DNA from: Paeniglutamicibacter quisquiliarum
GTDB taxonomy: Bacteria > Actinomycetota > Actinomycetes > Actinomycetales > Micrococcaceae
Reading direction: 5' to 3'
Length of the DNA: 64,000 nt
NCBI RefSeq assembly: GCF_019084045.1
Contig: NZ_JAHRED010000003.1
Span: 186,001 to 250,000 of the forward strand
Shown here piece after piece: positions 1-64,000 of the stretch; the first letter of the stretch is position 1, and every line of letters begins with the position of its first letter. The translations under genes and the position numbers were made by a program. Under the pieces are notes generated by a model. The model ran no database searches. It was not told where the DNA came from and worked only from the letters and a program-made list of their open reading frames with translations.

Positions 1-2
1 AG

Positions 3-86
3 GACCGCCGCGCGATCTTCGGCGCCCTGGTGGATCAGGGCATCCTGCGTCGCCGGCAAGTCGCGCAGCTCGCGCAGTGGGCCTGA
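3..86 (+). CDS. C-terminal fragment of an unidentified protein
   Basis: The window opens inside a reading frame that runs 27 codons to a TGA at 84-86. The visible tail ends in RRRQVAQLAQWA, basic and helical, typical of a protein C-terminus. A strong hairpin follows five bases after the stop, which supports a real gene end here. No family can be assigned from so short a piece; the 5' part lies outside the window. Confidence 0.5.
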   Translation, partial: DRRAIFGALVDQGILRRRQVAQLAQWA

Positions 87-90
87 CTGG

Positions 91-123
91 CGTGGCGGGT
101 CGAAATGTCTTCGACCCGCCACG
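91..123. terminator. Bidirectional hairpin terminator
   Basis: A perfect 14-bp inverted repeat (cgtggcgggtcgaa at 91-104 and its complement at 110-123) has a 5-nt loop. It lies between the rightward gene ending at 86 and the leftward gene ending at 127, so it probably ends transcription from both sides. There is no clear T-tract. Confidence 0.75.
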
Positions 124-126
124 AAG

Positions 127-831
127 CTAGGCGGGAACCAACAGGGACAAACCCAGGTGGGGGACTTCCAAGGGCACGATCCGGCTTTCGCTGGGCGTGG
201 CCTTGATCCTTTCCCCCACCAGGTAGGCACCGGAGTTGCCGATGATGACCCGATCGCTGGAGTTCAAAAGGGCCGCATGGCCGGGGATCGAACGCAAGGT
301 GGGAAGAAAAATGTCTTCCAGTGCCCGCACCGTCACGTCATAGCCGGCAACACCCGCAAATTCCCCATGGATTTCGAACGGGGCGGTGTGCGTGAGGATG
401 TACTCGTCCGATCCCAGGTAATCGACGTACGGTCCCCAGATCGTTACTTCGCCGGTTCTCTCCGCGGCGCTGAAAAAGGGAAGATGCTCATAGTCGTAGA
501 ACCTCTCCCCGCCCGGATCAAGGTCAAATACCAACTTTTCGGCCCCGTTGGGTCCAGGGGTCCACCATTCGAGGACGCCTTGTCCCGCGCTCATCCGAGC
601 CGAGTAAAAAGTTGCCCCGGACCCAACGGCGTACGGATGCCGCTGCAGGAAATCGGAGGCCAGGGTCTTCAGGCCGGCCAGATCGTCCTTGGTGACAAGT
701 GCGCTCGGGGCTACTTCTCGTGTGAGCAGTTCGGTAACTGCGGCGGCCATAGCGTAGGTAGCCGTCGACGCCTCGTTAAACCAGCTGGAAATGTTTCCCA
801 AGGCTGCAACTGTTGGTTGGGGGAGGCTCAT
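127..831 (-). CDS. Cache (PDC)-like sensor-domain protein
   Basis: A 234-aa protein with no membrane segment or signal peptide. The region 111-168 (FYDYEHLPFF, then GPYVDYLG, then GVAGYDVTV) resembles the PDC/Cache fold that binds small ligands in extracellular sensors, but here the domain stands alone and is probably cytoplasmic. Its ATG overlaps the stop of the upstream GntR gene (ATGA, 828-831), so the two are translationally coupled. I infer that it binds or reports the effector for that regulator or a linked pathway. The family call is from motif pattern only; the ligand is unknown. Confidence 0.6.
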   Translation of the reverse strand: MSLPQPTVAALGNISSWFNEASTATYAMAAAVTELLTREVAPSALVTKDDLAGLKTLASDFLQRHPYAVGSGATFYSARMSAGQGVLEWWTPGPNGAEKLVFDLDPGGERFYDYEHLPFFSAAERTGEVTIWGPYVDYLGSDEYILTHTAPFEIHGEFAGVAGYDVTVRALEDIFLPTLRSIPGHAALLNSSDRVIIGNSGAYLVGERIKATPSESRIVPLEVPHLGLSLLVPA

Positions 832-1589
832 GGGGTTTCCTTCACGTCTGTTGCATAGCTCAGGGCCAACTTCGTATCAATGAGATGGTGCGTGCTGCGC
901 CGGATATGGTCGATCACCAATTGTTGCCCTTGTTGGCTGTGATTTTCGGACACTGCACGCACCAGCGCGAGATGTTCCGCGGTGGCCCGCTCCGCATCAA
1001 ACTCATCGACCAACGGAGACCAGAGAACCTCCACCGTTTCGGCCTGCAACCGGATTTCGGCGTTCGCCAATCTGGTGGATTGGGCAGTCACCGCCAATTC
1101 AATGTGAAAGCGACTGTCGGCACGTGCCCGCGCCTGGGCGTTTTCGGCCAAGACCAATGAGCGGGCCATATCCTGCAGTCTCTCCAATTCATGCGGCTCG
1201 GCCCGGTCGCAGGCCAGGCGGACGGTGGCGGCGGCTATGGCCGACTGTTCGTCTCCGAGATCCCGGATCTCGGCAATCGATGTGGCCATTAGCCACTTGC
1301 GCATGGCATCGAGCTGGAATTGCGGTTGCTTCAGAATGAATGTCCCGCCGCTGCGACCGCGTCTGGTCTCGACGATACCTTGGTCGCGCAAGACAGCCAG
1401 GGCGTCACGCAGGGTTGCCGCGGCCACGCCGAACATCTCAGACATCTCGATCTCGTTGGGCAGGCGTTCCCCCACGCGCAGCATGCCGAGCGTGATGGCC
1501 TTGGAAATGCGGTTGACGATGGCATCGGAACGTTCCAGATCTGGCAAGGAGCGATAGATCTGCGACTGGAAAGACATGTTCAAGGCCAA
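828..1589 (-). CDS. GntR/FadR-family transcriptional regulator
   Basis: A 253-aa regulator. The winged helix lies at about residues 20-88 (RLPNEIEMSEMFGV, then RDALAVLRDQGIVE, then the wing GRSGGTFI), and an all-helical FCD-type ligand domain fills about 100-240. FCD regulators usually respond to carboxylic acids. The TTG at 1589 is chosen because GGAG stands 8 nt upstream; an in-frame ATG at 1577 lacks a good ribosome site. It is the first gene of a two-gene unit with the Cache-like protein. Target genes are not obvious, since no metabolic gene adjoins the pair inside the window. Confidence 0.85.
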   Translation of the reverse strand: MALNMSFQSQIYRSLPDLERSDAIVNRISKAITLGMLRVGERLPNEIEMSEMFGVAAATLRDALAVLRDQGIVETRRGRSGGTFILKQPQFQLDAMRKWLMATSIAEIRDLGDEQSAIAAATVRLACDRAEPHELERLQDMARSLVLAENAQARARADSRFHIELAVTAQSTRLANAEIRLQAETVEVLWSPLVDEFDAERATAEHLALVRAVSENHSQQGQQLVIDHIRRSTHHLIDTKLALSYATDVKETP

Positions 1590-1911
1590 ACCGGGTACTC
1601 CAAGCCAAACAAACGGAAATTCAGGCCAGTCTATCGGCTAGATCCGGTGAACCGTGGAACGCGAGTCCCCAGATGGAGAAGAAAACCGGATTGACGCGCA
1701 CCGAGATGGAAAGCAAGCAAAGCGGGGCGAACTTCAACAATTCGTCCCCGGGTGCGTAGCCCGTCATTCGAGGCCCGGAGCATGGATGTCGAGGTCCGCA
1801 TGGAGGACCCGGACAGGGAGTCGGATCTGTATGGGGATGTCCGGCATGCCTGCGACGGGGAGCACGCCGTGGAACACGTTCCTGGATCCGGTGGTTGCGG
1901 AATGCGCGATA
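1590..1911. other. Intergenic region without a recognisable gene
   Basis: These 322 bases separate the start of the GntR gene from the end of the VanZ gene. Open frames on both strands have shadow-like composition (rich in R, S, P) and no ribosome site. The GntR promoter should lie at its left end. Nothing else is seen. Confidence 0.5.
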
Positions 1912-2475
1912 TTACCTCTTTAGCAATGGCTCCTGGCTGGATGCATCTGCCGCGCTCCGCCTTCCCCTGGCCATCGACACCAAGGCCCATCCGATCACTG
2001 CCGCAATAAACCCGCCGGCGGTGTTGGTGATGATGTCTGTGATGTCCGAGGCGCGATTGTTGCGCAGCGCCAGCTGGGTGGCTTCAACGCAGATCGACAT
2101 GCCCAACACCAGCAGGGTGGTCTTCAGTACCGCAAACCGACGCCAACAGAAGGCCAACATCATGCCCAGCGGGGCAAAGAGGCCGAGGTTCGCCAGCAGC
2201 TCCACGCCCAGGGAGCGCTCCCGGTGCGCCAGGAACGGAATCCAGTTGAAGGTGCCGGCCGGGATCGAAGGATCCGGCGTCGGAGCGGCGGGAAACACCG
2301 CCACGGCCAGGCCAACGGCCCACACGGGAATGGCCACGAGCAGCACGTGGCGCTGGGCGCGGGAATTGCCACCGGAAGCGAACCAAAGAAGGACGGCCAG
2401 CAGGGCGATGCTTGCGGCAAGGCCCAGCACGACAAGCAGCGCAACGGTGGGGACGGCGAAATAGAGCATAGACAT
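1912..2475 (-). CDS. VanZ-family membrane protein
   Basis: A 187-aa protein with about five membrane segments. Family hallmarks are NWIPF (77-81), the ELLANLGLFAPLG stretch (92-104) and the acidic CVEATQLALRNNRASDITD region (129-147). VanZ proteins were first linked to teicoplanin resistance; most chromosomal members have no proven function. The first ATG after the last upstream stop compatible with a membrane start is at 2475 (a second is at 2469). It is divergent from the ABC transporter genes, with which it shares a 120-bp promoter region containing a long palindrome. Confidence 0.8.
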   Translation of the reverse strand: MSMLYFAVPTVALLVVLGLAASIALLAVLLWFASGGNSRAQRHVLLVAIPVWAVGLAVAVFPAAPTPDPSIPAGTFNWIPFLAHRERSLGVELLANLGLFAPLGMMLAFCWRRFAVLKTTLLVLGMSICVEATQLALRNNRASDITDIITNTAGGFIAAVIGWALVSMARGRRSAADASSQEPLLKR

Positions 2476-2509
2476 AGGATCGTATCGGCGTAGCCTGTGA
2501 GCCCGCTGT

Positions 2510-2527
2510 CTCATACCCGGGTATGAG
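2510..2527. promoter_or_regulatory. 18-bp perfect palindrome, candidate operator
   Basis: ctcatacccgggtatgag reads the same on both strands. It lies in the divergent region, 35 bp from the VanZ start and 69 bp from the ABC ATPase start. Such a long uninterrupted palindrome in a shared promoter suggests an operator for a dimeric repressor (for example TetR or MarR type). No such regulator gene is adjacent. Confidence 0.5.
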
Positions 2528-2595
2528 CCAAGCGGTGGATAAAAGGGTCCCCTAGGATGATCCAAAACCATACAGTGGCCACATAACGTGGAACC

Positions 2596-3348
2596 ATGAC
2601 CATTACTGCACCACACACCAGCACCGATTTCGCTGTCCACGCGACGGGCCTGACCAAGATCTATGGCGAGGGAACCACCCGCGTCGAGGCGCTGCGAGGC
2701 GTCGACGTCTCCTTCGCCCGCGGCAAGTTCACCGCCATCATGGGCCCCTCGGGATCCGGAAAGTCCACGCTCATGCATTGCCTGGCCGGCCTGGATGATG
2801 CCAGCGGCGGGCAGATCTTCATCGGCGGGACGGACATCTCCAAGCTGAATGACGATGCACTGACCAAGATGCGCCGCGAAAAGGTCGGCTTCGTTTTCCA
2901 GTCCTTCAACCTGGTTCCCACGCTCACCGCGGAAGCCAACATCCTGCTGCCGCTGGCACTGGCCGGCAAGAAACACGACAAGGAATGGCTGCAGAGAATC
3001 GTCACCACCCTTGGACTGACCGACCGCCTGAACCACAAGCCCCACGAGCTCTCCGGCGGCCAGCAGCAGCGCGTGGCCGTGGCCCGCGCCCTGCTCACCC
3101 GCCCCGAGGTCGTCTTCGGGGACGAACCGACCGGCAACCTTGACTCGCGCACCGGCGCCGAGGTGCTCTCGCTGCTGCGTTCCTCCACCCGCGAGATGGG
3201 CCAGACCATCATCATGGTCACCCACGACGCCGTGGCCGCCTCCTACGCCGACACCGTGTTGTTGATGAAGGACGGCGAACTGGTGGGCCAGCTCGAGGCC
3301 CCGACCGTCGAATCCGTGACCCAGGCGCTTTCCGGGCTGGGTGCATAG
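2596..3348 (+). CDS. ABC transporter ATP-binding protein (MacB/LolD type)
   Basis: A 250-aa ATPase of the class that powers FtsX-like permeases. Visible are Walker A GPSGSGKST (50-58), the Q-loop FQSFNLVPT, signature LSGGQQQR, Walker B VVFGDEP with the D-loop NLDS, and the switch histidine in MVTHD. In this class ATP hydrolysis drives a mechanical cycle in the partner permease, exporting peptides, drugs or lipoproteins. The partner permease follows after 2 nt, so the two are co-translated. Expression may be controlled by the palindrome at 2510-2527. Confidence 0.93.
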   Translation: MTITAPHTSTDFAVHATGLTKIYGEGTTRVEALRGVDVSFARGKFTAIMGPSGSGKSTLMHCLAGLDDASGGQIFIGGTDISKLNDDALTKMRREKVGFVFQSFNLVPTLTAEANILLPLALAGKKHDKEWLQRIVTTLGLTDRLNHKPHELSGGQQQRVAVARALLTRPEVVFGDEPTGNLDSRTGAEVLSLLRSSTREMGQTIIMVTHDAVAASYADTVLLMKDGELVGQLEAPTVESVTQALSGLGA

Positions 3349-3350
3349 CC

Positions 3351-5903
3351 TTGCTGCAGCTAGCACTAGCCAACCTCAAGACCTATTCCCGGCGATTCAT
3401 CGCGGTCACCCTGGCGGTCATGATCGGCACGGCCTTCCTGGCCGCCACCCTCATGGTCAACGCCTCGGCCACCGAAACGCTGAAGAACAGCCTCGGGTCC
3501 TCGTACGCAAATGCCGACCTCGTGGTCTCCGGAGACTACTCCGCAGCTTATGACGCGGCCACCGCCGACGGCGGCGACGCAGAACCGAAGGAATCCTCAT
3601 ACCAGCTCGGCGCCGCGGCGCTGGAAGCCATCGAAAAGGTGGACGGCGTGTCCGCCGTCCACGGCGCCAGCGAGGTGGGAGTCAGCGTCCGCGCCGGAAG
3701 CAAGGACTACTACGCGTCGGTGAACACCGCGGCCAAGGATCCGGCGTTGAGCAACACCGTGTTGGAATCCGGGGCACTGCCCACCGGCGGCGAACAGGCC
3801 GCAGTCGATTCCACCTACGCCAAGGAATACAACATCTCCATCGGCGATGTCCTGGATCTGGGCGCCGTGACCTCCGATGAGAAGCAGGTCAACCGCCAGG
3901 TCAAGATCACCGGAACCACCGCGAGCTCCAACGACCCGATGTCCGGTTCCGTCATGAACCTGACCGTCAGCGGCTCGCTGCTGAATGCACTGGGCGGGGA
4001 CGCGCCAACGGTCTACAACCAGATCGTGCTGAAAGTCAACGACCCGGCGGCCCTCGCCGGAACCAAGGATTCGATCGCTTCCGCGCTGAAGGGCACCGGC
4101 CTGGAATTTGTCCAGGTGCTGACCCCCGATGAGCAGATCGTCAAGGACGTGGCCAGCTTCTCCGGCGGAAGCGACCAGCTCACCATCGTGCTCTTGGTCT
4201 TCGCGCTCATCGCCCTGGTGGTCACCGGGCTGGTGGTCATGAACACCTTCGCCGTGCTCATCGCCCAGCGCACGCGTGAACTTGCCCTGATGCGCACCCT
4301 GGGTGCCGTGCGCTCGCAGATCCGCTCATCCGTGCTCGTCGAAGCCCTCGTGATTGGCGTGCTGGCCTCGGCCGGCGGCGTGCTGCTGGCCGTGGGCATC
4401 ATGGCGACACTGATCGCAATCCTCTCGAGCACCGTGGAGGAAATGTCCTTCGTGACGCTGGCCGTGAGCCCGGTCTCGATCATTGTTCCGATGCTTGCGG
4501 GCACGGTCATCACCCTGGTTGCGGCCTGGGTCCCGGCAGGCAAGGCCATGTCAGTCTCCCCGCTGGCGGCCTTGCGTCCGGCGGAGGACGTCGCCGTGGG
4601 GAACAAGGCCGGCAAGCTGCGCATCATCTTCGGCTTCCTGCTGGTGCTCGCCGGTGCGGCGGCCCTGGCCTATGGTGCCATCCAGGGCGACATCCTGATT
4701 GCCTTCGGCGGCGGGCTGCTTTCCTTCCCCGGCGTGTTGATGCTTGGCTCCCTCTTCCTGCCCAAGGCCGTTTCGGCCATCGGCGCCCTGACCTCCGGCG
4801 GAACCGTGCCGGGCAAGCTGGCCAGCCTGAATGCCGTCCGCAACCCGGGGCGCACCACGGCAACGGCCACCGCCCTGCTCATCGGCGTCACCTTGGTCTC
4901 GATGATGATGGTTGGCGCCCAGACCGCCAAGTCGTCGCTGGGCGATGCCCTGGGCAGCGAGTTCCTGGTGGACGTGGTGGTTGACGACTACCAAACCGTT
5001 TCCTTCACCGACGAGGAACTGGAGAAGGTCAGGGCCCTCAACGGGGTCCAGGCACTTTCCGCGCTCACCTACGTGGGGGACTCCGCCAATGGCCAGCCGA
5101 TCCTGGCCGCCGATCCTGAAACCCTGAAATCTGTGCTCAACAGTGACAAGCAGGTACCGGGCAACGGCGAGGTCCTGGTCGGCTCGAACAACGAGGGCGA
5201 CACCATGGAAGCCAGCTCCTTCACCGGCGGATCCGGCGAGTTGAAGATGCTGATCAGCGAAAGCAGCGACATGGGGGCCGTCATCACCTGGGAGACGGCA
5301 GGCTCGGTGCTGGGCATCGACCGGGCCGCTGCGGCAAAGGGCGAAATGGCCCGCACGCAGCTGTGGGTCAAGACCGACGACTCGCTGGATGCGGCAGCCC
5401 TTCGCACGCTCTCCACGGACATGGCCGGTGCGCTGGGCGTGGAGGAATTCGCGATCGGCGGCGGCGTCATGATGAAGCAGATGTTCAACACCGTCATCGA
5501 CATGCTGCTGATGATCGTCTCCGGCCTGCTGGCCGTGGCGGTGCTGATCGCCCTGATCGGCGTGGCCAACACGTTGAGCCTCTCGGTGCTCGAGCGGACG
5601 CGGGAAAATTCGCTGCTGCGTGCCCTGGGCCTGACCCGCCGGCAGCTGAAGTCGATGCTGGCCACCGAGGCCGTGCTGATTGGCGGCGTCGCCGCACTGA
5701 TCGGCGTGGTGCTTGGGTCCGTCTACGGGCTGCTCGGGGCCCAGTCGGTCATGGGGGCCTTCGGCGCCATGAGCATCTCGATCCCGTGGCTCCAGCTGGT
5801 CGCGGTCATCGCCGTCAGCGTGGTGGCGGCACTTGCCGCTTCCATCGTCCCGGCCCGCCGGGCCGCCAAGCTGGCCCCGGTGCAGGGGCTCGCCAGCGAG
5901 TAA
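3351..5903 (+). CDS. FtsX-like ABC transporter permease
   Basis: An 850-aa permease, a duplicated FtsX type: one N-terminal membrane helix (about 16-36), a large extracytoplasmic domain (about 40-265), three helices with the RTRELALMRTLGAVRSQI loop, a central hydrophobic block (about 420-475), a second extracytoplasmic domain, and a C-terminal FtsX unit with ERTRENSLLRALGLTRRQL. This doubled layout is typical of actinobacterial efflux permeases. The start is TTG 3351, two bases after the ATPase stop; no other start fits. The exported substrate cannot be told from the sequence. Confidence 0.92.
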   Translation: MLQLALANLKTYSRRFIAVTLAVMIGTAFLAATLMVNASATETLKNSLGSSYANADLVVSGDYSAAYDAATADGGDAEPKESSYQLGAAALEAIEKVDGVSAVHGASEVGVSVRAGSKDYYASVNTAAKDPALSNTVLESGALPTGGEQAAVDSTYAKEYNISIGDVLDLGAVTSDEKQVNRQVKITGTTASSNDPMSGSVMNLTVSGSLLNALGGDAPTVYNQIVLKVNDPAALAGTKDSIASALKGTGLEFVQVLTPDEQIVKDVASFSGGSDQLTIVLLVFALIALVVTGLVVMNTFAVLIAQRTRELALMRTLGAVRSQIRSSVLVEALVIGVLASAGGVLLAVGIMATLIAILSSTVEEMSFVTLAVSPVSIIVPMLAGTVITLVAAWVPAGKAMSVSPLAALRPAEDVAVGNKAGKLRIIFGFLLVLAGAAALAYGAIQGDILIAFGGGLLSFPGVLMLGSLFLPKAVSAIGALTSGGTVPGKLASLNAVRNPGRTTATATALLIGVTLVSMMMVGAQTAKSSLGDALGSEFLVDVVVDDYQTVSFTDEELEKVRALNGVQALSALTYVGDSANGQPILAADPETLKSVLNSDKQVPGNGEVLVGSNNEGDTMEASSFTGGSGELKMLISESSDMGAVITWETAGSVLGIDRAAAAKGEMARTQLWVKTDDSLDAAALRTLSTDMAGALGVEEFAIGGGVMMKQMFNTVIDMLLMIVSGLLAVAVLIALIGVANTLSLSVLERTRENSLLRALGLTRRQLKSMLATEAVLIGGVAALIGVVLGSVYGLLGAQSVMGAFGAMSISIPWLQLVAVIAVSVVAALAASIVPARRAAKLAPVQGLASE

Positions 5904-5929
5904 CGGCTGGGGGACGGCTGGTTCCCCTG

Positions 5930-5966
5930 GAGGGCAGGGCACTTCACCGCGAAGCGCCCTGCCCTC
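5930..5966. terminator. Hairpin terminator between convergent genes
   Basis: gagggcagggc (5930-5940) pairs perfectly with gccctgccctc (5956-5966), an 11-bp GC-rich stem with a 15-nt loop, 27 bp after the permease stop. It can serve the permease and, from the other side, the ogt gene that ends at 6097. Confidence 0.6.
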
Positions 5967-6096
5967 GGCCGTTCCCCGGCAGAAGGGAGCCGGGCGTACT
6001 GGCACCGGTGGGCCCGGGCCCTGGGGGCCAGGCCTGCCGCGCGACGGCTACCGCCCCACGCACCCGCAATCCCGCGAAAAACGGCCGCCCACTGGA

Positions 6097-6687
6097 CTAT
6101 TCCCCGCCTGTACCGCGGTCCCGCTCGAGGTCGAGCAGGACCTTCTTGGCCTCCAGGCCGCCCAGGTACCCGCCGAGGGACCCGTCGCTGCGCAGCACGC
6201 GGTGGCAGGGGACCACGATCGGCAGCGGGTTGGTGGCGCACGCGGTGCCCACCGCACGCACCGCCGCCGGGCGGCCGGTGGTTGCGGCCAGTTCCTTGTA
6301 GCTCACGGTGTGCCCGTACCCGATCGAGGGCAGGGCGAGCTGGACCTCCAGGCGGTAGCCGCTGGACAGCCGGTGGTCCAGGGACAGCTCGAAGCCCCGG
6401 CGCGCATGTCCGAAGTATTCATCGAGTTGGGCCGCCGCCGCATCCAGCGGTGCGGCTCGGTGCAGCACGCGCACCCCGACCTTCTCGGCCAGGGTTCCGA
6501 GCACCGCATCGAAGTCCTCGGCGGCGAAGGCGACGCGCACGATGCCGCGCTCGGTGGCGGCAAGCAGCAACTGGCCCAGCGGGGAGTCCACCAGCCGGTA
6601 GGAAACATCGATCAGCCCCTCGGCGGCGGCCCGCTCGGCCAGTTGCTGCCGCAGGACATCCATTTCGTGCATGGCAAGTTCGCTCAT
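6097..6687 (-). CDS. ogt: Methylated-DNA-[protein]-cysteine S-methyltransferase
   Basis: A 196-aa suicide DNA-repair protein that moves the methyl group of O6-methylguanine to its own cysteine. The active site PCHR is at 160-163 (C161), followed by the conserved GYLGGLEAK loop; the helix-turn-helix with the arginine finger lies at about 128-146 (SYKELAATTGRPAAVRAV). The length fits Ogt rather than Ada. Its ATG overlaps the stop of the sigma-factor gene (ATGA, 6684-6687), so the two are translationally coupled. That arrangement suggests the sigma factor belongs to the alkylation response; this is inference. Confidence 0.95.
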   Translation of the reverse strand: MSELAMHEMDVLRQQLAERAAAEGLIDVSYRLVDSPLGQLLLAATERGIVRVAFAAEDFDAVLGTLAEKVGVRVLHRAAPLDAAAAQLDEYFGHARRGFELSLDHRLSSGYRLEVQLALPSIGYGHTVSYKELAATTGRPAAVRAVGTACATNPLPIVVPCHRVLRSDGSLGGYLGGLEAKKVLLDLERDRGTGGE

Positions 6688-7163
6688 GATTCTTCCTCCG
6701 CTTCGTGGTGTTGGCTGCGCAGGGCCTTGATGCCGTCCGCGGCGGCCCGGCGCAGCGAGGCGGGATTGCCGCCCAGGAACGCCGGGATCTCCTCATAGGG
6801 GAACCCGAGCAGGTAGTGGTAGCCGATGACCTTGCGTTGCAGCTCGCTCAGCGAGGCGAGGGAATCCAGCAGCTGCAGCCCTCCCAGGCCCGCCGGCAGC
6901 ACCGCGGATTCCGGGAGCTCGTCCAGGGGGACGGGGTGGTTGGCGCGCAGGATGTCGATGGCCTTGTGCCGGGCGATGGTGATCAGCCACGCCTCGATGT
7001 TGGCGCCGATGGCCAGGGACGGGTAGGCGCGCAGGGCCGCCAGGAACGTTTCGCTCCAGGCATCCTGCGCATCGGGTCCCGGGCCCAGCAGGGCGGTGCA
7101 CATGCGCAGCACCGAGGTGCCGTGCCTGCGCACCACCAGCTCGAAGGCGGGGTTCGTTGTCAT
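6684..7163 (-). CDS. ECF-type RNA polymerase sigma factor
   Basis: A 159-aa sigma-70 family protein with region 2 (about 5-80, including the AWSETFLAALRAYP helix) and region 4 (about 100-155, LSELQRKVIGYHYLLGFPYEEIPAFLGGNP). ATG 7163 is preferred: AGGG lies 7 nt upstream, while the in-frame GTG at 7169 has none. No anti-sigma factor is encoded next to it; the next gene is ogt. It starts 43 bp after jetC on the same strand, in the place where jetD normally stands, so it may be co-transcribed with jetABC. Confidence 0.87.
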   Translation of the reverse strand: MTTNPAFELVVRRHGTSVLRMCTALLGPGPDAQDAWSETFLAALRAYPSLAIGANIEAWLITIARHKAIDILRANHPVPLDELPESAVLPAGLGGLQLLDSLASLSELQRKVIGYHYLLGFPYEEIPAFLGGNPASLRRAAADGIKALRSQHHEAEEES

Positions 7164-7206
7164 CTCCACACCCTGTAAACGCCCCGGCGCACCATTTTGT
7201 GAGGTG

Positions 7207-10200
7207 CTATCGCAAAATGATGCTCGTGGCCACGGCCGGGGAGCGGCCCGAGGCCACGAATCCGGAGACGTTGGATTCGGGGTGCTTGATGATGTCGCAC
7301 ACCGAACCCAGGTGCCGGGAGAGATCGATCTTGTCCTCGGGCGCCGCGAGCAGCAGCTGGAACCCGAATTCCTGCAGCGCGTTGATGCCCGCGGCCGCGT
7401 ATTCGGAGTTCGCCTGGATGAACGCCTCGTCGATCATCACGGTGCCGTAGGCGGTGAACCCGGCGGTGGCGAAGCCCAGCTGGTAGGCCAGGGCCGCGCC
7501 CATGATGAAGGAAGTGAAGCGCTGGCCCTCGCCGCCGGAAAGCGTTCCCGGCTCCAGGCCGGTCTCGACCTCGCCGTTGGGCTTGTGCTCGTTGCAGCTG
7601 ATCGTCACGTGCTGGCGCACGTCCAGCACGGTGTCGCGCCACGCGGCCCGCGAGGAATCGTCCAGCGCGTCGACCAGGGCCTCGAGCGCCTTGTAGCTCT
7701 CGCTCAGGGTCCCGGCGCCGCGGGAGGAATACGCACCGGCGAGGGCATCCTTCAGGGCCTGGCGGAAGGCCCGCGCCTCGTCGGGGACCGTCGTGGTGAC
7801 CTCGAGGGCAAGCCTGGACCCGTGCTCGAAGGTGACGTCGGCGAGGATCTGGTTCAGCGGGGAGATGCGTTCGGCAATCGACCGGCGTTCCTCCTCCAGC
7901 AGCTGCAACAGGTCCGAGAAGCGCTCGTAGGAGCGGTTGGAGAAGTACTCGCGGAACTCCTCCTCGTGCTGCGGCAGCCCCTGCTCGATGATGCCCTGGT
8001 GCAGGGCGACGTAGTGCTCGGCCGCCTCCACCGAGGTGCCGAAGGAAACGGCGGCGGAATTGCCGAATTCGCGGGCGAAGGCACGGAAGGTGTCCTTCAG
8101 CGAGGCCTCCAGCGTGTAGGCCTCGCGCTTGAGCTCGGCCCCGGACTCGGACAGGGCCAGGGCCAGTGCGCTCAGCGCGGCCTCCAACTCGGTGGTTCCC
8201 ACCGGGGAACCCTCGTCCAGGCGCTTGACCAGTGGCGCCAGCTGTTCGCTGCCCGCCAGTTTCTCCGCCGCCCAGTCCTCGGTCTGGGTGTCGCGCACGC
8301 CGGCGGCACGCAGCGCGCTCCAGGCCTTCTCCAGGGCGGCGGACAGCGTGCCCGCCTCGGCGCGGGCCACCGCCAGGGTGCCCACGCACTCCTCGAGTTC
8401 GGCACGTGCCGCCTCCAGGGAGCGGCGCACATGGGACAGGTCCCCGGACCTGGACAGCGCCTCGGCCATGCGCGCCTCGAGGTCCTGCAGGACGTTCAGG
8501 GCGCCTGAGGCGTCCAGCGAGGCGAAGGACCTGTCGTCGCTGGCCAGGGTGCCCAGCAGCGCCAGCTTGGCGGAAAGCTGGTCCTTGGCCGCGGAGCGGT
8601 CGTCCGCCACCGCGGCGGCCTTCGCGGTCTCTGCCTCGAGCTTGGCCAGCTTGGCCTCGAGCTCGGAGATCTTTTCCGCGTTGGTGAAGCCGAGCAGGTA
8701 GTCGGAGGCCGCGACCGGGCGGGTGTCGCGCTCGAAGGTCCCGGAGCCGGTCTTGATGGTGCCGGCCAGGGAGATGGCCTTGTCGTGGATGTGCAGGCCG
8801 GCATCCGACTCCACGCAGGCCAGCGGGTAGTCTGCGGCGATCTTGGCGCGCAGCCAGGTTCCCGCCTCCGAGTGCTTGAAATCGAGCTTGCCCACCAGGT
8901 CCCCGGGGCCGGCGACGACCTCGCGCGGGATCCGGGAAATATCCATCCAGCGGATCCGGCCCAGGCCCGAGAGCGAGTCGATGGCCCGCGTGACCGACTT
9001 GATGTCCTCGCCCTTCACCAGCAGCGTCGTGGCCAGGGAGCGCAGCGCCTTTTCGGCCGAGGGCCGCCACTGCCCGTGGGCGGGGGAGAGGTCGATGAGT
9101 TCGCCGGCAAAGGGCAGGTCCTCGATGTCCAGCTTCGTGGCGGCGGCGATCGCGCGGCGGGCGGCAATGGAGCGGTCATCGATGTTGGAGCCGCGCTTGG
9201 CGTAGGAGTCGATCTGGAGCCGGAGCTTGTTGGCCCGGTCCTTCAGGTTCATCACCGAGGCCATGGCCTCGTATTCCATGGTGCGCGCGTCCTTGGCGAT
9301 CGAGGCAAGGTTCTCGGCGCTGACCGCGGCCTGGCGGCGCATGGCCTGCAGGCCCGAGGAGGTGAACGTGAAGTTCAGCCCCACGGCCTCGAAGTTTTCC
9401 CGCAGCGTGCGCAGCACCGCCTCGCGGTCGGCCAGGTTCTTGCGCGCCGCCTCGGCCTCGCGTTCCAGCAGCGCCAGCCCGGCACCGCCGCCGGCCTCGT
9501 GCTGCTCATTGAGCGAGGAGACCTTGGCCTCCAGCGCGGCCTTGCGGACGCCGCTTTCCTCGATCAACGTCGTGTTGGTCTCGACGGCGGCGGTGAGCAT
9601 GGCGCTTTCCCCGCGCAGCGCCCGGGTGGCCAGCTGGGCGCCGAAGGCCGGAAGCTGCGTGGTGACCAGTGCGTTGAGCGTGGCCAGCTCGGCGCTCAGC
9701 TCGTCGTGGCGCAGCTTCTGCTCGGGCACCGAGGCCAGGGCGTCGCGCTGGGCGCGGGCCTCCTCCAGCTGGCGGTGGATGCCGCGCAGGTGGGAGAAGT
9801 CCTCGATGGCGCCGGTGGCGGCCTTCATCGTCGCGGGGATTTCCAGCACCTCGTAGCGGAAGAACTGGTTGACGCCCTTGTCCAGTCCCTTGCCGTTCTG
9901 CAGGGTGCGCAGCAGGGAGAACGCCTTGTCGTTGTCGATGCCCAGTCGGCGGCGGAACTTCTCGGCGAAGGCGCGGTGCACGTCGAAGGCCTCGAAGCCG
10001 GGCAGCGACTTCTGCAGCGAGGAGGGGGTGAAGCGGCGCGCCCCGTGGTCCTCGAGGGCAGCGGTGTCCAGCACCCGGTCGCCCATGACGTAGTGCTTGC
10101 CGACCTGGCCCTCCAGGCCGTTGGCCGGCAGGTCGAAGATCGCCCCGATGCACACATTCGAGCCCAGCCCGTCCTCGTACACCAGTGCCAGCGCGCTCCA

Positions 10201-10530
10201 GGTGGCGCCGGGGCGCTGGTACAGGGTCCCGGCCTCGGTCTTGAAGCGGCGCCCGCGCATGTAGGAGTACGTGGTGCGGCGGTCCTTGCGGGTGGAGGCC
10301 TCGTGCGCGGATTCGTTCAGCCGCGGGGCGGCATGGAAGATGTGCCCGATGCCGTCGAAGAGGGTCGACTTGCCCACGCCGGGGTGACCGGTGAGCAGTG
10401 TCCCGGCCCGGTCCACGTAGAGGGTGTGCCGGCCGTGGAAGGTTCCCCAGTTGATGACCTGGATCTGGGTGAGCCGGTGCTGCCCCGGGTTCAGCGCGTC
10501 GGAGAGCGGGAGGGTCATTTCAATGCTCAT
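7207..10530 (-). CDS. jetC: SMC-like ATPase JetC / MksB
   Basis: A 1107-aa condensin-type ATPase. Walker A GHPGVGKST is at 48-56; long coiled-coil arms rich in A, E, L and R fill about 240-430 and 600-900; a hinge-like segment lies between; the C-terminal head carries LSGGEGQR and Walker B VMIDEAF near residue 1030. In Wadjet (JetABCD) and MksBEFG systems this subunit dimerises and extrudes DNA loops, which lets the complex recognise small circular plasmids. The ATG overlaps the jetB stop (10527-10530). The downstream nuclease gene jetD is absent here. Assignment rests on fold pattern and gene order. Confidence 0.88.
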   Translation of the reverse strand: MSIEMTLPLSDALNPGQHRLTQIQVINWGTFHGRHTLYVDRAGTLLTGHPGVGKSTLFDGIGHIFHAAPRLNESAHEASTRKDRRTTYSYMRGRRFKTEAGTLYQRPGATWSALALVYEDGLGSNVCIGAIFDLPANGLEGQVGKHYVMGDRVLDTAALEDHGARRFTPSSLQKSLPGFEAFDVHRAFAEKFRRRLGIDNDKAFSLLRTLQNGKGLDKGVNQFFRYEVLEIPATMKAATGAIEDFSHLRGIHRQLEEARAQRDALASVPEQKLRHDELSAELATLNALVTTQLPAFGAQLATRALRGESAMLTAAVETNTTLIEESGVRKAALEAKVSSLNEQHEAGGGAGLALLEREAEAARKNLADREAVLRTLRENFEAVGLNFTFTSSGLQAMRRQAAVSAENLASIAKDARTMEYEAMASVMNLKDRANKLRLQIDSYAKRGSNIDDRSIAARRAIAAATKLDIEDLPFAGELIDLSPAHGQWRPSAEKALRSLATTLLVKGEDIKSVTRAIDSLSGLGRIRWMDISRIPREVVAGPGDLVGKLDFKHSEAGTWLRAKIAADYPLACVESDAGLHIHDKAISLAGTIKTGSGTFERDTRPVAASDYLLGFTNAEKISELEAKLAKLEAETAKAAAVADDRSAAKDQLSAKLALLGTLASDDRSFASLDASGALNVLQDLEARMAEALSRSGDLSHVRRSLEAARAELEECVGTLAVARAEAGTLSAALEKAWSALRAAGVRDTQTEDWAAEKLAGSEQLAPLVKRLDEGSPVGTTELEAALSALALALSESGAELKREAYTLEASLKDTFRAFAREFGNSAAVSFGTSVEAAEHYVALHQGIIEQGLPQHEEEFREYFSNRSYERFSDLLQLLEEERRSIAERISPLNQILADVTFEHGSRLALEVTTTVPDEARAFRQALKDALAGAYSSRGAGTLSESYKALEALVDALDDSSRAAWRDTVLDVRQHVTISCNEHKPNGEVETGLEPGTLSGGEGQRFTSFIMGAALAYQLGFATAGFTAYGTVMIDEAFIQANSEYAAAGINALQEFGFQLLLAAPEDKIDLSRHLGSVCDIIKHPESNVSGFVASGRSPAVATSIILR

Positions 10531-11186
10531 AGCTCGTCTGTCTCCAACTCGAATTCTTCGGTGTCATCGGTGCCCACGCGCTCAATGGCCTTGATGTACT
10601 CGGGGATTTCCTCGACCGCCGCAAACGGCAGGGCGAGGGCCAGCGCCCCGGAGACCTTGTACTCGTCGCCCAGCTCGGTGGGCAGGATGAGCTTGAGGTT
10701 CAGCAGCCGGGTGAGGGCGGCGTCGGTGTTCTCCTCGAGCTTCTTGTCGTCGGTGTCCCCGGGGGCACGGTGCTCGAGCAGGATTTCCCGTGCCGCCTCC
10801 CGGGTGATCACCGCGTCGGTGCCCGACCCGGCGTGGCGCTCCAGCAACAGGCGCAGGCGCAGGGCCAGCAGCGTTTCCTCGCGCTTCAGGGCGCGGCGCG
10901 GGGCGATCGCGGTGGTGTGCGCTGCCTCCAGGTCCACCGGGGCAAGCAACGCGATCTTGCGGTTGGCATCGACCTCGAGCACCAGGAAGATCTCGGCGAC
11001 GTAGGCGGCGATGTCCTCCCGCCGGTCCAGCACCAGTTGCCAGAGCCGCGGCTCGGCGACGCCGTCCAGGTACGGGCCGCGCAGCAGGCGCACCAGCAGC
11101 TGGCGCAGCGGCAGCTCGAAGGAACCGGTGTCGCCCTCGAAGAGGCGGCGTTCGTCGATCGCGCCGGTGGGAAGTGGGCTGCTCAT
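10527..11186 (-). CDS. jetB: JetB / MksE (DUF4194), kite-like condensin subunit
   Basis: A 219-aa acidic protein of tandem winged-helix character with the DUF4194 pattern: LPLRQLLVRLLRGPYLDG near residue 25, LLALRLRLLLE near 105, and a C-terminal FAAVEEIPEYIKAIERVG. In MksBEF/Wadjet complexes this subunit bridges the kleisin (JetA) and the ATPase heads (JetC). It overlaps both neighbours by 4 nt, so the three subunits are made from one message with coupled translation. Length matches the family. Confidence 0.87.
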   Translation of the reverse strand: MSSPLPTGAIDERRLFEGDTGSFELPLRQLLVRLLRGPYLDGVAEPRLWQLVLDRREDIAAYVAEIFLVLEVDANRKIALLAPVDLEAAHTTAIAPRRALKREETLLALRLRLLLERHAGSGTDAVITREAAREILLEHRAPGDTDDKKLEENTDAALTRLLNLKLILPTELGDEYKVSGALALALPFAAVEEIPEYIKAIERVGTDDTEEFELETDEL

Positions 11187-12640
11187 GCGGGATCCTTCGT
11201 GAAGCTCATGGCCGGCACCAACGCTGTGCGCGTGGCGCCGTCGACCTGGGTGAAGCTGATTTCCTCGAGGCTGGCCTCGTCGATGTGGTCCCCGCCGTTG
11301 CGGGCCGTCTCGATGAGGTACCTGATGGTGTTCAGGTGCCGGTGTTCGTCGCCGAGGCTGTTGTAGGTTTCGCGCAGGCCCACCGAACCGCCGGCCCTGA
11401 GGCGCGACGCGGCGATGGCATTCTTCAGCGCCGGGATGTCGGGGCCCGGGGTGGAAGGGGTGCGCCTGATGTCGGCGATCGACAGCGGCGGCGGGGCAGC
11501 CAGCTTGGGCGGTGCGACGTGTTCGTCGGGGTCGTAGATGCCCAGCGCCGCAATCGAGGTGAAGCGCGGGGCATAGAGCCTGATCGGGGCCACCGGCGTG
11601 CGCGAGTGCAGCACGCGGGAGGAGGACACGGCGACCTCCGCGGCGCGCACCGCCTCGCGCAGGATGGCAGCTTCCTTGAACTCCGCCGATTGCACGTAGG
11701 CGTGCAGCGACTCGGACAGCCGGCCGTAGGACTGGTGGACCTCGGAGGCCTGGCGGCGCAGCTCGCGCAGCAGGTTGGCCAGCGTGTGGCGTTCCTGGGC
11801 GTCGAGCGCGTCGACGAAGTCGCGTTCGAGGACCTCGTTGACGGCCTCGCGGAAGCGCGCCTGGGCCTCGGGGGAGTTCAGGAACTCGGTGAAGCCGCGG
11901 AAGGTCTCGCCCTGCGGGGTGCTGCGCAACTGCTTGTCGCCCTCCAGCACCGCGCCGACGGCAACGCCCTTGACGGAGGAGGATTCCATGATTTCCCCGC
12001 GCAGGGCGTGGAGCATCTCCTGGACCCCGTCGCGCATGCGCTTGAAGTCCGCCGGCAGCCCGGAGGCCATGTCCAGCACCGAGCGGGTGGCTGCCAGTGC
12101 GCCCTCGCGGGGGAGCACCGCCGGGGAGGTCCCGTCGCGCAGCGAGGCGATCTTTTCCTGGCGCTGGGCGATCTCCGCCTCGAGCGCGCGGATGCGCGCG
12201 GCGGGGTCCGGGTCGGTCTCGTGGGCCAGGGACTCCAGGGACGTGAGGAGCGTGTTCAGCCGCGAGGAGTTCAGGTTGGTGCGGTCCCCGGAGAAGTCGG
12301 CGAGGAACTTCAGCACGCGCGCGGTCTGCGCGGTCGGCTCGTAGACGAAGTGGCCGTCAACCAGCGGACGGGCCAGGAACTGGTTGCGCACCCAGGCATC
12401 GGCGTATTGCGCCGCCCCCATCGAGTCGCCGAAGGCCGGGTCCTCGGAGCGCACGACCTTGAGAAAGGATTCGAGGGAGGCATGGAAGACCTCCAGCCCC
12501 ACGCGGGGCTTGGCGCTGGTGAATTCGGCGCGCAGGAAGGCCACGGCCCAGGGGGCGGTGGAGAGCAATTTCCAGGCTGCGGACGACCTGAATTGTTGCG
12601 TCTGACTCCACAGCGGGCTCGCCTGGTGGGTAGGTCGCAT
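11183..12640 (-). CDS. jetA: JetA / MksF (DUF3375), kleisin subunit
   Basis: A 485-aa protein of the DUF3375 family. Family traits are the N-terminal helical part (FRSSAAWKLLSTAPWAVAFLRAEF), a central coiled coil (ARIRALEAEIAQRQEKI) and a C-terminal region rich in short helices. In Wadjet it is the kleisin that closes the JetC ring. ATG 12640 is chosen because AAAAGGA lies just upstream and the frame before it (to 12811) has no protein-like composition. It is the first gene of jetABC; its promoter should lie in 12641-12797, shared with the divergent lipoprotein gene. Confidence 0.88.
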   Translation of the reverse strand: MRPTHQASPLWSQTQQFRSSAAWKLLSTAPWAVAFLRAEFTSAKPRVGLEVFHASLESFLKVVRSEDPAFGDSMGAAQYADAWVRNQFLARPLVDGHFVYEPTAQTARVLKFLADFSGDRTNLNSSRLNTLLTSLESLAHETDPDPAARIRALEAEIAQRQEKIASLRDGTSPAVLPREGALAATRSVLDMASGLPADFKRMRDGVQEMLHALRGEIMESSSVKGVAVGAVLEGDKQLRSTPQGETFRGFTEFLNSPEAQARFREAVNEVLERDFVDALDAQERHTLANLLRELRRQASEVHQSYGRLSESLHAYVQSAEFKEAAILREAVRAAEVAVSSSRVLHSRTPVAPIRLYAPRFTSIAALGIYDPDEHVAPPKLAAPPPLSIADIRRTPSTPGPDIPALKNAIAASRLRAGGSVGLRETYNSLGDEHRHLNTIRYLIETARNGGDHIDEASLEEISFTQVDGATRTALVPAMSFTKDPA

Positions 12641-12797
12641 CACGGTCCTTTTGCTGGGGATTGACCAAACAATCCTAGTCCATCGGCGCGCCGATTTAAG
12701 GTCCGCCCCCAACCCGGTAGGGTCGGTTGAACCACACCGGAGACCGGGCCGTGGGATGGTTTTTCCTTCTGGCCCGGGATTTATGGGAGGGAAAGTG

Positions 12798-14105
12798 ATG
12801 AAACCACGCATCCGCCCGCGAGCGGCCGCCGCCCTGGTGGCGGCCTCGGGACTAATCCTGTCCGGGTGCGTCCCGCCGCCCTATATTCCGCCGAGCCAAT
12901 ACGACCCGACTGCCATCGGTGAGGCCCCGCAATCCCTTGTATTCCCAAGCCAGGACGCCGAAGGGCCAACCGAGGCGGAGCGGATCGAGAAGGCCGGAAG
13001 GCTCGCGGCGGGATACGACTACGCCGCGGCGACGAAGCTCCTGGCCGGTGCCGAGGGGGCAGCGGCCCGGGACGCCCGGGCCGAAATCGAGGCGGCCGAG
13101 GCGGGGACGGTGGTGTGGGAGGACAATTCGAAGATCTCGCACCTTTTTGTCCACTCGCTGATCGTCGATCCCCGGCGGGCCTTTGACGGTGATTCGCGCC
13201 AGCAGGGCTACCTGGATTACATGGTCACCCTGGACGAGTTCAGGAAGGTGGTCGCCGAGCTTCACCGGCGCGGCTTCGTGCTGGTGAATCCGGCGGATAT
13301 CGCTGCAGTGGATGCCAACGGGAAGCTGACGTACAAGGACATCCGGCTGCTCAGGGGCAGGAAGCCGCTGGTGCTCTCCGAGGACGACGTGAGCTACTAC
13401 GAATACATGGAGGGCGACGGGTTCGCCACCAGGCTGTTGATCGACGGGGACGGCAAGGTCAAGAACGAATACGAGGACGCGGCGGGAAAGAAACACATCG
13501 GTGCCTACGACGTGGCCCCGGTCATCGACGAATTTGTTGAGAAGAACCCGGACTTTTCCTACCGCGGTGCGAAGGGGGTGCTGGCCCTGACCGGCTACAA
13601 CGGGGTGCTGGGCTACCGCACCTCGACGAGCGAATATGCCGATTCCAAGACCCTGGCCAGCGACATCGAGGCGGCCACCAAGGTCGCGACGGCCTTGAAG
13701 GAAGACGGCTGGGTCTTCGCCTCCCACACCTGGGGGCACATCAACATGGCGGCGAGCCCGGTGCAGCGCATCAAGCGCGACCTGGCGCGGTGGGAAGCGG
13801 AAGTGCGCCCCATCCTGGGGGACACCGACCAGTTCGTCTTCCCCTTCGGGGCCGACATTTCCGGCGTCCAGAAGTACACGGGCGACAAGTACGAGATGCT
13901 CCGGAAGGCCGGATTCAAGTTCTTCCACGGCATCGACGGCACGACCGCGGCGTGGATGCAAAAGGATGCTGACTATCTGCGCCAGGCACGCATCAACGTC
14001 GACGGCCTGCAATTCGCCAAGGAGGAACGCGGGGACCGGCCGGTCCTGAAGAACTTCTTCGAGGTCAAGAAGGTCATCGACCCCCGCCGGCCCACGTCGA
14101 AGTAG
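12798..14105 (+). CDS. Polysaccharide-deacetylase-like lipoprotein
   Basis: A 435-aa secreted protein. A basic N-terminus and hydrophobic stretch end in the lipobox LSGC (C24), so it should be lipid-anchored outside the membrane. The body resembles NodB-type deacetylases: an acidic metal-site motif LSEDDVSYYE near residue 190, HTWGHINM near 309, and FPFGAD near 350. The DD pair and the HxxxH-like spacing fit family 4 carbohydrate esterases, which remove acetyl groups from wall glycans, but the fit is loose. ATG 12798 follows GGGAGGGAAAG; a GTG at 12795 is an alternative. It stands alone, divergent from jetABC. Confidence 0.75.
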   Translation: MKPRIRPRAAAALVAASGLILSGCVPPPYIPPSQYDPTAIGEAPQSLVFPSQDAEGPTEAERIEKAGRLAAGYDYAAATKLLAGAEGAAARDARAEIEAAEAGTVVWEDNSKISHLFVHSLIVDPRRAFDGDSRQQGYLDYMVTLDEFRKVVAELHRRGFVLVNPADIAAVDANGKLTYKDIRLLRGRKPLVLSEDDVSYYEYMEGDGFATRLLIDGDGKVKNEYEDAAGKKHIGAYDVAPVIDEFVEKNPDFSYRGAKGVLALTGYNGVLGYRTSTSEYADSKTLASDIEAATKVATALKEDGWVFASHTWGHINMAASPVQRIKRDLARWEAEVRPILGDTDQFVFPFGADISGVQKYTGDKYEMLRKAGFKFFHGIDGTTAAWMQKDADYLRQARINVDGLQFAKEERGDRPVLKNFFEVKKVIDPRRPTSK

Positions 14106-14110
14106 CGGGC

Positions 14111-15109
14111 CTAGCTGGCGGCCTGGAATTCCTCGCTGTCTATGGTCTTCTGCTGGTGGACGTTGTACCGCGCACCGGCAATCGTGGACTGGTTGATGAT
14201 CTCCCCGGCCTCCGCCAGCTCGGCGGGGGAAAGCGAAAGCCGGAGCGCTCCGAGGTTCTCGGTGAAGTGGCCGGGGTTCTTGGTTCCGGGGATGGCGTGG
14301 ACGTGTTCGCCCTGCGCCAGCACCCAGGCCAGCGAGAGCGCGGCGGCAGTGGTCCCCAGGCGCGTGGCCAACCGCGCGAGGCTGTCGACCAGCTCGAGGT
14401 TGTGCGGGTAGTTTTCCTCGCTGAAGCGCGGCATGTGATGCCGCATGTCGCCTTCCGGAAGCGAGCCGATGCCCCGCAGGTTGCCCGAGAGGTACCCCCG
14501 GTAAAGCGGGGAAAAGGCCACGAACGCGGAGCCCAGTTCCGCGCAGGCCTCCACCATGCCCAATTCGGGGTTGCGCGTGGCCAGCGAGTATTCGTTTTGC
14601 ACCGCGGCAATCGGGTGGACCTCGTGGGCGGCGCGCAGCGTGGAAACCGAGATCTCCGACAACCCGATGCTGCCGATCTTTCCCTGCGCCACGGCGTCGG
14701 CCAGGGCTCCCACCGAATCCTGGATCGGGACCTCGGGGTCGAGCCGGTGCAGGTAGTACAGGTCGATGTGCTCGGTTTGCAGGCGCTGCAGCGAGGCATC
14801 GACCTGGGCCCGGAGGGTCTCGGGGCGCCCGTCGATGTGCCCGCGGCCATCGACGAGAGCCAGCCCGCCCTTGGAGGCTAGCAGGTACTCGCCGCGGCGC
14901 TGCCTCAGGTATTGGCCTATGAGGTTTTCGCTGCGGTGTCCGCCGTACAGGGTTGCCGTGTCGAGGTGGTCGACCCCGGCATCCAGCACCTGGTGCAGCA
15001 GCCGCCCGGCCTCTTGGTCGGTGGGGAAGTCCGAGTAGCCGTGGGCAATGTTCATGGCCCCGAAGCCGAGGGGATTGACGTTCTTGCCAGCCAGTACACG
15101 CGTAGTCAT
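14111..15109 (-). CDS. Aldo/keto reductase
   Basis: A 332-aa NADPH-dependent oxidoreductase with the AKR tetrad visible: Asp and Tyr in DTATLYGG, Lys in LLASKGG and His in YYLHRLDP. The C-terminal cofactor region has IPGTKNPGH. ATG 15109 (MTTRVLAGK) begins at the conserved first strand; the frame extends upstream to 15151 but that part has no family similarity. It ends 5 bp from the convergent lipoprotein gene. The physiological substrate is not predictable. Confidence 0.9.
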   Translation of the reverse strand: MTTRVLAGKNVNPLGFGAMNIAHGYSDFPTDQEAGRLLHQVLDAGVDHLDTATLYGGHRSENLIGQYLRQRRGEYLLASKGGLALVDGRGHIDGRPETLRAQVDASLQRLQTEHIDLYYLHRLDPEVPIQDSVGALADAVAQGKIGSIGLSEISVSTLRAAHEVHPIAAVQNEYSLATRNPELGMVEACAELGSAFVAFSPLYRGYLSGNLRGIGSLPEGDMRHHMPRFSEENYPHNLELVDSLARLATRLGTTAAALSLAWVLAQGEHVHAIPGTKNPGHFTENLGALRLSLSPAELAEAGEIINQSTIAGARYNVHQQKTIDSEEFQAAS

Positions 15110-15157
15110 GCGTTCATTTCTAGCATGGGCCGGGGCATCCCCGGCCATCACCGAGCA

Positions 15158-15409
15158 TCAATTCGTCATGGTTGCCGGGCGGGTGCCCGGCTGGCCGCCG
15201 GTGCTCCCCGCCGCAAGATCCGGGTGAAGGGCGCCGTCCTGGCGGCGTTGGCCCGGAAGCGGGGAATGCGCCCCGGGGCGGGTGGACAACGACGGGACGC
15301 AGGTGGTGGCGGCACGGCGGTTGCGCCGCAGTTCGACGGCCAGGGCGTGACGGGCTGCGGGTTGGGTGGCGAAGATGCGGCTGTCCAGGGGCGTCTTGGA
15401 AATGCTCAT
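15158..15409 (-). CDS. Possible small basic protein
   Basis: An 83-codon frame in the 376-bp gap between the TM0106 nuclease and the aldo/keto reductase. GGAG stands 11 nt before the ATG at 15409, and the first 35 residues (MSISKTPLDSRIFATQPAAR and after) look protein-like, but the rest is rich in G, R, P and T as in shadow frames. No domain or membrane segment is seen. It could be a real small gene, a gene remnant or chance; I lean to unsupported. Confidence 0.25.
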   Translation of the reverse strand: MSISKTPLDSRIFATQPAARHALAVELRRNRRAATTCVPSLSTRPGAHSPLPGQRRQDGALHPDLAAGSTGGQPGTRPATMTN

Positions 15410-15485
15410 GCCCCAGCTTCTCCGATGAATGTGTCCCAGCGGCGAACCGGGCATGAAATCCGCGGATCGCCGCCCCGGTGGCCGC

Positions 15486-18400
15486 TCAGGATCCCAGGGC
15501 CAGGAACGCCCCGAGTTGTGCGAAGGCCGCCGGGGTGCCGGGCAGGAAGCGCGTGAGCGCGGGGGATCGCACGATGACGGCGCGCCATTGGCCGCGCGAG
15601 ACCGCCACGTTGATCCGATTGCGGTTCAGCAGGAAGTCGATGCCGCGGGCGGCATCGTCGGCCGAGGAGCACGCCATGGACACGATGACCACCGGGGCTT
15701 CCTGGCCCTGGAACTTGTCCACGGTGCCGACCTTGACGTCTTCCAGTCCGGCGTTGTCGAGCTCGGTGCGCAGCAGGTTGACCTGCGCGTTGTAGGCGGC
15801 AACGACCAGGATGTCTTCGGCCAGCAGCTGCCGCGGCGCGGCGCCTTCGCCGCCCACCCAGGACAATCCCACGTGGGCCCGCACCTGGTTGATGACCTCG
15901 TGCGCTTCCTCCAGGGACTGGGTCGTGTTGCCCCGGTGCTCCACCAGCGCGGTGGACACCCCTGCCGGCACGCCGGAGAGCGAGCGCTTGGCCGCGGCTG
16001 CGGCCGACTGCAGTTTGGACTCGTAGCTCAGTGCCGAGACCTTGGCACACAGCTCGGGGTGCATGCGCCACGAATCGGCCAGGAAGTAGCCCAGCTCCCC
16101 GGGCAGCGTGGGGTGCCCGGCGCTGAGCCAGCCCAGCGCCGACTCGTCCACCGGTTGCGGGTGGGAACCCTGGGTGACCTGCGGCAGCTGCTGCGGGTCG
16201 CCCAGCAGGAGCAGGCGGGTCGCGGCGCGGGAAACCGCCAGGGTGTTGGCCAGCGAATACTGGCCCGCCTCGTCGATGACCAGCAAATCCAGCGAGCCCT
16301 CCGGAACCCGCTTGCCGGTCATGGTCCAGGCGGTGCCGCCGATCAGCGCGCCTTGATCCGAGTTGAGCAGTTCCTCCACGGCGTCGTCCGTGGTTCCGGA
16401 CCAGGGGACCTCGGACTTGTCCCCGGCCTTCAGTTTCTTCGCCACCTGCTCCGGGTGCACCCCGGCGCCGGTGATGGCCTTGGTGAGCACGTTGTCCACC
16501 ACCGCGTGGGACTGGGCCACGACCCCGACCTTCCAGCCCTGCTTCACCAGGGCGGCAATGACGTGGGATGCCACGAAGGTCTTTCCGGTGCCCGGCGGAC
16601 CCTGGACGGCGAGGTAGGAATGGTCCAGGTCGTTCAGGGCCTCGACGATCGCGCCGACGATGTTTGGCCGCCCGTCGACGGGCTCCGGGGCCGGCGGGGC
16701 GGAAAGCGTCTTGAAGCGCGGTGCGGACTTGCGCAGGATGTCGATGCCCGGGTGCTTCGGCAGGGAGGGCAGGGCGCCGCCGACGGTGCGCGCCAGCTCG
16801 GCCAGGGCCTCGCGCAGCGAGGTGGTATTGATGGGCTGGTCGGGGGTCAGTGCCACCGGCAGCGTCCCGAAGGGCTGCACCTTCTTGCTGGACTTCTCGG
16901 CAATGACGAGCCGGTCCTCGTTCTGACGCACCACCGCATTGAACAGCCCGGCCCGCCCGGCGGTGCTGGGCTCGAGTTCCGGGGGCAGGGGATCGGCATA
17001 CATGGCGAACCAGGAACTGCCCGGGCGGAAGTCCGATCCCTCGGCCATGGTGCCGGCCAGGCAGGTGACGCGGGTTTCCACCTGCGCCCGGGCCGTGGAC
17101 TTGTGCCAGTCCTCCAGCACCGCCGCGTCGTCGACCACGAACACGTTGCGGGTCTCCGCCCAAACATCGAAGGGCTGATCCAGCCGGTCGAAGTGCTCCC
17201 ACCAGAATTGCTTGGCCTCGCGCCGGTGGTAGCCGGTGGCGGCGGCGACCATGGCGATGGCCCGCTCGTCGTTGCTCAGCGTGCGGTCCTGGGGAAGGGA
17301 TTCGAGGTACTCGCGCAGCGCGATTTCCTCCGGGCTCGGCTCGACGTCGTCGACCCCGGGGAGGGGAGTCTCGTCCACCCATTCGGTGCGCGGTTCGTGC
17401 GGCACCAGGCCCAGCAGCCAGTCGCGCAGCCGCAGCGTGGAGAGGCAGTCGTATTCGTTGTAGTCGCGGATGGATTCCAGGATCCGCCCGGCCTCCGCCC
17501 CGTCGATTTCCAGCTGCTCGCAGTACTTGGCGTAGGCGACCACGGAGGCGCCGGCGTCCTTGACGTCCCCGCCGCGCAGGTGCTCGCCCATGTAGAGCGG
17601 CTCGAGCTTCTTGATCGAATAGGAGCGCTCGGAGATCAGCAGGGAGTGGCGAACCGTGTCATAGAGGTCCACCAGCAGCCCGTCGCGCAGCCACTGGTCG
17701 ATGGTGTCCTCGTCGACCACGTGGCGCAGCGACAGGTTTCGCAGCGCGCTCTTCTCATAGGGCGCGTAGTGGTAGATCTTCATCTGCGGGTAGATCGCGC
17801 GCCGCGCCTCGACGTAGGCGACGAAGTCGGTGAAGGCCTTGCGTTCCTCGGCCCGGGAATGGGCCCAGAAAGGCTTGAAGACCGGTTCGTCCGTGTCGAT
17901 CTCGATGACCCCGAAGAGGTATTCCAGACCCCAGGACTCGTCAAAGGGGTCCTGCCACAGCGGGTCGCCCTCGAAGTCGAAGAAGATGTCCCCGGTGCTG
18001 GGTTCCGGGAGCCGGGAAATGGTTTGGGTGGCGCTGACCTTGTAGGCGACCCCGCCGATGGTTCCGTCGGTGGCGCCGAGCCCGACCTGCATGCGGGCCT
18101 GCTCGGCGAGCTTGTGGTGCGGGTCGCGTGCCTTGGTGTTGGAGGCGGCGAGCTCGTCGATGGTGTTGATTCCGGCTTCCATGAGCTTCCTGCGCTTGGC
18201 GGTGCTCATGCCGGCGACCAGCAGCAGGTCGCGGTGTTTGGCGACCTGCTCGGCGCAGTAGTCGCAGCGACCGCAGGCGCCGATGCCCTCCTGCCCCCAG
18301 GCAACGGGGTCGGAAGCGGCCCGGTGGGCAGCGGTGAGGGCCTTGAAGCGGGACCGGCGGTCCTTGAACACCGGAAGCAGCTCGTGCATCTGGTGCACCG

Positions 18401-18950
18401 AATGGGTCTTGTCCCCGAGCACCAGGGTGGTCTGCGCGGCGACGGGGATCCCCGAGGTGATGAGCTGGTCGCCGTAGGCGGCCAGCTGGAGCAGGGCGGT
18501 GACGCGGGCGTGGCGGGCCAGCTTGGTGTCCCACACCGCGTAGGTACCGTCGGCCTCGCGGATGAGGAAGTCGGCAAAGCCGACGAATTCCCCGTCGAAG
18601 AAGGTCGCCTGGAACACCACGTCGGCGCCCTTGAGCAGTGCTTGGTGGGTTTCCTCGTGGGCTGCCTCCAGCGAGGCGCGGTCCCCGCGGACGCCGGCGG
18701 CGAGCATCTTCACGCCGCGTCCGGTGGCCGGGTCATAGTCACCGAACCGAGCACGGAGTTCCTCGAGGACCTTGTGTTCGTGGGCGTCTCCCAGTACCGC
18801 GGTGCGGTCGAGCATCTCGTCGGGGCCGAAGTCGGCCTTGGCGCTGCGTCCCAGGCGTTCATCGAGCTTGCTCAGCGAGGCGAATTCGCAGCCGGCAGCC
18901 ACCACGAGATCGGATGCGGAGTAGATCAGATCCTGATCGAGGAAAAACAC
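15486..18950 (-). CDS. TM0106-type RecB-like nuclease fused to helicase
   Basis: A 1154-aa three-part protein. First, a RecB-like nuclease: GFADFLIREADG and DTK (141-143) with a following QLAAYG motif, and cysteines C21, C226, C229 and C232, spaced like the 4Fe-4S cluster of AddB and Cas4 nucleases. Second, a ribonuclease H-like domain starting near 315 (FFDFEGDPLW). Third, a superfamily 1 helicase with Walker A GPPGTGKT (about 780), Walker B VIDEAGQ (about 888), GDPQQLPQ, and the C-terminal FQGQE and NVAVSRG motifs. Such proteins are thought to process DNA or RNA ends; the exact role is unknown. Start GTG 18950 follows AAGGAG. It appears to be a single-gene unit. Confidence 0.87.
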   Translation of the reverse strand: MFFLDQDLIYSASDLVVAAGCEFASLSKLDERLGRSAKADFGPDEMLDRTAVLGDAHEHKVLEELRARFGDYDPATGRGVKMLAAGVRGDRASLEAAHEETHQALLKGADVVFQATFFDGEFVGFADFLIREADGTYAVWDTKLARHARVTALLQLAAYGDQLITSGIPVAAQTTLVLGDKTHSVHQMHELLPVFKDRRSRFKALTAAHRAASDPVAWGQEGIGACGRCDYCAEQVAKHRDLLLVAGMSTAKRRKLMEAGINTIDELAASNTKARDPHHKLAEQARMQVGLGATDGTIGGVAYKVSATQTISRLPEPSTGDIFFDFEGDPLWQDPFDESWGLEYLFGVIEIDTDEPVFKPFWAHSRAEERKAFTDFVAYVEARRAIYPQMKIYHYAPYEKSALRNLSLRHVVDEDTIDQWLRDGLLVDLYDTVRHSLLISERSYSIKKLEPLYMGEHLRGGDVKDAGASVVAYAKYCEQLEIDGAEAGRILESIRDYNEYDCLSTLRLRDWLLGLVPHEPRTEWVDETPLPGVDDVEPSPEEIALREYLESLPQDRTLSNDERAIAMVAAATGYHRREAKQFWWEHFDRLDQPFDVWAETRNVFVVDDAAVLEDWHKSTARAQVETRVTCLAGTMAEGSDFRPGSSWFAMYADPLPPELEPSTAGRAGLFNAVVRQNEDRLVIAEKSSKKVQPFGTLPVALTPDQPINTTSLREALAELARTVGGALPSLPKHPGIDILRKSAPRFKTLSAPPAPEPVDGRPNIVGAIVEALNDLDHSYLAVQGPPGTGKTFVASHVIAALVKQGWKVGVVAQSHAVVDNVLTKAITGAGVHPEQVAKKLKAGDKSEVPWSGTTDDAVEELLNSDQGALIGGTAWTMTGKRVPEGSLDLLVIDEAGQYSLANTLAVSRAATRLLLLGDPQQLPQVTQGSHPQPVDESALGWLSAGHPTLPGELGYFLADSWRMHPELCAKVSALSYESKLQSAAAAAKRSLSGVPAGVSTALVEHRGNTTQSLEEAHEVINQVRAHVGLSWVGGEGAAPRQLLAEDILVVAAYNAQVNLLRTELDNAGLEDVKVGTVDKFQGQEAPVVIVSMACSSADDAARGIDFLLNRNRINVAVSRGQWRAVIVRSPALTRFLPGTPAAFAQLGAFLALGS

Positions 18951-19114
18951 GGGACGGTGCTCCTTAGGATTGGCGTAGCTTCGAAACTAACACCCCAGGT
19001 CCGACAAAATGGATTTGCCCGGGGGAGCGGAGGCAGGCCCACGGATGGGGCGCACTGCGTTTGGCGGCCGGCCCGGTGCGGCGAGGGCACGACCCGGCGG
19101 GCAGCCAACGGCTT

Positions 19115-19783
19115 CTAGTGCTTGGCCAGCTGCCTGAGGATGAAATCGGCGGTGGCTTCGGCCAGTCCGGCCCCGTCCTCGGAAACGGTGCGGCCGGAGC
19201 GTGCGACCTTGAAGGAGTGGTCGCCGCCTTCGAACCAGACCAGTTCGCTGTCCGGGTTAAGGTTGGAAACCACCCGGGTCATGATTTCCGGGTTCGCGAA
19301 CGGGTCACGGGTTCCTTCCAAGAAGAGCATCGGCACCTGCAACGGGTAGAGGTGTTCGTCGCGCAGCTTGTCTTCCTTTTTCGGGGCATGCAGGGGGTAC
19401 CCCAAGAAAATCAGCGACCGGGTGTCCATGCCTTCGGCGACGGCCAATGAAGCCATGCGACCGCCAAACGACTTGCCGGCAGCGAACACCGCAAGTTCCT
19501 TTGACAGGTTCTGGCCGACCCATTCGCGGACCTGTTTCCACACGTCGATCGCGACGGGTGCGCGGTCCGGAAATTTCTTGCCGGCATCCATGTACGGGAA
19601 GTTGAATCGCAGTACCGAGATGCGTTTTTGGGCGACTGCCCGAGCGTAGCCGGCCATGAAATCGTGGTCCTTGCCGGCGCCGGATCCGTGGGCAACGATC
19701 AGGAAAGCCAGGGGATCCTCGGCTTCATCAAGTAGAGCGGTGACGCTTTCGGTGCCATACGGGATGTTCAGTTCCTGACTCAT
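19115..19783 (-). CDS. Alpha/beta hydrolase (KANL3/TEX30-like)
   Basis: A 222-aa small hydrolase. The triad is visible: nucleophile Ser in GKSFGG, Asp in GTRDPF and His in GGDHSF; the oxyanion loop is AHGSGAGKDHDFM near residue 33. These single-domain proteins resemble dienelactone hydrolases and the KANL3/TEX30 group, and their substrates are unknown. ATG 19783 is taken because the frame upstream to 19906 is unlike the family. It is transcribed toward the TM0106 nuclease, with about 160 bp between them. Confidence 0.8.
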   Translation of the reverse strand: MSQELNIPYGTESVTALLDEAEDPLAFLIVAHGSGAGKDHDFMAGYARAVAQKRISVLRFNFPYMDAGKKFPDRAPVAIDVWKQVREWVGQNLSKELAVFAAGKSFGGRMASLAVAEGMDTRSLIFLGYPLHAPKKEDKLRDEHLYPLQVPMLFLEGTRDPFANPEIMTRVVSNLNPDSELVWFEGGDHSFKVARSGRTVSEDGAGLAEATADFILRQLAKH

Positions 19784-20079
19784 GCATTCAAGCCTAGGGC
19801 GTACTGGCCGGTTCGTTCTAAGCCTGGTTTCCTTGGTCAGAGTGCACCTGGTCATGCATTCGCGGATCGTCACCTTCTCCGCCCACGCCTTCGGCGCTTG
19901 GAACAACGATGCTGGGCACCTTCGGAGATAGGGACACCCTGCCGCAAAGGTTGTAGGTTTCCGTGGATTCGGATGACGCTCGGATTACGCACTGGCCGGG
20001 GAGAGCCGTAGAGGTAGAGCCACATGGGCGCATCTTCGACACCACCTCGAGCCCCGATCATTTGGCCAATGGCACCCGA

Positions 20080-21744
20080 TCAGGAACTTCCCGATTGCTG
20101 GTGGATCATGGTTGCGACATGCAGTGTGGCAAGATCCTGGCCGTCATCCAGACGGCGGTCGAGAAGTCCTTCGACCAGAGCCAGGCGCTGGTAGAAAACC
20201 GACCGCGAAAGGTGGCTTTCTGCGGCAGCCAACGTCCGGTTTGTAGGGTGCTTGAGGTAGGCGATTAGTGTGCGCAAAAGATCCGATCCTGTACTGGCAT
20301 CGTGCAGCAGCACCGGGCCTAGTATGCGTTCGGGGAATCCCCGGATCGAGGGTTCTGCACGCATCTTGTGCAGGAGCAGTGCCAGCTCCTGTGACCTGGG
20401 TTGCAGAATGTCACCGGCGGCACTCTTGCCGGTGCCCAGGGTCATCAGGGCGATGGCTTCCTCGAGGGAAGCGAGCAGCCCAGGCATGCTGGTTGAGGGG
20501 TTTCCAGTCGTGGCCCGCGTCGACACCGGTGAACCTGCACGAAAGCGTTTGAGCAGTTCTGCAATTGTCGCTTGTGGTTCCTTGGCGGGGCGGAACGACA
20601 ACGCTGCCAAGATCATGGGAATGTCTGCCTGCCGACCTGCACACAGGACGTCGAGACCGAGTGAGGCTGCAGCCGAGCGCAGCGAGTTCAACTCTGCGTG
20701 GACACTGTAGGAGTCGGGTGCACTGTCGGTGCCCGGTAGCTCAATGGCCAGCCCCAACACTGTTCTGCCACCGAACTCGAACCCGGCTGCCTCGAATTCG
20801 TGCTCGAGCTCGTTCCAGTTCGACAACTCCCGTTCCAAGAGCCCCTCAAGCAGCCGCTGGTGCGAGACCTTGGTCCAGTAATCGTCATGCTGTTGGCTGA
20901 GCAATTCCATGGACAGGGCGGTGGCTGCCTGTGCTAAAACAAAACCTGTACCGGCCGCGTGTTCCGGGCTTCCCAAGGCAATGATCCTGCCCCACTGTCT
21001 TCCCCGAGCCTGGATAGGAGCACAAGCCCTCCCTTCGACGGGATTCCCAGCGGCTACGCGTGAACGCACCCGCCAATTCTCCATGATTTCGTGGTCGTCC
21101 CCCGGGCCGCGAGCGTGTGAGACCACTTGATGGGCCAAGTCCTCCAGTACGACCGTCGCCCCCAGGATCCGCGATGTTTCGGCAACGATATGCTGCACCG
21201 GGGAACCGATGTCCATTAGCTGAGTGAATCGGCTGCTGACCGAGTCCCGGGCCTGAAGCGCATGCATTTGCTGAGTGAGGAGGACCCGGTGGACGGCCTC
21301 GGTTATTGTGATAAATCTGGTGCGTTGGTGCAGGGCGATCAGCGGCAAGCGGTGCTGTTCACAAGCCTTCGCCAAGCCCTGCGGGATCTGTTGGTACCTA
21401 ATACCGAGTTCCAGAACCAATCCGGCGACTCCGGAAGCCACCAGGGAACGAACGTAGTGCTGGAAGTCGATGTCAGCTGCCCAGCCAACGGCAGTGCTCA
21501 GCACCAGTTCCCCTCCAGAGAGAAAATCCATCACCGAAGACGATTCGAGCACGTGAACCCATCGGATCCGGGCGTCCAATTCTCGCGCCCCGGCCACCAA
21601 TTGTGGACTTCCGGCGAGAAGCTCGGGCAGTTCCAAAACGTCCCGGACGGTCAGTGAACTCTTTGCCGGACAAACTGTCTGGTTCTTTGCTGGATTCAGT
21701 GGAAGCGTCTGGATTTCAATCACTCTATCTGTGTCAGACTTCAT
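20080..21744 (-). CDS. PucR-family transcriptional regulator
   Basis: A 554-aa regulator. The N-terminal PucR sensor domain spans about residues 30-150 (LTVRDVLELPEL, then LSGGELVLSTAVGW); the middle part resembles the cyclase-like CdaR region; and the C-terminal helix-turn-helix (about 490-545) carries LKHPTNRTLAAAESHLSRSVFYQRL. PucR proteins usually activate uptake and breakdown of purines or amino acids. It is divergent from the symporter operon with 75 bp between the first start codons, so it very probably controls that operon. Start ATG 21744. Confidence 0.9.
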   Translation of the reverse strand: MKSDTDRVIEIQTLPLNPAKNQTVCPAKSSLTVRDVLELPELLAGSPQLVAGARELDARIRWVHVLESSSVMDFLSGGELVLSTAVGWAADIDFQHYVRSLVASGVAGLVLELGIRYQQIPQGLAKACEQHRLPLIALHQRTRFITITEAVHRVLLTQQMHALQARDSVSSRFTQLMDIGSPVQHIVAETSRILGATVVLEDLAHQVVSHARGPGDDHEIMENWRVRSRVAAGNPVEGRACAPIQARGRQWGRIIALGSPEHAAGTGFVLAQAATALSMELLSQQHDDYWTKVSHQRLLEGLLERELSNWNELEHEFEAAGFEFGGRTVLGLAIELPGTDSAPDSYSVHAELNSLRSAAASLGLDVLCAGRQADIPMILAALSFRPAKEPQATIAELLKRFRAGSPVSTRATTGNPSTSMPGLLASLEEAIALMTLGTGKSAAGDILQPRSQELALLLHKMRAEPSIRGFPERILGPVLLHDASTGSDLLRTLIAYLKHPTNRTLAAAESHLSRSVFYQRLALVEGLLDRRLDDGQDLATLHVATMIHQQSGSS

Positions 21745-21819
21745 TTCACTAGAGGTTATGTGATTCAGGGCACTTTGTGTTGGTTGGTGTCGCTGGGAGA
21801 CGCAAAAGGAGGTGGCGCA

Positions 21820-21954
21820 GTGTTTGGATTACCGACATTTACGACTGCGGTGATTGTGGGTGTACCAGCCTTCTGGGTCTTGTACACCTTGGGGTTCATG
21901 TGGATTTCAAGGGGCTGGAAGGCCGAGGACGTCGAGGTGGACCATGAAAATTGA
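21820..21954 (+). CDS. Symporter small accessory membrane protein
   Basis: A 44-aa peptide with one hydrophobic helix (FTTAVIVGVPAFWVLYTLGF) and a short acidic tail. GTG 21820 is chosen because AAAAGGAGG precedes it by 7 nt, a far better site than any upstream start of the same frame. Its last codons overlap the start of the symporter gene by 11 nt, so translation is coupled. Tiny one-helix partners are known next to several sodium:solute symporters (for example YhdT with PanF), and this one is likely a subunit or assembly factor. This role is inferred from position. Confidence 0.75.
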   Translation: MFGLPTFTTAVIVGVPAFWVLYTLGFMWISRGWKAEDVEVDHEN

Positions 21955-23491
21955 GCTGGTGTTCCTGGTTGTCTATTTCGTAGCCATGGCCGGCATCGGC
22001 GTGTGGGTCATGCGCAGGAGCAGCGCCGGGGCCGAGGAATATCTCTTGGGCGGGCGCAGCCTAGGTCCGGGGGTTACCGCTCTTCGCCTGCAGAGTTCCT
22101 CAATGTCCGGCTACATGTTCATGGGTGCCGGCTCACTGGGCTACTCGCAAGGTTACTTCGGCATGTGGTACGCGCTCGGCGATCTCGGTGGCGGCGTACT
22201 GAACCTCTCGGTCCTTGGCCGGCGCATGCGCAAGCTTTCCCAGATATTGGGGTCGATCACTTCGATCGAATATCTTGAACACCGCTACCCGTCCAAATGG
22301 ACACGTGCCATTGCCGCGCCGATCGCTCTGTTCTGCATCTTCTTCTATGTCCTGGCCCAGTTCATCGCCGGCGGACGCGGACTGGAAATGGTTTCGGGTG
22401 TCTCGTATCCCGTCGCATTGGCGGTGGCCATCGGAGTGATCGTGCTGTACACATTCCTCGGCGGCTACCTCGCGGTGGCCTACACCGACTTCGTCCAGGC
22501 CATCATCATGCTTATCGGCATGATGTGGATCCTGATCGGCACGCTGAACGCCGTCGGTGGTTTCACTGCTGGCAACAAGGGCGTAGGCGAACTTGATCCA
22601 ACAATGCTGACCATGTGGGGAAAGGGCCTGGCCTTCGAAGGGCAATGGGGCATCATCATTGGCGCCTTGTTGATCTTCTCTATCGGATACATGGGCTGGC
22701 CGCACGTGGTGGTGAGCCACATGGCGATGAAGCGTCCCAGCGTTGCCCGTCGTGCCGGCGCTTACTCGCTGCTCTTCAACCTGGCTTTCATTCCCGGTCC
22801 GTACCTTGTCGGCATGTTTGCATTGCTCCTGGTCCCGACCTTGGCCAATCCGGAAACAGCGGTCTTCGCCGTGGCCGAGGCCGTGCTCCCATCCTTTGCG
22901 GTGGGAATCGTGATGGCCGCGATCATGGCGGCTATCATGTCCACCGCGGATGCACTGCTACTGCAGGCCGGCACGATTGCCAGCCAAGACCTCTACGCCC
23001 GGTTCGTGAACAGGAAGATGAATGACGGGCAGATGGTCTGGGTTTCGCGGATCATCGTGCTGCTCCTGGCCGTGGTCGGCTACATCATTGCCGCCTTCGA
23101 CCCGCCGGCAGTAGCAGAGATCGTGATTTTCTCCACGACGGTGCTTGGGAGCGCGTTCGTCCCCGCATATATCTGTGCCGTGTGGTGGAAGAAGGCGAAC
23201 ACCGGGGGCGCCATCTGCTCGATGCTCGCAGGCACCGTTGCGGCCGTGGGATGGGAGATGGCGGGCATGGCCGCCATCACCGGGCTGGACCCGATGGTCG
23301 TGGGCATTGTGTGCTCAACGATCGCAATGGTGATCGGTTCCCTGGCCACACAGGCGCGGCACCCGGTTCCGGAATCGATCGTACGCGCGTTGGACGAGAC
23401 GGCGAAGCTCGGCCCGATCCCCACCTCGCTGATGCTGGGCCAGGACCAGACCCTTGCCGCCCAGGCCGAAATCGCCGGACGTATCCAGTGA
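21944..23491 (+). CDS. Sodium:solute symporter (SSS family)
   Basis: A 515-aa carrier with about 13 membrane helices. Family features are the N-terminal EEYLLGGRSLGP, LGGYLAVAYTDFVQA near residue 170-185, and the sodium-site helix IMAAIMSTADALLLQ near 325. SSS carriers use the sodium gradient to import sugars, amino acids, carboxylates or vitamins; the specificity is not readable. ATG 21944 lies inside the small accessory gene. The PucR regulator next door suggests a nitrogen-containing or organic acid substrate (inference). Confidence 0.92.
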   Translation: MKIELVFLVVYFVAMAGIGVWVMRRSSAGAEEYLLGGRSLGPGVTALRLQSSSMSGYMFMGAGSLGYSQGYFGMWYALGDLGGGVLNLSVLGRRMRKLSQILGSITSIEYLEHRYPSKWTRAIAAPIALFCIFFYVLAQFIAGGRGLEMVSGVSYPVALAVAIGVIVLYTFLGGYLAVAYTDFVQAIIMLIGMMWILIGTLNAVGGFTAGNKGVGELDPTMLTMWGKGLAFEGQWGIIIGALLIFSIGYMGWPHVVVSHMAMKRPSVARRAGAYSLLFNLAFIPGPYLVGMFALLLVPTLANPETAVFAVAEAVLPSFAVGIVMAAIMAAIMSTADALLLQAGTIASQDLYARFVNRKMNDGQMVWVSRIIVLLLAVVGYIIAAFDPPAVAEIVIFSTTVLGSAFVPAYICAVWWKKANTGGAICSMLAGTVAAVGWEMAGMAAITGLDPMVVGIVCSTIAMVIGSLATQARHPVPESIVRALDETAKLGPIPTSLMLGQDQTLAAQAEIAGRIQ

Positions 23492-23982
23492 TCGAGGCAG
23501 AATTCCCGGCCCTGCTCACCCGGGAACAAGCCGGCGCTGCGGTGCGGGCCAGGGCGGCGGCATTCGAGGTTGAATCCGCGTCCCTGTCCTTCCACCCCTT
23601 TGCCGGGTTCATCCACGCCTTGACGCTGCCCCGGACACGGGCGGAATCGACGATCCACACCTTGGTGGACCGGTTGACCGGCAAGACGTTCATCACCGAC
23701 CCTTGGCCCGAACTGCGACACACCGGTTCGGGCCAAGGACGGGTGGACGACCCTCGGTGGAACAGCATCAGCTTCGAGAATGCACGGTTGAGATCGAGGC
23801 GCCTGGTGGCCACCGCCTCGCTGCGCAAGATGAAGCTCGGACACAACTCGAGGATCCGGGAGATCCAGAGCTACGAGATGATCTGGAAGCCGAATTGGCT
23901 GCTGGCAGGGAAGGTCGGCGACCAGGAACTAAAGGTCCTCGTGGATGGCATGAACGGCGGGTACTACGTCGTTGGATGCTAG
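23488..23982 (+). CDS. Conserved hypothetical protein linked to symporter
   Basis: A 164-aa soluble protein that I cannot place in a family. GTG 23488 overlaps the symporter TGA (GTGA), showing tight coupling. The N-terminal half (about 5-95) has alternating hydrophobic and charged segments with ITDPWPELR; the C-terminal half is basic, then ends in a strand-like LLAGKVGDQELKVLVDGMNG. There are no cysteine clusters or membrane segments. It ends just before a strong terminator, so it is the last gene of a three-gene operon. It may act on the imported solute or regulate the carrier. Confidence 0.75.
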   Translation: MIEAEFPALLTREQAGAAVRARAAAFEVESASLSFHPFAGFIHALTLPRTRAESTIHTLVDRLTGKTFITDPWPELRHTGSGQGRVDDPRWNSISFENARLRSRRLVATASLRKMKLGHNSRIREIQSYEMIWKPNWLLAGKVGDQELKVLVDGMNGGYYVVGC

Positions 23983-23987
23983 GTGGG

Positions 23988-24023
23988 CAAGACGTGGTCC
24001 GGATCTTTCCGGACCACGTCTTG
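23988..24023. terminator. Strong bidirectional hairpin terminator
   Basis: A perfect 15-bp stem (caagacgtggtccgg with its complement at 24009-24023) closes a 6-nt loop. It starts 5 bp after the symporter operon and lies 46 bp from the end of the convergent glutaminase gene, so it can end transcription from both directions. Confidence 0.85.
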
Positions 24024-24068
24024 TGCCGGCCACAGGCATGCCGATATCGGGTCGGCCGCCGGGAAATC

Positions 24069-25856
24069 TTAGTGCAGCGGGAAATTCGAATCCTTGATGT
24101 TCGCCTCCACCCGGGTGTAGGCATCGCGCGCCACCGCCTTCCAAAAGCGCAAGGCGGTTCCCGGGTCATCGGCCTCCAGCCGGGCGATCGACGCGGCCGA
24201 GAGCACCTTCAGGTGCAGCCGGCCCACCGCGGTGACCCTGGTGGTCTGTTCGCCCTCGCCGCCCAGGGCAATCTCGCCGAAGGTCATGCCGGCCGACAGC
24301 GTGGCGTGCCGCACCGGCTTGCCGTTCTGCAGGGTTGAGGTGACGACCTTGCCGCTGAGGATGAAGTACACGCCGCCGAATTCCTGGCCGGGGGTGCGGA
24401 TGATCCGACCGTCCTCGATCCGGCTTTCCTCCATCAGGGATTCGAGGAGGGCGATGTCCGCGGAATCCAGCGGGTCCAGCGCCGCGAAGTCGCGGACCGC
24501 GACCTCGCTGGGCACCAGGTCCTCGCTGCCGTGGCGCTGCAGCAGGATGGTCTCGGCCCACTCCACCGCATCGTTGCGGCTGGGGAAGCAACGCAGCGAC
24601 TCCAGCGGCTCGAAGGCCTTTTCCTGCACCAGCGCCAGGGTGCGTCCCTCGGCCTCCATCTCCCGTCCCAACTGGTGGATCATCTGCACCGCGATCCGGT
24701 CGATCTCATCAACCCGGCGCAAGTCCAGGATCACCAGCTCCACAGACTCCTCCAGCCCGCTGACCTCGCGCACCATGGATTCGGTGCCGGCGAAGAGCAG
24801 GTCCCCGGCCAGCTCCACGATGTGCGCGCGCTCGCCGTATTCGGCCAGCAGCCGGTTGGCGGCATCGCTGTGGCGGGTGTACGACGGGGCATCGGTGATG
24901 TCGTAGTGGTCGCGGATCACCGAGCGGCCCAGCCGGGCGGCGCGCACGAAGTGCAGCCCCATGTCGGCGCTGATGCGCTCGCTGGCGGCGACCCCGCGCA
25001 CCGAGGAACCGTGGGCGTCCAGGGCGGGGGAGTAGATGGCCAGGCCCACCTGGCCCGGCAGCACCGCAATCAGCCCGCCGCCGACACCTGACTTGGCCGG
25101 CAGCCCCACGGCCGAAATCCACGACCCGGCGTCGTCGTACATCCCGCAGGTGGTCATGACCGACAGGGTGCGCTGGACAGCCTCCTTGCTCATGGCCTGC
25201 ACCCCGGTGCGCGGCTGGGTGCCGCCGTTGGCCAGGGTCGCTGCCATCATGGCCAGGTCCTGGGTGTTGACCATGACCGAGCAGGCGCGGAAGTAGTCCT
25301 CCAGCACCGGCGTCGGGTCGGTCTCGATGATGTCGAAGGAGCGCAGCAGGTAGGCCAGCGCGCGGTTGCGGTGACCGGTCAGCGCCTCGGAGGCGTAGAT
25401 CGAATCGCTGAGCTCCAGCCGCCTGCCGGCCGCGGCGGAGAAGTGCTCCAGGATGCGGTCAAAGCGGCCGGTGTCCCGGTCCCGGATCAGCGAGATCGTG
25501 GCGATGGCCCCGGCGTTGATCATGGCGTTGGCGGGGCGCCCGCTTTCACGGGCCAGGGAGATCTCGTTGAACGCGTCGCCGCTGGGCTCCACGTCGATCT
25601 TGCGGTCCACCGCGTCCAGGCCGATGTCATCCAGCGCCAGCGCGTAGGAAAAGGGCTTGGAAATGGATTGGATCGAAAATTCCATCTCCGCGTCCCCGAC
25701 CTGGTACACGTGGCCGTCGACGGTGGCCATGGCAATGGCGAACTTCGAGGGGTCGGCGTTCGCCATCGCCGGGATGCCCTGGTAGGGGGTCCCGGAGGTG
25801 AGGTCCAGCAGGTCGGCATACAGGTCAGCGAGGTAGCTGTCGATGGGGGAACGCAT
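24069..25856 (-). CDS. glsA: Glutaminase A fused to STAS and cNMP-binding domains
   Basis: A 595-aa fusion. Residues 1-305 are a serine-dependent glutaminase (glutamine to glutamate and ammonia) with the catalytic S64-x-x-K67 in SIQSISKPF, NAMINAGAI, VNTQDLAMMAATLANGG, and the C-terminal GLPAKSGVGGG. About 340-440 is a STAS domain (VELVILDLRRVDEIDR). About 465-590 is a cyclic-nucleotide-binding fold (IIRTPGQEFGGVYFILSGKV, then FGEIALGGEGEQTTRV). Plain bacterial glutaminases have about 310 residues, so this one carries two added control modules, suggesting activity tuned by a nucleotide or by partner proteins. Start ATG 25856. Confidence 0.92.
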   Translation of the reverse strand: MRSPIDSYLADLYADLLDLTSGTPYQGIPAMANADPSKFAIAMATVDGHVYQVGDAEMEFSIQSISKPFSYALALDDIGLDAVDRKIDVEPSGDAFNEISLARESGRPANAMINAGAIATISLIRDRDTGRFDRILEHFSAAAGRRLELSDSIYASEALTGHRNRALAYLLRSFDIIETDPTPVLEDYFRACSVMVNTQDLAMMAATLANGGTQPRTGVQAMSKEAVQRTLSVMTTCGMYDDAGSWISAVGLPAKSGVGGGLIAVLPGQVGLAIYSPALDAHGSSVRGVAASERISADMGLHFVRAARLGRSVIRDHYDITDAPSYTRHSDAANRLLAEYGERAHIVELAGDLLFAGTESMVREVSGLEESVELVILDLRRVDEIDRIAVQMIHQLGREMEAEGRTLALVQEKAFEPLESLRCFPSRNDAVEWAETILLQRHGSEDLVPSEVAVRDFAALDPLDSADIALLESLMEESRIEDGRIIRTPGQEFGGVYFILSGKVVTSTLQNGKPVRHATLSAGMTFGEIALGGEGEQTTRVTAVGRLHLKVLSAASIARLEADDPGTALRFWKAVARDAYTRVEANIKDSNFPLH

Positions 25857-25861
25857 GGTTC

Positions 25862-26581
25862 CTAGCCTAGGGGGTCGACCCCTGGCGTGTCCGCGATGGC
25901 CTGCATGGGCTTGGTGGTCAGCGCCTGGCCAATGGCGGCGCCCAGGATCCGTGCACCTTCGACATTGGGATGCACCCCGTCGTCGCTGAGTCCCGGAATG
26001 AAGGTCCCGGCCTCACTTCGCAGCCCGGCGGCGGCATCCACGTACATCCACCCGCGCTCGCCGGCCAGCGTGCGCAGGAATTCGTTGTAGGCGAGCGTGG
26101 CGGCCACCGCGTCGTCGCGCGGCGGGATGCTACTCAGCAGCACCATCGGTGCGCGCACGATGCGTGCGATCCGGGCGAGGTTCTCCCCGATCCGTGCGTG
26201 TCCGGTGCCGTGGGCCAGGTCGTTGGTGCCGGCCAGAATGACCAGGGCGTCCGCGCTTCCGGGGCGCAGGGCGGCGGCCATGTCCCCGGACTGGGCCCCG
26301 CCCAGCGCCCAGCCGCCTGCCCACACCAAGGTGGCGGGTGTGCCGGGTGCATTGACGTAGTTGACCCAGGAGGCCTCCCCGACATGGCCCGCGGCCACGG
26401 TGTGGCTTCCCGCCGCGGTGATGGAGTCCCCGGCCACCCTGAAGGTGCTGTGGTCTCCACCGACCGACACGGCGATGGCCTGCGGCATCGGCTCGTCGGC
26501 GCGCGGCCCGCCGGTCAGCCCCAGCAAGCCGATGAAAACAGCCACACATGTAAATATCAAGAAGGGTTTGCGAGTTCCCAA
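25862..26581 (-). CDS. SGNH/GDSL-family hydrolase, exported
   Basis: A 239-aa esterase-like protein. A hydrophobic N-terminal segment (FLIFTCVAVFIGLLGL) acts as a signal or anchor. Catalytic blocks are visible: GDS in VAGDSIT, GTNDL (block III Asn) and DDGVHPN with the terminal Asp-x-x-His. TTG 26581 is chosen because GGAAAGGGG stands 7 nt upstream; an in-frame ATG at 26602 has no ribosome site. It ends 5 bp before the glutaminase start, so the two may share a message with this gene first. Substrate unknown; the family cleaves acyl or acetyl esters. Confidence 0.82.
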   Translation of the reverse strand: MGTRKPFLIFTCVAVFIGLLGLTGGPRADEPMPQAIAVSVGGDHSTFRVAGDSITAAGSHTVAAGHVGEASWVNYVNAPGTPATLVWAGGWALGGAQSGDMAAALRPGSADALVILAGTNDLAHGTGHARIGENLARIARIVRAPMVLLSSIPPRDDAVAATLAYNEFLRTLAGERGWMYVDAAAGLRSEAGTFIPGLSDDGVHPNVEGARILGAAIGQALTTKPMQAIADTPGVDPLG

Positions 26582-26670
26582 GGTGTTGCCCCTTTCCTGC
26601 ATTAAGCGTAGTGGGACAGGGGGCGTGATTTGGACTCGTTCCTGCAACGATTGCCGCGCGGACACAACAG

Positions 26671-26716
26671 ATCACGGCCGCTTTCCGGGAATTCAATCTC
26701 CGGGAAGCGACCGTGA
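26671..26716 (-). terminator. Imperfect hairpin after small membrane protein gene
   Basis: cacggccgctttccgg (from 26673) pairs with a segment ending near 26715 with two mismatches, enclosing about 10 nt. It lies 26 bp past the stop of the leftward 98-aa gene, in the position expected for its terminator. Confidence 0.5.
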
Positions 26717-26741
26717 CCTGGGACGGAATTTGGTGGTGCGG

Positions 26742-27038
26742 CTACTTGCGCCGCCCGGCCAGCAGCGAGGCAAGCACCACGGCGGCGGTGACGGAATTGA
26801 CCGCGGGCCAGGCACCGATCTTCTTCGCCAGCGGGTGCGATGCACCGAAGGCGGCAAGATAGAGCCCTGTCAGGGCCACGGCCCTCGGGGTCCCTGCGTT
26901 GGCCTTCCACATCAGGAAGGCGCCGGTGCCGGCAACGGCCAGGACCGCCCCGCCCAGTGGGCGGTTCTTGGTGGTGCGGGCGGTGGCGAAGCCGCCGATG
27001 AGTCCGGTTCCGGCAAGGGCCGAGGGTAGGAATGACAT
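26742..27038 (-). CDS. Small hypothetical membrane protein
   Basis: A 98-aa protein, mostly hydrophobic, with probably three helices (about 1-18, 28-46, 52-70) plus a C-terminal one (78-92) ending in GRRK. I recognise no named family. It follows the DUF3105 gene by 29 bp on the same strand and is closed by a hairpin at 26671-26716, so it is the last gene of the DUF305/DUF3105 unit. Confidence 0.7.
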   Translation of the reverse strand: MSFLPSALAGTGLIGGFATARTTKNRPLGGAVLAVAGTGAFLMWKANAGTPRAVALTGLYLAAFGASHPLAKKIGAWPAVNSVTAAVVLASLLAGRRK

Positions 27039-27067
27039 GGTTGGGTGTTCTCCTTTTTCCTTCTAGC

Positions 27068-27676
27068 TTAGATGCCGATGCCGCCGGTGCACGGGGCGCC
27101 GGGTTCGAGGGTCTGGGGCCCCTGGCGGTACTTGGTGATGAAGGTCTTGATGCGGGGATCGTCCGGGGAATCGACGCTGAGCTGTTCGCCCCAGGCCGTG
27201 AGCTTGATCTTTGCGCCCTGGCCGGGGAAGGGACTCAGGATGAGGTACGTCTTTTCTCCCACCGCGTCCTTCAGCGCCGAGACCTCTGCGTCGCCGATGC
27301 CGTCGTAGGTGATCCACACGGCACCGTGTTCCATGGAGTGCACCGCATTGTTCTCCGGGACCGGTGCCTCATAGATCCCGCAATTGAGCCAGACGGGATT
27401 GTGGTCCCCGCCCACGCCGGGTTTCTGGTCGTAGGCGACCTTCGTATCGACGTGGTTGGCCGAGGCCACCTCGAAGGTCTTGACGCCGTCGATGGGGGCG
27501 GCGGCCGCTGCGGTGGCCGCCGATTTTTCCTGGGCGGCGCCGCTGAGGACCACGGTGGTGGGGACGACGATGGCCAGGGCGGCGGCGGCGATCACCGCGA
27601 CGGTCAGCAATTTGGTTCGTTTTTCCTTGGCCTTTGCCTTGGCAAGGACCATTTGGGCTTCTGCGCGCTTGTTCAT
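27068..27676 (-). CDS. DUF3105 membrane-anchored protein
   Basis: A 202-aa protein: a basic N-terminus, one membrane helix (about 22-46), an Ala-rich linker, then the DUF3105 domain (about 62-200) with its hallmark HSMEHGAVW and two cysteines (LNCGIYE, APCTGG) that could pair outside the cell. The function is not established; the conserved His and Cys residues and the frequent neighbourhood with DUF305 proteins hint at metal handling. Gene order with DUF305 (13 bp upstream) supports an operon. Confidence 0.85.
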   Translation of the reverse strand: MNKRAEAQMVLAKAKAKEKRTKLLTVAVIAAAALAIVVPTTVVLSGAAQEKSAATAAAAAPIDGVKTFEVASANHVDTKVAYDQKPGVGGDHNPVWLNCGIYEAPVPENNAVHSMEHGAVWITYDGIGDAEVSALKDAVGEKTYLILSPFPGQGAKIKLTAWGEQLSVDSPDDPRIKTFITKYRQGPQTLEPGAPCTGGIGI

Positions 27677-27689
27677 GGGAAGGAGTCCT

Positions 27690-28334
27690 TTAGCTCAGCT
27701 GGGCAAGCAGCTGGGTCAGGGCCGAGATTTCGGCCTGTTGTGTCGTGACGATTTTGTTGGCGAACGCGGCGACCATGGGGTTGTTTCCGCGTTGCAGGTA
27801 GGCCTCGGCCATTTCGACGCCGCCCTTGTGGTGGGCGACCATCAGGGTCAGGAATTGCCGGTCGGCGGTTTCGCCGCGGGCGGTGGTGAGCCTCTGGATG
27901 TCGGCTTCGCTGGCCATGCCCATGGAGGCCATGGTGTGGGGCTCTCCGGGGGCGACGCTGCCGTGCCCCGCATGCGACGCTTCCTCGCTGAGCAATCCAT
28001 TCATCCACGTCATTGATTCACCGGTCTGGGGCAGGCCCCAGGTTTCAAGCCAGGCGAACATTTGCCCCGACTGCTGTTGCTGCGTCAAGGCCATGTCGTA
28101 GGCCATCGAGCGCACGGCAGTGTTGGTCGAGTGCTCGCGAATGATCATGGAAAGCTGCACGGCCTGGTGGTGGTGCGTTTGCATGTCCCGGGCGAAGCCC
28201 GCCTCGGGGGAGGCCTCGGAGGGCAGGTTGCTGCGTGGATTGGAGGAGCCCAGAATCCAACCGCCGGTGGCCATGGCGAGCATGAGGGCCACCAGGGCAA
28301 TGACCAGGGCGCGAGAGGTTTTGGGTTCGGACAT
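27690..28334 (-). CDS. DUF305 protein, exported, His/Met-rich
   Basis: A 214-aa protein with an N-terminal membrane anchor (VIALVALMLAMATGGWIL) followed by the ferritin-like DUF305 domain: ARDMQTHHHQAVQLS near 48-62, a central Met-rich part (SMTWMNGL, HTMASMGMAS), and LMVAHHKGGVEMAEAYL near 167-183. The paired HH motifs on two helices are the family's proposed metal site, and members often sit near copper genes. It is read with the DUF3105 gene. Confidence 0.88.
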   Translation of the reverse strand: MSEPKTSRALVIALVALMLAMATGGWILGSSNPRSNLPSEASPEAGFARDMQTHHHQAVQLSMIIREHSTNTAVRSMAYDMALTQQQQSGQMFAWLETWGLPQTGESMTWMNGLLSEEASHAGHGSVAPGEPHTMASMGMASEADIQRLTTARGETADRQFLTLMVAHHKGGVEMAEAYLQRGNNPMVAAFANKIVTTQQAEISALTQLLAQLS

Positions 28335-28410
28335 AGGGGGTCCTTGGAACGAAGAGTGCGGTGCGCCCGATATCGGGGCGCGCGGACGGCAGGGCTAGGG
28401 AAGCCGGGTT

Positions 28411-28749
28411 CTACGTTCGGGAAATGGACAGCGCGTGCAAATCCGGTGCCCGCGCTTGCTGCGGCTCGGACATGCCGGAACGTGCCGCCGAGGTTGCGGG
28501 TAGTGCGCCGAATGCCCCGGAGCTGTCAGGCCTCGGCGCAATCTGGACTGTGTTCAACTGCGGATCCGCGTGTGGTGCGCAGTGGTGCTGGGTGGGCATG
28601 TCCGTCGGGCAGTGCGACGTCCCGGCAGCGGGTGCCGCCTCCGCGTGGATCGGCGAGGCGGATCCGATGTCACCCAATCCGAAGGCGCCGCCCAGGGGCA
28701 GCAGCACCGACAGGGCAAGCAGCAGGCCAAGGAATCGCTTCACGTGCAC
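28411..28749 (-). CDS. Small secreted His/Cys-containing protein
   Basis: A 112-aa protein with a clear signal peptide (MHVKRFLGLLLALSVLLPLGG) and a mature part holding the cluster SHCPTDMPTQHHCAPH at about 45-60, where Cys, His and Met could bind a soft metal such as copper. The rest is low in structure. No family recognised. It is 76 bp upstream of the DUF305 gene on the same strand and is probably the first gene of the unit ending at 26742. The start ATG has no strong ribosome site. Confidence 0.65.
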   Translation of the reverse strand: MHVKRFLGLLLALSVLLPLGGAFGLGDIGSASPIHAEAAPAAGTSHCPTDMPTQHHCAPHADPQLNTVQIAPRPDSSGAFGALPATSAARSGMSEPQQARAPDLHALSISRT

Positions 28750-28896
28750 GCCGCCCTTCGGATCCGCTGGAAAATGTTGGTTGAGGAATCAACGATATAA
28801 ATGCCAGTTGTGCATTAGCTGTGAGAGTGCTTTTGAGAGCTCGCCCGCGACTGGCCCGGTGCAACCGGTGCACGGCCCAAGCCATAGGCTGGGTGG

Positions 28897-29628
28897 ATGG
28901 AAATCATTGACCGGTGGTGGCAAGCGGTGCTGGCCGGCTTCAGCAAGAGCGACCCGTTGACGCTGACGCCGTGGCCGCTGCTGGGCCTGGTTGCCCTGTG
29001 TGTGCTGCTCACGGTGCCACGGGCCAGCTGGCGAATCTTTGGGCTGTATGTGACATTCGTTCACGAACTGGGGCATGCGGTTGCGGCGTTGGTGACCGGA
29101 CGGTTTATTCACGGACTGAAGATCAGGCTGGATCACTCGGGCGAGCTTGTCAGCAGCGGCAAGCCGGGATTCTCCGCGGTGTTCAGCGGATTCTGGGGAT
29201 ACCCGGCACCCGCCGTGGTGGGCCTGTCGCTGGTTGGTGCGACGTATTTCGGCCATGCCTCCGCGGCCTTGTCCATTGGGGCCTTGGCCTTGCTTGGTTC
29301 GCTGATCTTCCTGCGGAACTGGGCGGGCATCGCGGTGGCGCTGTGCTCCGCCCTGGCCGCACAGCTGCTGGTGGTTTTCACCCCGGCCCGGGCCATGGCC
29401 TGGGTGGTCCTTGGACTGGGCCTGATGCTCTTGGTCGGTTCGGTGCGCGACCTCCTAAAGGTCATCGGGGTCCATACCCGCCGGCGCGGGCTGGTCGCTT
29501 CCTCGGACGCCTACATCCTGGCCACCCGCAGCTGGCTCCCGGCCTGGTTCTGGCTCCTGGGCTTCATCGTGGTGATTGGTGGCGCGGTAATGATTTCGGG
29601 CCGGATGATCTTCCTGATGCTGCGCTAG
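28897..29628 (+). CDS. M50-family membrane metallopeptidase
   Basis: A 243-aa integral membrane protein with the zinc motif HELGH at 56-60 inside the second membrane helix, and about six helices in all. This HELGHA-in-membrane pattern fits the short M50B-like group found in actinobacteria; a second metal ligand is expected near GFWGYPAPAVVG. Such proteins may cleave membrane-spanning substrates, but no anti-sigma partner is encoded nearby. It starts at ATG 28897 and is convergent with the small HTH gene at 29678. Confidence 0.85.
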   Translation: MEIIDRWWQAVLAGFSKSDPLTLTPWPLLGLVALCVLLTVPRASWRIFGLYVTFVHELGHAVAALVTGRFIHGLKIRLDHSGELVSSGKPGFSAVFSGFWGYPAPAVVGLSLVGATYFGHASAALSIGALALLGSLIFLRNWAGIAVALCSALAAQLLVVFTPARAMAWVVLGLGLMLLVGSVRDLLKVIGVHTRRRGLVASSDAYILATRSWLPAWFWLLGFIVVIGGAVMISGRMIFLMLR

Positions 29629-29677
29629 AGCCTTGCCGTGCGAGGTTCCCGCGCGGCGCCCTGACCTGCAGCACCGA

Positions 29678-29842
29678 TCAGGCGGGGCGCCGGATGTCGG
29701 GATGTCCGTGGATGAAATGCAATGCGAGGGCCCGCCGAATCTCCGGTTCGTCCACCCCGTAGGCCCGGGCTATCTGCTCAAGCGTCCACCCGGCAGTGCG
29801 CAGTTCCATAAGGGTTGGATAGGCGGGCATGCCGCTGGCCAT
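29678..29842 (-). CDS. Small HTH-like protein (54 aa)
   Basis: A 54-residue protein with one helix-turn-helix-like segment (ELRTAGWTLEQIARAYGVDEPEIRRALALH, residues 13-42, given here as three helices around GVDE). The ATG at 29842 follows AAGGGAG by 8 nt. Length suggests a minimal DNA-binding or resolvase-like fold without an effector domain. The frame upstream to 30109 is not protein-like. It lies opposite the epimerase gene, with 170 bp between their starts, and could regulate it. Confidence 0.6.
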   Translation of the reverse strand: MASGMPAYPTLMELRTAGWTLEQIARAYGVDEPEIRRALALHFIHGHPDIRRPA

Positions 29843-30012
29843 TTTCACCGCTCCCTTCGACTGGATCGATAAGTCCATCCAACACCACGGCACCGACACT
29901 TTGGAGCGTGACGAAACGTTGCGGCCCCGCACGTGGCCCTGCCGCGGGGCGAGGCTTTGGCCTAGTGTAAGTTGCAGGGGACAGCGACGCGAGAAAAGGG
30001 ATGCATACGGCC

Positions 30013-31503
30013 ATGGCAATCTTCGAATACACGACGCATCTGCCCTACCCGCGGGAAACGGTTTTCCGCTGGTTTGAACGTCCCGGTGCCCTGCCCCGGC
30101 TCTCGGCACCCTTCTCCGGAACGGTCAGGCAGGAACCGGACAAGGGCCTTGCCGTGGGTTCGCGGGCCGTCATCGACGTGGCCGCACCCGGGACCCTGGG
30201 CACCTCCTTGGCCGCCGCCGTCGGTGCCGCGGCGCTGGCCCTGGGGCTGCCCGGCCGGATACGCGCCGAAATCCCGTGGCATGCCAAGCACATCTCCCTG
30301 AATCCCGGCCGCGACTTCACCGACATCATGGAGTCGGGTCCACTGGCCCGCTGGGAACACCAACACTTCTTCGCCGACGACAGCAACTCGCCAATGCCCG
30401 GAACAGTGATGCGCGACGTCGTGGAGTTCGAGCTCCCGCTGCTTGGCCGGCTGCCCGGGAACAAGGCGCAAAGGCTCGCGGAACGGGTCTTCAAGCATGA
30501 ACTGAGCCAGGTCTTCCGGTACAGGGAACGGACGCTCAGGGGCGACCTGGCATTCCACGCAAGCCACGAAACCCAGCCCTTGACCATTGCGGTTGCCGGT
30601 GCCTCCGGATTGATCGGCACCCAGCTCTGTGCCTTGCTGGGAGGCGGCGGGCACCGCGTCAAGCGCCTGGTGCGCGACCGCCGGGCCGCCAACGGCGAGG
30701 ACACGATCTTCTGGGCCCCGGAGTACGCGGTGCTGGACCCCGAGGAGCTGCGCGACGTCGACGCGGTGGTGAACCTGGCCGGGCACACGATTGGCTCACG
30801 GTTCACCGCGAGCGCCAAGGAGGAAATCCGCGCTTCACGCGTGCTGGGCACTGGCCTGCTCGCCCGCGCCCTGGCATCCCTGGCAAAGGACGGCAGGCAA
30901 CGCAGCCTCATCGTGGCCTCGGGCATCGGCATCTACGGCGCGACACCGCACGCCAACGGGCCGGCGGTTCCCCTGGACGAGGACGCCGCACCCGGAACCG
31001 ATTTCATCGCCGGGGTGTGCACGGCCTGGGAAGACGCGTGTTCGCCCGCGCGCCAGGCCGGGGTTCGCGTGGTCAATGTGCGCACCGGCCTGGTGCAATC
31101 ACCTGCCACCGGTGCCCTGCAACGGATGCTGCCGCTCTTCGCCCTGGGCCTGGGCGGACCCTTGGGGTCGGAGGCCTGGCAGTCCTGGATCAGCGTCGAC
31201 GACGTGGTGGGCATCTACGCCCACGCACTGCTCACCAAGTCGCTGGAAGGCCCCGTCAATGCGGTGGCGCCACACCCGGTCCAGGCCAAGGAATACGCCG
31301 AGGTCCTGGGCAAGGTGGTGCGCCGTCCGGCTCGCGTTCAGGTCCCTGCCTTCGGGCCCAGGCTCCTGCTGGGCAAGCAAGGCGCAAGGGAACTGGCCTT
31401 CGCCGACCAGCGCGTCTCCAGCCAAAAGATCCAGGACAGCGGCTACGTGTTCAGGCACGTCGACCTGGAATCGGCACTGCGACACGTGCTGGGGCATTCC
31501 TAG
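30013..31503 (+). CDS. TIGR01777-family SDR epimerase with N-terminal SRPBCC
   Basis: A 496-aa two-domain protein. Residues 1-170 look like the SRPBCC (START-like) fold (FEYTTHLPYPRETVFRWF); from about 192 an extended SDR begins with the NAD(P) motif GASGLIG, then NLAGHTIGSRF, SGIGIYG and the C-terminal DUF1731 part (ARVQVPAFGPRLLLG). This architecture is common in actinobacteria; eukaryotic relatives are SDR39U1. The substrate is unknown. ATG 30013 leaves 11 nt after AAAAGGG; ATG 30001 would leave none. It converges on the YihY gene with 10 bp between. Confidence 0.88.
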   Translation: MAIFEYTTHLPYPRETVFRWFERPGALPRLSAPFSGTVRQEPDKGLAVGSRAVIDVAAPGTLGTSLAAAVGAAALALGLPGRIRAEIPWHAKHISLNPGRDFTDIMESGPLARWEHQHFFADDSNSPMPGTVMRDVVEFELPLLGRLPGNKAQRLAERVFKHELSQVFRYRERTLRGDLAFHASHETQPLTIAVAGASGLIGTQLCALLGGGGHRVKRLVRDRRAANGEDTIFWAPEYAVLDPEELRDVDAVVNLAGHTIGSRFTASAKEEIRASRVLGTGLLARALASLAKDGRQRSLIVASGIGIYGATPHANGPAVPLDEDAAPGTDFIAGVCTAWEDACSPARQAGVRVVNVRTGLVQSPATGALQRMLPLFALGLGGPLGSEAWQSWISVDDVVGIYAHALLTKSLEGPVNAVAPHPVQAKEYAEVLGKVVRRPARVQVPAFGPRLLLGKQGARELAFADQRVSSQKIQDSGYVFRHVDLESALRHVLGHS

Positions 31504-31513
31504 ACGGGCGCGG

Positions 31514-32638
31514 TCAGCGTCCGTTGCCGTGGCGCCTGCCCAGCAGGTACACCCCGACAGCGCCGGCCGCCCCGGTCAGCAGTCCCCAGGGCAGGCGCGG
31601 ACCGGGCAGATCCGCTTCCGGGTGCGCGTCCCCGCCGGCGCGAACCCGCAGGGCGCGGCCGCTGTCACGATCATCGAGCAGGGCCAGTTGCGCCTTGGCG
31701 ATCTCCGTGTCGTCGCGGGTCGGCAACGCGAGCTGGTCCTCCGCGGGCAGCCCCTGGCGTAATTCCCGGGCACGTTCAAGTTCGGCGTCAAGCTCCGAAC
31801 CCAGCAGCAGGGAAATGTTGGCCAGCCAGATCCAGAGCAGCAGGATGATGACGCCGCCCACCGCGCCGTAAGCGCTCTGGTACTTGCTGAAGTTCACCAC
31901 GTAGTAGAAGAACCCCGCGGTGCTCAGCGCCAGGACCAGCAGTGCGCCCAGCGACCCGGCGCTGATCCAGCGGAACTTCGGCTGCCGGACGTTGGGCGTG
32001 AAGTGGTAGAGCAGGGCGACCATGAGAACGGCGATCAGCAGCAGCACCGGCCACTTGGCAATGTTCCAGGCGAGCAGCGTTGCCTCGCCGAGCCCCAGCA
32101 CCGAGCCGATTCCCTCCGCGACGGGTCCCGAAAGCACCAGGATGGCAATGGCCAGCACCGCCAGGCACAGGATCACCAGGGTCAACAGGTACATCTGCGG
32201 CCGCAGCTTCCACAGCGGACGGCCCTCGGCGGTGCCATAGGTGCGGTTCAGGGCCCGGCCGAACGCGCCCACGTAGGCGGAGGCCGACCACAGGGCCACC
32301 AGCAGGCCAATGACAAGCGTCCAACCGGCCCCCGTCTGCCCCCCGAGCTGGGTCAGCAGGGCCTCGGCGTTATCGCCCATTTCGCGGGTGCTGATCTGGC
32401 GGATCGTCTCAACCATCCACGCCCGGGTCTCGGGTCCGCTGCTGATCAGCGAGAGCATCGAGAGCAACGCCAGCAATCCCGGAACCAGTGAAAGCACCGA
32501 GTAGTAGGTCAGCGCGGCAGCAAGATCGGTGGCGCCGTCCCGGGAGAACTCGCGCATGGTGCGCTTCGCGGCATACAGCCAGGCATCCCTGCGCAATTCA
32601 AGTTCGCTGCTTTGTGACTGGTCCACTGGGGAATACAC
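31514..32638 (-). CDS. YihY/BrkB-family inner membrane protein
   Basis: A 374-aa protein with six membrane helices and the family motifs AAALTYYSVLSLVP (40-54), WSASAYVGAFGRALNRTYG and the C-terminal GGVIILLLWIWLANISLLLGSELDAE block. Members were once called ribonuclease BN by mistake; the function is still uncertain. A C-terminal extension (about 300-374) is charged and disordered, then ends in one more short hydrophobic stretch (WGLLTGAAGAVGVYLLG). Start ATG 32638; single gene. Confidence 0.9.
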   Translation of the reverse strand: MYSPVDQSQSSELELRRDAWLYAAKRTMREFSRDGATDLAAALTYYSVLSLVPGLLALLSMLSLISSGPETRAWMVETIRQISTREMGDNAEALLTQLGGQTGAGWTLVIGLLVALWSASAYVGAFGRALNRTYGTAEGRPLWKLRPQMYLLTLVILCLAVLAIAILVLSGPVAEGIGSVLGLGEATLLAWNIAKWPVLLLIAVLMVALLYHFTPNVRQPKFRWISAGSLGALLVLALSTAGFFYYVVNFSKYQSAYGAVGGVIILLLWIWLANISLLLGSELDAELERARELRQGLPAEDQLALPTRDDTEIAKAQLALLDDRDSGRALRVRAGGDAHPEADLPGPRLPWGLLTGAAGAVGVYLLGRRHGNGR

Positions 32639-32681
32639 CTGCTTCCGGCAAGGCTTTCATGGTCTTTTCCCACCTTACGTC

Positions 32682-33551
32682 CTAGTTGCCCCGGCGCAAG
32701 GAACGTGTGGAGCGGAAGCCGTCGGCGGCCAGCACGACCAGGGCCAGGATGATGGGTGCGTAGGTGAGGGTGTCGCGGGCAAAAAGCTGTTCTCCCATCG
32801 CCACCGCTGCCACCAGGAGCAACACCGGTTCAACGTAGCTGAGCAGCCCGAATACCGACAGGGAGAGCAGGGAGGCGGCGCCCAGGTACAGGAACATGGC
32901 CACCGCCCCCAACACCCCAATGGACAGCACCGGCAGCAGGGTTGCCTCCGGCCCGCGGTCACCGGTGAGGATGAAATAGACGGCCAGGGGCGTGAGGAAC
33001 AGGATCTCGAGCGTGAAGGCGGCATTGGACTCAAAGCGCGCGGCGCGCCGTGCAGCAAAGTACACGGGATACCCGAGGCAAATCAGCAAGGTGGGCCAGG
33101 CCAGGCCGCCGGCGAAGAGCAATTGGTGGCCCACGCCGAGAACCGCCAGGGCCACGGCGATTTTCTGTCCCCGCGACAGTCGCTCGGCGAAGGCCGCCCG
33201 CCCCACCACCACCATGACCAGGGGGAGCAGGAAGTAACCGAGCGACGTCGCCAATGCATACCCGTTCATGGGCGCATACATGAAGAGCCAGAGCTGGAGG
33301 CCCACCAGCGAGCTGGCCACGGCTCCGTAAACCAGCAGGCCGGGCCTGGCCTTGATGCGCCCGAGCAAGGCAACCATTTGGGCGCGGCGGCCCGGAACCA
33401 GCGCATAGAACGGGGCAACTATCAGCAGGGTCAGTACGATTCGCCACCCGTAGACCTCCGTGTGTCCGATGTCCCTCAGGGAACCGGAAATGAGGAAGAT
33501 GGCTGCGAACAGCCCCGAGGCCGCCAGGGAGGCAAGAACGCCGCGATTCAT
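32682..33551 (-). CDS. EamA/RarD-type transporter (DMT superfamily)
   Basis: A 289-aa membrane protein with ten helices in two EamA repeats. The RarD-like first repeat shows SLRDIGHTEVYGWRIV and YAPMNGYALATSLGYFLLPL; the second ends with SVFGLLSYVEPVLLLV. RarD relatives are drug/metabolite exporters of unproven substrate. Start ATG 33551, with no near neighbour on the upstream side (428 bp empty). Confidence 0.9.
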   Translation of the reverse strand: MNRGVLASLAASGLFAAIFLISGSLRDIGHTEVYGWRIVLTLLIVAPFYALVPGRRAQMVALLGRIKARPGLLVYGAVASSLVGLQLWLFMYAPMNGYALATSLGYFLLPLVMVVVGRAAFAERLSRGQKIAVALAVLGVGHQLLFAGGLAWPTLLICLGYPVYFAARRAARFESNAAFTLEILFLTPLAVYFILTGDRGPEATLLPVLSIGVLGAVAMFLYLGAASLLSLSVFGLLSYVEPVLLLVAAVAMGEQLFARDTLTYAPIILALVVLAADGFRSTRSLRRGN

Positions 33552-33979
33552 CGATGACGCTCCAAAATAGACCGGGAACCGAGCACGGCCCTTAGTCTAG
33601 CGTCGATCAATAGGGAGGGAATCCCGCTGCTCCGCCGCGGACGCACGGCTTGGCCGACTGATGCAGCATTGCAGCCTCCTCGCTTCATGGAGTTTCGGGG
33701 TCACGGGAAGCGGCGGGAATGTCAGTCTTTCCAGCGAGCCTGAGACGGTCGCCGACCTTTACCACCCCTGTCCGGGGGACGCGGGTTTAGAGCACTACAC
33801 GGTCCTAGACGCCGGCGGCGAATTCCGGAGCACCTCCGCCGCAGTGGACCGACTTGGCACGCGCACGGGAGCCAAGGCCTGCAAGCAGCACAGCAGCGGA
33901 TGACAGCGGGGCCAGCACTGTAGCCGGTGGTAGTGGGTGGAGGGGGATACAGGCCTCCGGGCTAGACCTGAGCGTCGCA
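33552..33979. other. Intergenic region, no recognisable gene
   Basis: 428 bp between the EamA gene start and the end of the next leftward gene. Short open frames on both strands (for example 33661-33903) have no ribosome site or known motif. No tRNA-like cloverleaf or clear terminator was seen. It must hold the EamA promoter at its left end. Confidence 0.5.
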
Positions 33980-34414
33980 TCACATGGTGCCCGGGGGCAG
34001 GGCTCGACTGGAAGTGGGGCCCTGGCCCTTTGCTATTCCGAGCATGAAGAACACGAGGACCAATTCGAGCGTGCCGAGGCCGAAATAGATGGCCTGCAGG
34101 AACGAATACTCGAGAATGATCGCCAGCTCCACGAACACCCAAATGATCATCCCGAATCCCGCAACGGCGGACCACAGCATGGATGAAGGGTGGTGTGCCC
34201 TCAGCAACGCGGCCGCAAGGCCCTGCGTACCGCCGACGACTACTCCCAGGATGATCCCGGGGACCATGAACGAGTCGAAGGGACTGCCCTGAAGGTATTC
34301 CAGGGGAACTCCCGCACCCTTGAAGACGATGGCCATCACGGCACCCGCGAATGCGGACAACGAGCCAAAGAGCAGGAGCACCAGGAGCGCGGTCCGCGTA
34401 GCACTGCCATTCAT
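33980..34414 (-). CDS. Hypothetical four-helix membrane protein
   Basis: A 144-aa protein with four predicted helices (about 7-30, 48-68, 78-98, 100-125) and a short polar tail. ATG 34414 overlaps the stop of the flavodoxin gene (ATGA), so they are translationally coupled. I recognise no named family. As the third gene of a unit with another membrane protein and a flavodoxin-like protein, it may form part of a membrane redox module; this is a guess from context. Confidence 0.7.
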   Translation of the reverse strand: MNGSATRTALLVLLLFGSLSAFAGAVMAIVFKGAGVPLEYLQGSPFDSFMVPGIILGVVVGGTQGLAAALLRAHHPSSMLWSAVAGFGMIIWVFVELAIILEYSFLQAIYFGLGTLELVLVFFMLGIAKGQGPTSSRALPPGTM

Positions 34415-34953
34415 TCGCCCGATCCTAGTTCCTCCGGGGGAATCGCACCCAGGCGCGCACCCCACTCCCGCGCCCGGTGCTCCTCACCTGCGAGCAGATG
34501 GGTCGCCTTATCGACAAGGAAGCTCTCGGATTCGACAGCCAGTTCGAATCCCGAGGCCCGCAACAATCTCGATATGCCTCTGGACGCCCTGCCGGTCAAC
34601 AGTGCCGCAGCATCGAAACGCGTGCCAAAGGCCGCTGCCCTGCCTTCGACACCGGAGAAGGAAGTCAGCCAATCGTGGATTCCCATGCCAGCAGAGTCGG
34701 GCTCAAGCGAAAGATCACCCGCGGAGCGAGTTACGGTGGTCCGTGCCGCGTTGCGGGTCGATTCCCGGCTCAAGCCGTGGGCATGCGTGGGTCCTCCCAC
34801 GATGAGCAGGTCGAGTTCGGCGGGGTTGATTCCATTGGTCTTGGACACCGGCAGGGAGGGTACGTTACCTGCTGGGTCGATGCCGCGGGCAATGGTCTCG
34901 GCGACCTGTCGCGTATTGCCGTACATTGACTCGTTAACGACGATTGCGCGCAT
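34411..34953 (-). CDS. Flavodoxin-domain protein
   Basis: A 180-aa protein. The FMN phosphate loop is visible at the N-terminus (NESMYGNTRQVAETIA, residues 6-21), followed by IVGGPTHAHGLSRESTR, where flavodoxins bind the flavin ring, and FGTRFDAAAL. It lacks the 50s-loop and acid-rich surface of electron-carrier flavodoxins and is closer to the menaquinone-dependent protoporphyrinogen oxidase-like group. AGGAGACG precedes ATG 34953. Middle gene of a three-gene unit. Confidence 0.85.
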   Translation of the reverse strand: MRAIVVNESMYGNTRQVAETIARGIDPAGNVPSLPVSKTNGINPAELDLLIVGGPTHAHGLSRESTRNAARTTVTRSAGDLSLEPDSAGMGIHDWLTSFSGVEGRAAAFGTRFDAAALLTGRASRGISRLLRASGFELAVESESFLVDKATHLLAGEEHRAREWGARLGAIPPEELGSGE

Positions 34954-34993
34954 CTTTGCGTCTCCTGATCGATGGATGGGGGATGAAAGTGGC

Positions 34994-35476
34994 CTATCTT
35001 TGGTGCCCCGGCTGTGAACCTGAGGCCACAGCGGTTCGCAGGAGAACAATGATTTCCACGAGCACACCGAGGACACATCCGGCGATGGCCACCACAATCA
35101 GCACCCGTGTCACCATGCCCCAGTCGATGCCGGAGCTGCCGAAAGCGAAGGGAAAGAGCCTCCACAGCCGGGTCAGCACGGCCAACGCGAAGACACTGGT
35201 GACGATGTCTCCCACGGCCTTGACCCAGGCGATGTCCAAGACCAAATTGATGAAATTCACCACCGCGCCGGCGATCAATGCGGCCACCGCCACACCGATG
35301 ACCTGTAGGGTGTCCTCGGTGAGGAACGGCAACGCCCGCCAGCCCGGCGAACCGGTGACTAGCAAGACCAACACGACATTCACCAGCATGGCGACGAGAT
35401 AGCCTCCCCTGCGGGCCCCAGCGCGTTGTCGAACCTTCGGTCCCCGACTTGCCCGTCTCCCCGTGTCCCTGGCCAT
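34994..35476 (-). CDS. Hypothetical membrane protein
   Basis: A 160-aa protein: a very basic head (DTGRRASRGPKVRQRAGARR), then three or four helices (about 26-42, 57-80, 90-108, 122-147). No family recognised. The start is uncertain: ATG 35476 lacks a ribosome site and lies within the first codons of the divergent kinase, while an internal ATG at 35389 follows GGGGAGG at a long spacing. First gene of the unit with the flavodoxin-like protein (40 bp downstream). Confidence 0.6.
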   Translation of the reverse strand: MARDTGRRASRGPKVRQRAGARRGGYLVAMLVNVVLVLLVTGSPGWRALPFLTEDTLQVIGVAVAALIAGAVVNFINLVLDIAWVKAVGDIVTSVFALAVLTRLWRLFPFAFGSSGIDWGMVTRVLIVVAIAGCVLGVLVEIIVLLRTAVASGSQPGHQR

Positions 35477-36632
35477 GAACACCATGGTGCTCGCGAATTG
35501 CGCCCGGCCACAGGGCCGAAGGTCATACCGGGGAGCGGTAGCTAAGGACATCGTCTCGGGCCCGGGCTTTGTGGCCCAAGCCGCCCTTGAAGCCTCGGAC
35601 TCGGCCATGGTTCTCATGTGCAGCCCACCGGACGACGGAGGTGAGGTCGAGGTGCTCGCAGGCCACGGTGAGGCGTCGTCGGGGATGGTTGGCCGACGTC
35701 TGAAGCTGGAATCAGCGGCCGTTCGAAACGTTGTGTCTTCGGGCAGGCCGGAAGCCTTTGAAAAGGCATCAGGCTTGCTGGGGCCGAGGTACTCCAAAGG
35801 ATACGGTCCTGCCCTTCTGGCACGACTGGGTACGGAAGACGCGGCCCAGGGAGTGCTGGTGCTAGTGCGGGGCAACGGCGGCATGTTGTACTCATCGGTG
35901 ATTATCGAAATGGTCGCCGTCTTTTGTGCCCAGTCGGCCTTGTCACTAGAACTGGCAAAGTCACGCAAACTTCACGAACAACTGATCCTGTATACGGACA
36001 GGGACCGCATCGCCCAGGATCTACACGATGTCGTGATCCAGCGCCTCTTCGCCGCAGGATTGAATGTACAAAGTCTTGGCCGATTCATCAACGATCCGCA
36101 GGGACTTGCGCGCATCCACAACATCACCGATGAACTGGACGCAACGATCAAGGAACTGCGCGAAACCATCTATTCGCTTAAGGCCTATGCCGGCGAAACA
36201 GAACTCTTGAGCAGCCGAATTGTGAATGCCATCAGAGAAGTCTCCAAACCGCTTTCGTTTACGCCCCGCATTGTCTTGTCCGGGCCCCTCGACTCACAAG
36301 TCCCGCTGAATGTTGTGCAAAATTTGCTCGCGGTGGTGACTGAGGGCGTTAGCAATGCCGTTAGGCATTCGCAGGCCGACGAAATCGATGTCGCCGTGAC
36401 CATGGACGATTCCAACTTGAGCATCACGGTCGAAGACAACGGTCGAGGAATTGTCGAACCGGCCAAGAGCAGTGGATTGGAAAACTTGGAAACTCGTGCC
36501 CTGAAGTTTAACGGAGTGTTTCAAATCGAAAGCGGAACCGGCCAGGGAACACGATTGTCTTGGTCCATTCCGTTGTCCCAGCATGGTCCTGCTCGAGTTC
36601 GAGCGACCTTTCCCGACGATTCGGCCAAGTAG
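35463..36632 (+). CDS. DosS/DevS-like histidine kinase, short sensor
   Basis: A kinase of up to 389 aa. About 40-165 is a single GAF-like domain (DSAMVLMCSPPDDGG, then GVLVLVRGNGG). About 180-260 is HisKA_3 with the phospho-acceptor His in DRIAQDLHDVVIQRLF, and 290-375 is the HATPase with EGVSNAVRHSQ and VEDNGRGI. Full DosS proteins have two GAF domains and about 550 residues, so the first is missing. GTG 35463, ATG 35475 and ATG 35484 are the only starts and all clash with the divergent gene; an in-frame stop lies at 35400. No response regulator gene is near, so the partner must be elsewhere. Confidence 0.82.
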   Translation: MSLAMNTMVLANCARPQGRRSYRGAVAKDIVSGPGFVAQAALEASDSAMVLMCSPPDDGGEVEVLAGHGEASSGMVGRRLKLESAAVRNVVSSGRPEAFEKASGLLGPRYSKGYGPALLARLGTEDAAQGVLVLVRGNGGMLYSSVIIEMVAVFCAQSALSLELAKSRKLHEQLILYTDRDRIAQDLHDVVIQRLFAAGLNVQSLGRFINDPQGLARIHNITDELDATIKELRETIYSLKAYAGETELLSSRIVNAIREVSKPLSFTPRIVLSGPLDSQVPLNVVQNLLAVVTEGVSNAVRHSQADEIDVAVTMDDSNLSITVEDNGRGIVEPAKSSGLENLETRALKFNGVFQIESGTGQGTRLSWSIPLSQHGPARVRATFPDDSAK

Positions 36633-36681
36633 CGAGTCGGGGCGGGGCTTATCTTCGTCCATCCGCAGCAACAGCACATCG

Positions 36682-38328
36682 TCAGGCCAGGGGGCGCCGT
36701 GCCCCCGGCCTGGAAGTCCACGCCAGATAGCCGCCCATGGCTCCCAAGGCTCCGACGCCACCGGCAAGCAACCTGTTTTGCCATGAATTGAATCGATCAC
36801 GGTCGGCAGTTGTCAGATCACCGATTCCGCGAATGAAGGCGGCAAGGATCATGCCGGCCACGAGCCGATTTCCGATGCGTTCAGCCCTGGCAAGCAACGG
36901 CATGAGGTCATCGGAACGGAGTCGGACTTCGGGGCCGTCGTCGAGGTTGCGAAGCACATGCTCCAAGATTTCGGGCAGTTCTGCTCCAAAGTCCGCGGCG
37001 TCAAGTCCCCACTTCTTGAGCACGCCAGGTAGCTTGCGCGGATTGAGCCGTTCGAAGGCCAGCCTGCCGGCATACGGTTTGAGCGCCTCACCGAGATTGA
37101 ACTCGGGATTGAGCCGAACGCCCATGCCTTCGGTCATCAAGATCATCTTTGTCAGCATGGCCAATTCGGTGGGTAACTGAAGACGATGCGTACGCAGGAT
37201 GGTCAAGAGGGTAGTGACGAGGGCAGAGAGCTGTATTTCACCAAGAAGTTTCCCCTCGTACTGTCGAATGAAGTGTCCGATGTCCCGCACGAGCCGTTCC
37301 CGGTCTGGGATATTCGTATTGACGGAGAGCTGAATTAGGCGACGGGATATCCGGTCCGCGTCACTCCTGCTGAACGCGAAAAGGAGCTTGCCGAGTTGGT
37401 CTCGAAGACGGTCGTCCAACTCGCCGACCATGCCAAAATCGATCAATCCAATACGACCCGTTGCTTCAATAAATAAGTTTCCGGGGTGTGGATCTGCGTG
37501 GAAGAACCCGTCATCGAAAATCATCTTGGCGATTGCTCGTGTGGCTCGGTCGGCCAACTGGTCCCGCTCGACCAAGGGCATGGAACGTACCGCTTCATCA
37601 TCGATCTTGAGACCGCGGATCCGTTCGATCGTCAGCACGCGGGAAGTAGTAGTCTCCCAAAATACTTTCGGAATATGGATACTTTCGTCTCCGGCAAAGT
37701 TATTGGCGAATCGTTCTGCGTTTTGGCCCTCTTTGAGGTAGTCCAATTCGGCCCGGAGTGTTGCCGCAAATGCTGCCGCTACCGACTCCACGTTGTAGTC
37801 CGCCACAACGGGCCAGTTACGGCTTGCCTGATGGGCCAGATTCTGCAGGATTTCAAGGTCTTCCTGCACCTGCGCGACTACGCCGGGCTTACGAACCTTC
37901 ACGACGACAGCTGTGCCGTCATGAAGAGTCGCCGCATGGGCTTGGCCGATGGAAGCGCTGGCTAGAGGAACATCGCTGAAGTCTGCAAAGAATCGCTCGG
38001 GAGATGCGCCCAATTCCTGCGCGATCAGGGAACGGATGACATCCGAAGGAACGGGAGATGTACCATCTTGGAGCCTGGACAGCGCCGCAAGATAGTTGGG
38101 CGGAAGCATGTCCGGCCGTGTGGAAAGCACCTGTCCAAGCTTGATGAATGTGGGGCCCAGCTCTTCCAGAGCCTGGACCAAACGATCTGGATTGCCTAAC
38201 CGGCCGGTCGATCCGGGTGCCGAACGCATGTGCAACCGCTCCAGGCCCAAGCCGGTCGCCAACGATTCCAAACCGTGCCGGACGAGGATTTCCGCAACTT
38301 CAGCGTAACGTTCAAAGTGCGTGGTCAT
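36682..38328 (-). CDS. ABC1/UbiB-family atypical kinase
   Basis: A 548-aa protein kinase-like fold with the family's KxGQ motif (FIKLGQVLSTR, about residue 62), the Ala-rich nucleotide loop (LASASIGQAH), VVVKVRKPG, the catalytic HADPHPGN and metal-binding DFGMVG, and a C-terminal membrane helix (LLAGGVGALGAMGGYLAW). UbiB/ADCK proteins bind ATP and lipid and support quinone synthesis; actinobacterial members may act on other isoprenoids. ATG 38328 follows GGAGAAAGCC. GC looks lower than in its neighbours over parts of the gene. Confidence 0.92.
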   Translation of the reverse strand: MTTHFERYAEVAEILVRHGLESLATGLGLERLHMRSAPGSTGRLGNPDRLVQALEELGPTFIKLGQVLSTRPDMLPPNYLAALSRLQDGTSPVPSDVIRSLIAQELGASPERFFADFSDVPLASASIGQAHAATLHDGTAVVVKVRKPGVVAQVQEDLEILQNLAHQASRNWPVVADYNVESVAAAFAATLRAELDYLKEGQNAERFANNFAGDESIHIPKVFWETTTSRVLTIERIRGLKIDDEAVRSMPLVERDQLADRATRAIAKMIFDDGFFHADPHPGNLFIEATGRIGLIDFGMVGELDDRLRDQLGKLLFAFSRSDADRISRRLIQLSVNTNIPDRERLVRDIGHFIRQYEGKLLGEIQLSALVTTLLTILRTHRLQLPTELAMLTKMILMTEGMGVRLNPEFNLGEALKPYAGRLAFERLNPRKLPGVLKKWGLDAADFGAELPEILEHVLRNLDDGPEVRLRSDDLMPLLARAERIGNRLVAGMILAAFIRGIGDLTTADRDRFNSWQNRLLAGGVGALGAMGGYLAWTSRPGARRPLA

Positions 38329-39011
38329 GGCTTTCTCCAAGACTTGAGTGCTTCGGTCAGGCGCGGCAGAAACTGAGGACGGGAGCCCAAAACCAGACCA
38401 CTAACATGTGGGACAGCGTAGCCCCGGGGGCGGCTGGGAGCATAGGGCGGGGGCAACTGCTCGCCGATCACCGCTGCACGGCCTCGCTGCAACGGTGAAC
38501 GGCGGGACTGGACACGACGTTGGGTTCTAGACGCCTCTTGGTCCTGGTGTCGGTATAGATGTTCGCTGTTTGAGTAGGGAAACATGAATGAATCTCGTTG
38601 CCGGGACGGGGACAGCGATCGACTACGGACTCGGCTGTGCTCGGTCTCCGGAACAAGGCGATGAGGGCCTGAATGCTGGTGAAGTCCCAGCATCCCTTGC
38701 ATGTGCAGGAAGGTCAATTGGACAGTGCATCGATACGGTTCTTGCACCCCCGGTTGCCTCGCCGCATTGAAGTCGCGACCACCATTCAGGAAGTGTCCGG
38801 GGGCTAGAGGTGAGTGGCCTCGCTGATGGCTCAGTGGGGGCCGACGGTGCATTGGAATACCCGGAGGGATAGGTCGACAACGGTGCGCTCAAGATGGCGG
38901 TTGGTGAAGTCCTGGAATCCGGGTGCGGGCGCATGACGCTGCCGGCCGGCGAGGCTGTGCAGGGTTTCAAAGTTGAGGGCAGTCTTGTTGGGGTGATCAG
39001 TTCGGTGTACG
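38329..39011. other. Gene-free region of possible decayed DNA
   Basis: 683 bp with overlapping open frames on both strands (for example 38325-38852 and 38623-39048 leftward, 38894-39172 rightward), none with a ribosome site or a motif I recognise. The mixed codon pattern and the odd tail of the adjoining MFS gene suggest old rearranged or degraded sequence. No terminal repeats or intact transposase are visible. Confidence 0.4.
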
Positions 39012-40379
39012 TCACCAGTTCGGCCGGCAGCGTGACGCGTCCCAACACTGCGCATTTTGGCGCAATGAAGCGGAAGCTTTGTGGCGGTATCGACCGGGGG
39101 GTCCGGCGGTGGGAAGTGGTGGGTGCGTTTCATACATGCGCATCGCGACGACTAGGGCTGCCGCGGCGCTGAGGGTGGCGGCCATCCAAATGGCCGCGTG
39201 CAGGCCCAGCAGGTCGGCAACGATTCCGCCGGCGATGGCTCCGACGGCGTATCCGAGGTCGCGCCAGACCCGGTAGACGCCCACCGCCCGTCCCCGCCAA
39301 GCGGGGTGTGCGACGTCGCCGACGGCGGCCAGCAGCGTGGGGTAGACCATGGCGGTTCCCGCCCCGAGCAACACTGTTCCGGCCGCCCACCCTCCAAAGC
39401 CGCTTCCGAGCGCGATGAAGGCCAGAGCCCCGGCCTGGGCCAGCATGCCGGCGGTGATGAGGTGCTTGCGCCCAATCCGGTCCGAGAGGGCCCCGGTGAA
39501 CATCTGGCCAATGCCCCACACGCCGGGATACAGGGCGAAGAGCAGGCCGATCTGGCTGGTGCCGAAGTCCGCAGTGGCGAACAGGATCGGGAACAGGCCC
39601 CAGGAAAGTCCGAAATTCAGGTTGTTCACCAAGCCGGCCAGGCTCGCCGAAGACAAGGCCGGTTCCCGGAAGCTGGCCAGGGCAAACACTTGGCGGTTGG
39701 TCAGGTCCGAGTCCATGCCATGCCTCGCGGAGGTGCCTCGGAAGGCAATGTTTCCGGCATCCAGGAGGGCGTGCGGGCGGGTCTCGCGGACGAACACCCC
39801 CGACAGCAGCAGTGCCAGCGCGGTGTAGGCGAGGCCCAGGAGGAAGGGTGCGGGGCGCAGCCCGTATTGCCCGGCGAGGTATCCGGCCAGCATGGAGGTG
39901 GCGGCAACGGCCCCGTAGCCGGCGGCCTCGTTCAGGCCCATGGCCAGGCCTCGCTGGGCCGGACCCACCAGGTCGATTTTCATGATGACGGTGGTGGACC
40001 AGGTCAGGCCCTGGTTGATGCCCAGCAGCACGTTCGCGGCGATGACCCAGCCCCAATCCGGGGCAAGGATGAGCATCAGCGGCACCGGGATGGCGACCAG
40101 CCAGCCGGCCAACAGCACGGGCTTGCGCCCGTAGCGGTCCGAGAGGGTTCCGGCGAACCAGTTGGAGGTTGCCTTGGCAATCCCGAAGGCCGCGACGTAG
40201 GCGAAGAGGAACGTGTATCCGCTGAGGCCGAATTCGGTGTGGGCCAGCAGCGGCAGGACGGTTTGCTGCTGCCCGACCATGCCACCAACCAGTGCGTTGA
40301 CCGCGACGAGCAGGGCGAACTGGGCCGCGTTGGCGCGCAGGCCCAGGACGGGGAGGATCTTGGTGGTGGACGGCTTCAT
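39012..40379 (-). CDS. MFS transporter with unusual C-terminal tail
   Basis: A 455-aa carrier with 12 helices and the MFS loop motif GTLSDRYGRKPVLL between helices 2 and 3, repeated as GALSDRIGRKHLI in the second half. The last 30 or so residues (from PPGRYRHK) are Arg/Ser/Cys-rich and unlike a transporter end, as if the natural stop had been lost and the frame read into foreign DNA. AGGAG precedes ATG 40379. It is the last gene of the leftward sulfur operon, 55 bp after TauE/SafE, so it may export a sulfur oxyanion; the substrate is a guess. Confidence 0.85.
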   Translation of the reverse strand: MKPSTTKILPVLGLRANAAQFALLVAVNALVGGMVGQQQTVLPLLAHTEFGLSGYTFLFAYVAAFGIAKATSNWFAGTLSDRYGRKPVLLAGWLVAIPVPLMLILAPDWGWVIAANVLLGINQGLTWSTTVIMKIDLVGPAQRGLAMGLNEAAGYGAVAATSMLAGYLAGQYGLRPAPFLLGLAYTALALLLSGVFVRETRPHALLDAGNIAFRGTSARHGMDSDLTNRQVFALASFREPALSSASLAGLVNNLNFGLSWGLFPILFATADFGTSQIGLLFALYPGVWGIGQMFTGALSDRIGRKHLITAGMLAQAGALAFIALGSGFGGWAAGTVLLGAGTAMVYPTLLAAVGDVAHPAWRGRAVGVYRVWRDLGYAVGAIAGGIVADLLGLHAAIWMAATLSAAAALVVAMRMYETHPPLPTAGPPGRYRHKASASLRQNAQCWDASRCRPNW

Positions 40380-40434
40380 GCGCGGGCTCCTGGGGTGCCG
40401 GGGTTGGAGGGGAAACACGGCGAGGAGCCGGTGG

Positions 40435-41334
40435 CTAGTGGGCTTCGGTTGCCGTGGTGGTGGTGGCGGGCGAGCCCATGGTTGCGCGCCGCAAGGGGCA
40501 AACGGGGATTGCGAACCAGCACAGGGCCGCAACGGCAGCGGTTGCGCCGGTGGTGATGCCCAGGATGAGGTTGGCCGGTGAGGGCAGTTCCTGGACGAGG
40601 ACGAAGACGCCCATGGCCAGGACGAAGAAACCAAAGCCCTTGCGCAGGGCCGCTTCGGGGATGCGTCCGGCCAGGCGGGAGCCGAGGAAGGAGCCGAGGA
40701 TCGCGGCGGCCGTGACCCCGCCGACCAGTGCCCAGTCCAGGGTGACGGTGGTGAGGTAGCCGCCAAGTCCGGCGAAGGACTTCATGGCGATAACCACCAG
40801 CGAGGTGCCGACCGCGACGGGCATCGACAGGCCGCCGAGCAGGGCGAGTGCCGGGACGACGAGGAAGCCGCCGCCGGCGCCGACGAGCCCGGTGACCATG
40901 CCCACGATCAGGCCCTCGATGATGACCTTGAATACGGGCAACTCGGCGTCGTGGGTGGCGCCGGTGTGGTTCTTGCGGCCGCGGATCATGGCCAGGGATG
41001 TGGCGACCATCATGAGCGCGAAGGCGATCATGAGGATCGTTCCGGGGATGTGGCCCCCGAGCAGGCCTCCGCCGAAGGCCCCGGCCATGCCGGCGGCCCC
41101 GAAGACCAGCCCGGTGCGCCATTTGACGCGCTTCTTGCGGGCGTGGGTCACGGCGCTGACGGCGGAGGTGGCACCGACGACGAAGAGCGAGGCTGCGATG
41201 GCTTCCTTGGGGTTCATGCCTGCAACGTAGGTGAGGATCGGGACGGTGAGGATGGACCCGCCCCCGCCGAGCAGGCCGAGCGAGAGCCCGATCAGCACCG
41301 AAAGCAGGAGGGTGAGTACGAGGGTGAGGGTCAT
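40435..41334 (-). CDS. TauE/SafE-family sulfite/anion exporter
   Basis: A 299-aa membrane protein with about eight helices. Both family repeats are present: LGLLGGGGSILTVPIL (about 19-34) and GLVGAGGGFLVVPAL (about 139-153). In cst-type operons TauE exports sulfite or related products of persulfide oxidation. It lies 53 bp after the small rhodanese gene. The position in a CstR-controlled operon strongly supports a role in removing sulfur oxyanions from the cell. Confidence 0.92.
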   Translation of the reverse strand: MTLTLVLTLLLSVLIGLSLGLLGGGGSILTVPILTYVAGMNPKEAIAASLFVVGATSAVSAVTHARKKRVKWRTGLVFGAAGMAGAFGGGLLGGHIPGTILMIAFALMMVATSLAMIRGRKNHTGATHDAELPVFKVIIEGLIVGMVTGLVGAGGGFLVVPALALLGGLSMPVAVGTSLVVIAMKSFAGLGGYLTTVTLDWALVGGVTAAAILGSFLGSRLAGRIPEAALRKGFGFFVLAMGVFVLVQELPSPANLILGITTGATAAVAALCWFAIPVCPLRRATMGSPATTTTATEAH

Positions 41335-41387
41335 GGAGGTGGCCTTGTCTGGGGAGGGGGCGTGCGGGGTGGCGCCGGCGCGAGCTT

Positions 41388-41684
41388 TTAGGTGACGGGC
41401 AGGCCGGCGCGTTGCCAGGCGATCATGCCGCCGGCCATGGTGTCTGCGGTGAATCCGGCCCCGGTGAGGGCGTCGGCGACGCGGGCGCTGCGGTTGCCGC
41501 TGCGGCAGATGACGATGACGGGGCGGGTCCGGTCGAGCTCGTCCAGGCGGGTGTTGAGTTCGCCCATGGGGATGTGGAGGGCGCCGGGGATCATGCCCTC
41601 GGTGATTTCGAAGTCTTCGCGGACGTCAAGGAGCTGGTCCGTGGGGCGTCGCTGGTCGGTGTCGGTAATGGTGATTTCTGGCAT
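41388..41684 (-). CDS. Single-domain rhodanese
   Basis: A 98-aa sulfurtransferase with the active-site loop CRSGNRS (VIVICRSGNRSARV), where the Cys carries the persulfide. CDC25-like short rhodaneses of this length pass sulfane sulfur between low-molecular thiols and protein partners. ATG 41684 follows AAGGAG by 6 nt; the frame upstream is not protein-like. It lies after a strong hairpin at 41728-41762, so its expression may be tuned separately within the operon. Confidence 0.92.
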   Translation of the reverse strand: MPEITITDTDQRRPTDQLLDVREDFEITEGMIPGALHIPMGELNTRLDELDRTRPVIVICRSGNRSARVADALTGAGFTADTMAGGMIAWQRAGLPVT

Positions 41685-41727
41685 GGTCTGCTCCTTCGGG
41701 GCGTGTTCAAGCGGTGCGGGGGGTGGT

Positions 41728-41762
41728 TTCCGGGCCCGGATCAACGCGATCCGGGCCCGGAA
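41728..41762. terminator. Strong hairpin inside the sulfur operon
   Basis: ttccgggcccggatc (41728-41742) pairs perfectly with 41748-41762 around a 5-nt loop. It stands between two rhodanese genes of one operon, 43 bp upstream of the second start. With no T-tract it may be a partial terminator or an mRNA-stabilising structure. Confidence 0.65.
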
Positions 41763-41804
41763 GCCGGGAGGGACCCGGTGGGCCAGGGGCCTACCGGGTG
41801 TGTG

Positions 41805-42389
41805 CTACGACTTCTTGGGCGGAAGCTGGGCGAGCACCGATGCGCGGGTCGGTTCGTTGCCGGTCTTGTTCCACGGCATCTTGGCCAGGGCCTTGCCCAT
41901 GGCGCAGGTGTTGGTTGCCGCGGAGAAGGTCAAGCCCGCCCCGATGACCCCGGCGACGGTGCGGATCTGCGGGGAGAGGAACCTGCCCCCGGCCAGCCCG
42001 GCGATCACCAGGGAACCGGCGGCCATGCGCACCTGGCGTTCCAGGTCCCAGCGTTTGGAACCTTCCACGGTCCGGCCGCCGGCCTGTTTGTAGGCCGGGA
42101 CGCCGCCGGCCAAGACATGGGCGTTGCCGAATCCGACTGACGCGAGGTTGGTCTTGGCTTCGGTGGCGCGCACGCCGGATTGGCAGACCAGAACCACCTT
42201 GGTGTCAAGCCTCGAAGCGAGTTCCTCGGTGTGTTCGGCCAACAACGGGAGGGGGACGTTGTATGAGCCCAGGATGTGCAGGGATTCGAATTCGGCGGCG
42301 GAGCGCACGTCGAGCACCACGACGTCGGAGCCGGCGGAAATCCAGTCCTTGAGTTCTTCGGGGCTGGTGGTCTGGGGAACGGGGTTCAT
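41805..42389 (-). CDS. Rhodanese fused to DUF2892-like membrane segment
   Basis: A 194-aa protein. Residues 1-105 are a rhodanese with active loop CQSGVRA (VLVCQSGVRATEA); residues about 118-170 hold a hydrophobic part (MAAGSLVIAGLAGGRFLSP, then TVAGVIGAGLTFSAAT) of the DUF2892 type that would anchor the enzyme at the inner face of the membrane. ATG 42389 lies about 10 nt after AAAGGG. Second gene of the operon, 114 bp after the dioxygenase fusion. Confidence 0.9.
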   Translation of the reverse strand: MNPVPQTTSPEELKDWISAGSDVVVLDVRSAAEFESLHILGSYNVPLPLLAEHTEELASRLDTKVVLVCQSGVRATEAKTNLASVGFGNAHVLAGGVPAYKQAGGRTVEGSKRWDLERQVRMAAGSLVIAGLAGGRFLSPQIRTVAGVIGAGLTFSAATNTCAMGKALAKMPWNKTGNEPTRASVLAQLPPKKS

Positions 42390-42503
42390 GGCTTGTGGGC
42401 CCTTTCTGCCGGGCATGGCGCCCGGCCGGTCCCGCATCCGGAAAGGAAAATGAGGGACCGGAAATACGTAGGATCTATGGTTGAGGGAGGGGCGGGCGAG
42501 GAC

Positions 42504-43901
42504 TTAGGCGTTTTGCATTTGCTTCCAGTCGGCCCAGCCGGCGTAGCTGCCCTCGAGCTCGACTACGTCGAACCCGGCACGGCGCAGCGTGGAGGCTGCC
42601 ACGGAGTTGCGGACCCCGGACTGGCAGTAGCTCACGATCGCGCCGGCGGACGGAAGGTTCTCGGTGTTCCAGAGCACCCGTCCGGCGTTGAGCTGTTCGG
42701 AACCCGGCACGTGCCCGGCGGCGTGCTCGGTCTTGTTGCGCACATCCAGCAGCAGGGCGGCATCGAACCCCGCCAGCTCGGCCGGGGAGACCGTGCGAGG
42801 CACGTAGACCGGCAGGCCGTCCAGGGACGTGATGTATCCGGCGACCTTGTCGATGCCCACCCGGATGAGATGGTCCCACATCTCGGTGGCGCTTTCGCTG
42901 TTCGGGGCCAGCAGCACCAGCGGGCGCTGGTCGGTTTCCGGGTCCACGGCCCAGGCGCCGTAGCTGGCGGCCTTGGTGCCGGCCGGGATGTTCAGTGCCC
43001 CTGCGGCGGTGCCCTCGTGGACCAGGGTGTGGTGGCGGGTGTCGACCACGCCGATTTCGTCGCCGGCCAGGGCGGCGGCGACGTCCTCGGTGGCCAGCTC
43101 GGCCAGCGGTGCGCGGTCGCCTAGGACGGCCGGACCCTGGCGGTTTTCGCGTTTCATGCGGCCGAAGTAGGCATGGGCGTCGGGCTGCCCGTCAAGTAGG
43201 GCCTCGACGAAGCCGGCCTCGTCGTTTGCCTCCAGGTAGGGGCCCCACCACGCGAAGTTGCGTTCGTAGCCGACAGTGGAGGAAGGGATCGCGCCCAGCG
43301 CCTTGCCGCAGGCGCTGCCGGCGCCGTGGCCCGGGTAGACCTGTACGTAGTCGGGCAGGGTCAGGAACTTGTTCTTCAGGGAGCTGAACAGGTCGTGGGC
43401 CCCGGCGAAGCGGGTGTCGGTCCCGCCGGCGGCCTCGTCGAGCAGGTCCGGGCGGCCCAGGTCGCCGGAGAAGACGAAGTCGCCCGAGAGCAGGAAGCCA
43501 GGTTTGTCGCTGAAGGCGCCGTCGGTAACCAGGAAAGAAAGGTGCTCGGGGGTGTGCCCGGGGGTGTGCAGTGCGGTGATGGTGATGTTGCCTAGCGTGA
43601 TGGTGGACTGGTCGAGGAGGCGTTCTGCCTCGAACTCGTACTGCCAGTCCGTCCCGCCCTCGCCCGAGACGAAGAGCTTCGCGCCGGTTGCCGCGGCCAG
43701 TTCCCGGGTGCCCGAAAGGTAGTCCGCGTGGATGTGGGTCTCGGTGACGGCAACAATCTTCATGCCGTTTCTTGCGGCGAGGTCCTGGTAGACCTGGATG
43801 TCGCGGCGGGCGTCCACCACGAGGGCTTCACCCTTGGCCTGGCAGCCGATGAGATAGCTGGCTTGTGCGAGGTCTTCGTCATAGATGCGTTCCAGAAGCA
43901 T
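42504..43901 (-). CDS. Persulfide dioxygenase-rhodanese fusion (CstB-like)
   Basis: A 465-aa enzyme. Residues 1-230 are an ETHE1-like metallo-beta-lactamase domain with the iron/zinc ligands THIHAD (55-60), HTPGHTPEH and SGDFVFSGDLGRPDL. Two rhodanese domains follow: the first (about 265-355) lacks the Cys, with APNSE in the loop position; the second (about 370-460) has CQSGVRNS. Together they oxidise glutathione- or thiol-bound persulfide to sulfite or thiosulfate. AAGGAG precedes ATG 43901. First gene of the operon, with two CstR-type operators upstream. Confidence 0.93.
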   Translation of the reverse strand: MLLERIYDEDLAQASYLIGCQAKGEALVVDARRDIQVYQDLAARNGMKIVAVTETHIHADYLSGTRELAAATGAKLFVSGEGGTDWQYEFEAERLLDQSTITLGNITITALHTPGHTPEHLSFLVTDGAFSDKPGFLLSGDFVFSGDLGRPDLLDEAAGGTDTRFAGAHDLFSSLKNKFLTLPDYVQVYPGHGAGSACGKALGAIPSSTVGYERNFAWWGPYLEANDEAGFVEALLDGQPDAHAYFGRMKRENRQGPAVLGDRAPLAELATEDVAAALAGDEIGVVDTRHHTLVHEGTAAGALNIPAGTKAASYGAWAVDPETDQRPLVLLAPNSESATEMWDHLIRVGIDKVAGYITSLDGLPVYVPRTVSPAELAGFDAALLLDVRNKTEHAAGHVPGSEQLNAGRVLWNTENLPSAGAIVSYCQSGVRNSVAASTLRRAGFDVVELEGSYAGWADWKQMQNA

Positions 43902-43944
43902 TGGTTCTCCTTGTTGTCGGTCGTGGTTGGTTCACCTGCCCGTG

Positions 43945-43960
43945 ATACCCCTAGGGGTAT
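43945..43960. promoter_or_regulatory. CstR/CsoR-type operator 1
   Basis: The perfect 16-bp palindrome atacccctaggggtat lies downstream of the predicted start of the leftward cst operon, 36 bp from an identical copy. The TACCCC...GGGGTA form is the classic CsoR-family operator. Confidence 0.8.
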
Positions 43961-43974
43961 ACGATTCATTTCAA

Positions 43975-44003
43975 ACAATAATACCCCTAGGGGTATGCGT
44001 CAA
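43975..44003 (-). promoter_or_regulatory. Promoter of the cst operon
   Basis: On the minus strand, -35 TTGACG (43998-44003) and -10 TATTGT (43975-43980) are 17 bp apart. The spacer is one base plus operator 2, so a bound repressor would directly block RNA polymerase. The start point should lie near 43968. Confidence 0.7.
43981..43996. promoter_or_regulatory. CstR/CsoR-type operator 2
   Basis: A perfect atacccctaggggtat palindrome identical to operator 1, filling the spacer between the -35 and -10 boxes of the leftward operon promoter. Confidence 0.85.
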
Positions 44004-44040
44004 GTCATCCATCGTCCGGACCCTGGGATCGCTTGCCCAG

Positions 44041-44084
44041 CAAAAAGCGGCGCTCGGCGCCATTCTCGCTGGCGCCGAGCGCCG
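44041..44084 (-). terminator. Intrinsic terminator of the zinc-ribbon gene
   Basis: A perfect 15-bp stem (gcggcgctcggcgcc at 44046-44060 with 44070-44084) and 9-nt loop are followed on the minus strand by TTTTT (44045-44041). This is a textbook factor-independent terminator for a leftward gene, 22 bp after the stop of the 58-aa protein. Confidence 0.9.
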
Positions 44085-44106
44085 CGCGGCATGGTGCGGC
44101 CGGGGC

Positions 44107-44283
44107 CTATCGGCCAAAGAGGCGCGCGAGGAACCCGCCTTCCTTGCTGGAGACTTTCGGAGCACTTGGATCGCAGGAGCAGCGCTCATTGCGCGGCACA
44201 TGTGCCATGACCTGCTTGACGTGCTGGCCGCATCCGGCCCAGGTGGTTTTCTGGCACTTGTGGCATTTGGTCGCTCGACACAT
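44107..44283 (-). CDS. Small zinc-ribbon-like protein (58 aa)
   Basis: A 58-residue protein with six cysteines: C2, C7 and C10 (CHKC), C18 (GCGQH), and C35/C37 (CSC), plus His21, enough for one or two zinc sites. The C-terminus is a short basic helix (FLARLFGR). The ATG at 44283 follows GAAGGAA by 8 nt and a textbook terminator follows the stop. It lies between the cst operon and cstR, with a CstR-type operator 70 bp upstream of its start, so it probably belongs to the sulfur-stress regulon. Function unknown. Confidence 0.8.
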   Translation of the reverse strand: MCRATKCHKCQKTTWAGCGQHVKQVMAHVPRNERCSCDPSAPKVSSKEGGFLARLFGR

Positions 44284-44352
44284 GGGGTGGTTCCTTCGGC
44301 TTGGGGTTGTAGGTGGAGGCTCGTCCGCCCCCTCGGTGGTTGTTCGGGGTGC

Positions 44353-44368
44353 ATACCCTTGGGGGTAT
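44353..44368. promoter_or_regulatory. CstR/CsoR-type operator 3
   Basis: atacccttgggggtat has the same ataccc/gggtat half-sites as the upstream pair, with a different centre. It lies between the divergent zinc-ribbon gene and cstR and may control the zinc-ribbon gene. Confidence 0.7.
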
Positions 44369-44397
44369 TTAGATTCCGCTGTCGATGTTACCCCAGG

Positions 44398-44413
44398 AAA
44401 CCCCCGGGGGTAT
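44398..44413. promoter_or_regulatory. CstR/CsoR-type operator 4
   Basis: aaacccccgggggtat matches the operator consensus with one change in the left half-site. It touches the -10 box of the cstR promoter, so it should mediate autorepression. Confidence 0.7.
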
Positions 44414-44418
44414 ATAAT
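44413..44418 (+). promoter_or_regulatory. cstR: -10 box of cstR
   Basis: A perfect TATAAT overlapping the edge of operator 4. Transcription would start near 44425, leaving a 5' leader of about 25 nt before the ATG at 44450. No good -35 is seen at normal spacing. Confidence 0.65.
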
Positions 44419-44449
44419 TGAGTAAATGACTACCCGGGAGGTACCCATC

Positions 44450-44707
44450 ATGGATCTTGAAGTGGACACTATGAAGCCCGTCATCAACAGGCTCAAGCGC
44501 GCCCAAGGCCAGCTGAACGCGGTGATCCGCATGCTGGAGGAAGGCAGTGACTGCCGTGCAGTTGTCACCCAGCTTTCCGCGGCGTCAAAGGCCATCGATC
44601 GCGCCGGGTTTGCCATCATCGCCACCGGACTGGAGCAGTGCCTCAAGAGCGAGGACCCCTCGGCAGACCGTGCCGACATGGAAAAGCTGTTCCTCTCCCT
44701 GGCCTAG
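44450..44707 (+). CDS. cstR: CstR-type persulfide-sensing repressor (CsoR family)
   Basis: An 85-aa four-helix repressor. C35 (SDCRAVVTQL) and C64 (LEQCLKS) are the reactive pair of the family; the copper-binding His four residues before the second Cys of CsoR is Gly here, so it is a CstR-like persulfide sensor rather than a copper sensor. ATG 44450 follows GGGAGGT by 7 nt; an in-frame ATG at 44426 lies almost at the start of the message and is less likely. Operators of its type stand upstream of itself and of the persulfide-oxidising operon, which fits local autoregulation. Confidence 0.87.
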   Translation: MDLEVDTMKPVINRLKRAQGQLNAVIRMLEEGSDCRAVVTQLSAASKAIDRAGFAIIATGLEQCLKSEDPSADRADMEKLFLSLA

Positions 44708-45487
44708 CCCCGTCTATCCAGCGGCCACTCTCCGTGGGTAGTATCCCGCGGGAATCTGGCCGCCCTGTATCACTCATGCACGAACGGAACAGTGTGGCGG
44801 TTTCGTAACCACCAAGGAATCACTATCTGCCGCCAAGCGGGCCCTAGCGATCAGAACCGCTCTCCATCTCCCAGCTACCGTGCACTGAGTGCAAGCATTC
44901 CCTGAGATTGCTTTATCAATTGACCCATAAACCGCCAAGCTGAGGATATCGACACGGTGGATCGGAGCAGGAATCGTCCCGAGGCTGTACTCCGACAAAT
45001 CTTGCTGCCAACCGGCGGCCCGCTAGATTGGCAGCAGGCGGTTTCAGTCTCGATCATTGCAGGAACCGGACCGTGAAGTTCCTCAGCCTGCGTCTGATTT
45101 CTTCAGTCCGGCGGAGCGGACCAAACCCAGCCGCGAATCCTGGGCGTGTCCTCCAAATGTCAGCGATGGGAGTACCGTCCATGACTAACATGGCTCGGTA
45201 GTGCTCCGCCAATTCGACGGAACCCTGCCCCCTCGTCGGCGAGATTTCCGAATGCGATATGCGTTCGGGGGTTTGATCCGTTGCCCGGTGCGTTTTTCTG
45301 TTCGTCGCTTCAACTGACGATGGCCTATCTCATCTTGGTTGAAGTCACCAAGGGTTGGTTCTTGTCCAGATCGGAGCGCAGGGCACCAGCAAGCTGCAAA
45401 CACGGACACCCCACCGTTTGGATCGGCTGCTATCTCGGTTCGGCGTTGCAGGTTCCCCGGGCCGGGGAAGGGGGGACCTTGGGCAGC
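44708..45487. other. Region without a recognisable gene
   Basis: 780 bp between the convergent cstR and ackA genes. GC is visibly lower than in its surroundings. A leftward frame open from 45329 to 45054 (91 codons, no ATG until late) encodes a protein-like end (LVMDGTPIADIWRTRPGF) but has no proper start, so it could be a gene remnant. Frames at 44774-44998 and 45281-45505 look like chance. No terminator of full strength was seen. Confidence 0.45.
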
Positions 45488-46672
45488 CTAGGCAATCGGC
45501 AATAGCGCGGCGGTGGCAGCAACAATGACACGTGCTTCATCGGTGGGAATGACGAGAACAGGAATCGATGAACCTGCAGAACTAATCAACCGGGGCCCCG
45601 TTGCGCCGCTCTGGTTGGCGGAATCGTCCAGTTTGATTCCCAGCGGGGCCAGCTTGCCGAGAACCAACGAACGGAAGGAACTGGAGTTTTCACCGATGCC
45701 GCCGGTAAAGACCAGCACGTCGGCGCCGCCGACGGCCACATGGTACCCGCCGATGTACTTCGCAAGCCGGTAGGCGGCGATCTCCAGGGCCAGGAGAGCC
45801 TTGGCTTGGCCCGCTTTGGCCGCCTTTTCGACCGAACGCATGTCGCTGGTACCGCACAAGGCCTGCAGCCCGGACTTCTGGTTGAGAAGTTTCTCGATCG
45901 CATCGGCATTGAGCCCCCGACGCTGGAGGAACAAGATCACGGAGGAATCGAGGTCCCCGCACCGGGTTCCCATGACCAGGCCGTCCACGGGAGTGAATCC
46001 CATGGAGGTATCGATGCTCCGGCCTCCGCGAACTGCGGTTATCGACGCGCCATTGCCCAGATGGGCGACGATGCCGTCGAGTTCTTCGGAAGGGATCCCG
46101 AGAAAGTTGGAGGCTTGGGCTGTTACAAATTCCAGGGATATTCCGTGAAACCCATAGCGTCGGATTCCGTGGTCCAGGTAAAGGTCGTCCGGTATGGCGA
46201 AGCGCCAGGCAGACTCAGGCAAGGTCCGGTGAAATGCAGTATCGAAGACGCCAACCTGAGGGATGCCTGGCCACATGGCGGCCGCCGCCCGGACGCCGGC
46301 GACGTCTTGGGGAGTGTGCAACGGCGCCAGATGTGCCAGCTTTCCCAGTTCCGTGATGACTTCTTCGGTAAGCACGGTGGGTTCCGTGAAGAGTCCTCCT
46401 CCATGGACTACGCGATGCCCGATGGCATCGATTGTCTGGCCAGCCAAGGCCGGAATTATCCGCTGGTTTACTTGGCGGAGTGTCCGGCTATGCACGCTTG
46501 GGTCTTCGAAACCGGCGAGATTTTCGAACTGTCCGGCAACCAGAACGGTGGACTGGTTCGCGGGGCTCCGTTCTTGCAGCCGATGCAGCTGGAACTTGAT
46601 CGACGACGAGCCTGTATTCAAAACCAATATGAGCAAGTGTCTGTCCTCCGATGACGACGACTCGCGAGCCAT
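45488..46672 (-). CDS. ackA: Acetate kinase
   Basis: A 394-aa ASKHA-family enzyme that makes acetyl phosphate from acetate and ATP, or ATP in the reverse direction. Visible are the phosphate loop LNTGSSSIKF, HRVVHGG, the catalytic GFHGIS region, GNGASI, GTRCGD and the C-terminal FTGGIGENS. ATG 46672 (MARESSSSED) is the closest upstream ATG, with no clear ribosome site. No phosphotransacetylase or phosphoketolase gene is adjacent, so acetyl phosphate must be supplied from a gene elsewhere. Confidence 0.93.
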   Translation of the reverse strand: MARESSSSEDRHLLILVLNTGSSSIKFQLHRLQERSPANQSTVLVAGQFENLAGFEDPSVHSRTLRQVNQRIIPALAGQTIDAIGHRVVHGGGLFTEPTVLTEEVITELGKLAHLAPLHTPQDVAGVRAAAAMWPGIPQVGVFDTAFHRTLPESAWRFAIPDDLYLDHGIRRYGFHGISLEFVTAQASNFLGIPSEELDGIVAHLGNGASITAVRGGRSIDTSMGFTPVDGLVMGTRCGDLDSSVILFLQRRGLNADAIEKLLNQKSGLQALCGTSDMRSVEKAAKAGQAKALLALEIAAYRLAKYIGGYHVAVGGADVLVFTGGIGENSSSFRSLVLGKLAPLGIKLDDSANQSGATGPRLISSAGSSIPVLVIPTDEARVIVAATAALLPIA

Positions 46673-46981
46673 GGTGGTGATCGCTGGAGTGGCCCGATCG
46701 CCACATTCAGATTTTCGTCGATACACAGATCATGGCACTGAACGGATTCGGCCGCCAGAAGCGCTCCGGATGCCGATCGAATTCGTTGTGTTCCGGTGCG
46801 AAGGTATTGCGGTGCATCATGTGACCTTTCGTTGAGGCCGGTTTTCTCCTGCACCGAGGCCAAAGCCGCTGGATGCGCGGCGTGCCCCCATGGCTTGCGG
46901 GTTCTGCCTCATTCGACCCGCCGGAATCACAAGCATGCGCCCCTCCGATCGTCCACACCGGCCGACGCGGGGAAATACCTC
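46673..46981. other. Intergenic region between ackA and phnE
   Basis: 309 bp upstream of ackA and downstream of phnE. It holds a 37-codon leftward frame (46820-46707, ribosome site AAAGG) whose product shows no motif; it may be a chance frame or a leader. The ackA promoter should lie here; no clear boxes were identified. Confidence 0.4.
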
Positions 46982-47800
46982 CTAGACCTCGAGCCTGCGC
47001 CGGATGAACGAGGAGAGCTGGTCGACAAGGATGATCAGCACCAGGACCACCACGATCTGGGTGGCCATCGCGTCGAAGCGGAACGACTTGATGGACTGGT
47101 TGATCAGCAAACCGATGCCGCCGGCGCCGACCAGGCCCAGGACCAGCGAGGAGCGCACGTTCACGTCGAAGCGGTAGAGCAGCAGGCCCACGAACTGGCC
47201 CAGGGCCATGGGCAGTGCTGCATGGGTGACCTGCTGGAGGCGCGAGGCCCCCGCGGTGGCCAACGCCTGCTGGGGGCCGGCATCGGTTTCCTCCATCGAC
47301 TCCGCCCACAACTTTCCCATGACCCCGGTGTTGTGGCAGATCAACGCGAGCACTCCGGCAAAGGGGCCAAGCCCCACGGCGGTGACGAAGATCAGTGCGA
47401 AGACGATGTCGGGCACCGCCCTGAAGAAGGAAAGGATGGCGCGGGAGAGCTGGTACACGACCCGGTGCGGGGTGGTGGTTCGCGAGGCAAACACCGCCAG
47501 CAACAATGCGGTCGGGATGGACAGGGTGGTGCCCAGCAGCCCGATCCACAGCGTCACGGTGGTCGCCTTCAGCGCCGGGGCCAGGACCGATTCCCAGTCA
47601 AGGTCCGGCGGGAACGCGTCGGCCAGGAAGGAGGCCATGCCCTCGGCGCCGGTGACAAGTGCCGACACCTCGAAGTCGGTGCCGCGCAGCGCGAAGACGT
47701 GCAGCACGATGAAGACAGCGATGGCCGCGAGGATCGAGGCGATCCGCCACCCGGCGCGGGGAACCGGGGGAACCGAGAGGGTGGGGACGGGCGTGCTCAT
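46982..47800 (-). CDS. phnE: Phosphonate ABC transporter permease PhnE
   Basis: A 272-aa inner-membrane permease with about six helices and the PhnE pattern: SRAILSFFRAVPDIVFALIF (the permease EAA-type region starts just after), LHALPMALG-like ALPMALGQFVG and GLVGAGGIGLLI. Its ATG overlaps the phnC stop (ATGA, 47797-47800). Together with PhnC and PhnD it forms a complete importer for phosphonates or phosphate esters. Last gene of the leftward operon. Confidence 0.9.
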   Translation of the reverse strand: MSTPVPTLSVPPVPRAGWRIASILAAIAVFIVLHVFALRGTDFEVSALVTGAEGMASFLADAFPPDLDWESVLAPALKATTVTLWIGLLGTTLSIPTALLLAVFASRTTTPHRVVYQLSRAILSFFRAVPDIVFALIFVTAVGLGPFAGVLALICHNTGVMGKLWAESMEETDAGPQQALATAGASRLQQVTHAALPMALGQFVGLLLYRFDVNVRSSLVLGLVGAGGIGLLINQSIKSFRFDAMATQIVVVLVLIILVDQLSSFIRRRLEV

Positions 47801-48606
47801 GCGGCTGCTCGATTCGGGGTGTAGAGGCGGGCCTGCATGGAGGCATCGAGCCCGGAGATGTCCCCGGAGTATTCGATGCGGCCATCCACCAGCCCGATGA
47901 CGGTGTCCGCGTGGCGCAGCGCCAGGTCCGGCTGGTGCAGGACGGCGGCCACCGCCAGGTTTTCCGCGTGGGCGAGTTCGGCCAGCAGGGCCATGACTTC
48001 CTCGGCCGCGCGCGGGTCGAGCGCGGAGACCGGCTCGTCGGCCAGCAGCACGCTGGCGCGCTGGCACAGGGCGCGGGCAACCGCCACGCGTTGTGCCTGT
48101 CCTCCGGAAAGCCTGCCTGCCTTTTCGTGGGCGCGGTCGGCCATGCCGACGCGGGCCAAGGCCGCCATTGCTTCCTCCTTCAGCTCGCGGGAGAAGAACA
48201 TCGGGCTCACGGAGGCCGGGCCGCGCAGCCGGCCCAGGGCGCCGGCGCACACGTTTTCCAGTGCCGTGCGCCGCGGGACCAGATGGATCTTCTGGAACAC
48301 CATGGCCACGCCGGAGCGAGCCCTGACCAGTTCCGTGCCGCGCAGCGTGGAGAGATCGGTGCCCTCCAGCGTGATGGATCCGGACTCGGGGGTCTCCAGG
48401 CCCATGACGCACTTGAGCGTGGTGGACTTGCCCGAACCATTGGCGCCCAGGAACGCCACCACGGAGCCGCGGGAGAGGGTAAAGTCGACCCCGTCCAGGA
48501 CGGTGCGCCCGCCAAATGACTTGGTCAGGTTCCGCACCTGCATGATTTCCCCGCCGGCCGGCGGGGCCGGATGCGGTGCACGATCCGGCAGCCGTAGCGT
48601 CGTCAT
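47797..48606 (-). CDS. phnC: Phosphonate ABC transporter ATP-binding protein PhnC
   Basis: A 269-aa ATPase. Walker A is GANGSGKST, Q-loop FQKIHLVPRRTA, signature LSGGQAQR, Walker B VLLADEP and the H-loop AVLHQPD, where the switch His is in place. The loop after the Q residue (LVPRRTALENV) is typical of PhnC. ATG 48606 shares one base with the phnD stop (TGATG), giving direct coupling. Confidence 0.92.
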   Translation of the reverse strand: MTTLRLPDRAPHPAPPAGGEIMQVRNLTKSFGGRTVLDGVDFTLSRGSVVAFLGANGSGKSTTLKCVMGLETPESGSITLEGTDLSTLRGTELVRARSGVAMVFQKIHLVPRRTALENVCAGALGRLRGPASVSPMFFSRELKEEAMAALARVGMADRAHEKAGRLSGGQAQRVAVARALCQRASVLLADEPVSALDPRAAEEVMALLAELAHAENLAVAAVLHQPDLALRHADTVIGLVDGRIEYSGDISGLDASMQARLYTPNRAAA

Positions 48607-49520
48607 CAGATGTCCTTTTCGGTCAGGCCCATGGTGTCGGCGAGGTCGAAGAGCGGGTTGTAGGTTTCCTTGGTGACGGGGATCAGGGGACCGGCGGGGG
48701 TGACGTCGAGGAACTTGCCCACGGCCTCGATATCCGCCGGGGCGAGGTTCAGCAGCGCGTCCTTCACCGCGGTCTTGAAGGCCGGGTCGGCGTCGGCGGA
48801 GACCGTGATGGGGTCGTTCGGAATGGCCTCGCTCTTCCAGACCTGGCGGAATCCGGCCGGATCGAAGTTGCCCGAATCGATGGCGCTGGCCAGGGTCTGC
48901 GAGTTGATCTGGGCCGCATCGACGGTGCCCTTGGTCAGGGCCAGCAAGGCCTCGGGGTGGCCGCCGGCATAGTTCATGTTCAGCTCGTCCTCGGCGATGC
49001 CGGCCTTTTTCAGGCCCAAGCGGGGCAGCACGTCCCCGCTGGTGGAGCCGACCGAGCCCAGGGCGAGGTCCTTGCCGCGCAGGTCGGCCAGGTCCTTGAT
49101 CGCCGAGTCCTTCGGAACCCAGATGCCGGCGGTGTAGGTGGAGAGCTTCCCGTCGGCGGTGCCGAAGGAGACCAGCGGCTCGGCGTTGGCCTTGGTGGAG
49201 GCGAAGACGTAGCCCATGGGGCCGAACTGGCCAATGTCGAGCTTGCCGTTGCGCATCGAAAGCACCTCGGCGGCGTAGTCCTCGACCACCTGGACCTCGA
49301 CCTTGCAGTCGAGCTTTTGGCCCAGCGAGGCCGCGAGCACCTGGTAGGCGGGTTCGAGCTTGGAGGGGTCCTCGAAGGGCTCGATGCCGAACTTCAGTTC
49401 CCCGTCGGGGCAGAAACCGTTGGTCTCGGCGTTGGCCGGGGCCTGCGCGGTGGAACATCCGGCGAGGGTGAAAGCGGCAACGGCCGCCAGGGACAGGGCG
49501 AGGGTGCGCGGGATTTTCAT
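48606..49520 (-). CDS. phnD: Phosphonate ABC transporter binding lipoprotein PhnD
   Basis: A 304-aa solute-binding lipoprotein. The lipobox LAGC ends at C22. The mature part shows the PhnD pattern: KFGIEPFEDPSKLEPAYQ, GPMGYVFAS, and GSVGSTSGDVLPRLGL, where the main-chain amides and serines hold the phosphonate group. It delivers ligand to PhnE and PhnC. It is 13 bp after the FAD oxidoreductase gene on the same strand. The ligand is probably an aminoalkylphosphonate, given the neighbouring enzymes. Confidence 0.92.
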   Translation of the reverse strand: MKIPRTLALSLAAVAAFTLAGCSTAQAPANAETNGFCPDGELKFGIEPFEDPSKLEPAYQVLAASLGQKLDCKVEVQVVEDYAAEVLSMRNGKLDIGQFGPMGYVFASTKANAEPLVSFGTADGKLSTYTAGIWVPKDSAIKDLADLRGKDLALGSVGSTSGDVLPRLGLKKAGIAEDELNMNYAGGHPEALLALTKGTVDAAQINSQTLASAIDSGNFDPAGFRQVWKSEAIPNDPITVSADADPAFKTAVKDALLNLAPADIEAVGKFLDVTPAGPLIPVTKETYNPLFDLADTMGLTEKDI

Positions 49521-49533
49521 GGGTGGAGGTTCC

Positions 49534-50730
49534 TTAGCGGGTGGTGGTGGCGGTGGTCAGGGGCCGTGCGGCGAGGTTGGCCTCGGCCAGGCCGAAGGAG
49601 AGGGTCATGCCGATGCCGCTGGTCACGGACACCAGCGTGATGGCCTCGGCGATGTCGCGGACCAGCACGGGGGCGACGTCCGAGGAGGCATAGATGCCCT
49701 GCCAGCGTTCGGCCACGGCAAGGGAATCGACATCCAGCACCCGCGCCGCGGCCCGCAGCAGCCGGTCGGTGGTGTTCTCGGCGAGGAAGGGCGGCTGGGC
49801 CAGGTCGTAGGAATGCGAGTCCCCGAGGAGCAGGGTGCCGTCGGGCCGCTGGGTGAACATCACGTTGGCGCCGATTTCCAGCAGCTCGGGGCTTGCGGCT
49901 TCGACCTCGGCGCGCAGCGCCGGTGCCGAGGGCATGCGGGTGAAGGCGTCGTAGCGCAGCATCGAGGTAGCGGTGAGCACCGCGGGAACGATGGTGGTGC
50001 TTTCCGGGGCGGGGGCCGAGGCCATCTGCAGGGCACAACGGGTGATCCGGTGTTCGGCGGCAAGGGCCGGGAACAGGTGGTCCACGTCGTGGCCGACGCA
50101 GATGAAGACCTGGTCCGCCTCGTAGGCGCCGCGGCTTGTTTCCACCCGTGCCTTGCGACCGGTGCCGGCCCCGAAACCCAGTGCCGTGGTGTTGAAGTGG
50201 ACCGCCGCATCGTCCTGGCCGTTGAGCCAGGTTGCCAGGCTGCCCACGGTGGTGCGGGGGTCCACGCGCAGGTCGTCGGCGAGAAAGGCGCCGCCGCGGA
50301 TGCCATCGGTGTTCTCGCGCCCCAGCCGCGCCCGGACTTCCTCGGCGCCGAGCACGCCAACCTGCCCCTCGGGACGGGATGCGGAGAATTCGCGCAGCAC
50401 CTGGAGCTCGGTCTCGGTGGAGGCAACCACCAGGGCCCCTGACTCGATGGCCCAGAACCCCGCCTTGGCGGCGAAATCCAGCCAGTGCCTGCGGCCGGCC
50501 TGCGCCATGTCGTAGATCTCGCCATGCTGGGCGGTGATGCAGGCGTGGCCGAAGTTCCGGATCGAGGCGCCCACCGCACGGTGGTCGCGTTCGATGACGG
50601 TGACGCTCAAGCCCGCTTGTTGGGCGAGCGCGGCATGGGCCAGGCCGATGATGCCTGCGCCGACGACCAGGAGATCGGTGGTTGCCACCGGTTCTGCGGT
50701 GGCCTCGGAATTCGTTTCGAAGTTGTTCAC
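49534..50730 (-). CDS. FAD-dependent oxidoreductase (TIGR03364 type)
   Basis: A 398-aa DAO-fold flavoenzyme. The FAD motif VGAGIIGLAHA lies at about 23-33, then ERDHRAVGASIRNFGHA, where the Arg and Asn follow the glycine-rich loop; the C-terminal TSGIGMTLSFGLAEA closes the FAD site. Members sit beside phosphonatase-like hydrolases in phosphonate loci and are thought to oxidise (N-methyl-)2-aminoethylphosphonate to phosphonoacetaldehyde, replacing the transaminase PhnW. First gene of the leftward operon. The substrate is inferred from context. Confidence 0.85.
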   Translation of the reverse strand: MNNFETNSEATAEPVATTDLLVVGAGIIGLAHAALAQQAGLSVTVIERDHRAVGASIRNFGHACITAQHGEIYDMAQAGRRHWLDFAAKAGFWAIESGALVVASTETELQVLREFSASRPEGQVGVLGAEEVRARLGRENTDGIRGGAFLADDLRVDPRTTVGSLATWLNGQDDAAVHFNTTALGFGAGTGRKARVETSRGAYEADQVFICVGHDVDHLFPALAAEHRITRCALQMASAPAPESTTIVPAVLTATSMLRYDAFTRMPSAPALRAEVEAASPELLEIGANVMFTQRPDGTLLLGDSHSYDLAQPPFLAENTTDRLLRAAARVLDVDSLAVAERWQGIYASSDVAPVLVRDIAEAITLVSVTSGIGMTLSFGLAEANLAARPLTTATTTR

Positions 50731-50778
50731 GGCATTGATGTTTGCCGCTCACCGGTCGCGTTTTCAAGCTGGAACGGC

Positions 50779-50794
50779 ACTTGTCCAGACAAGT
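50779..50794. promoter_or_regulatory. Candidate GntR operator
   Basis: acttgtc and gacaagt form perfect 7-bp arms around CA, in the 154-bp gap between the divergent FAD oxidoreductase and GntR genes. Size and symmetry fit an HutC-type GntR site controlling both units. Confidence 0.6.
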
Positions 50795-50884
50795 TCACCC
50801 ATGGTTCATTTGGCGATGGTTCCCGTCATGACCTGTTCATTTGTGGTTCACCCAAATTCCCGAAATGCCGCAGGATCCACTTAT

Positions 50885-51655
50885 ATGCTCAAGTACGTGC
50901 CCCCAACATTCGATGAACCCATCCACCAGCGTCTCAGCGACTTGTTCCGCGAACGGATTTCCTCCGGCGAGTGGAACGAAGGCAGCCCGCTGCCCAGCGA
51001 GGCGGAGCTTTGCTCGCAGCACGGTGTTTCCCGTGGAACCGTCCGCCAGGCCCTGGCGAGCCTGCGCGGCGAGGGCCTGATCTCCGGCGGCCGCGGAAAA
51101 CCCCCGGTGGTCGCCCGCCCCGTCCCTTCCCAGTCGTTTGGCACGTTCATGTCCTTTACCGAATGGGCCCATTCCCTGGGCATGGAACCCGGGCAGCGGA
51201 CGCTGGAGGTCGCGCGGCGCCCGGCGGGCGAGGAGCTGGCGGGAAAAATGTCCCTTCAGCCGGGCGAACCGGTCATCCAGGTCCTGCGACTGCGCCTGTT
51301 GGACGGGGCCCCGACCATGGTGGAACGCAGCAACTTCACCGCGGAGGTGGGCAAGGCGCTGTTCGACTTTGACACGGACAGCGGGTCGATCTTCGGTTAC
51401 CTGACTTCCCTGGGTGTGGACCTCAGCCGGGGCCGGCATGTCATCGATGCCGTCGCTGCCGACGAGACGGATGCGTCCCTGCTGGAAGTTGCCGCGGGCT
51501 CGCCGCTGCTGCGCGAGCGCCGGCTGACCTACGGCCGAGACGGACGGATTCTTGAGTGTTCGGATGACCGCTACCTGCCGCATCTGGCGAACTTCGTCAT
51601 TGAGAACACCCGGCAGTCCAAGGCGGCCATGGCACGCATCCCGCAGGTCGCGTGA
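50885..51655 (+). CDS. GntR/HutC-family regulator (UTRA domain)
   Basis: A 256-aa regulator. The winged helix is at about 8-75 (SGEWNEGSPLPSEAELCSQHGVS, shown here only in part, then RGTVRQALASLRGEGLI) and the UTRA ligand domain spans about 95-245 (PGEPVIQVLRLRLLDG, ERSNFTAE). ATG 50885 is the first methionine before the domain; AGGA is 10 nt upstream. Divergent from the uptake operon and followed after 29 bp by the hydrolase, it is the likely local regulator, sensing the phosphonate or a breakdown product. Confidence 0.9.
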   Translation: MLKYVPPTFDEPIHQRLSDLFRERISSGEWNEGSPLPSEAELCSQHGVSRGTVRQALASLRGEGLISGGRGKPPVVARPVPSQSFGTFMSFTEWAHSLGMEPGQRTLEVARRPAGEELAGKMSLQPGEPVIQVLRLRLLDGAPTMVERSNFTAEVGKALFDFDTDSGSIFGYLTSLGVDLSRGRHVIDAVAADETDASLLEVAAGSPLLRERRLTYGRDGRILECSDDRYLPHLANFVIENTRQSKAAMARIPQVA

Positions 51656-51684
51656 GAATCGAACAAACAACCAAAGGAGCAAAA

Positions 51685-52377
51685 ATGATTGATCTTGTCG
51701 TGTTGGACATGGCGGGAACCACCGTCGATGAGCACGGAATCGTCTACCGTGCCCTCGAGGATTCGGTCACGGACACCGGAGCCAGCGTGGATGCCGCCGA
51801 CCTGCAAACCTGGATGGGGGCGGACAAGACCGAGGCCATTGCCGCCTTGATGGAACTCGGCGGAATCACGGCGGACCCGGAACTGGTGGCCCGGCAGTTC
51901 GACCGCTTCCGCGCCCTTTTGGCGGAGCGCTACGAGGCCAACCCGCCGGTCGCCCTTCCGGGCGTGGAGGATGCCTTGCGCCAGCTCAAGGCCAGCGGCA
52001 TCAAGGTCGGCCTGACTACGGGTTTTTCTCGCGATGTTGCGGCACCGATTCTTGAAACCCTGGGCTGGGGGATTGGCGAGGGCCAGTTGCTCGATGCCGT
52101 GGTCACCAGCGACGAGGTCGCCGCGGGCCGGCCCGCACCGTACATGATCCACAGGGTCATGGAAGCCACCGGCGTGCGCGATGTGCGCGGCGTCGTGGCC
52201 GGCGGCGACACGGTGGTCGACCTTCTGGCGGCACACAACGCAGGCGTGAATGGGCTGGGGGTCCTCACCGGGGCGCTGCGCCGCGAGGACCTTGAACAAC
52301 ACCCGCACAGCTGGGTGTTGGACGGCGTCAGGGATCTTCCCCGTGTTCTCGAATCCGCACTAGTCAGCCACCAATAA
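51685..52377 (+). CDS. Phosphonatase-like HAD hydrolase (TIGR03351 type)
   Basis: A 230-aa HAD-superfamily enzyme. Motif I is LDMAGTTVDEHG with nucleophile D8; the cap region has K48 in MGADKTEAI, at the place of the Schiff-base lysine of PhnX; motif II is in VGLTTGFSRD and the acidic motif is GGDTVVD. PhnX cleaves phosphonoacetaldehyde to acetaldehyde and phosphate, and this relative is expected to do the same or split a close analogue. AAAGGAG precedes ATG 51685. Co-transcribed with the GntR gene and closed by a terminator. Confidence 0.87.
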   Translation: MIDLVVLDMAGTTVDEHGIVYRALEDSVTDTGASVDAADLQTWMGADKTEAIAALMELGGITADPELVARQFDRFRALLAERYEANPPVALPGVEDALRQLKASGIKVGLTTGFSRDVAAPILETLGWGIGEGQLLDAVVTSDEVAAGRPAPYMIHRVMEATGVRDVRGVVAGGDTVVDLLAAHNAGVNGLGVLTGALRREDLEQHPHSWVLDGVRDLPRVLESALVSHQ

Positions 52378-52392
52378 TATCGTTTTGGTAAC

Positions 52393-52432
52393 AGCGCCCT
52401 GGCGGCCATCGCGGCCTTCGGGGCGCTTTTTG
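52393..52432 (+). terminator. Intrinsic terminator after phosphonatase-like gene
   Basis: agcgccc (52393-52399) pairs with gggcgct (52421-52427); the inner bases ggc/gcc extend the fold, and a TTTTT tract follows. It starts 16 bp after the stop. Confidence 0.85.
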
Positions 52433-52462
52433 CCGCGTGATTAACTTTTTTATGTGCTCTGA

Positions 52463-53410
<948 letters not shown>

Positions 53411-53534
53411 ACCGGTCCCTCGCAAGAGCGGACGAACGGCCAGGAGGGCTGTTCCGCAACCAACCCCCAAGTGGCTGCGGAGCAGTCCTTTCGCGTGTCC
53501 GCCGGACCTTGTCCGATCCAGAGACCCCGCCGGA

Positions 53535-54884
53535 CTAGGCGAATGCAAACACCGGCGGGAAAACCAGCACCACGACGGCTGCCCACGCGCCGTAGACCGG
53601 CAGGTAACGCGTCTGCCAGCGCTCGAGCGCCGAGAACTCGCGCCTGCCGCGCAGGAAACCCGCGGATAGCCAGGCGGCCCGCGCCAGGTGCACCAGCAAC
53701 AGCAGGTTCAGTCCGAGCGCCGCGACCTTGTTCGCGCTGAACCCGAACTCCGCGATCCTGGCCAGCATTGCCGCCAGCATCACCGCATCCACGGCCAATG
53801 CCGCGCCAACGAGGACCAGCTGCAGGGCATCGAAGAATCCCGGCGGCGAGAGCGGATCGCGGGCGGACAGCGAGTAGAGCAAGAGGCACAGCACCAGCAC
53901 GAGGATCGCGTCCATGAGGATGAGCAGGTCGCGGTCGACGTCGACCAGCCCTCCGGCGGTGGTGAGCACGACCAGCATGGCCAGCAACATGGCAATGGTC
54001 AGGGGCGTGAAGACACGCGTCAGCACCGGCGCGATGTTCTCGATGACGTCCTGTTTGGCCTCGACCAGCCACGCGGCAACCACGAGTGCCCCCGGGACGG
54101 CGAAGGGCAGGATCCAATCCTCCAGCACCGGTTCCAGGTCGAGGCCGACCAGCTGGAGCACGGCGAAGGTGAGCCCGATGAGCACGGCGCCGCCGAGCCC
54201 CAGCAGCGTGAAGTAGATGGCGAATTCTCCGGTGAACCTCACGAAGTCCATGCGCCTGCCATCTGAGCGCCATCGCCCGCCGACGTAGGCCACCCCCGCC
54301 AGCAGCCACAGGATCACCGGGGCGTGCAGCGCTGCGAGGATCAAGGTGGAGCCGCCGGGCGCAAAGGGGTAGACGTTGATCACCAGGGCCAGCAAGGCGA
54401 AGGGAGCGAGCAAGGCAATCACCGTACGCGCGGTGATCCGCCGCTTCCAGGCGAAATACGCGCCCACGAACGGGAGGACCAGCAGGCCGAGGTTGCGCAC
54501 CAAAACGTCGTCCTCGCCCAGCCAGGTGAATCCCGCCTTGAGCGCCAGCCCTGCGCAGACGGCCAGGGACAGGACCACGGCAAGCTCCCGCCAGGGAGTG
54601 GAGCCGGTGTCCGGAGCACTGTCCGGCAGCAGGACGAGCTGCTTCCACAGCCGCTCGGAATGCTCCCGCGCGAATTCGCGTGAGACCGCATCAAGGTTGC
54701 CCATGCGCTTGATCGCCACCAGGAAGGCCTCCTCGTCGTCGAGCCCGCCGGCCCGCCGATCGGCGATCTGCTCGCGCAGGTGGTCCTCGAGCTCATCGAG
54801 ATCCGCGGGGGAGATGGCCCGGCGCCGGGCAACGTACCCGCGCCATTGGCCGATCTGGGCCTCGAGCCCTGAATGCGCCTCCAC
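53535..54884 (-). CDS. Permease-prefix-domain membrane protein
   Basis: A 449-aa protein. The first 80 residues (ISPADLDELEDHLREQIADR, then DEEAFLVAIKRMGN) are the permease prefix domain 1, a cytoplasmic helical unit common beside PadR genes; about ten membrane helices follow, from residue 100 to the end, with no ABC permease signature. GTG 54884 overlaps the last base of the PadR stop (TAGTG), showing coupling. PadR-prefix pairs are thought to sense or respond to envelope stress; the job of this one is unknown. Confidence 0.82.
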   Translation of the reverse strand: MEAHSGLEAQIGQWRGYVARRRAISPADLDELEDHLREQIADRRAGGLDDEEAFLVAIKRMGNLDAVSREFAREHSERLWKQLVLLPDSAPDTGSTPWRELAVVLSLAVCAGLALKAGFTWLGEDDVLVRNLGLLVLPFVGAYFAWKRRITARTVIALLAPFALLALVINVYPFAPGGSTLILAALHAPVILWLLAGVAYVGGRWRSDGRRMDFVRFTGEFAIYFTLLGLGGAVLIGLTFAVLQLVGLDLEPVLEDWILPFAVPGALVVAAWLVEAKQDVIENIAPVLTRVFTPLTIAMLLAMLVVLTTAGGLVDVDRDLLILMDAILVLVLCLLLYSLSARDPLSPPGFFDALQLVLVGAALAVDAVMLAAMLARIAEFGFSANKVAALGLNLLLLVHLARAAWLSAGFLRGRREFSALERWQTRYLPVYGAWAAVVVLVFPPVFAFA

Positions 54885-55246
54885 TACGCCCACCCTGCTT
54901 CCGCTGCGGGTGGGCGCTGCGCGGTGTGCCACACCTGCCGCAGCGCCTCGGCGACGACGGTCCACTGCCCGTGCCGCTCGGCCAGGGCTTCGCGGCCGGC
55001 CTCGGTGATGGAGTACTGCTTGCGTCGCCGGCCTGCCTCGGAGATGCCCCAGTCCGATCGCAGGTAGCCTACCCGCTCCAGCCGATGCAGCAGCGGGTAG
55101 AGCATTCCGTCGGTCCACTGCATGTCCCCGCCGGAGAGCTCGCTCACCCGCTTGATGATGGCGTAACCGTGCAGTTCGCCTGATTCCAGGATCCCCAGCA
55201 CCAGCGGGGTCGCCGATGCGGCGACAAGGTCCTTGTCGATGCGCAC
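54884..55246 (-). CDS. PadR-family transcriptional regulator
   Basis: A 120-aa winged-helix protein: LVLGILESGELHGYAIIKRVSE near residues 15-36 (shown in part) and the wing DGMLYPLLHRLERVGYLRSDW, then the C-terminal dimer helix (REALAERHGQWTVVAEALRQVW). GTG 55246 follows AGGAGG by 5 nt. An inverted repeat typical for PadR lies just upstream (55258-55269), which suggests autorepression of this two-gene unit. Confidence 0.9.
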   Translation of the reverse strand: MRIDKDLVAASATPLVLGILESGELHGYAIIKRVSELSGGDMQWTDGMLYPLLHRLERVGYLRSDWGISEAGRRRKQYSITEAGREALAERHGQWTVVAEALRQVWHTAQRPPAAEAGWA

Positions 55247-55257
55247 GATGCCTCCTA

Positions 55258-55269
55258 TACATAGATGTA
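55258..55269. promoter_or_regulatory. Candidate PadR operator
   Basis: tacat and atgta flank AG as perfect inverted arms, 12 bp upstream of the PadR start codon and overlapping its promoter region. ATGT/ACAT arms are typical of PadR sites. Confidence 0.55.
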
Positions 55270-55363
55270 CAAGGTATTGAACGCCGGGTGGCCCGTGAAT
55301 GCAAGTGGAACGGTTCAAACCGGCGCCGGTCCTCCGGTATCCCCGCTTCTAGCCCCCTTAACG

Positions 55364-55412
55364 GCGCAGGTCCCGCTCGCCCATCCTCGAGATGGGCGAA
55401 CGGGACCTGCGC
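55364..55412 (-). terminator. Long hairpin terminator after tmm
   Basis: A 22-bp stem with a single mismatch (55364-55385 with 55391-55412) encloses a 5-nt loop, 28 bp past the stop of the leftward monooxygenase gene. One of the most stable hairpins in the window. Confidence 0.8.
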
Positions 55413-55440
55413 TTTGGAGCGGGCGAGCCGGACAGGCCGC

Positions 55441-56850
55441 CTATGGCCGGTCCGTGAGGACTTCCATGGCCTGGATTGTTGCGATGGCATCGGTGTTCAT
55501 GTCCTGGGACGGGCCGTTGAGGTAGCGCTCGAGCGAATCGTCCATGGCGTTGATCCAGCGGGTGTGGTGGACCTCGGCCATGGTTCCGGTGATCGCCGAG
55601 CGGTGGGCCTTGTCGCGGTAGCCCAGGATATCCTCCGACTTGTGGCGCATCCAGTCCTTGAAGAGGGTGCTTACAGCGTCGAGGTCGAATTCCGGGTAAT
55701 CGGTTGCCTTGATCAGCTCCCGGACGTACTCGGTCTGGAAGTCGGCTTCGGCATCATGGTTTGTCAGGGCGGCCTGCGCGTCAAGCCAGGACTGGATGTC
55801 GGCGGCCCGGTCCGTGGCGGAAGGCAGCTGGACTTTGCCGGTCATGACGTCGCGGGCAAACCAGGCCTGTGCATCGAACATGTTGAAGGTGTAGTACTGG
55901 TCCTGCGCGCCCAGGTAGAACAGGTTGGTGTTCTGCTGCCATACGACGCCCTTGTAGAGGTTGCCCGGGTACAGGACGTTCGGGGAGTTCACCGCGAGGT
56001 CCGAAGGCAGGAACGGGTACTTGTGCAGGTATCCGGTGCACATGACGACCGCGTCGAACTCGCCGGTCGTTCCGTCGGCGAAGTGCGCGGTGGAATCCTC
56101 GAAGCGGGTGACCAGCGGGCGCTCGACGGTGGTCGAGGGCCAATCGAAGCCCATGGGGCCGCTGCGGTAGCTCAAGGTGACGGATGCGGCGCCCATCTTG
56201 TGCGCCTGCATGCCGATGTCCTCTGCGGAGTAGGAGGAGCCGATCATCAGCAGGCGCTTGCCGCCAAAGCGCTCGGCGCCGCGGAAATCGTGGGCGTGCA
56301 GGACCTCGCCGGGGAACGAATTTATTCCCTCGAAGTCCGGGACGTTCGGCGTTGAGAAGTGGCCGGTGGAGACGACCAGCTTGTCGAAAACGTAGGTCTT
56401 GGATTCCCCGGTCTTCACGTCCTGGCTGAAGAGCGTGAACTCCTCGGTTGCCTCGTCGTAGTTGACCCAGCGGACCGCGGTGTTGAAACGGATGTACTTG
56501 CGGACGTCGGATTTCTCGACGCGGCCCGAAATGTAGTCGAAAAGGACCTCGCGCGGCGGGAACGACGAGATCGGCCGGCCGAAGTGCTCGTCGAAGGTGT
56601 AGTCGGAGAACTCCAGGCATTCCTTGGGCCCATTGGACCAAAGATGGCGGTACATGGAGGAGTGGGCAGTTTCGCCGGATCCGTCCATCCCCGTGTGCCA
56701 GCTGTAGTTCCATTGGCCGCCCCAGTCGGACTGCTTCTCAAAGCAAACAATTTCGGGCATGTCCGCGCCCTTGGTGCGGGCTGCCTCGAACGCCCGCAGC
56801 TGCGCCATTCCGCTGGGTCCTGCTCCAATGATTCCGACTCGCAAACTCAT
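55441..56850 (-). CDS. tmm: Trimethylamine monooxygenase (bacterial FMO)
   Basis: A 469-aa flavin-containing monooxygenase. The FAD motif GAGPSGMAQLRAFEAA (9-24), WGGQWNY, the FMO motif FPGEVLHAHDF and the NADPH motif GSSYSAEDIG are present; HSSMYRHLWSNGPKECLEF, FNMFDAQAWFARDV and the C-terminal HHTRWINAMDDSLE match the Tmm group as I recall it. Tmm oxidises trimethylamine to its N-oxide. GAGGAG precedes ATG 56850. It stands alone; a TMAO demethylase or TMA/TMAO transporter is not next to it. A related indole or amine FMO is the main alternative. Confidence 0.85.
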   Translation of the reverse strand: MSLRVGIIGAGPSGMAQLRAFEAARTKGADMPEIVCFEKQSDWGGQWNYSWHTGMDGSGETAHSSMYRHLWSNGPKECLEFSDYTFDEHFGRPISSFPPREVLFDYISGRVEKSDVRKYIRFNTAVRWVNYDEATEEFTLFSQDVKTGESKTYVFDKLVVSTGHFSTPNVPDFEGINSFPGEVLHAHDFRGAERFGGKRLLMIGSSYSAEDIGMQAHKMGAASVTLSYRSGPMGFDWPSTTVERPLVTRFEDSTAHFADGTTGEFDAVVMCTGYLHKYPFLPSDLAVNSPNVLYPGNLYKGVVWQQNTNLFYLGAQDQYYTFNMFDAQAWFARDVMTGKVQLPSATDRAADIQSWLDAQAALTNHDAEADFQTEYVRELIKATDYPEFDLDAVSTLFKDWMRHKSEDILGYRDKAHRSAITGTMAEVHHTRWINAMDDSLERYLNGPSQDMNTDAIATIQAMEVLTDRP

Positions 56851-57418
56851 GCTTTTCTCCTCATTCCGGGGCCGAATAAACTACCAGTGGCTAACGGCAA
56901 TTCGGGACCGCTCCAACTAGGGGCAGCAACGGGATATGCAACCAGCAGACGAGGCGAAACCCTCTTCCGATTACGAGGTTCGGCGCTTCAAGCGCCGCCA
57001 TGTCACTTGCTCCCGGGCCTCGATCCCCGCCAAGGGAGAGGCGCCGCAATAATGGAAGAAGACCTGCAGATAGCGGTCATTGCGGTTCCGAATGAACCAG
57101 CGTTCGGCCCCATGTGGGTGGGCTGGTTCTCTCTCCATGACAACAGAGGTCGAGAAAATAGTCAAATCGAGCGACATGATATTGAGTACATAAGCACTTT
57201 TATTGTTCTGCATTAATGGCTAAATAATTGAATATCTATTCCCTAAATATTCCATTAAATTTCCGGCAGCCATCCGTTCACGGAGACTCCGATTCGGACG
57301 TCGTTCCAGTGGTCCCGTGGTGTCTTCGGGTCAGGACCCTCCAATGAATGGCCCGCAGGCAGCGAGGCGGTGCCGTTCGGGATCCGGTCGGAAGGTCCCA
57401 AGCCCCGTTGCCGCGAAA
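56851..57418. other. Intergenic region with AT-rich tract
   Basis: 568 bp upstream of tmm and downstream of the SRPBCC gene. About 57165-57262 is strikingly AT-rich (taaataattgaatatc, ctaaatattcc) against the high-GC background. Frames in the region (56971-57213, 57255-57545 leftward) show no motif. The tract may be regulatory or of foreign origin; no known repeat or att site was seen. Confidence 0.5.
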
Positions 57419-57892
57419 TTACCGCGCCGCCAGCAGCGTGTCCAGCCGCTCGTAGCCCTGGGTGATGCCGTCTTCCATGCCCGAGGCGGCCATGCCGTCC
57501 CGGGCTTCGATGGTCGGGTAGACCGAGTGGCCCACCAATCGGCAACGGTCGCCCTCCAGCGCCTCGAAACGCATGTAGTCCATGGCGACAACGTCGGGCT
57601 GGCCGTCGTATTCAAACGTCTGGATGGCGATCTCGTTTTCGCGGATGGTGTGGAAGACGCCGGTGAACCCGTAGGTGCCGGACTCGTTGGAATGGGTGTA
57701 CTTGTAGGATCCTCCGCTGCTGAAATCGTAGGTGTCGATATCCATTTCCATGCCGTACGGCCCAAGCCATTGGGCCAGCAGGGCAGGGTCGCGGTGCGCC
57801 TCGAACATGGCGGAGACGGGGAAATCGAATTCCCGGGTGAAATCAATGAACGGGGTTCCTTCGGGAATGCTGAGGTTCAGGGGGTTGCTCAT
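57419..57892 (-). CDS. SRPBCC (AHSA1-like) protein
   Basis: A 157-aa START-like protein of the AHSA1 group: REFDFPVSAMFEAHRDPALLAQWLGP near the start (shown in part), the strand GGSYKYTH, and MEDGITQGYERLDTLL at the end. The fold makes a hydrophobic pocket; AHSA1-like proteins next to ArsR genes are common and lack a known ligand. It follows the ArsR gene by 18 bp on the same strand, forming the usual two-gene pair. Confidence 0.9.
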   Translation of the reverse strand: MSNPLNLSIPEGTPFIDFTREFDFPVSAMFEAHRDPALLAQWLGPYGMEMDIDTYDFSSGGSYKYTHSNESGTYGFTGVFHTIRENEIAIQTFEYDGQPDVVAMDYMRFEALEGDRCRLVGHSVYPTIEARDGMAASGMEDGITQGYERLDTLLAAR

Positions 57893-57910
57893 GATGGGAC
57901 TTTCGTGGAG

Positions 57911-58249
57911 TCATCCGCTGTGCGCGGACCGGTCTTTGAGCACGGCATCCAAGCGGTTGTATTTCTGCTCGGCCAACAGCCGATATTTGTCGATCCAACC
58001 GGTCAGCTCCGTGAGAAGTGCAGGATTCAGGTGGACCGGCCGGCGCTGCGCCTCGCGTGTGCGAGTCACCAAATGCGCCTGCTCGAGTACCTGAATGTGC
58101 TTCGAGATGCCCTGGATGGACATCTTGAACGGTTCGGCGAGTTCGTTGACGGTTGCAGGCCCGGTGGACAGCCGGGCGATGATCTGCCGGCGCGTCGGGT
58201 CCGCGAGGGCCAAGAAGGCCCTGTTGAGGTCTTGCTCGCCAAAGGACAT
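57911..58249 (-). CDS. ArsR-family HTH regulator
   Basis: A 112-aa winged-helix protein (FLALADPTRRQIIARL, then SIQGISKHIQVLEQAHLV) with no cysteine or His cluster, so not a metal sensor. The ArsR-SRPBCC pair layout suggests that the regulator controls its own unit. Start ATG 58249, with AT-rich promoter-like sequence upstream. Confidence 0.92.
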   Translation of the reverse strand: MSFGEQDLNRAFLALADPTRRQIIARLSTGPATVNELAEPFKMSIQGISKHIQVLEQAHLVTRTREAQRRPVHLNPALLTELTGWIDKYRLLAEQKYNRLDAVLKDRSAHSG

Positions 58250-58379
58250 GTATTCAACTCAATTCTTGATCAACCTTTCGGTTGATTACTACGATGCTCC
58301 GGTAACCGCCGGGAGTCAAGGGGTGAAGCGGCACGATCTGGGGGATTTTTCCCGGTCCACCGTAGGCTGCCCGGCGGAC

Positions 58380-59213
58380 CTACTCGACGCCGGTCAGCGA
58401 GGCCACATAATCTCGTGCCGCGCCTGCATGGCTTGCCTGGATGCGCAGGAACAATTCGGCGCTGTGGTGGCCGGGCCAGTTCGCGGGCAGGCAGTTTTCC
58501 GGCAGCCCGGGGTCAAGGTAGGGGATGGTCCGCCAGGAATCGATGGCCCGCACATAGGTGGCGAAGCTTTCGGCGCGGCCGGCGCTTCCGGCTCCGGCCA
58601 CGGCCTTGTTCTGTTCGAGGAATGTGTGGTGCAGCGCGGCCAGGGAGTCCAGGTCCCACCACGCGGCGGCCGAGGCCCGCGGTGTTCCGGTGGACTCCAG
58701 GAGATTGGAGACAAAGATCGTCGCGTGGTCCTCCAGGCCCAGCACGCGCAGGATCTCCCAGACCTCCGCCCGCAGGTAGTCGGGGAAAATCCAGAGGCCT
58801 GGTGCCACCAGGCCGCCGCCGATGCCCTGCAGGTACTTGCGCAGCTGGTGCCGGCGCTCGCGTTCGGCCTCCGGGATGGAGTAGGAGAGCAGGCACCATG
58901 CATCCTGGGTTCCCATGGCCCGCGGTTCGAAGATGCGTCGGTCTCCCCGTGCCAGGATGCGTTCGCCGGTGGCCGAGAGGCCGAGTCCCGAAACGTCCTC
59001 CCGCGCCCGCTGCTCGAGGATCCCCTTTTTCTTCAGTCGGGAAATTGCCGTCCGGGTCACCTGCGGGGAAGTGCCCAGCGCGTCCATCAGTGCAAGCAGG
59101 TGCGCCGAGGAGATCCAGCCGCCCAGCTCGCGCAGGTACAGGCCCACGATGGTGCGGACCAGGGAGGTGGTGCTGCCGGGGCGGGCGTCGAGGTCGTCTA
59201 GTTCCGAAAGCAT
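58380..59213 (-). CDS. PaaX-like transcriptional regulator
   Basis: A 277-aa protein with an N-terminal winged helix (SAHLLALMDALGTSPQVTRT, then AISRLKKKGIL), the PaaX central domain (RERRHQLRKYLQGIGG, then GLWIFPDYL) and a helical C-terminus. PaaX represses aromatic breakdown in response to an acyl-CoA. Lying 9 bp after tryptophan 2,3-dioxygenase in one unit, it probably controls tryptophan breakdown and senses a pathway product. Start ATG 59213. Confidence 0.87.
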   Translation of the reverse strand: MLSELDDLDARPGSTTSLVRTIVGLYLRELGGWISSAHLLALMDALGTSPQVTRTAISRLKKKGILEQRAREDVSGLGLSATGERILARGDRRIFEPRAMGTQDAWCLLSYSIPEAERERRHQLRKYLQGIGGGLVAPGLWIFPDYLRAEVWEILRVLGLEDHATIFVSNLLESTGTPRASAAAWWDLDSLAALHHTFLEQNKAVAGAGSAGRAESFATYVRAIDSWRTIPYLDPGLPENCLPANWPGHHSAELFLRIQASHAGAARDYVASLTGVE

Positions 59214-59222
59214 GCGCGGGTG

Positions 59223-60092
59223 CTACTTGCCGATCTCGGTGCGCACGGCGAACAACTCCGGGAAGAACGTAAGATCCAGGGCGCGCTTGAGGAAGTCCAC
59301 GCCGGACGAACCGCCGGTGCCCTTCTTGAAGCCGATGGTGCGCTGCACCACGCGCATGTGGCGGAACCGCCACGCCTGGAAGTTGTCCTCAAGATCCACA
59401 AGATCCTCGCATGCCTGGTAGAGGCTCCAGGTGGTGTCGTCGGATTCGTAGATGTCCTTGTAGATGGGGACCAGCGCGGCCTGGAAGACCCAGGGTTGGG
59501 TGACGTCGCGATCCAGGATTTCCTGGGGGACGGCATAGCCCGAACGGGCCAGGGCGCGAAGGAATGCATCGTAAACGGTCGGCTCGTGCAGGAGCTTGGT
59601 GAGAAGTTCGTGGGCCCCCGGATCGGATTCGAAGACCTCGAGCATGCCCTGGTGCTTGTTGCCCAGGATGAATTCGACGGCGCGGTACTGGTACGACTGG
59701 AACCCGGAGGAGGAGCCAAGGGACCCGCGGAATTGGGCATACTCGCGCGGGGTCAGTGTTGCCAGGACCGACCACTGCTCGGTGAGGGTCTTTTGGATGT
59801 GCTTGACGCGGGCCAGGCACTTCAGTGACTTCCCGATTTCGTCGTTGTCCATCAGTCGACGCGATTCGACCAGTTCGTGCAGCATCAGCTTCAGCCAGAG
59901 TTCGCTGGTCTGGTGCTGGATGATGAACAGCATTTCATCGTGGTGTTCCGGAACGCTGACCGGGTGCTGCGCGGACAGCAGGCGCTCGAGGTCCAGGTAG
60001 CTGCCGTAGGACATCGCGTTGCTGAAGTCGGTGCGGACGGTGTCTTCGATTTCGCGTGCACCCTCGGGTGTCTGTGCGTGTGGGCAGGCCAT
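59223..60092 (-). CDS. kynA: Tryptophan 2,3-dioxygenase
   Basis: A 289-aa haem enzyme that opens the indole ring of tryptophan to N-formylkynurenine, the first step of the kynurenine route. Clear family motifs are YLDLERLLSAQ, the substrate region FIIQHQTSELWLKLMLHEL (about 57-75) with the active-site His, GSSSGFQSYQYR, and the haem-ligand region WRFRHMRVVQRTIG with GTGGSSGVDFL. First gene of an operon with the PaaX-like regulator. A promoter 7 bp upstream of its ATG predicts a leaderless message. Kynureninase and formamidase genes are not in the window. Confidence 0.95.
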   Translation of the reverse strand: MACPHAQTPEGAREIEDTVRTDFSNAMSYGSYLDLERLLSAQHPVSVPEHHDEMLFIIQHQTSELWLKLMLHELVESRRLMDNDEIGKSLKCLARVKHIQKTLTEQWSVLATLTPREYAQFRGSLGSSSGFQSYQYRAVEFILGNKHQGMLEVFESDPGAHELLTKLLHEPTVYDAFLRALARSGYAVPQEILDRDVTQPWVFQAALVPIYKDIYESDDTTWSLYQACEDLVDLEDNFQAWRFRHMRVVQRTIGFKKGTGGSSGVDFLKRALDLTFFPELFAVRTEIGK

Positions 60093-60098
60093 GGAAAA

Positions 60099-60126
60099 AG
60101 CGTATCATTTTCTCGACGAGCGTCAA
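60099..60126 (-). promoter_or_regulatory. Promoter of the kynA-paaX operon (leaderless)
   Basis: On the minus strand, TTGACG (60121-60126) and TACGCT (60099-60104) are 16 bp apart. The start site then falls on or next to the A of the kynA ATG (60092). No ribosome site is visible, in line with a leaderless message. Confidence 0.65.
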
Positions 60127-60318
60127 GGTAGTGAAATCATGCTGCGTCTGAACTGCGGTGGCCCCTTGCCCCCAACCGGGCGACATGAAGGACCGCCAAG
60201 AGGACCCTCACGCCCTGCATGGTGAATTGCCGAGGCCGTACGGAGCGAAACGGGCCGGAATCTCCATGGCTACGTTTTAGGGCGAACGGGTCAAGGACGT
60301 CGCCTTGAGCGGCCACGG

Positions 60319-60744
60319 TCACTGGATGCAGAACTCGTTGCCTTCCGGGTCGGCCATCACGATGTGCCAGTCGTTGTTTCCTTCGAACACGCCGGTGACC
60401 GTTGCGCCGGCTTTGACGCAGCGGTCAACGTGGGCTTGGGCTTCCGCGCGCCCTTCCTCCATCGTCGCGGCCCCCTCGCTGACATTGATGTCCAAGTGCA
60501 CCCGGTTCTTTGCCGTCTTTCCTTCGGGCACCGGCTGGAAGTACAACCGGGGCCCCTTGCCTTCGGGGTCGGTGACCGCGCCGCGCCATTGGGATTCCGG
60601 GATTCCTTGGTCCACGGCGAAATCCGCCCAGCTTGAGAATCCTTCGGGAGGCTCCTGCAGGCTGTAGTTGAGGGCCGTCGCCCAAAAATGCGTCATTGTT
60701 TCGATGTCACGGCAATCAAAAGTTACTTGGAATTGATACGGCAC
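60319..60744 (-). CDS. VOC-family (glyoxalase-like) protein
   Basis: A 141-aa protein with two beta-alpha-beta-beta-beta units of the vicinal oxygen chelate fold: FQVTFDCRDIETMTHFWATAL at the start (in part), HLDINV in the middle and HIVMADPEGNEFCI at the end. The final PEGNEFCI with Glu is the usual second metal ligand. Such stand-alone proteins are of unknown substrate. Monocistronic; ATG 60744. Confidence 0.88.
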   Translation of the reverse strand: MPYQFQVTFDCRDIETMTHFWATALNYSLQEPPEGFSSWADFAVDQGIPESQWRGAVTDPEGKGPRLYFQPVPEGKTAKNRVHLDINVSEGAATMEEGRAEAQAHVDRCVKAGATVTGVFEGNNDWHIVMADPEGNEFCIQ

Positions 60745-61069
60745 GGGGCTGCCTTCCGGTTCGGCTGCGACCCACTATGCCACGCCATGATTGGTCCGTC
60801 TGCGGCCTTGTTCCCTGACTCTGGTCGAACCGCTGCCGGGAACGCCTTCCCGGGTCCAATCCCGCAAAGATGAAACGACCTGCCCGTGTCCATCGTTGTG
60901 AACGAGTGCGAGCGAGACGTCGGCTGCGTCCGGGTCTCTGTGCTCGGCTCGCCAGTTGGTGGCCAACCGCGTGAGATTCCGCGTTTTGTGTCCTGATCTG
61001 TGGTTTGATGGGAAGTTGGACATGAATGACGTGGATGGCCAGGGGTGCCATTCGGACAATGGGGGACAC
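60745..61069. other. Intergenic region, no recognisable gene
   Basis: 325 bp between the divergent VOC and secreted-protein genes. It should hold both promoters. Overlapping leftward frames (to 61353) are shadows of the secreted protein. Nothing else is seen. Confidence 0.5.
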
Positions 61070-61609
61070 ATGAAGGCATTTACTCGTACACTCACCGCCT
61101 TGGCTGCGGCTGCTTCGATCGCGTTTTCCGGGGCTGCCGTGGCAGCAGCCGCGCCTGTGGCACCGGCCCAGGCGATCGCTGTCGTTGCCGCCAAGAAGGC
61201 GCCGGCAATCACGATCAACAAGATCGCCAACAAGACGGTCAAAGGGTCGAACAAGGCCACCATCAAGCCGTCGGTCAAGGCGGCCAGGGGGGTCAAGGTC
61301 ACCTCAAAGGTATTGACCGTTAAGCAGGGGAAGAAGACCGTTGCCAAGAACAAAGCGTCGGTCGCGCTGAAGGCCGGGACCTACAAGGTGACGACCCAGG
61401 TGAACTACAAGGTCGGCAAAAAGAAGCTCTCGACGTCCAAGACACAAACCCTGGTCATCAAGAAGGCATGGTCGACGGCCGCGCCCAAAAAGGTCTCACC
61501 AGGTGCCTTCTGCGCCAAGGCGGACAAGGGCAAGAAGGGCATCGGCAAGAAGAACGGCAAGATCTACACTTGCAAGACCGGTTCCGACCCCCGCCTGCGC
61601 TGGCGCTAG
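61070..61609 (+). CDS. Secreted Lys-rich protein with shared C-terminal module
   Basis: A 179-aa exported protein: signal peptide (LTALAAAASIAFSGAAVAAAA), then a very Lys/Thr/Val-rich beta-type region (about 45-135), then a 37-residue end, PGAFCAKADKGKKGIG to TCKTGSDPRLRWR, with two cysteines. The same end closes the HNH nuclease encoded next. The middle part resembles a small Ig-like or bacterial repeat fold. ATG 61070 has GGGGGAC upstream. A cell-surface or released protein of unknown role. Confidence 0.8.
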   Translation: MKAFTRTLTALAAAASIAFSGAAVAAAAPVAPAQAIAVVAAKKAPAITINKIANKTVKGSNKATIKPSVKAARGVKVTSKVLTVKQGKKTVAKNKASVALKAGTYKVTTQVNYKVGKKKLSTSKTQTLVIKKAWSTAAPKKVSPGAFCAKADKGKKGIGKKNGKIYTCKTGSDPRLRWR

Positions 61610-61766
61610 ACAGGTACGCAACATCCTGAGCGCCCGTCGCGATTCAGGCCCGAAATGGCTCAGGGTCGTGGATGTGACGTGTGTGGCGCGCAGGCAAACT
61701 GTGGGCCACTCGTGTTTCTATGTGACTTCGGCGTTTTGCCTTGTCGATTCATCCTGAAAGAGCGTT

Positions 61767-62705
61767 TTGAAGCATCTGATTTCCCTTGTTGTCTCGGTCC
61801 TGATCGTGACCGGGGCGTTGGTGGCGGATCCCGGCACGCAGGCCGGCATAGCACCGTCCACCGGCGACAGCCCCCTGTGGTCGAGCGACGCCTCGGCGTC
61901 CGTTGGCAGCGCGAAGGTCGCGCCCGGTGCCAAACTCAATGGACCCGGAGCGGTGTCGGTCCTGAACTCCCTGCCTGTCAAGGGCAAGGCGCCGGCCACC
62001 GGCTACGACCGGAACAAAAAGTTCGGGAATGGCTGGAAGGACTTCAACGGAAACAAGTGCGACGAGCGCCAGGACACGCTCAAACGCGACTTGTCGGCCG
62101 TGAAGTACAAGGACGCGAAGAAATGCCAACTTGCCTCCGGCGTCTTGGCCGACGCGTACACCGGGACCCGAATCAAGTGGAAGGTGAACAGCGGATCCGT
62201 TGACATTGACCATGTGGTGGCGCTGAAGAATGCCTGGGTTTCCGGCGGCCAGCAGCTGTCCCAGAAACAGCGCCAGGGCCTGGCCAACGACCCGTTGAAC
62301 CTCATGGCCTCACAGGCTTCGGCCAACCGTTCCAAGGGTGATTCCAACGCCGCCGAATGGCTGCCGACCAACAAGGCGTTTCGCTGCCAGTACGTGGCCA
62401 CGCAGATCAGCGTCAAGAAAAAGTACGCACTGTCGGTGACGGCGGCCGAAAAGAACGCGATGAAGCGCGTGCTCACGACGTGCCCGAAGCAAAAGGCCGC
62501 CGCAGTGGCTCCCGTCAAGTCTCTGGCCAAGACTCCCGCCGCGCAAACCAAGAAGCCGACGTCCTCCGCGCCCAGACCCAAACAGGTATCGCCCGGTTCA
62601 TACTGCGCGAAGGCCGACAAGGGAGCGACAGGCATTGGCAGAACGAACGGCAAGAGCTACACCTGCAAGACCAGCAACTCGGACACGCGCCTCCGTTGGC
62701 GCTAG
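61767..62705 (+). CDS. Secreted HNH endonuclease with C-terminal module
   Basis: A 312-aa exported nuclease. Signal-like N-terminus (LISLVVSVLIVTGALVA), then an HNH/DUF1524-type core: CDERQDTLKRDL, VDIDHVVALKNAW with the catalytic DH, and NDPLNLMASQASANRSKGDSNAAEWLP (in part). A Lys/Pro linker and the 37-residue end PGSYCAKADKGATGIG to TCKTSNSDTRLRWR follow. HNH proteins of this kind cut DNA outside the cell. The start is TTG 61767 with weak GAAAGAG upstream. It is 157 bp after the sister gene that shares the module. Confidence 0.87.
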   Translation: MKHLISLVVSVLIVTGALVADPGTQAGIAPSTGDSPLWSSDASASVGSAKVAPGAKLNGPGAVSVLNSLPVKGKAPATGYDRNKKFGNGWKDFNGNKCDERQDTLKRDLSAVKYKDAKKCQLASGVLADAYTGTRIKWKVNSGSVDIDHVVALKNAWVSGGQQLSQKQRQGLANDPLNLMASQASANRSKGDSNAAEWLPTNKAFRCQYVATQISVKKKYALSVTAAEKNAMKRVLTTCPKQKAAAVAPVKSLAKTPAAQTKKPTSSAPRPKQVSPGSYCAKADKGATGIGRTNGKSYTCKTSNSDTRLRWR

Positions 62706-62780
62706 CCCGGCCCGCAGCACCCGGACAACTGCAGGTCATGGAACTAGGCTGAATCGGCTGTCTGGCTCCATCGGGCCATG

Positions 62781-63740
62781 CTATTGGGCTTGAAAGAACC
62801 GCCCGGTGCGCAAGGGCAGCACCTTGCCCAGATCGACGCCCTCGTCGGCGATCTGCAGCAGCAGGCGCTGCCGTTCGCCCGAGGAAATGTTCGCGGCCGA
62901 GCATCGCCTGGCCACCAATGCCAACCTGTCGGCCAGCTCATTCATGGGATCACCCGAATGCGCCTTGACCCAGTCATAGCGCACCGTGGAGCGGGAGAGC
63001 AGCTCATGGATCTTGTGCACTATCGACCTGGCCTCGGTGGACCTGGTCCGTGCATGGCTCATGGGATTGTTGAGCAGGTCAATGGCCATGAGCGAGTCCG
63101 AGCGAATGCGGAACCTGACCTTCCCGGCGAACAGCTCCTCGCGGTACCTGCTGGCATCCAGCAGCGCGTAGTAAATGGAGTTGAGTTCGCCCTGCAGGAT
63201 TTCCTTGCCGGTGGCAGCGAAGGCGTTGATTGTGGGCGGCGTACCCCGCCCGTAATCCAGGACCCAGCCATGGCCCATCAGCGGGCTGTGCCAACTTCGC
63301 GAGGCATCGGTGGTGATCGTCAGCTCGGAGTAGAAATCCTCGATGCGATCCTGGAGCAGGGCCATGGCGGCCCGCGCCCCGGCAAGGGGCCGGAACTGTT
63401 CCGAGACCTCGAACCCCAGCTGCCCCAGCGCCTCGGGCAAACGGATATGTCCCTCGAGCAACACGTTGTCGCAGTACACGGATTCCGACGCGTTGCAGCG
63501 CACCGCGCGAATGGCCTTGTCGAGGTGGGACAGCAGGACACCGAGCCGGTGCCCGGATTCGTGAACGGGCAGGACGCCGCATCGTTGCCCGACGACCTGG
63601 AACGAGACGGTGCGAACCACTGCCCAGAACAGGATCTGGTTGTGGTGCCGCACCTCCACGGTGACCCCGGAGCGTTCGGTGACGGTCTGGACCGCAGGAA
63701 TGAACCGCGCGGAGGGAGGCGTCGGGCGTGGTGCCTGCAT
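62781..63740 (-). CDS. RNase H-like domain protein
   Basis: A 319-aa protein whose C-terminal half (about 140-285) is an RNase HI-like fold. The acidic residues are in the right order: D in LTITTDASRSWH, E in GELNSIYYALLD, D in RIRSDSLMAIDLL, then H and D in VKAHSGDPMNELADRLAL. The N-terminal 130 residues form a separate unknown domain with two conserved-looking Cys. It is not a housekeeping RNase H (too long, domain at the end). GAGGAGGAG precedes ATG 63740. Convergent with the HNH gene. Confidence 0.85.
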   Translation of the reverse strand: MQAPRPTPPSARFIPAVQTVTERSGVTVEVRHHNQILFWAVVRTVSFQVVGQRCGVLPVHESGHRLGVLLSHLDKAIRAVRCNASESVYCDNVLLEGHIRLPEALGQLGFEVSEQFRPLAGARAAMALLQDRIEDFYSELTITTDASRSWHSPLMGHGWVLDYGRGTPPTINAFAATGKEILQGELNSIYYALLDASRYREELFAGKVRFRIRSDSLMAIDLLNNPMSHARTRSTEARSIVHKIHELLSRSTVRYDWVKAHSGDPMNELADRLALVARRCSAANISSGERQRLLLQIADEGVDLGKVLPLRTGRFFQAQ

Positions 63741-63988
63741 GGTCTCCTCCTCGATTCGGGGATCGGCCGGTCCTGCTTGCGGAACATCCGATGTCCCAAA
63801 GCTACCTAAAATACCGTCCCGTGGGGATAGCCAACTGGCATCCATTCGTGAAGCCGCCGGCCTGGACGCGGAAATTGCGCTCCTCGCCTCCTGCGGGCCG
63901 GCGACCCGCCCGGCGTCGTCCAGCTGTCACCTGGCCAGGTGGCGCACCCAGGTGAGCCTAGGATGGATGTGTCAACGAGGAACTCTAG

Positions 63989-64000
63989 ATGAAGCGGGTC
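63989..64000 (+). CDS. Start of a gene cut by the window end
   Basis: ATG at 63989 with GAGGA 8 nt upstream opens a frame MKRV that runs off the window. The 248-bp gap before it is divergent with the RNase H-like gene and should hold its promoter. Nothing can be said about function. Confidence 0.45.

Follow-up and report, generated by a model that had tools for sequence, protein, structure and literature searches.

The window analysed here, a stretch of 64,000 nucleotides from Paeniglutamicibacter quisquiliarum, carries on its minus strand the genes jetA, jetB and jetC in this order. As derived from profile searches, jetA (11183-12640) encodes a kleisin of the MukF/MksF type with 485 aa (PF11855), jetB (10527-11186) a KITE subunit of the MukE/MksE type with 219 aa (PF13835, DUF4194) and jetC (7207-10530) an SMC ATPase with 1107 aa (AAA_29 and SbcC_Walker_B). 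All three subunits of a type I system are thereby present (PADLOC JetA1 744, JetB1 252 and JetC1 1041 bits), and consecutive genes overlap by 4 bp at each junction. They are followed on the same strand by a gene for an ECF-type sigma factor (6684-7169; Sigma70_r2 and r4_2), which starts either at ATG 7163, 43 bp past jetC, or at an in-frame GTG at 7169 (37 bp), and, with another 4-bp overlap, by ogt for an O6-methylguanine-DNA methyltransferase (6097-6687; PF01035 and TIGR00589, MGMT). Both were treated as neighbours outside the complex. A preliminary description of this DNA had read the same 4-bp overlaps, the 43-bp gap and sigma factor plus ogt where the nuclease gene jetD would be expected, all of which was confirmed on the sequence. 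A promoter scan of the locus found none, and terminator-like sites numbered 3 versus 3.4 in shuffles.

The window JetC carries a Walker A motif (GHPGVGKST), a signature motif (LSGGEGQ) and a Walker B motif (VMIDEAF) and matches the solved JetC 8as8 with E 5.4e-65 over residues 19-1076; it matches the solved JetC proteins of E. coli and P. aeruginosa PA14 along its length. The three SMC subunits, the gene order and the overlaps are shared with type I Wadjet, also known as MksBEFG or EptABCD (JetABCD). By gene content and predicted folds the locus provides a kleisin, KITE and SMC set without a nuclease, which is the composition of an MksG-less MksBEF. In addition, a canonical Smc is encoded in the genome as a 1289-aa open frame.

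In order to locate JetD, the own genome, a draft of 4.44 Mb in 35 contigs with a completeness of 100, was searched with the two Pfam models PF09983 and PF11795, resulting in 0 matches at E 0.001. In a control on 14 genomes each model was positive in one, C. glutamicum. An alignment of 11 JetD proteins from relatives returned nothing from the own genome up to E 10 in a search that had no positive control. A jetD elsewhere in the genome, which the preliminary description had named as evidence to the contrary, was therefore not found with the two models. A gap in the draft assembly might in principle hide the gene, which we judge to be unlikely in view of the result across the family. Three options had been offered for the locus, namely a nuclease-free chromosome organiser, a system that borrows another nuclease and a condensin linked to the DNA-damage response through sigma factor and ogt. 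The gene content supports the first of them as far as the nuclease-free complex is concerned; the organiser role itself would follow by analogy.

Within Paeniglutamicibacter the locus was observed in 15/15 genomes, with 69-98% identity per gene. Four of the 15 genomes contained a second jetABC, this time with JetD, which was 25-29% identical to the window jetA and jetC. One other genome of the genus has a JetD fragment only (L043 in G012), with no jetABC remains detected nearby at E 1e-3, which suggests turnover of an accessory Wadjet.

The family sample comprised 197 Micrococcaceae genomes, with JetA in 110 and JetD_C in 49 of them, whereby JetD outside the own genome was sought with PF09983 alone, so that divergent JetD of other Wadjet types may escape. 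According to their scores the JetA loci formed two sets, divided by a 370-bit line which was chosen after the scores had been seen: 44/46 loci with at least 370 bits had JetD_C within 15 kb, versus 0/90 of the loci with 257-364 bits, the window included (two JetA fragments with 27.3 and 19.7 bits, in G139 and G165, were left out of this cross-table). The two exceptions among the high-scoring loci were G118, with JetD on another contig, and G147, with no JetD. The 90 low-scoring loci, four of which belong to genus code g11 (G024, G053, G076 and G098), came from 90 different genomes with a single copy each, and in 62 of these genomes no JetD_C match was found genome-wide. Both JetA types occurred side by side in 25 family genomes. 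With JetD_C near 0/90 window-type loci, neither relatives carrying jetD in the slot nor a recent deletion scar, both named as contrary signs in the preliminary description, were encountered, and a recent deletion scar is rejected on this basis. The window-type locus was missing from 107/197 family genomes and is consequently not essential to the family. In the order sample outside the family, 53 of the 107 genomes with JetA had no JetD_C match, and such genomes were distributed unevenly over the families (f11 19/22, f8 17/22, f6 1/18). One JetABC locus of this sample (L170 in G382) combined the top JetA score of 500 bits with a genome without JetD_C match, perhaps reflecting a recent JetD loss.

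The JetC phylogeny was determined for 66 core loci, i.e. 63 of the other 86 family loci (those outside g11) and three additional genus genomes. In a FastTree analysis 66/66 fell into one clade with no foreign row within. In a quick IQ-TREE analysis of 65 rows, for which long branches and uneven composition were flagged and the JetC of L158 was excluded as truncated, the 35 core rows formed one side of a branch with an SH-aLRT of 100, and the label for JetD presence required 5 changes. The three g11 loci entered in the trees lay outside the clade of the window JetC. As JetD-bearing clades flank the core clade on both sides, one JetD loss on its stem is the simplest reading, whose direction is not provable from an unrooted tree. 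Inside the core clade 10/11 sampled genus codes were monophyletic. The exception was g8, whose six loci (L103-L108) were scattered, with L108 beside g32; transfer or an uneven genus are possible causes. Because of this scatter, inheritance of the core locus appears vertical for the most part but not throughout, unless the genus g8 is itself uneven.

For evaluation of the selective constraint, dN/dS values were calculated after Nei and Gojobori, each against the window only, with 10-14 pairs per gene. The medians within the genus were 0.090 for jetA (range 0.066-0.371), 0.084 for jetB (0.049-0.309) and 0.095 for jetC (0.066-0.412). These values are lower than the medians of ftsX (FtsX permease, 0.287), pda (polysaccharide-deacetylase-like protein, 0.234), sig (0.332), ogt (0.143) and akr (aldo/keto reductase, 0.134) and higher than that of abc (ABC ATPase, 0.062), the compared neighbours being named by Pfam; since partners were chosen by shared peptides, single pairs may be wrong (one ftsX value was 1.08). 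The low dN/dS points to purifying selection on jetABC in the genus and, consequently, to a locus that is not decaying. Furthermore, Walker A, signature and Walker B motifs were intact in 66/66 core loci examined, so that the SMC head appears ATPase-competent, as judged by its motifs. The idea that the locus is what remains of a decaying Wadjet operon, for which the loss of jetD could be quoted, is contradicted by the low dN/dS, the 66/66 intact ATPase motifs and the single deep clade, and we assign it a practically negligible probability. Instead, the two-set JetA distribution, the single JetC clade, the intact ATPase motifs and the dN/dS of about 0.09 argue for a JetD that was lost long ago and a JetABC complex that was kept.

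According to the preliminary description sigma factor and ogt fill the slot of jetD. In the genus the arrangement is regular indeed: the sigma gene was co-directional with jetC in 15/15 genomes, at a distance of at most 45 bp in 11 of them, and ogt came next in 15/15. The short distance in 11/15 genomes makes read-through from jetC into the sigma gene possible within Paeniglutamicibacter. An ogt near jetC was observed in Zafaria as well, and an alkyltransferase-like gene near jetA in 5/5 loci of family f11 (confirmed by PF01035 in the one tested, L158); altogether, alkyltransferase genes were detected in 30/184 partly redundant jet-gene loci (tblastn, E 1e-4), namely those of Paeniglutamicibacter, Zafaria and f11. 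These observations would speak for a condensin which the sigma-ogt pair ties to the response to alkylation damage. Against it, jetC-sigma gaps of 55, 85, 217 and 1350 bp also occur within the genus, and the linkage is not constant outside it. At E 0.001 the sigma protein had matches in 100/120 family genomes, a large part of the matches being only distant sigma factors. Among the best 30 sigma loci, ogt adjoined the sigma gene in 30/30; jetC was beside the pair in the 6 Paeniglutamicibacter loci and was not found within about 1.5 kb in any of the 24 loci from outside the genus. The 24 genomes concerned carried the core jet locus elsewhere in 10 cases and not at all in 14. In the jet locus of Glutamicibacter, the flanking ABC exporter and deacetylase-like gene are kept and ogt is absent. 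As the pair stands apart from jetC in the 24 sampled loci outside the genus and the Glutamicibacter locus lacks ogt, sigma-ogt is, by gene order, a separate, unrelated module downstream of jetC in Paeniglutamicibacter and no substitute for jetD. The filling of the slot was accordingly not borne out, a functional replacement of jetD by the pair is out, and we consider the coupling to alkylation damage, the third of the options above, very unlikely.

The genes downstream of jetC vary from genus to genus. A shared downstream nuclease was sought by Pfam analysis of ten genes past jetC in nine loci, which unveiled no common gene; the types found were a BenE transporter, Radical SAM/RlmN-like, FUSC, LytR, MBL-fold hydrolase, MPAB, histidine kinase, nucleotidyltransferase and malic enzyme, and one gene had no match. 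The MBL-fold type refers to three g8 genomes (L105-L107) with a gene of 352-354 aa, 14 bp past jetC on the same strand and assigned by Pfam in L106; the metallo-beta-lactamase superfamily includes nucleases.

The operon itself can be interrupted. In G002, likewise a Paeniglutamicibacter genome, dehydratase-, SDR- and GntR-like genes, as recognised by eye from their first residues, lie between jetA and jetB (L026, 4740-9915), and jetA, jetB and jetC are all still open frames despite the interruption. Other genes between jetA and jetB were also observed in 5/5 f11 loci (L157-L161), with jetC farther on and found in 3/5. That the genes stay intact where the operon is no longer tight is easier to reconcile with a housekeeping role than with a defence system of the cassette type. 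In two further loci short JetA-like fragments were detected upstream of the core jetA (L146, 15265-15651; L148, 15146-15349), perhaps the remains of a duplicate jetA.

Upstream of jetA, on the minus strand as well, the window encodes a RecB-like nuclease of the TM0106 family with an SF1 helicase (15486-18950; TIGR03491 with 166.7 bits at a cut-off of 97.45). It is the best candidate for a different nuclease that would serve JetABC in trans, which was the second option of the preliminary description. In Paeniglutamicibacter, Glutamicibacter, Zafaria and some genomes named Arthrobacter it is encoded upstream of jetA and in the same direction, with a distance of 61-69 bp in L135, L139 and L142; it lies within 15 kb of the core jetA in 30/90 core genomes. 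Matches were obtained in 67/90 core genomes versus 37/107 others (Fisher p 2e-8, kinship ignored), and the retained N-terminal motif of JetB, described below, would also suit a partner in trans. However, with three candidates per genome scored, TM0106 had no match at E 1e-60 in 23/90 core genomes, and it was present in 37 genomes which lack the core locus; in eight genomes it was 42-133 kb off on the same contig, so that the link resembles regional gene order. We therefore regard the nuclease-helicase as a candidate partner which is probably a mere neighbour of the jet locus, and the borrowing of a nuclease as improbable.

The window JetB starts with an N-terminal motif (LFEGDTG), and the LFxGDxG type of this motif was retained in 66/66 core loci. 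A looser GDxG was found in the JetB of 6/13 JetD-bearing loci, 14/20 other JetD-less loci and 0/5 f11 loci. According to PMC10586767, JetD is reported to touch JetB at its N-terminus, through an IFDR motif. An equation of this motif with LFxGDxG was not supported, since the profile alignment with the E. coli JetB did not show it and 7/13 JetD loci had no GDxG. If the retained motif is a docking site, it would point to another partner. On this basis one may speculate, with a rather low probability, that a plasmid-sensing SMC motor gave up cutting in one bacterial family, gained a new partner via LFxGDxG of JetB and now silences or organises DNA in parallel to Smc5/6, and that this occurred repeatedly in Micrococcales.

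In our view the locus probably encodes a nuclease-free, MksBEF-like auxiliary condensin which derives from a type I Wadjet and would act beside the canonical Smc. In the simplest case JetD would have been lost a single time, on the stem of one lineage within the Micrococcaceae, and JetA-JetB-JetC has since persisted as a locus with one copy per genome and largely vertical inheritance. Judging from the JetABC motor, whose biochemistry is described in PMC10586767 and PMC12647877, the complex should bind DNA, hydrolyse ATP and extrude loops with no cleavage at the end. The chromosome as its target is suggested by MksBEF of P. aeruginosa as treated in parts of PMC10586767; the single deletion there had a mild defect, with 1.2% anucleate cells under one condition according to an excerpt of PMC4255302. 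Several points stand against the condensin reading, namely the JetB motif in 66/66 core loci, the g8 scatter, the 107/197 genomes without the locus and MksBEFG of C. glutamicum. The latter, which has MksG, acts on plasmids and has no effect on chromosome folding as far as the pertinent section of PMC7083940 goes, so that a complex of the JetABC type does not have to work on the chromosome.

JetABC may alternatively still target plasmids without cutting them, by entrapping or compacting circles and thus silencing or destabilising them, similar to eukaryotic Smc5/6, which silences or destabilises viral DNA. The close kinship with plasmid-sensing JetABC, the C. glutamicum case and the 25 genomes which hold the locus next to a JetA-JetD locus are in line with this proposal. 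The single-copy, largely vertical inheritance, on the other hand, is unlike a defence system, and we consider plasmid silencing to be unlikely. The auxiliary condensin remains the preferred reading, and it suggests a plasmid-defence machine which turned into a permanent DNA organiser.

Compared with type I Wadjet, the window operon and its genome have no JetD nuclease detectable by PF09983 and PF11795, and the locus is single-copy and largely vertical whereas Wadjet is accessory. MksBEF of the P. aeruginosa type (no MksG) is likewise a nuclease-free kleisin-KITE-SMC operon beside a canonical Smc. In contrast to it, the window subunits are nearest to the type I Jet profiles: the window JetB reached 98.1 bits with DUF4194 versus 25.8 bits with MksE PF21980, which is below the cut-off of 27. 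The case looks independent of P. aeruginosa MksBEF, whose sequences were left out of the tree. A possible origin of MksBEF and MukBEF from a defence complex which lost JetD has been proposed in print (PMC10586767). For Paenarthrobacter lasiusi S21, of the same family, Table 6 of PMC11719660 has a Wadjet entry with JetA, JetB and JetC next to a type I JetA1-JetD1 locus; the former is listed as antiviral defence, and in the accessible portion of that paper no conclusion is drawn from the missing JetD. A published report of a family-wide JetD-less JetABC was not found among titles and abstract openings, a scope which excludes preprints and most subscription papers.

For defence-finding pipelines the P. 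lasiusi listing, as one case (PMC11719660), indicates that JetD-less JetABC can be scored as defence. With a clade in which JetD loss is fixed, JetD-bearing clades, 25 genomes with both types and Smc as comparator, the Micrococcaceae represent a replicated natural case, in which the action of JetABC on chromosomes after loss of the nuclease becomes testable in tractable soil bacteria.
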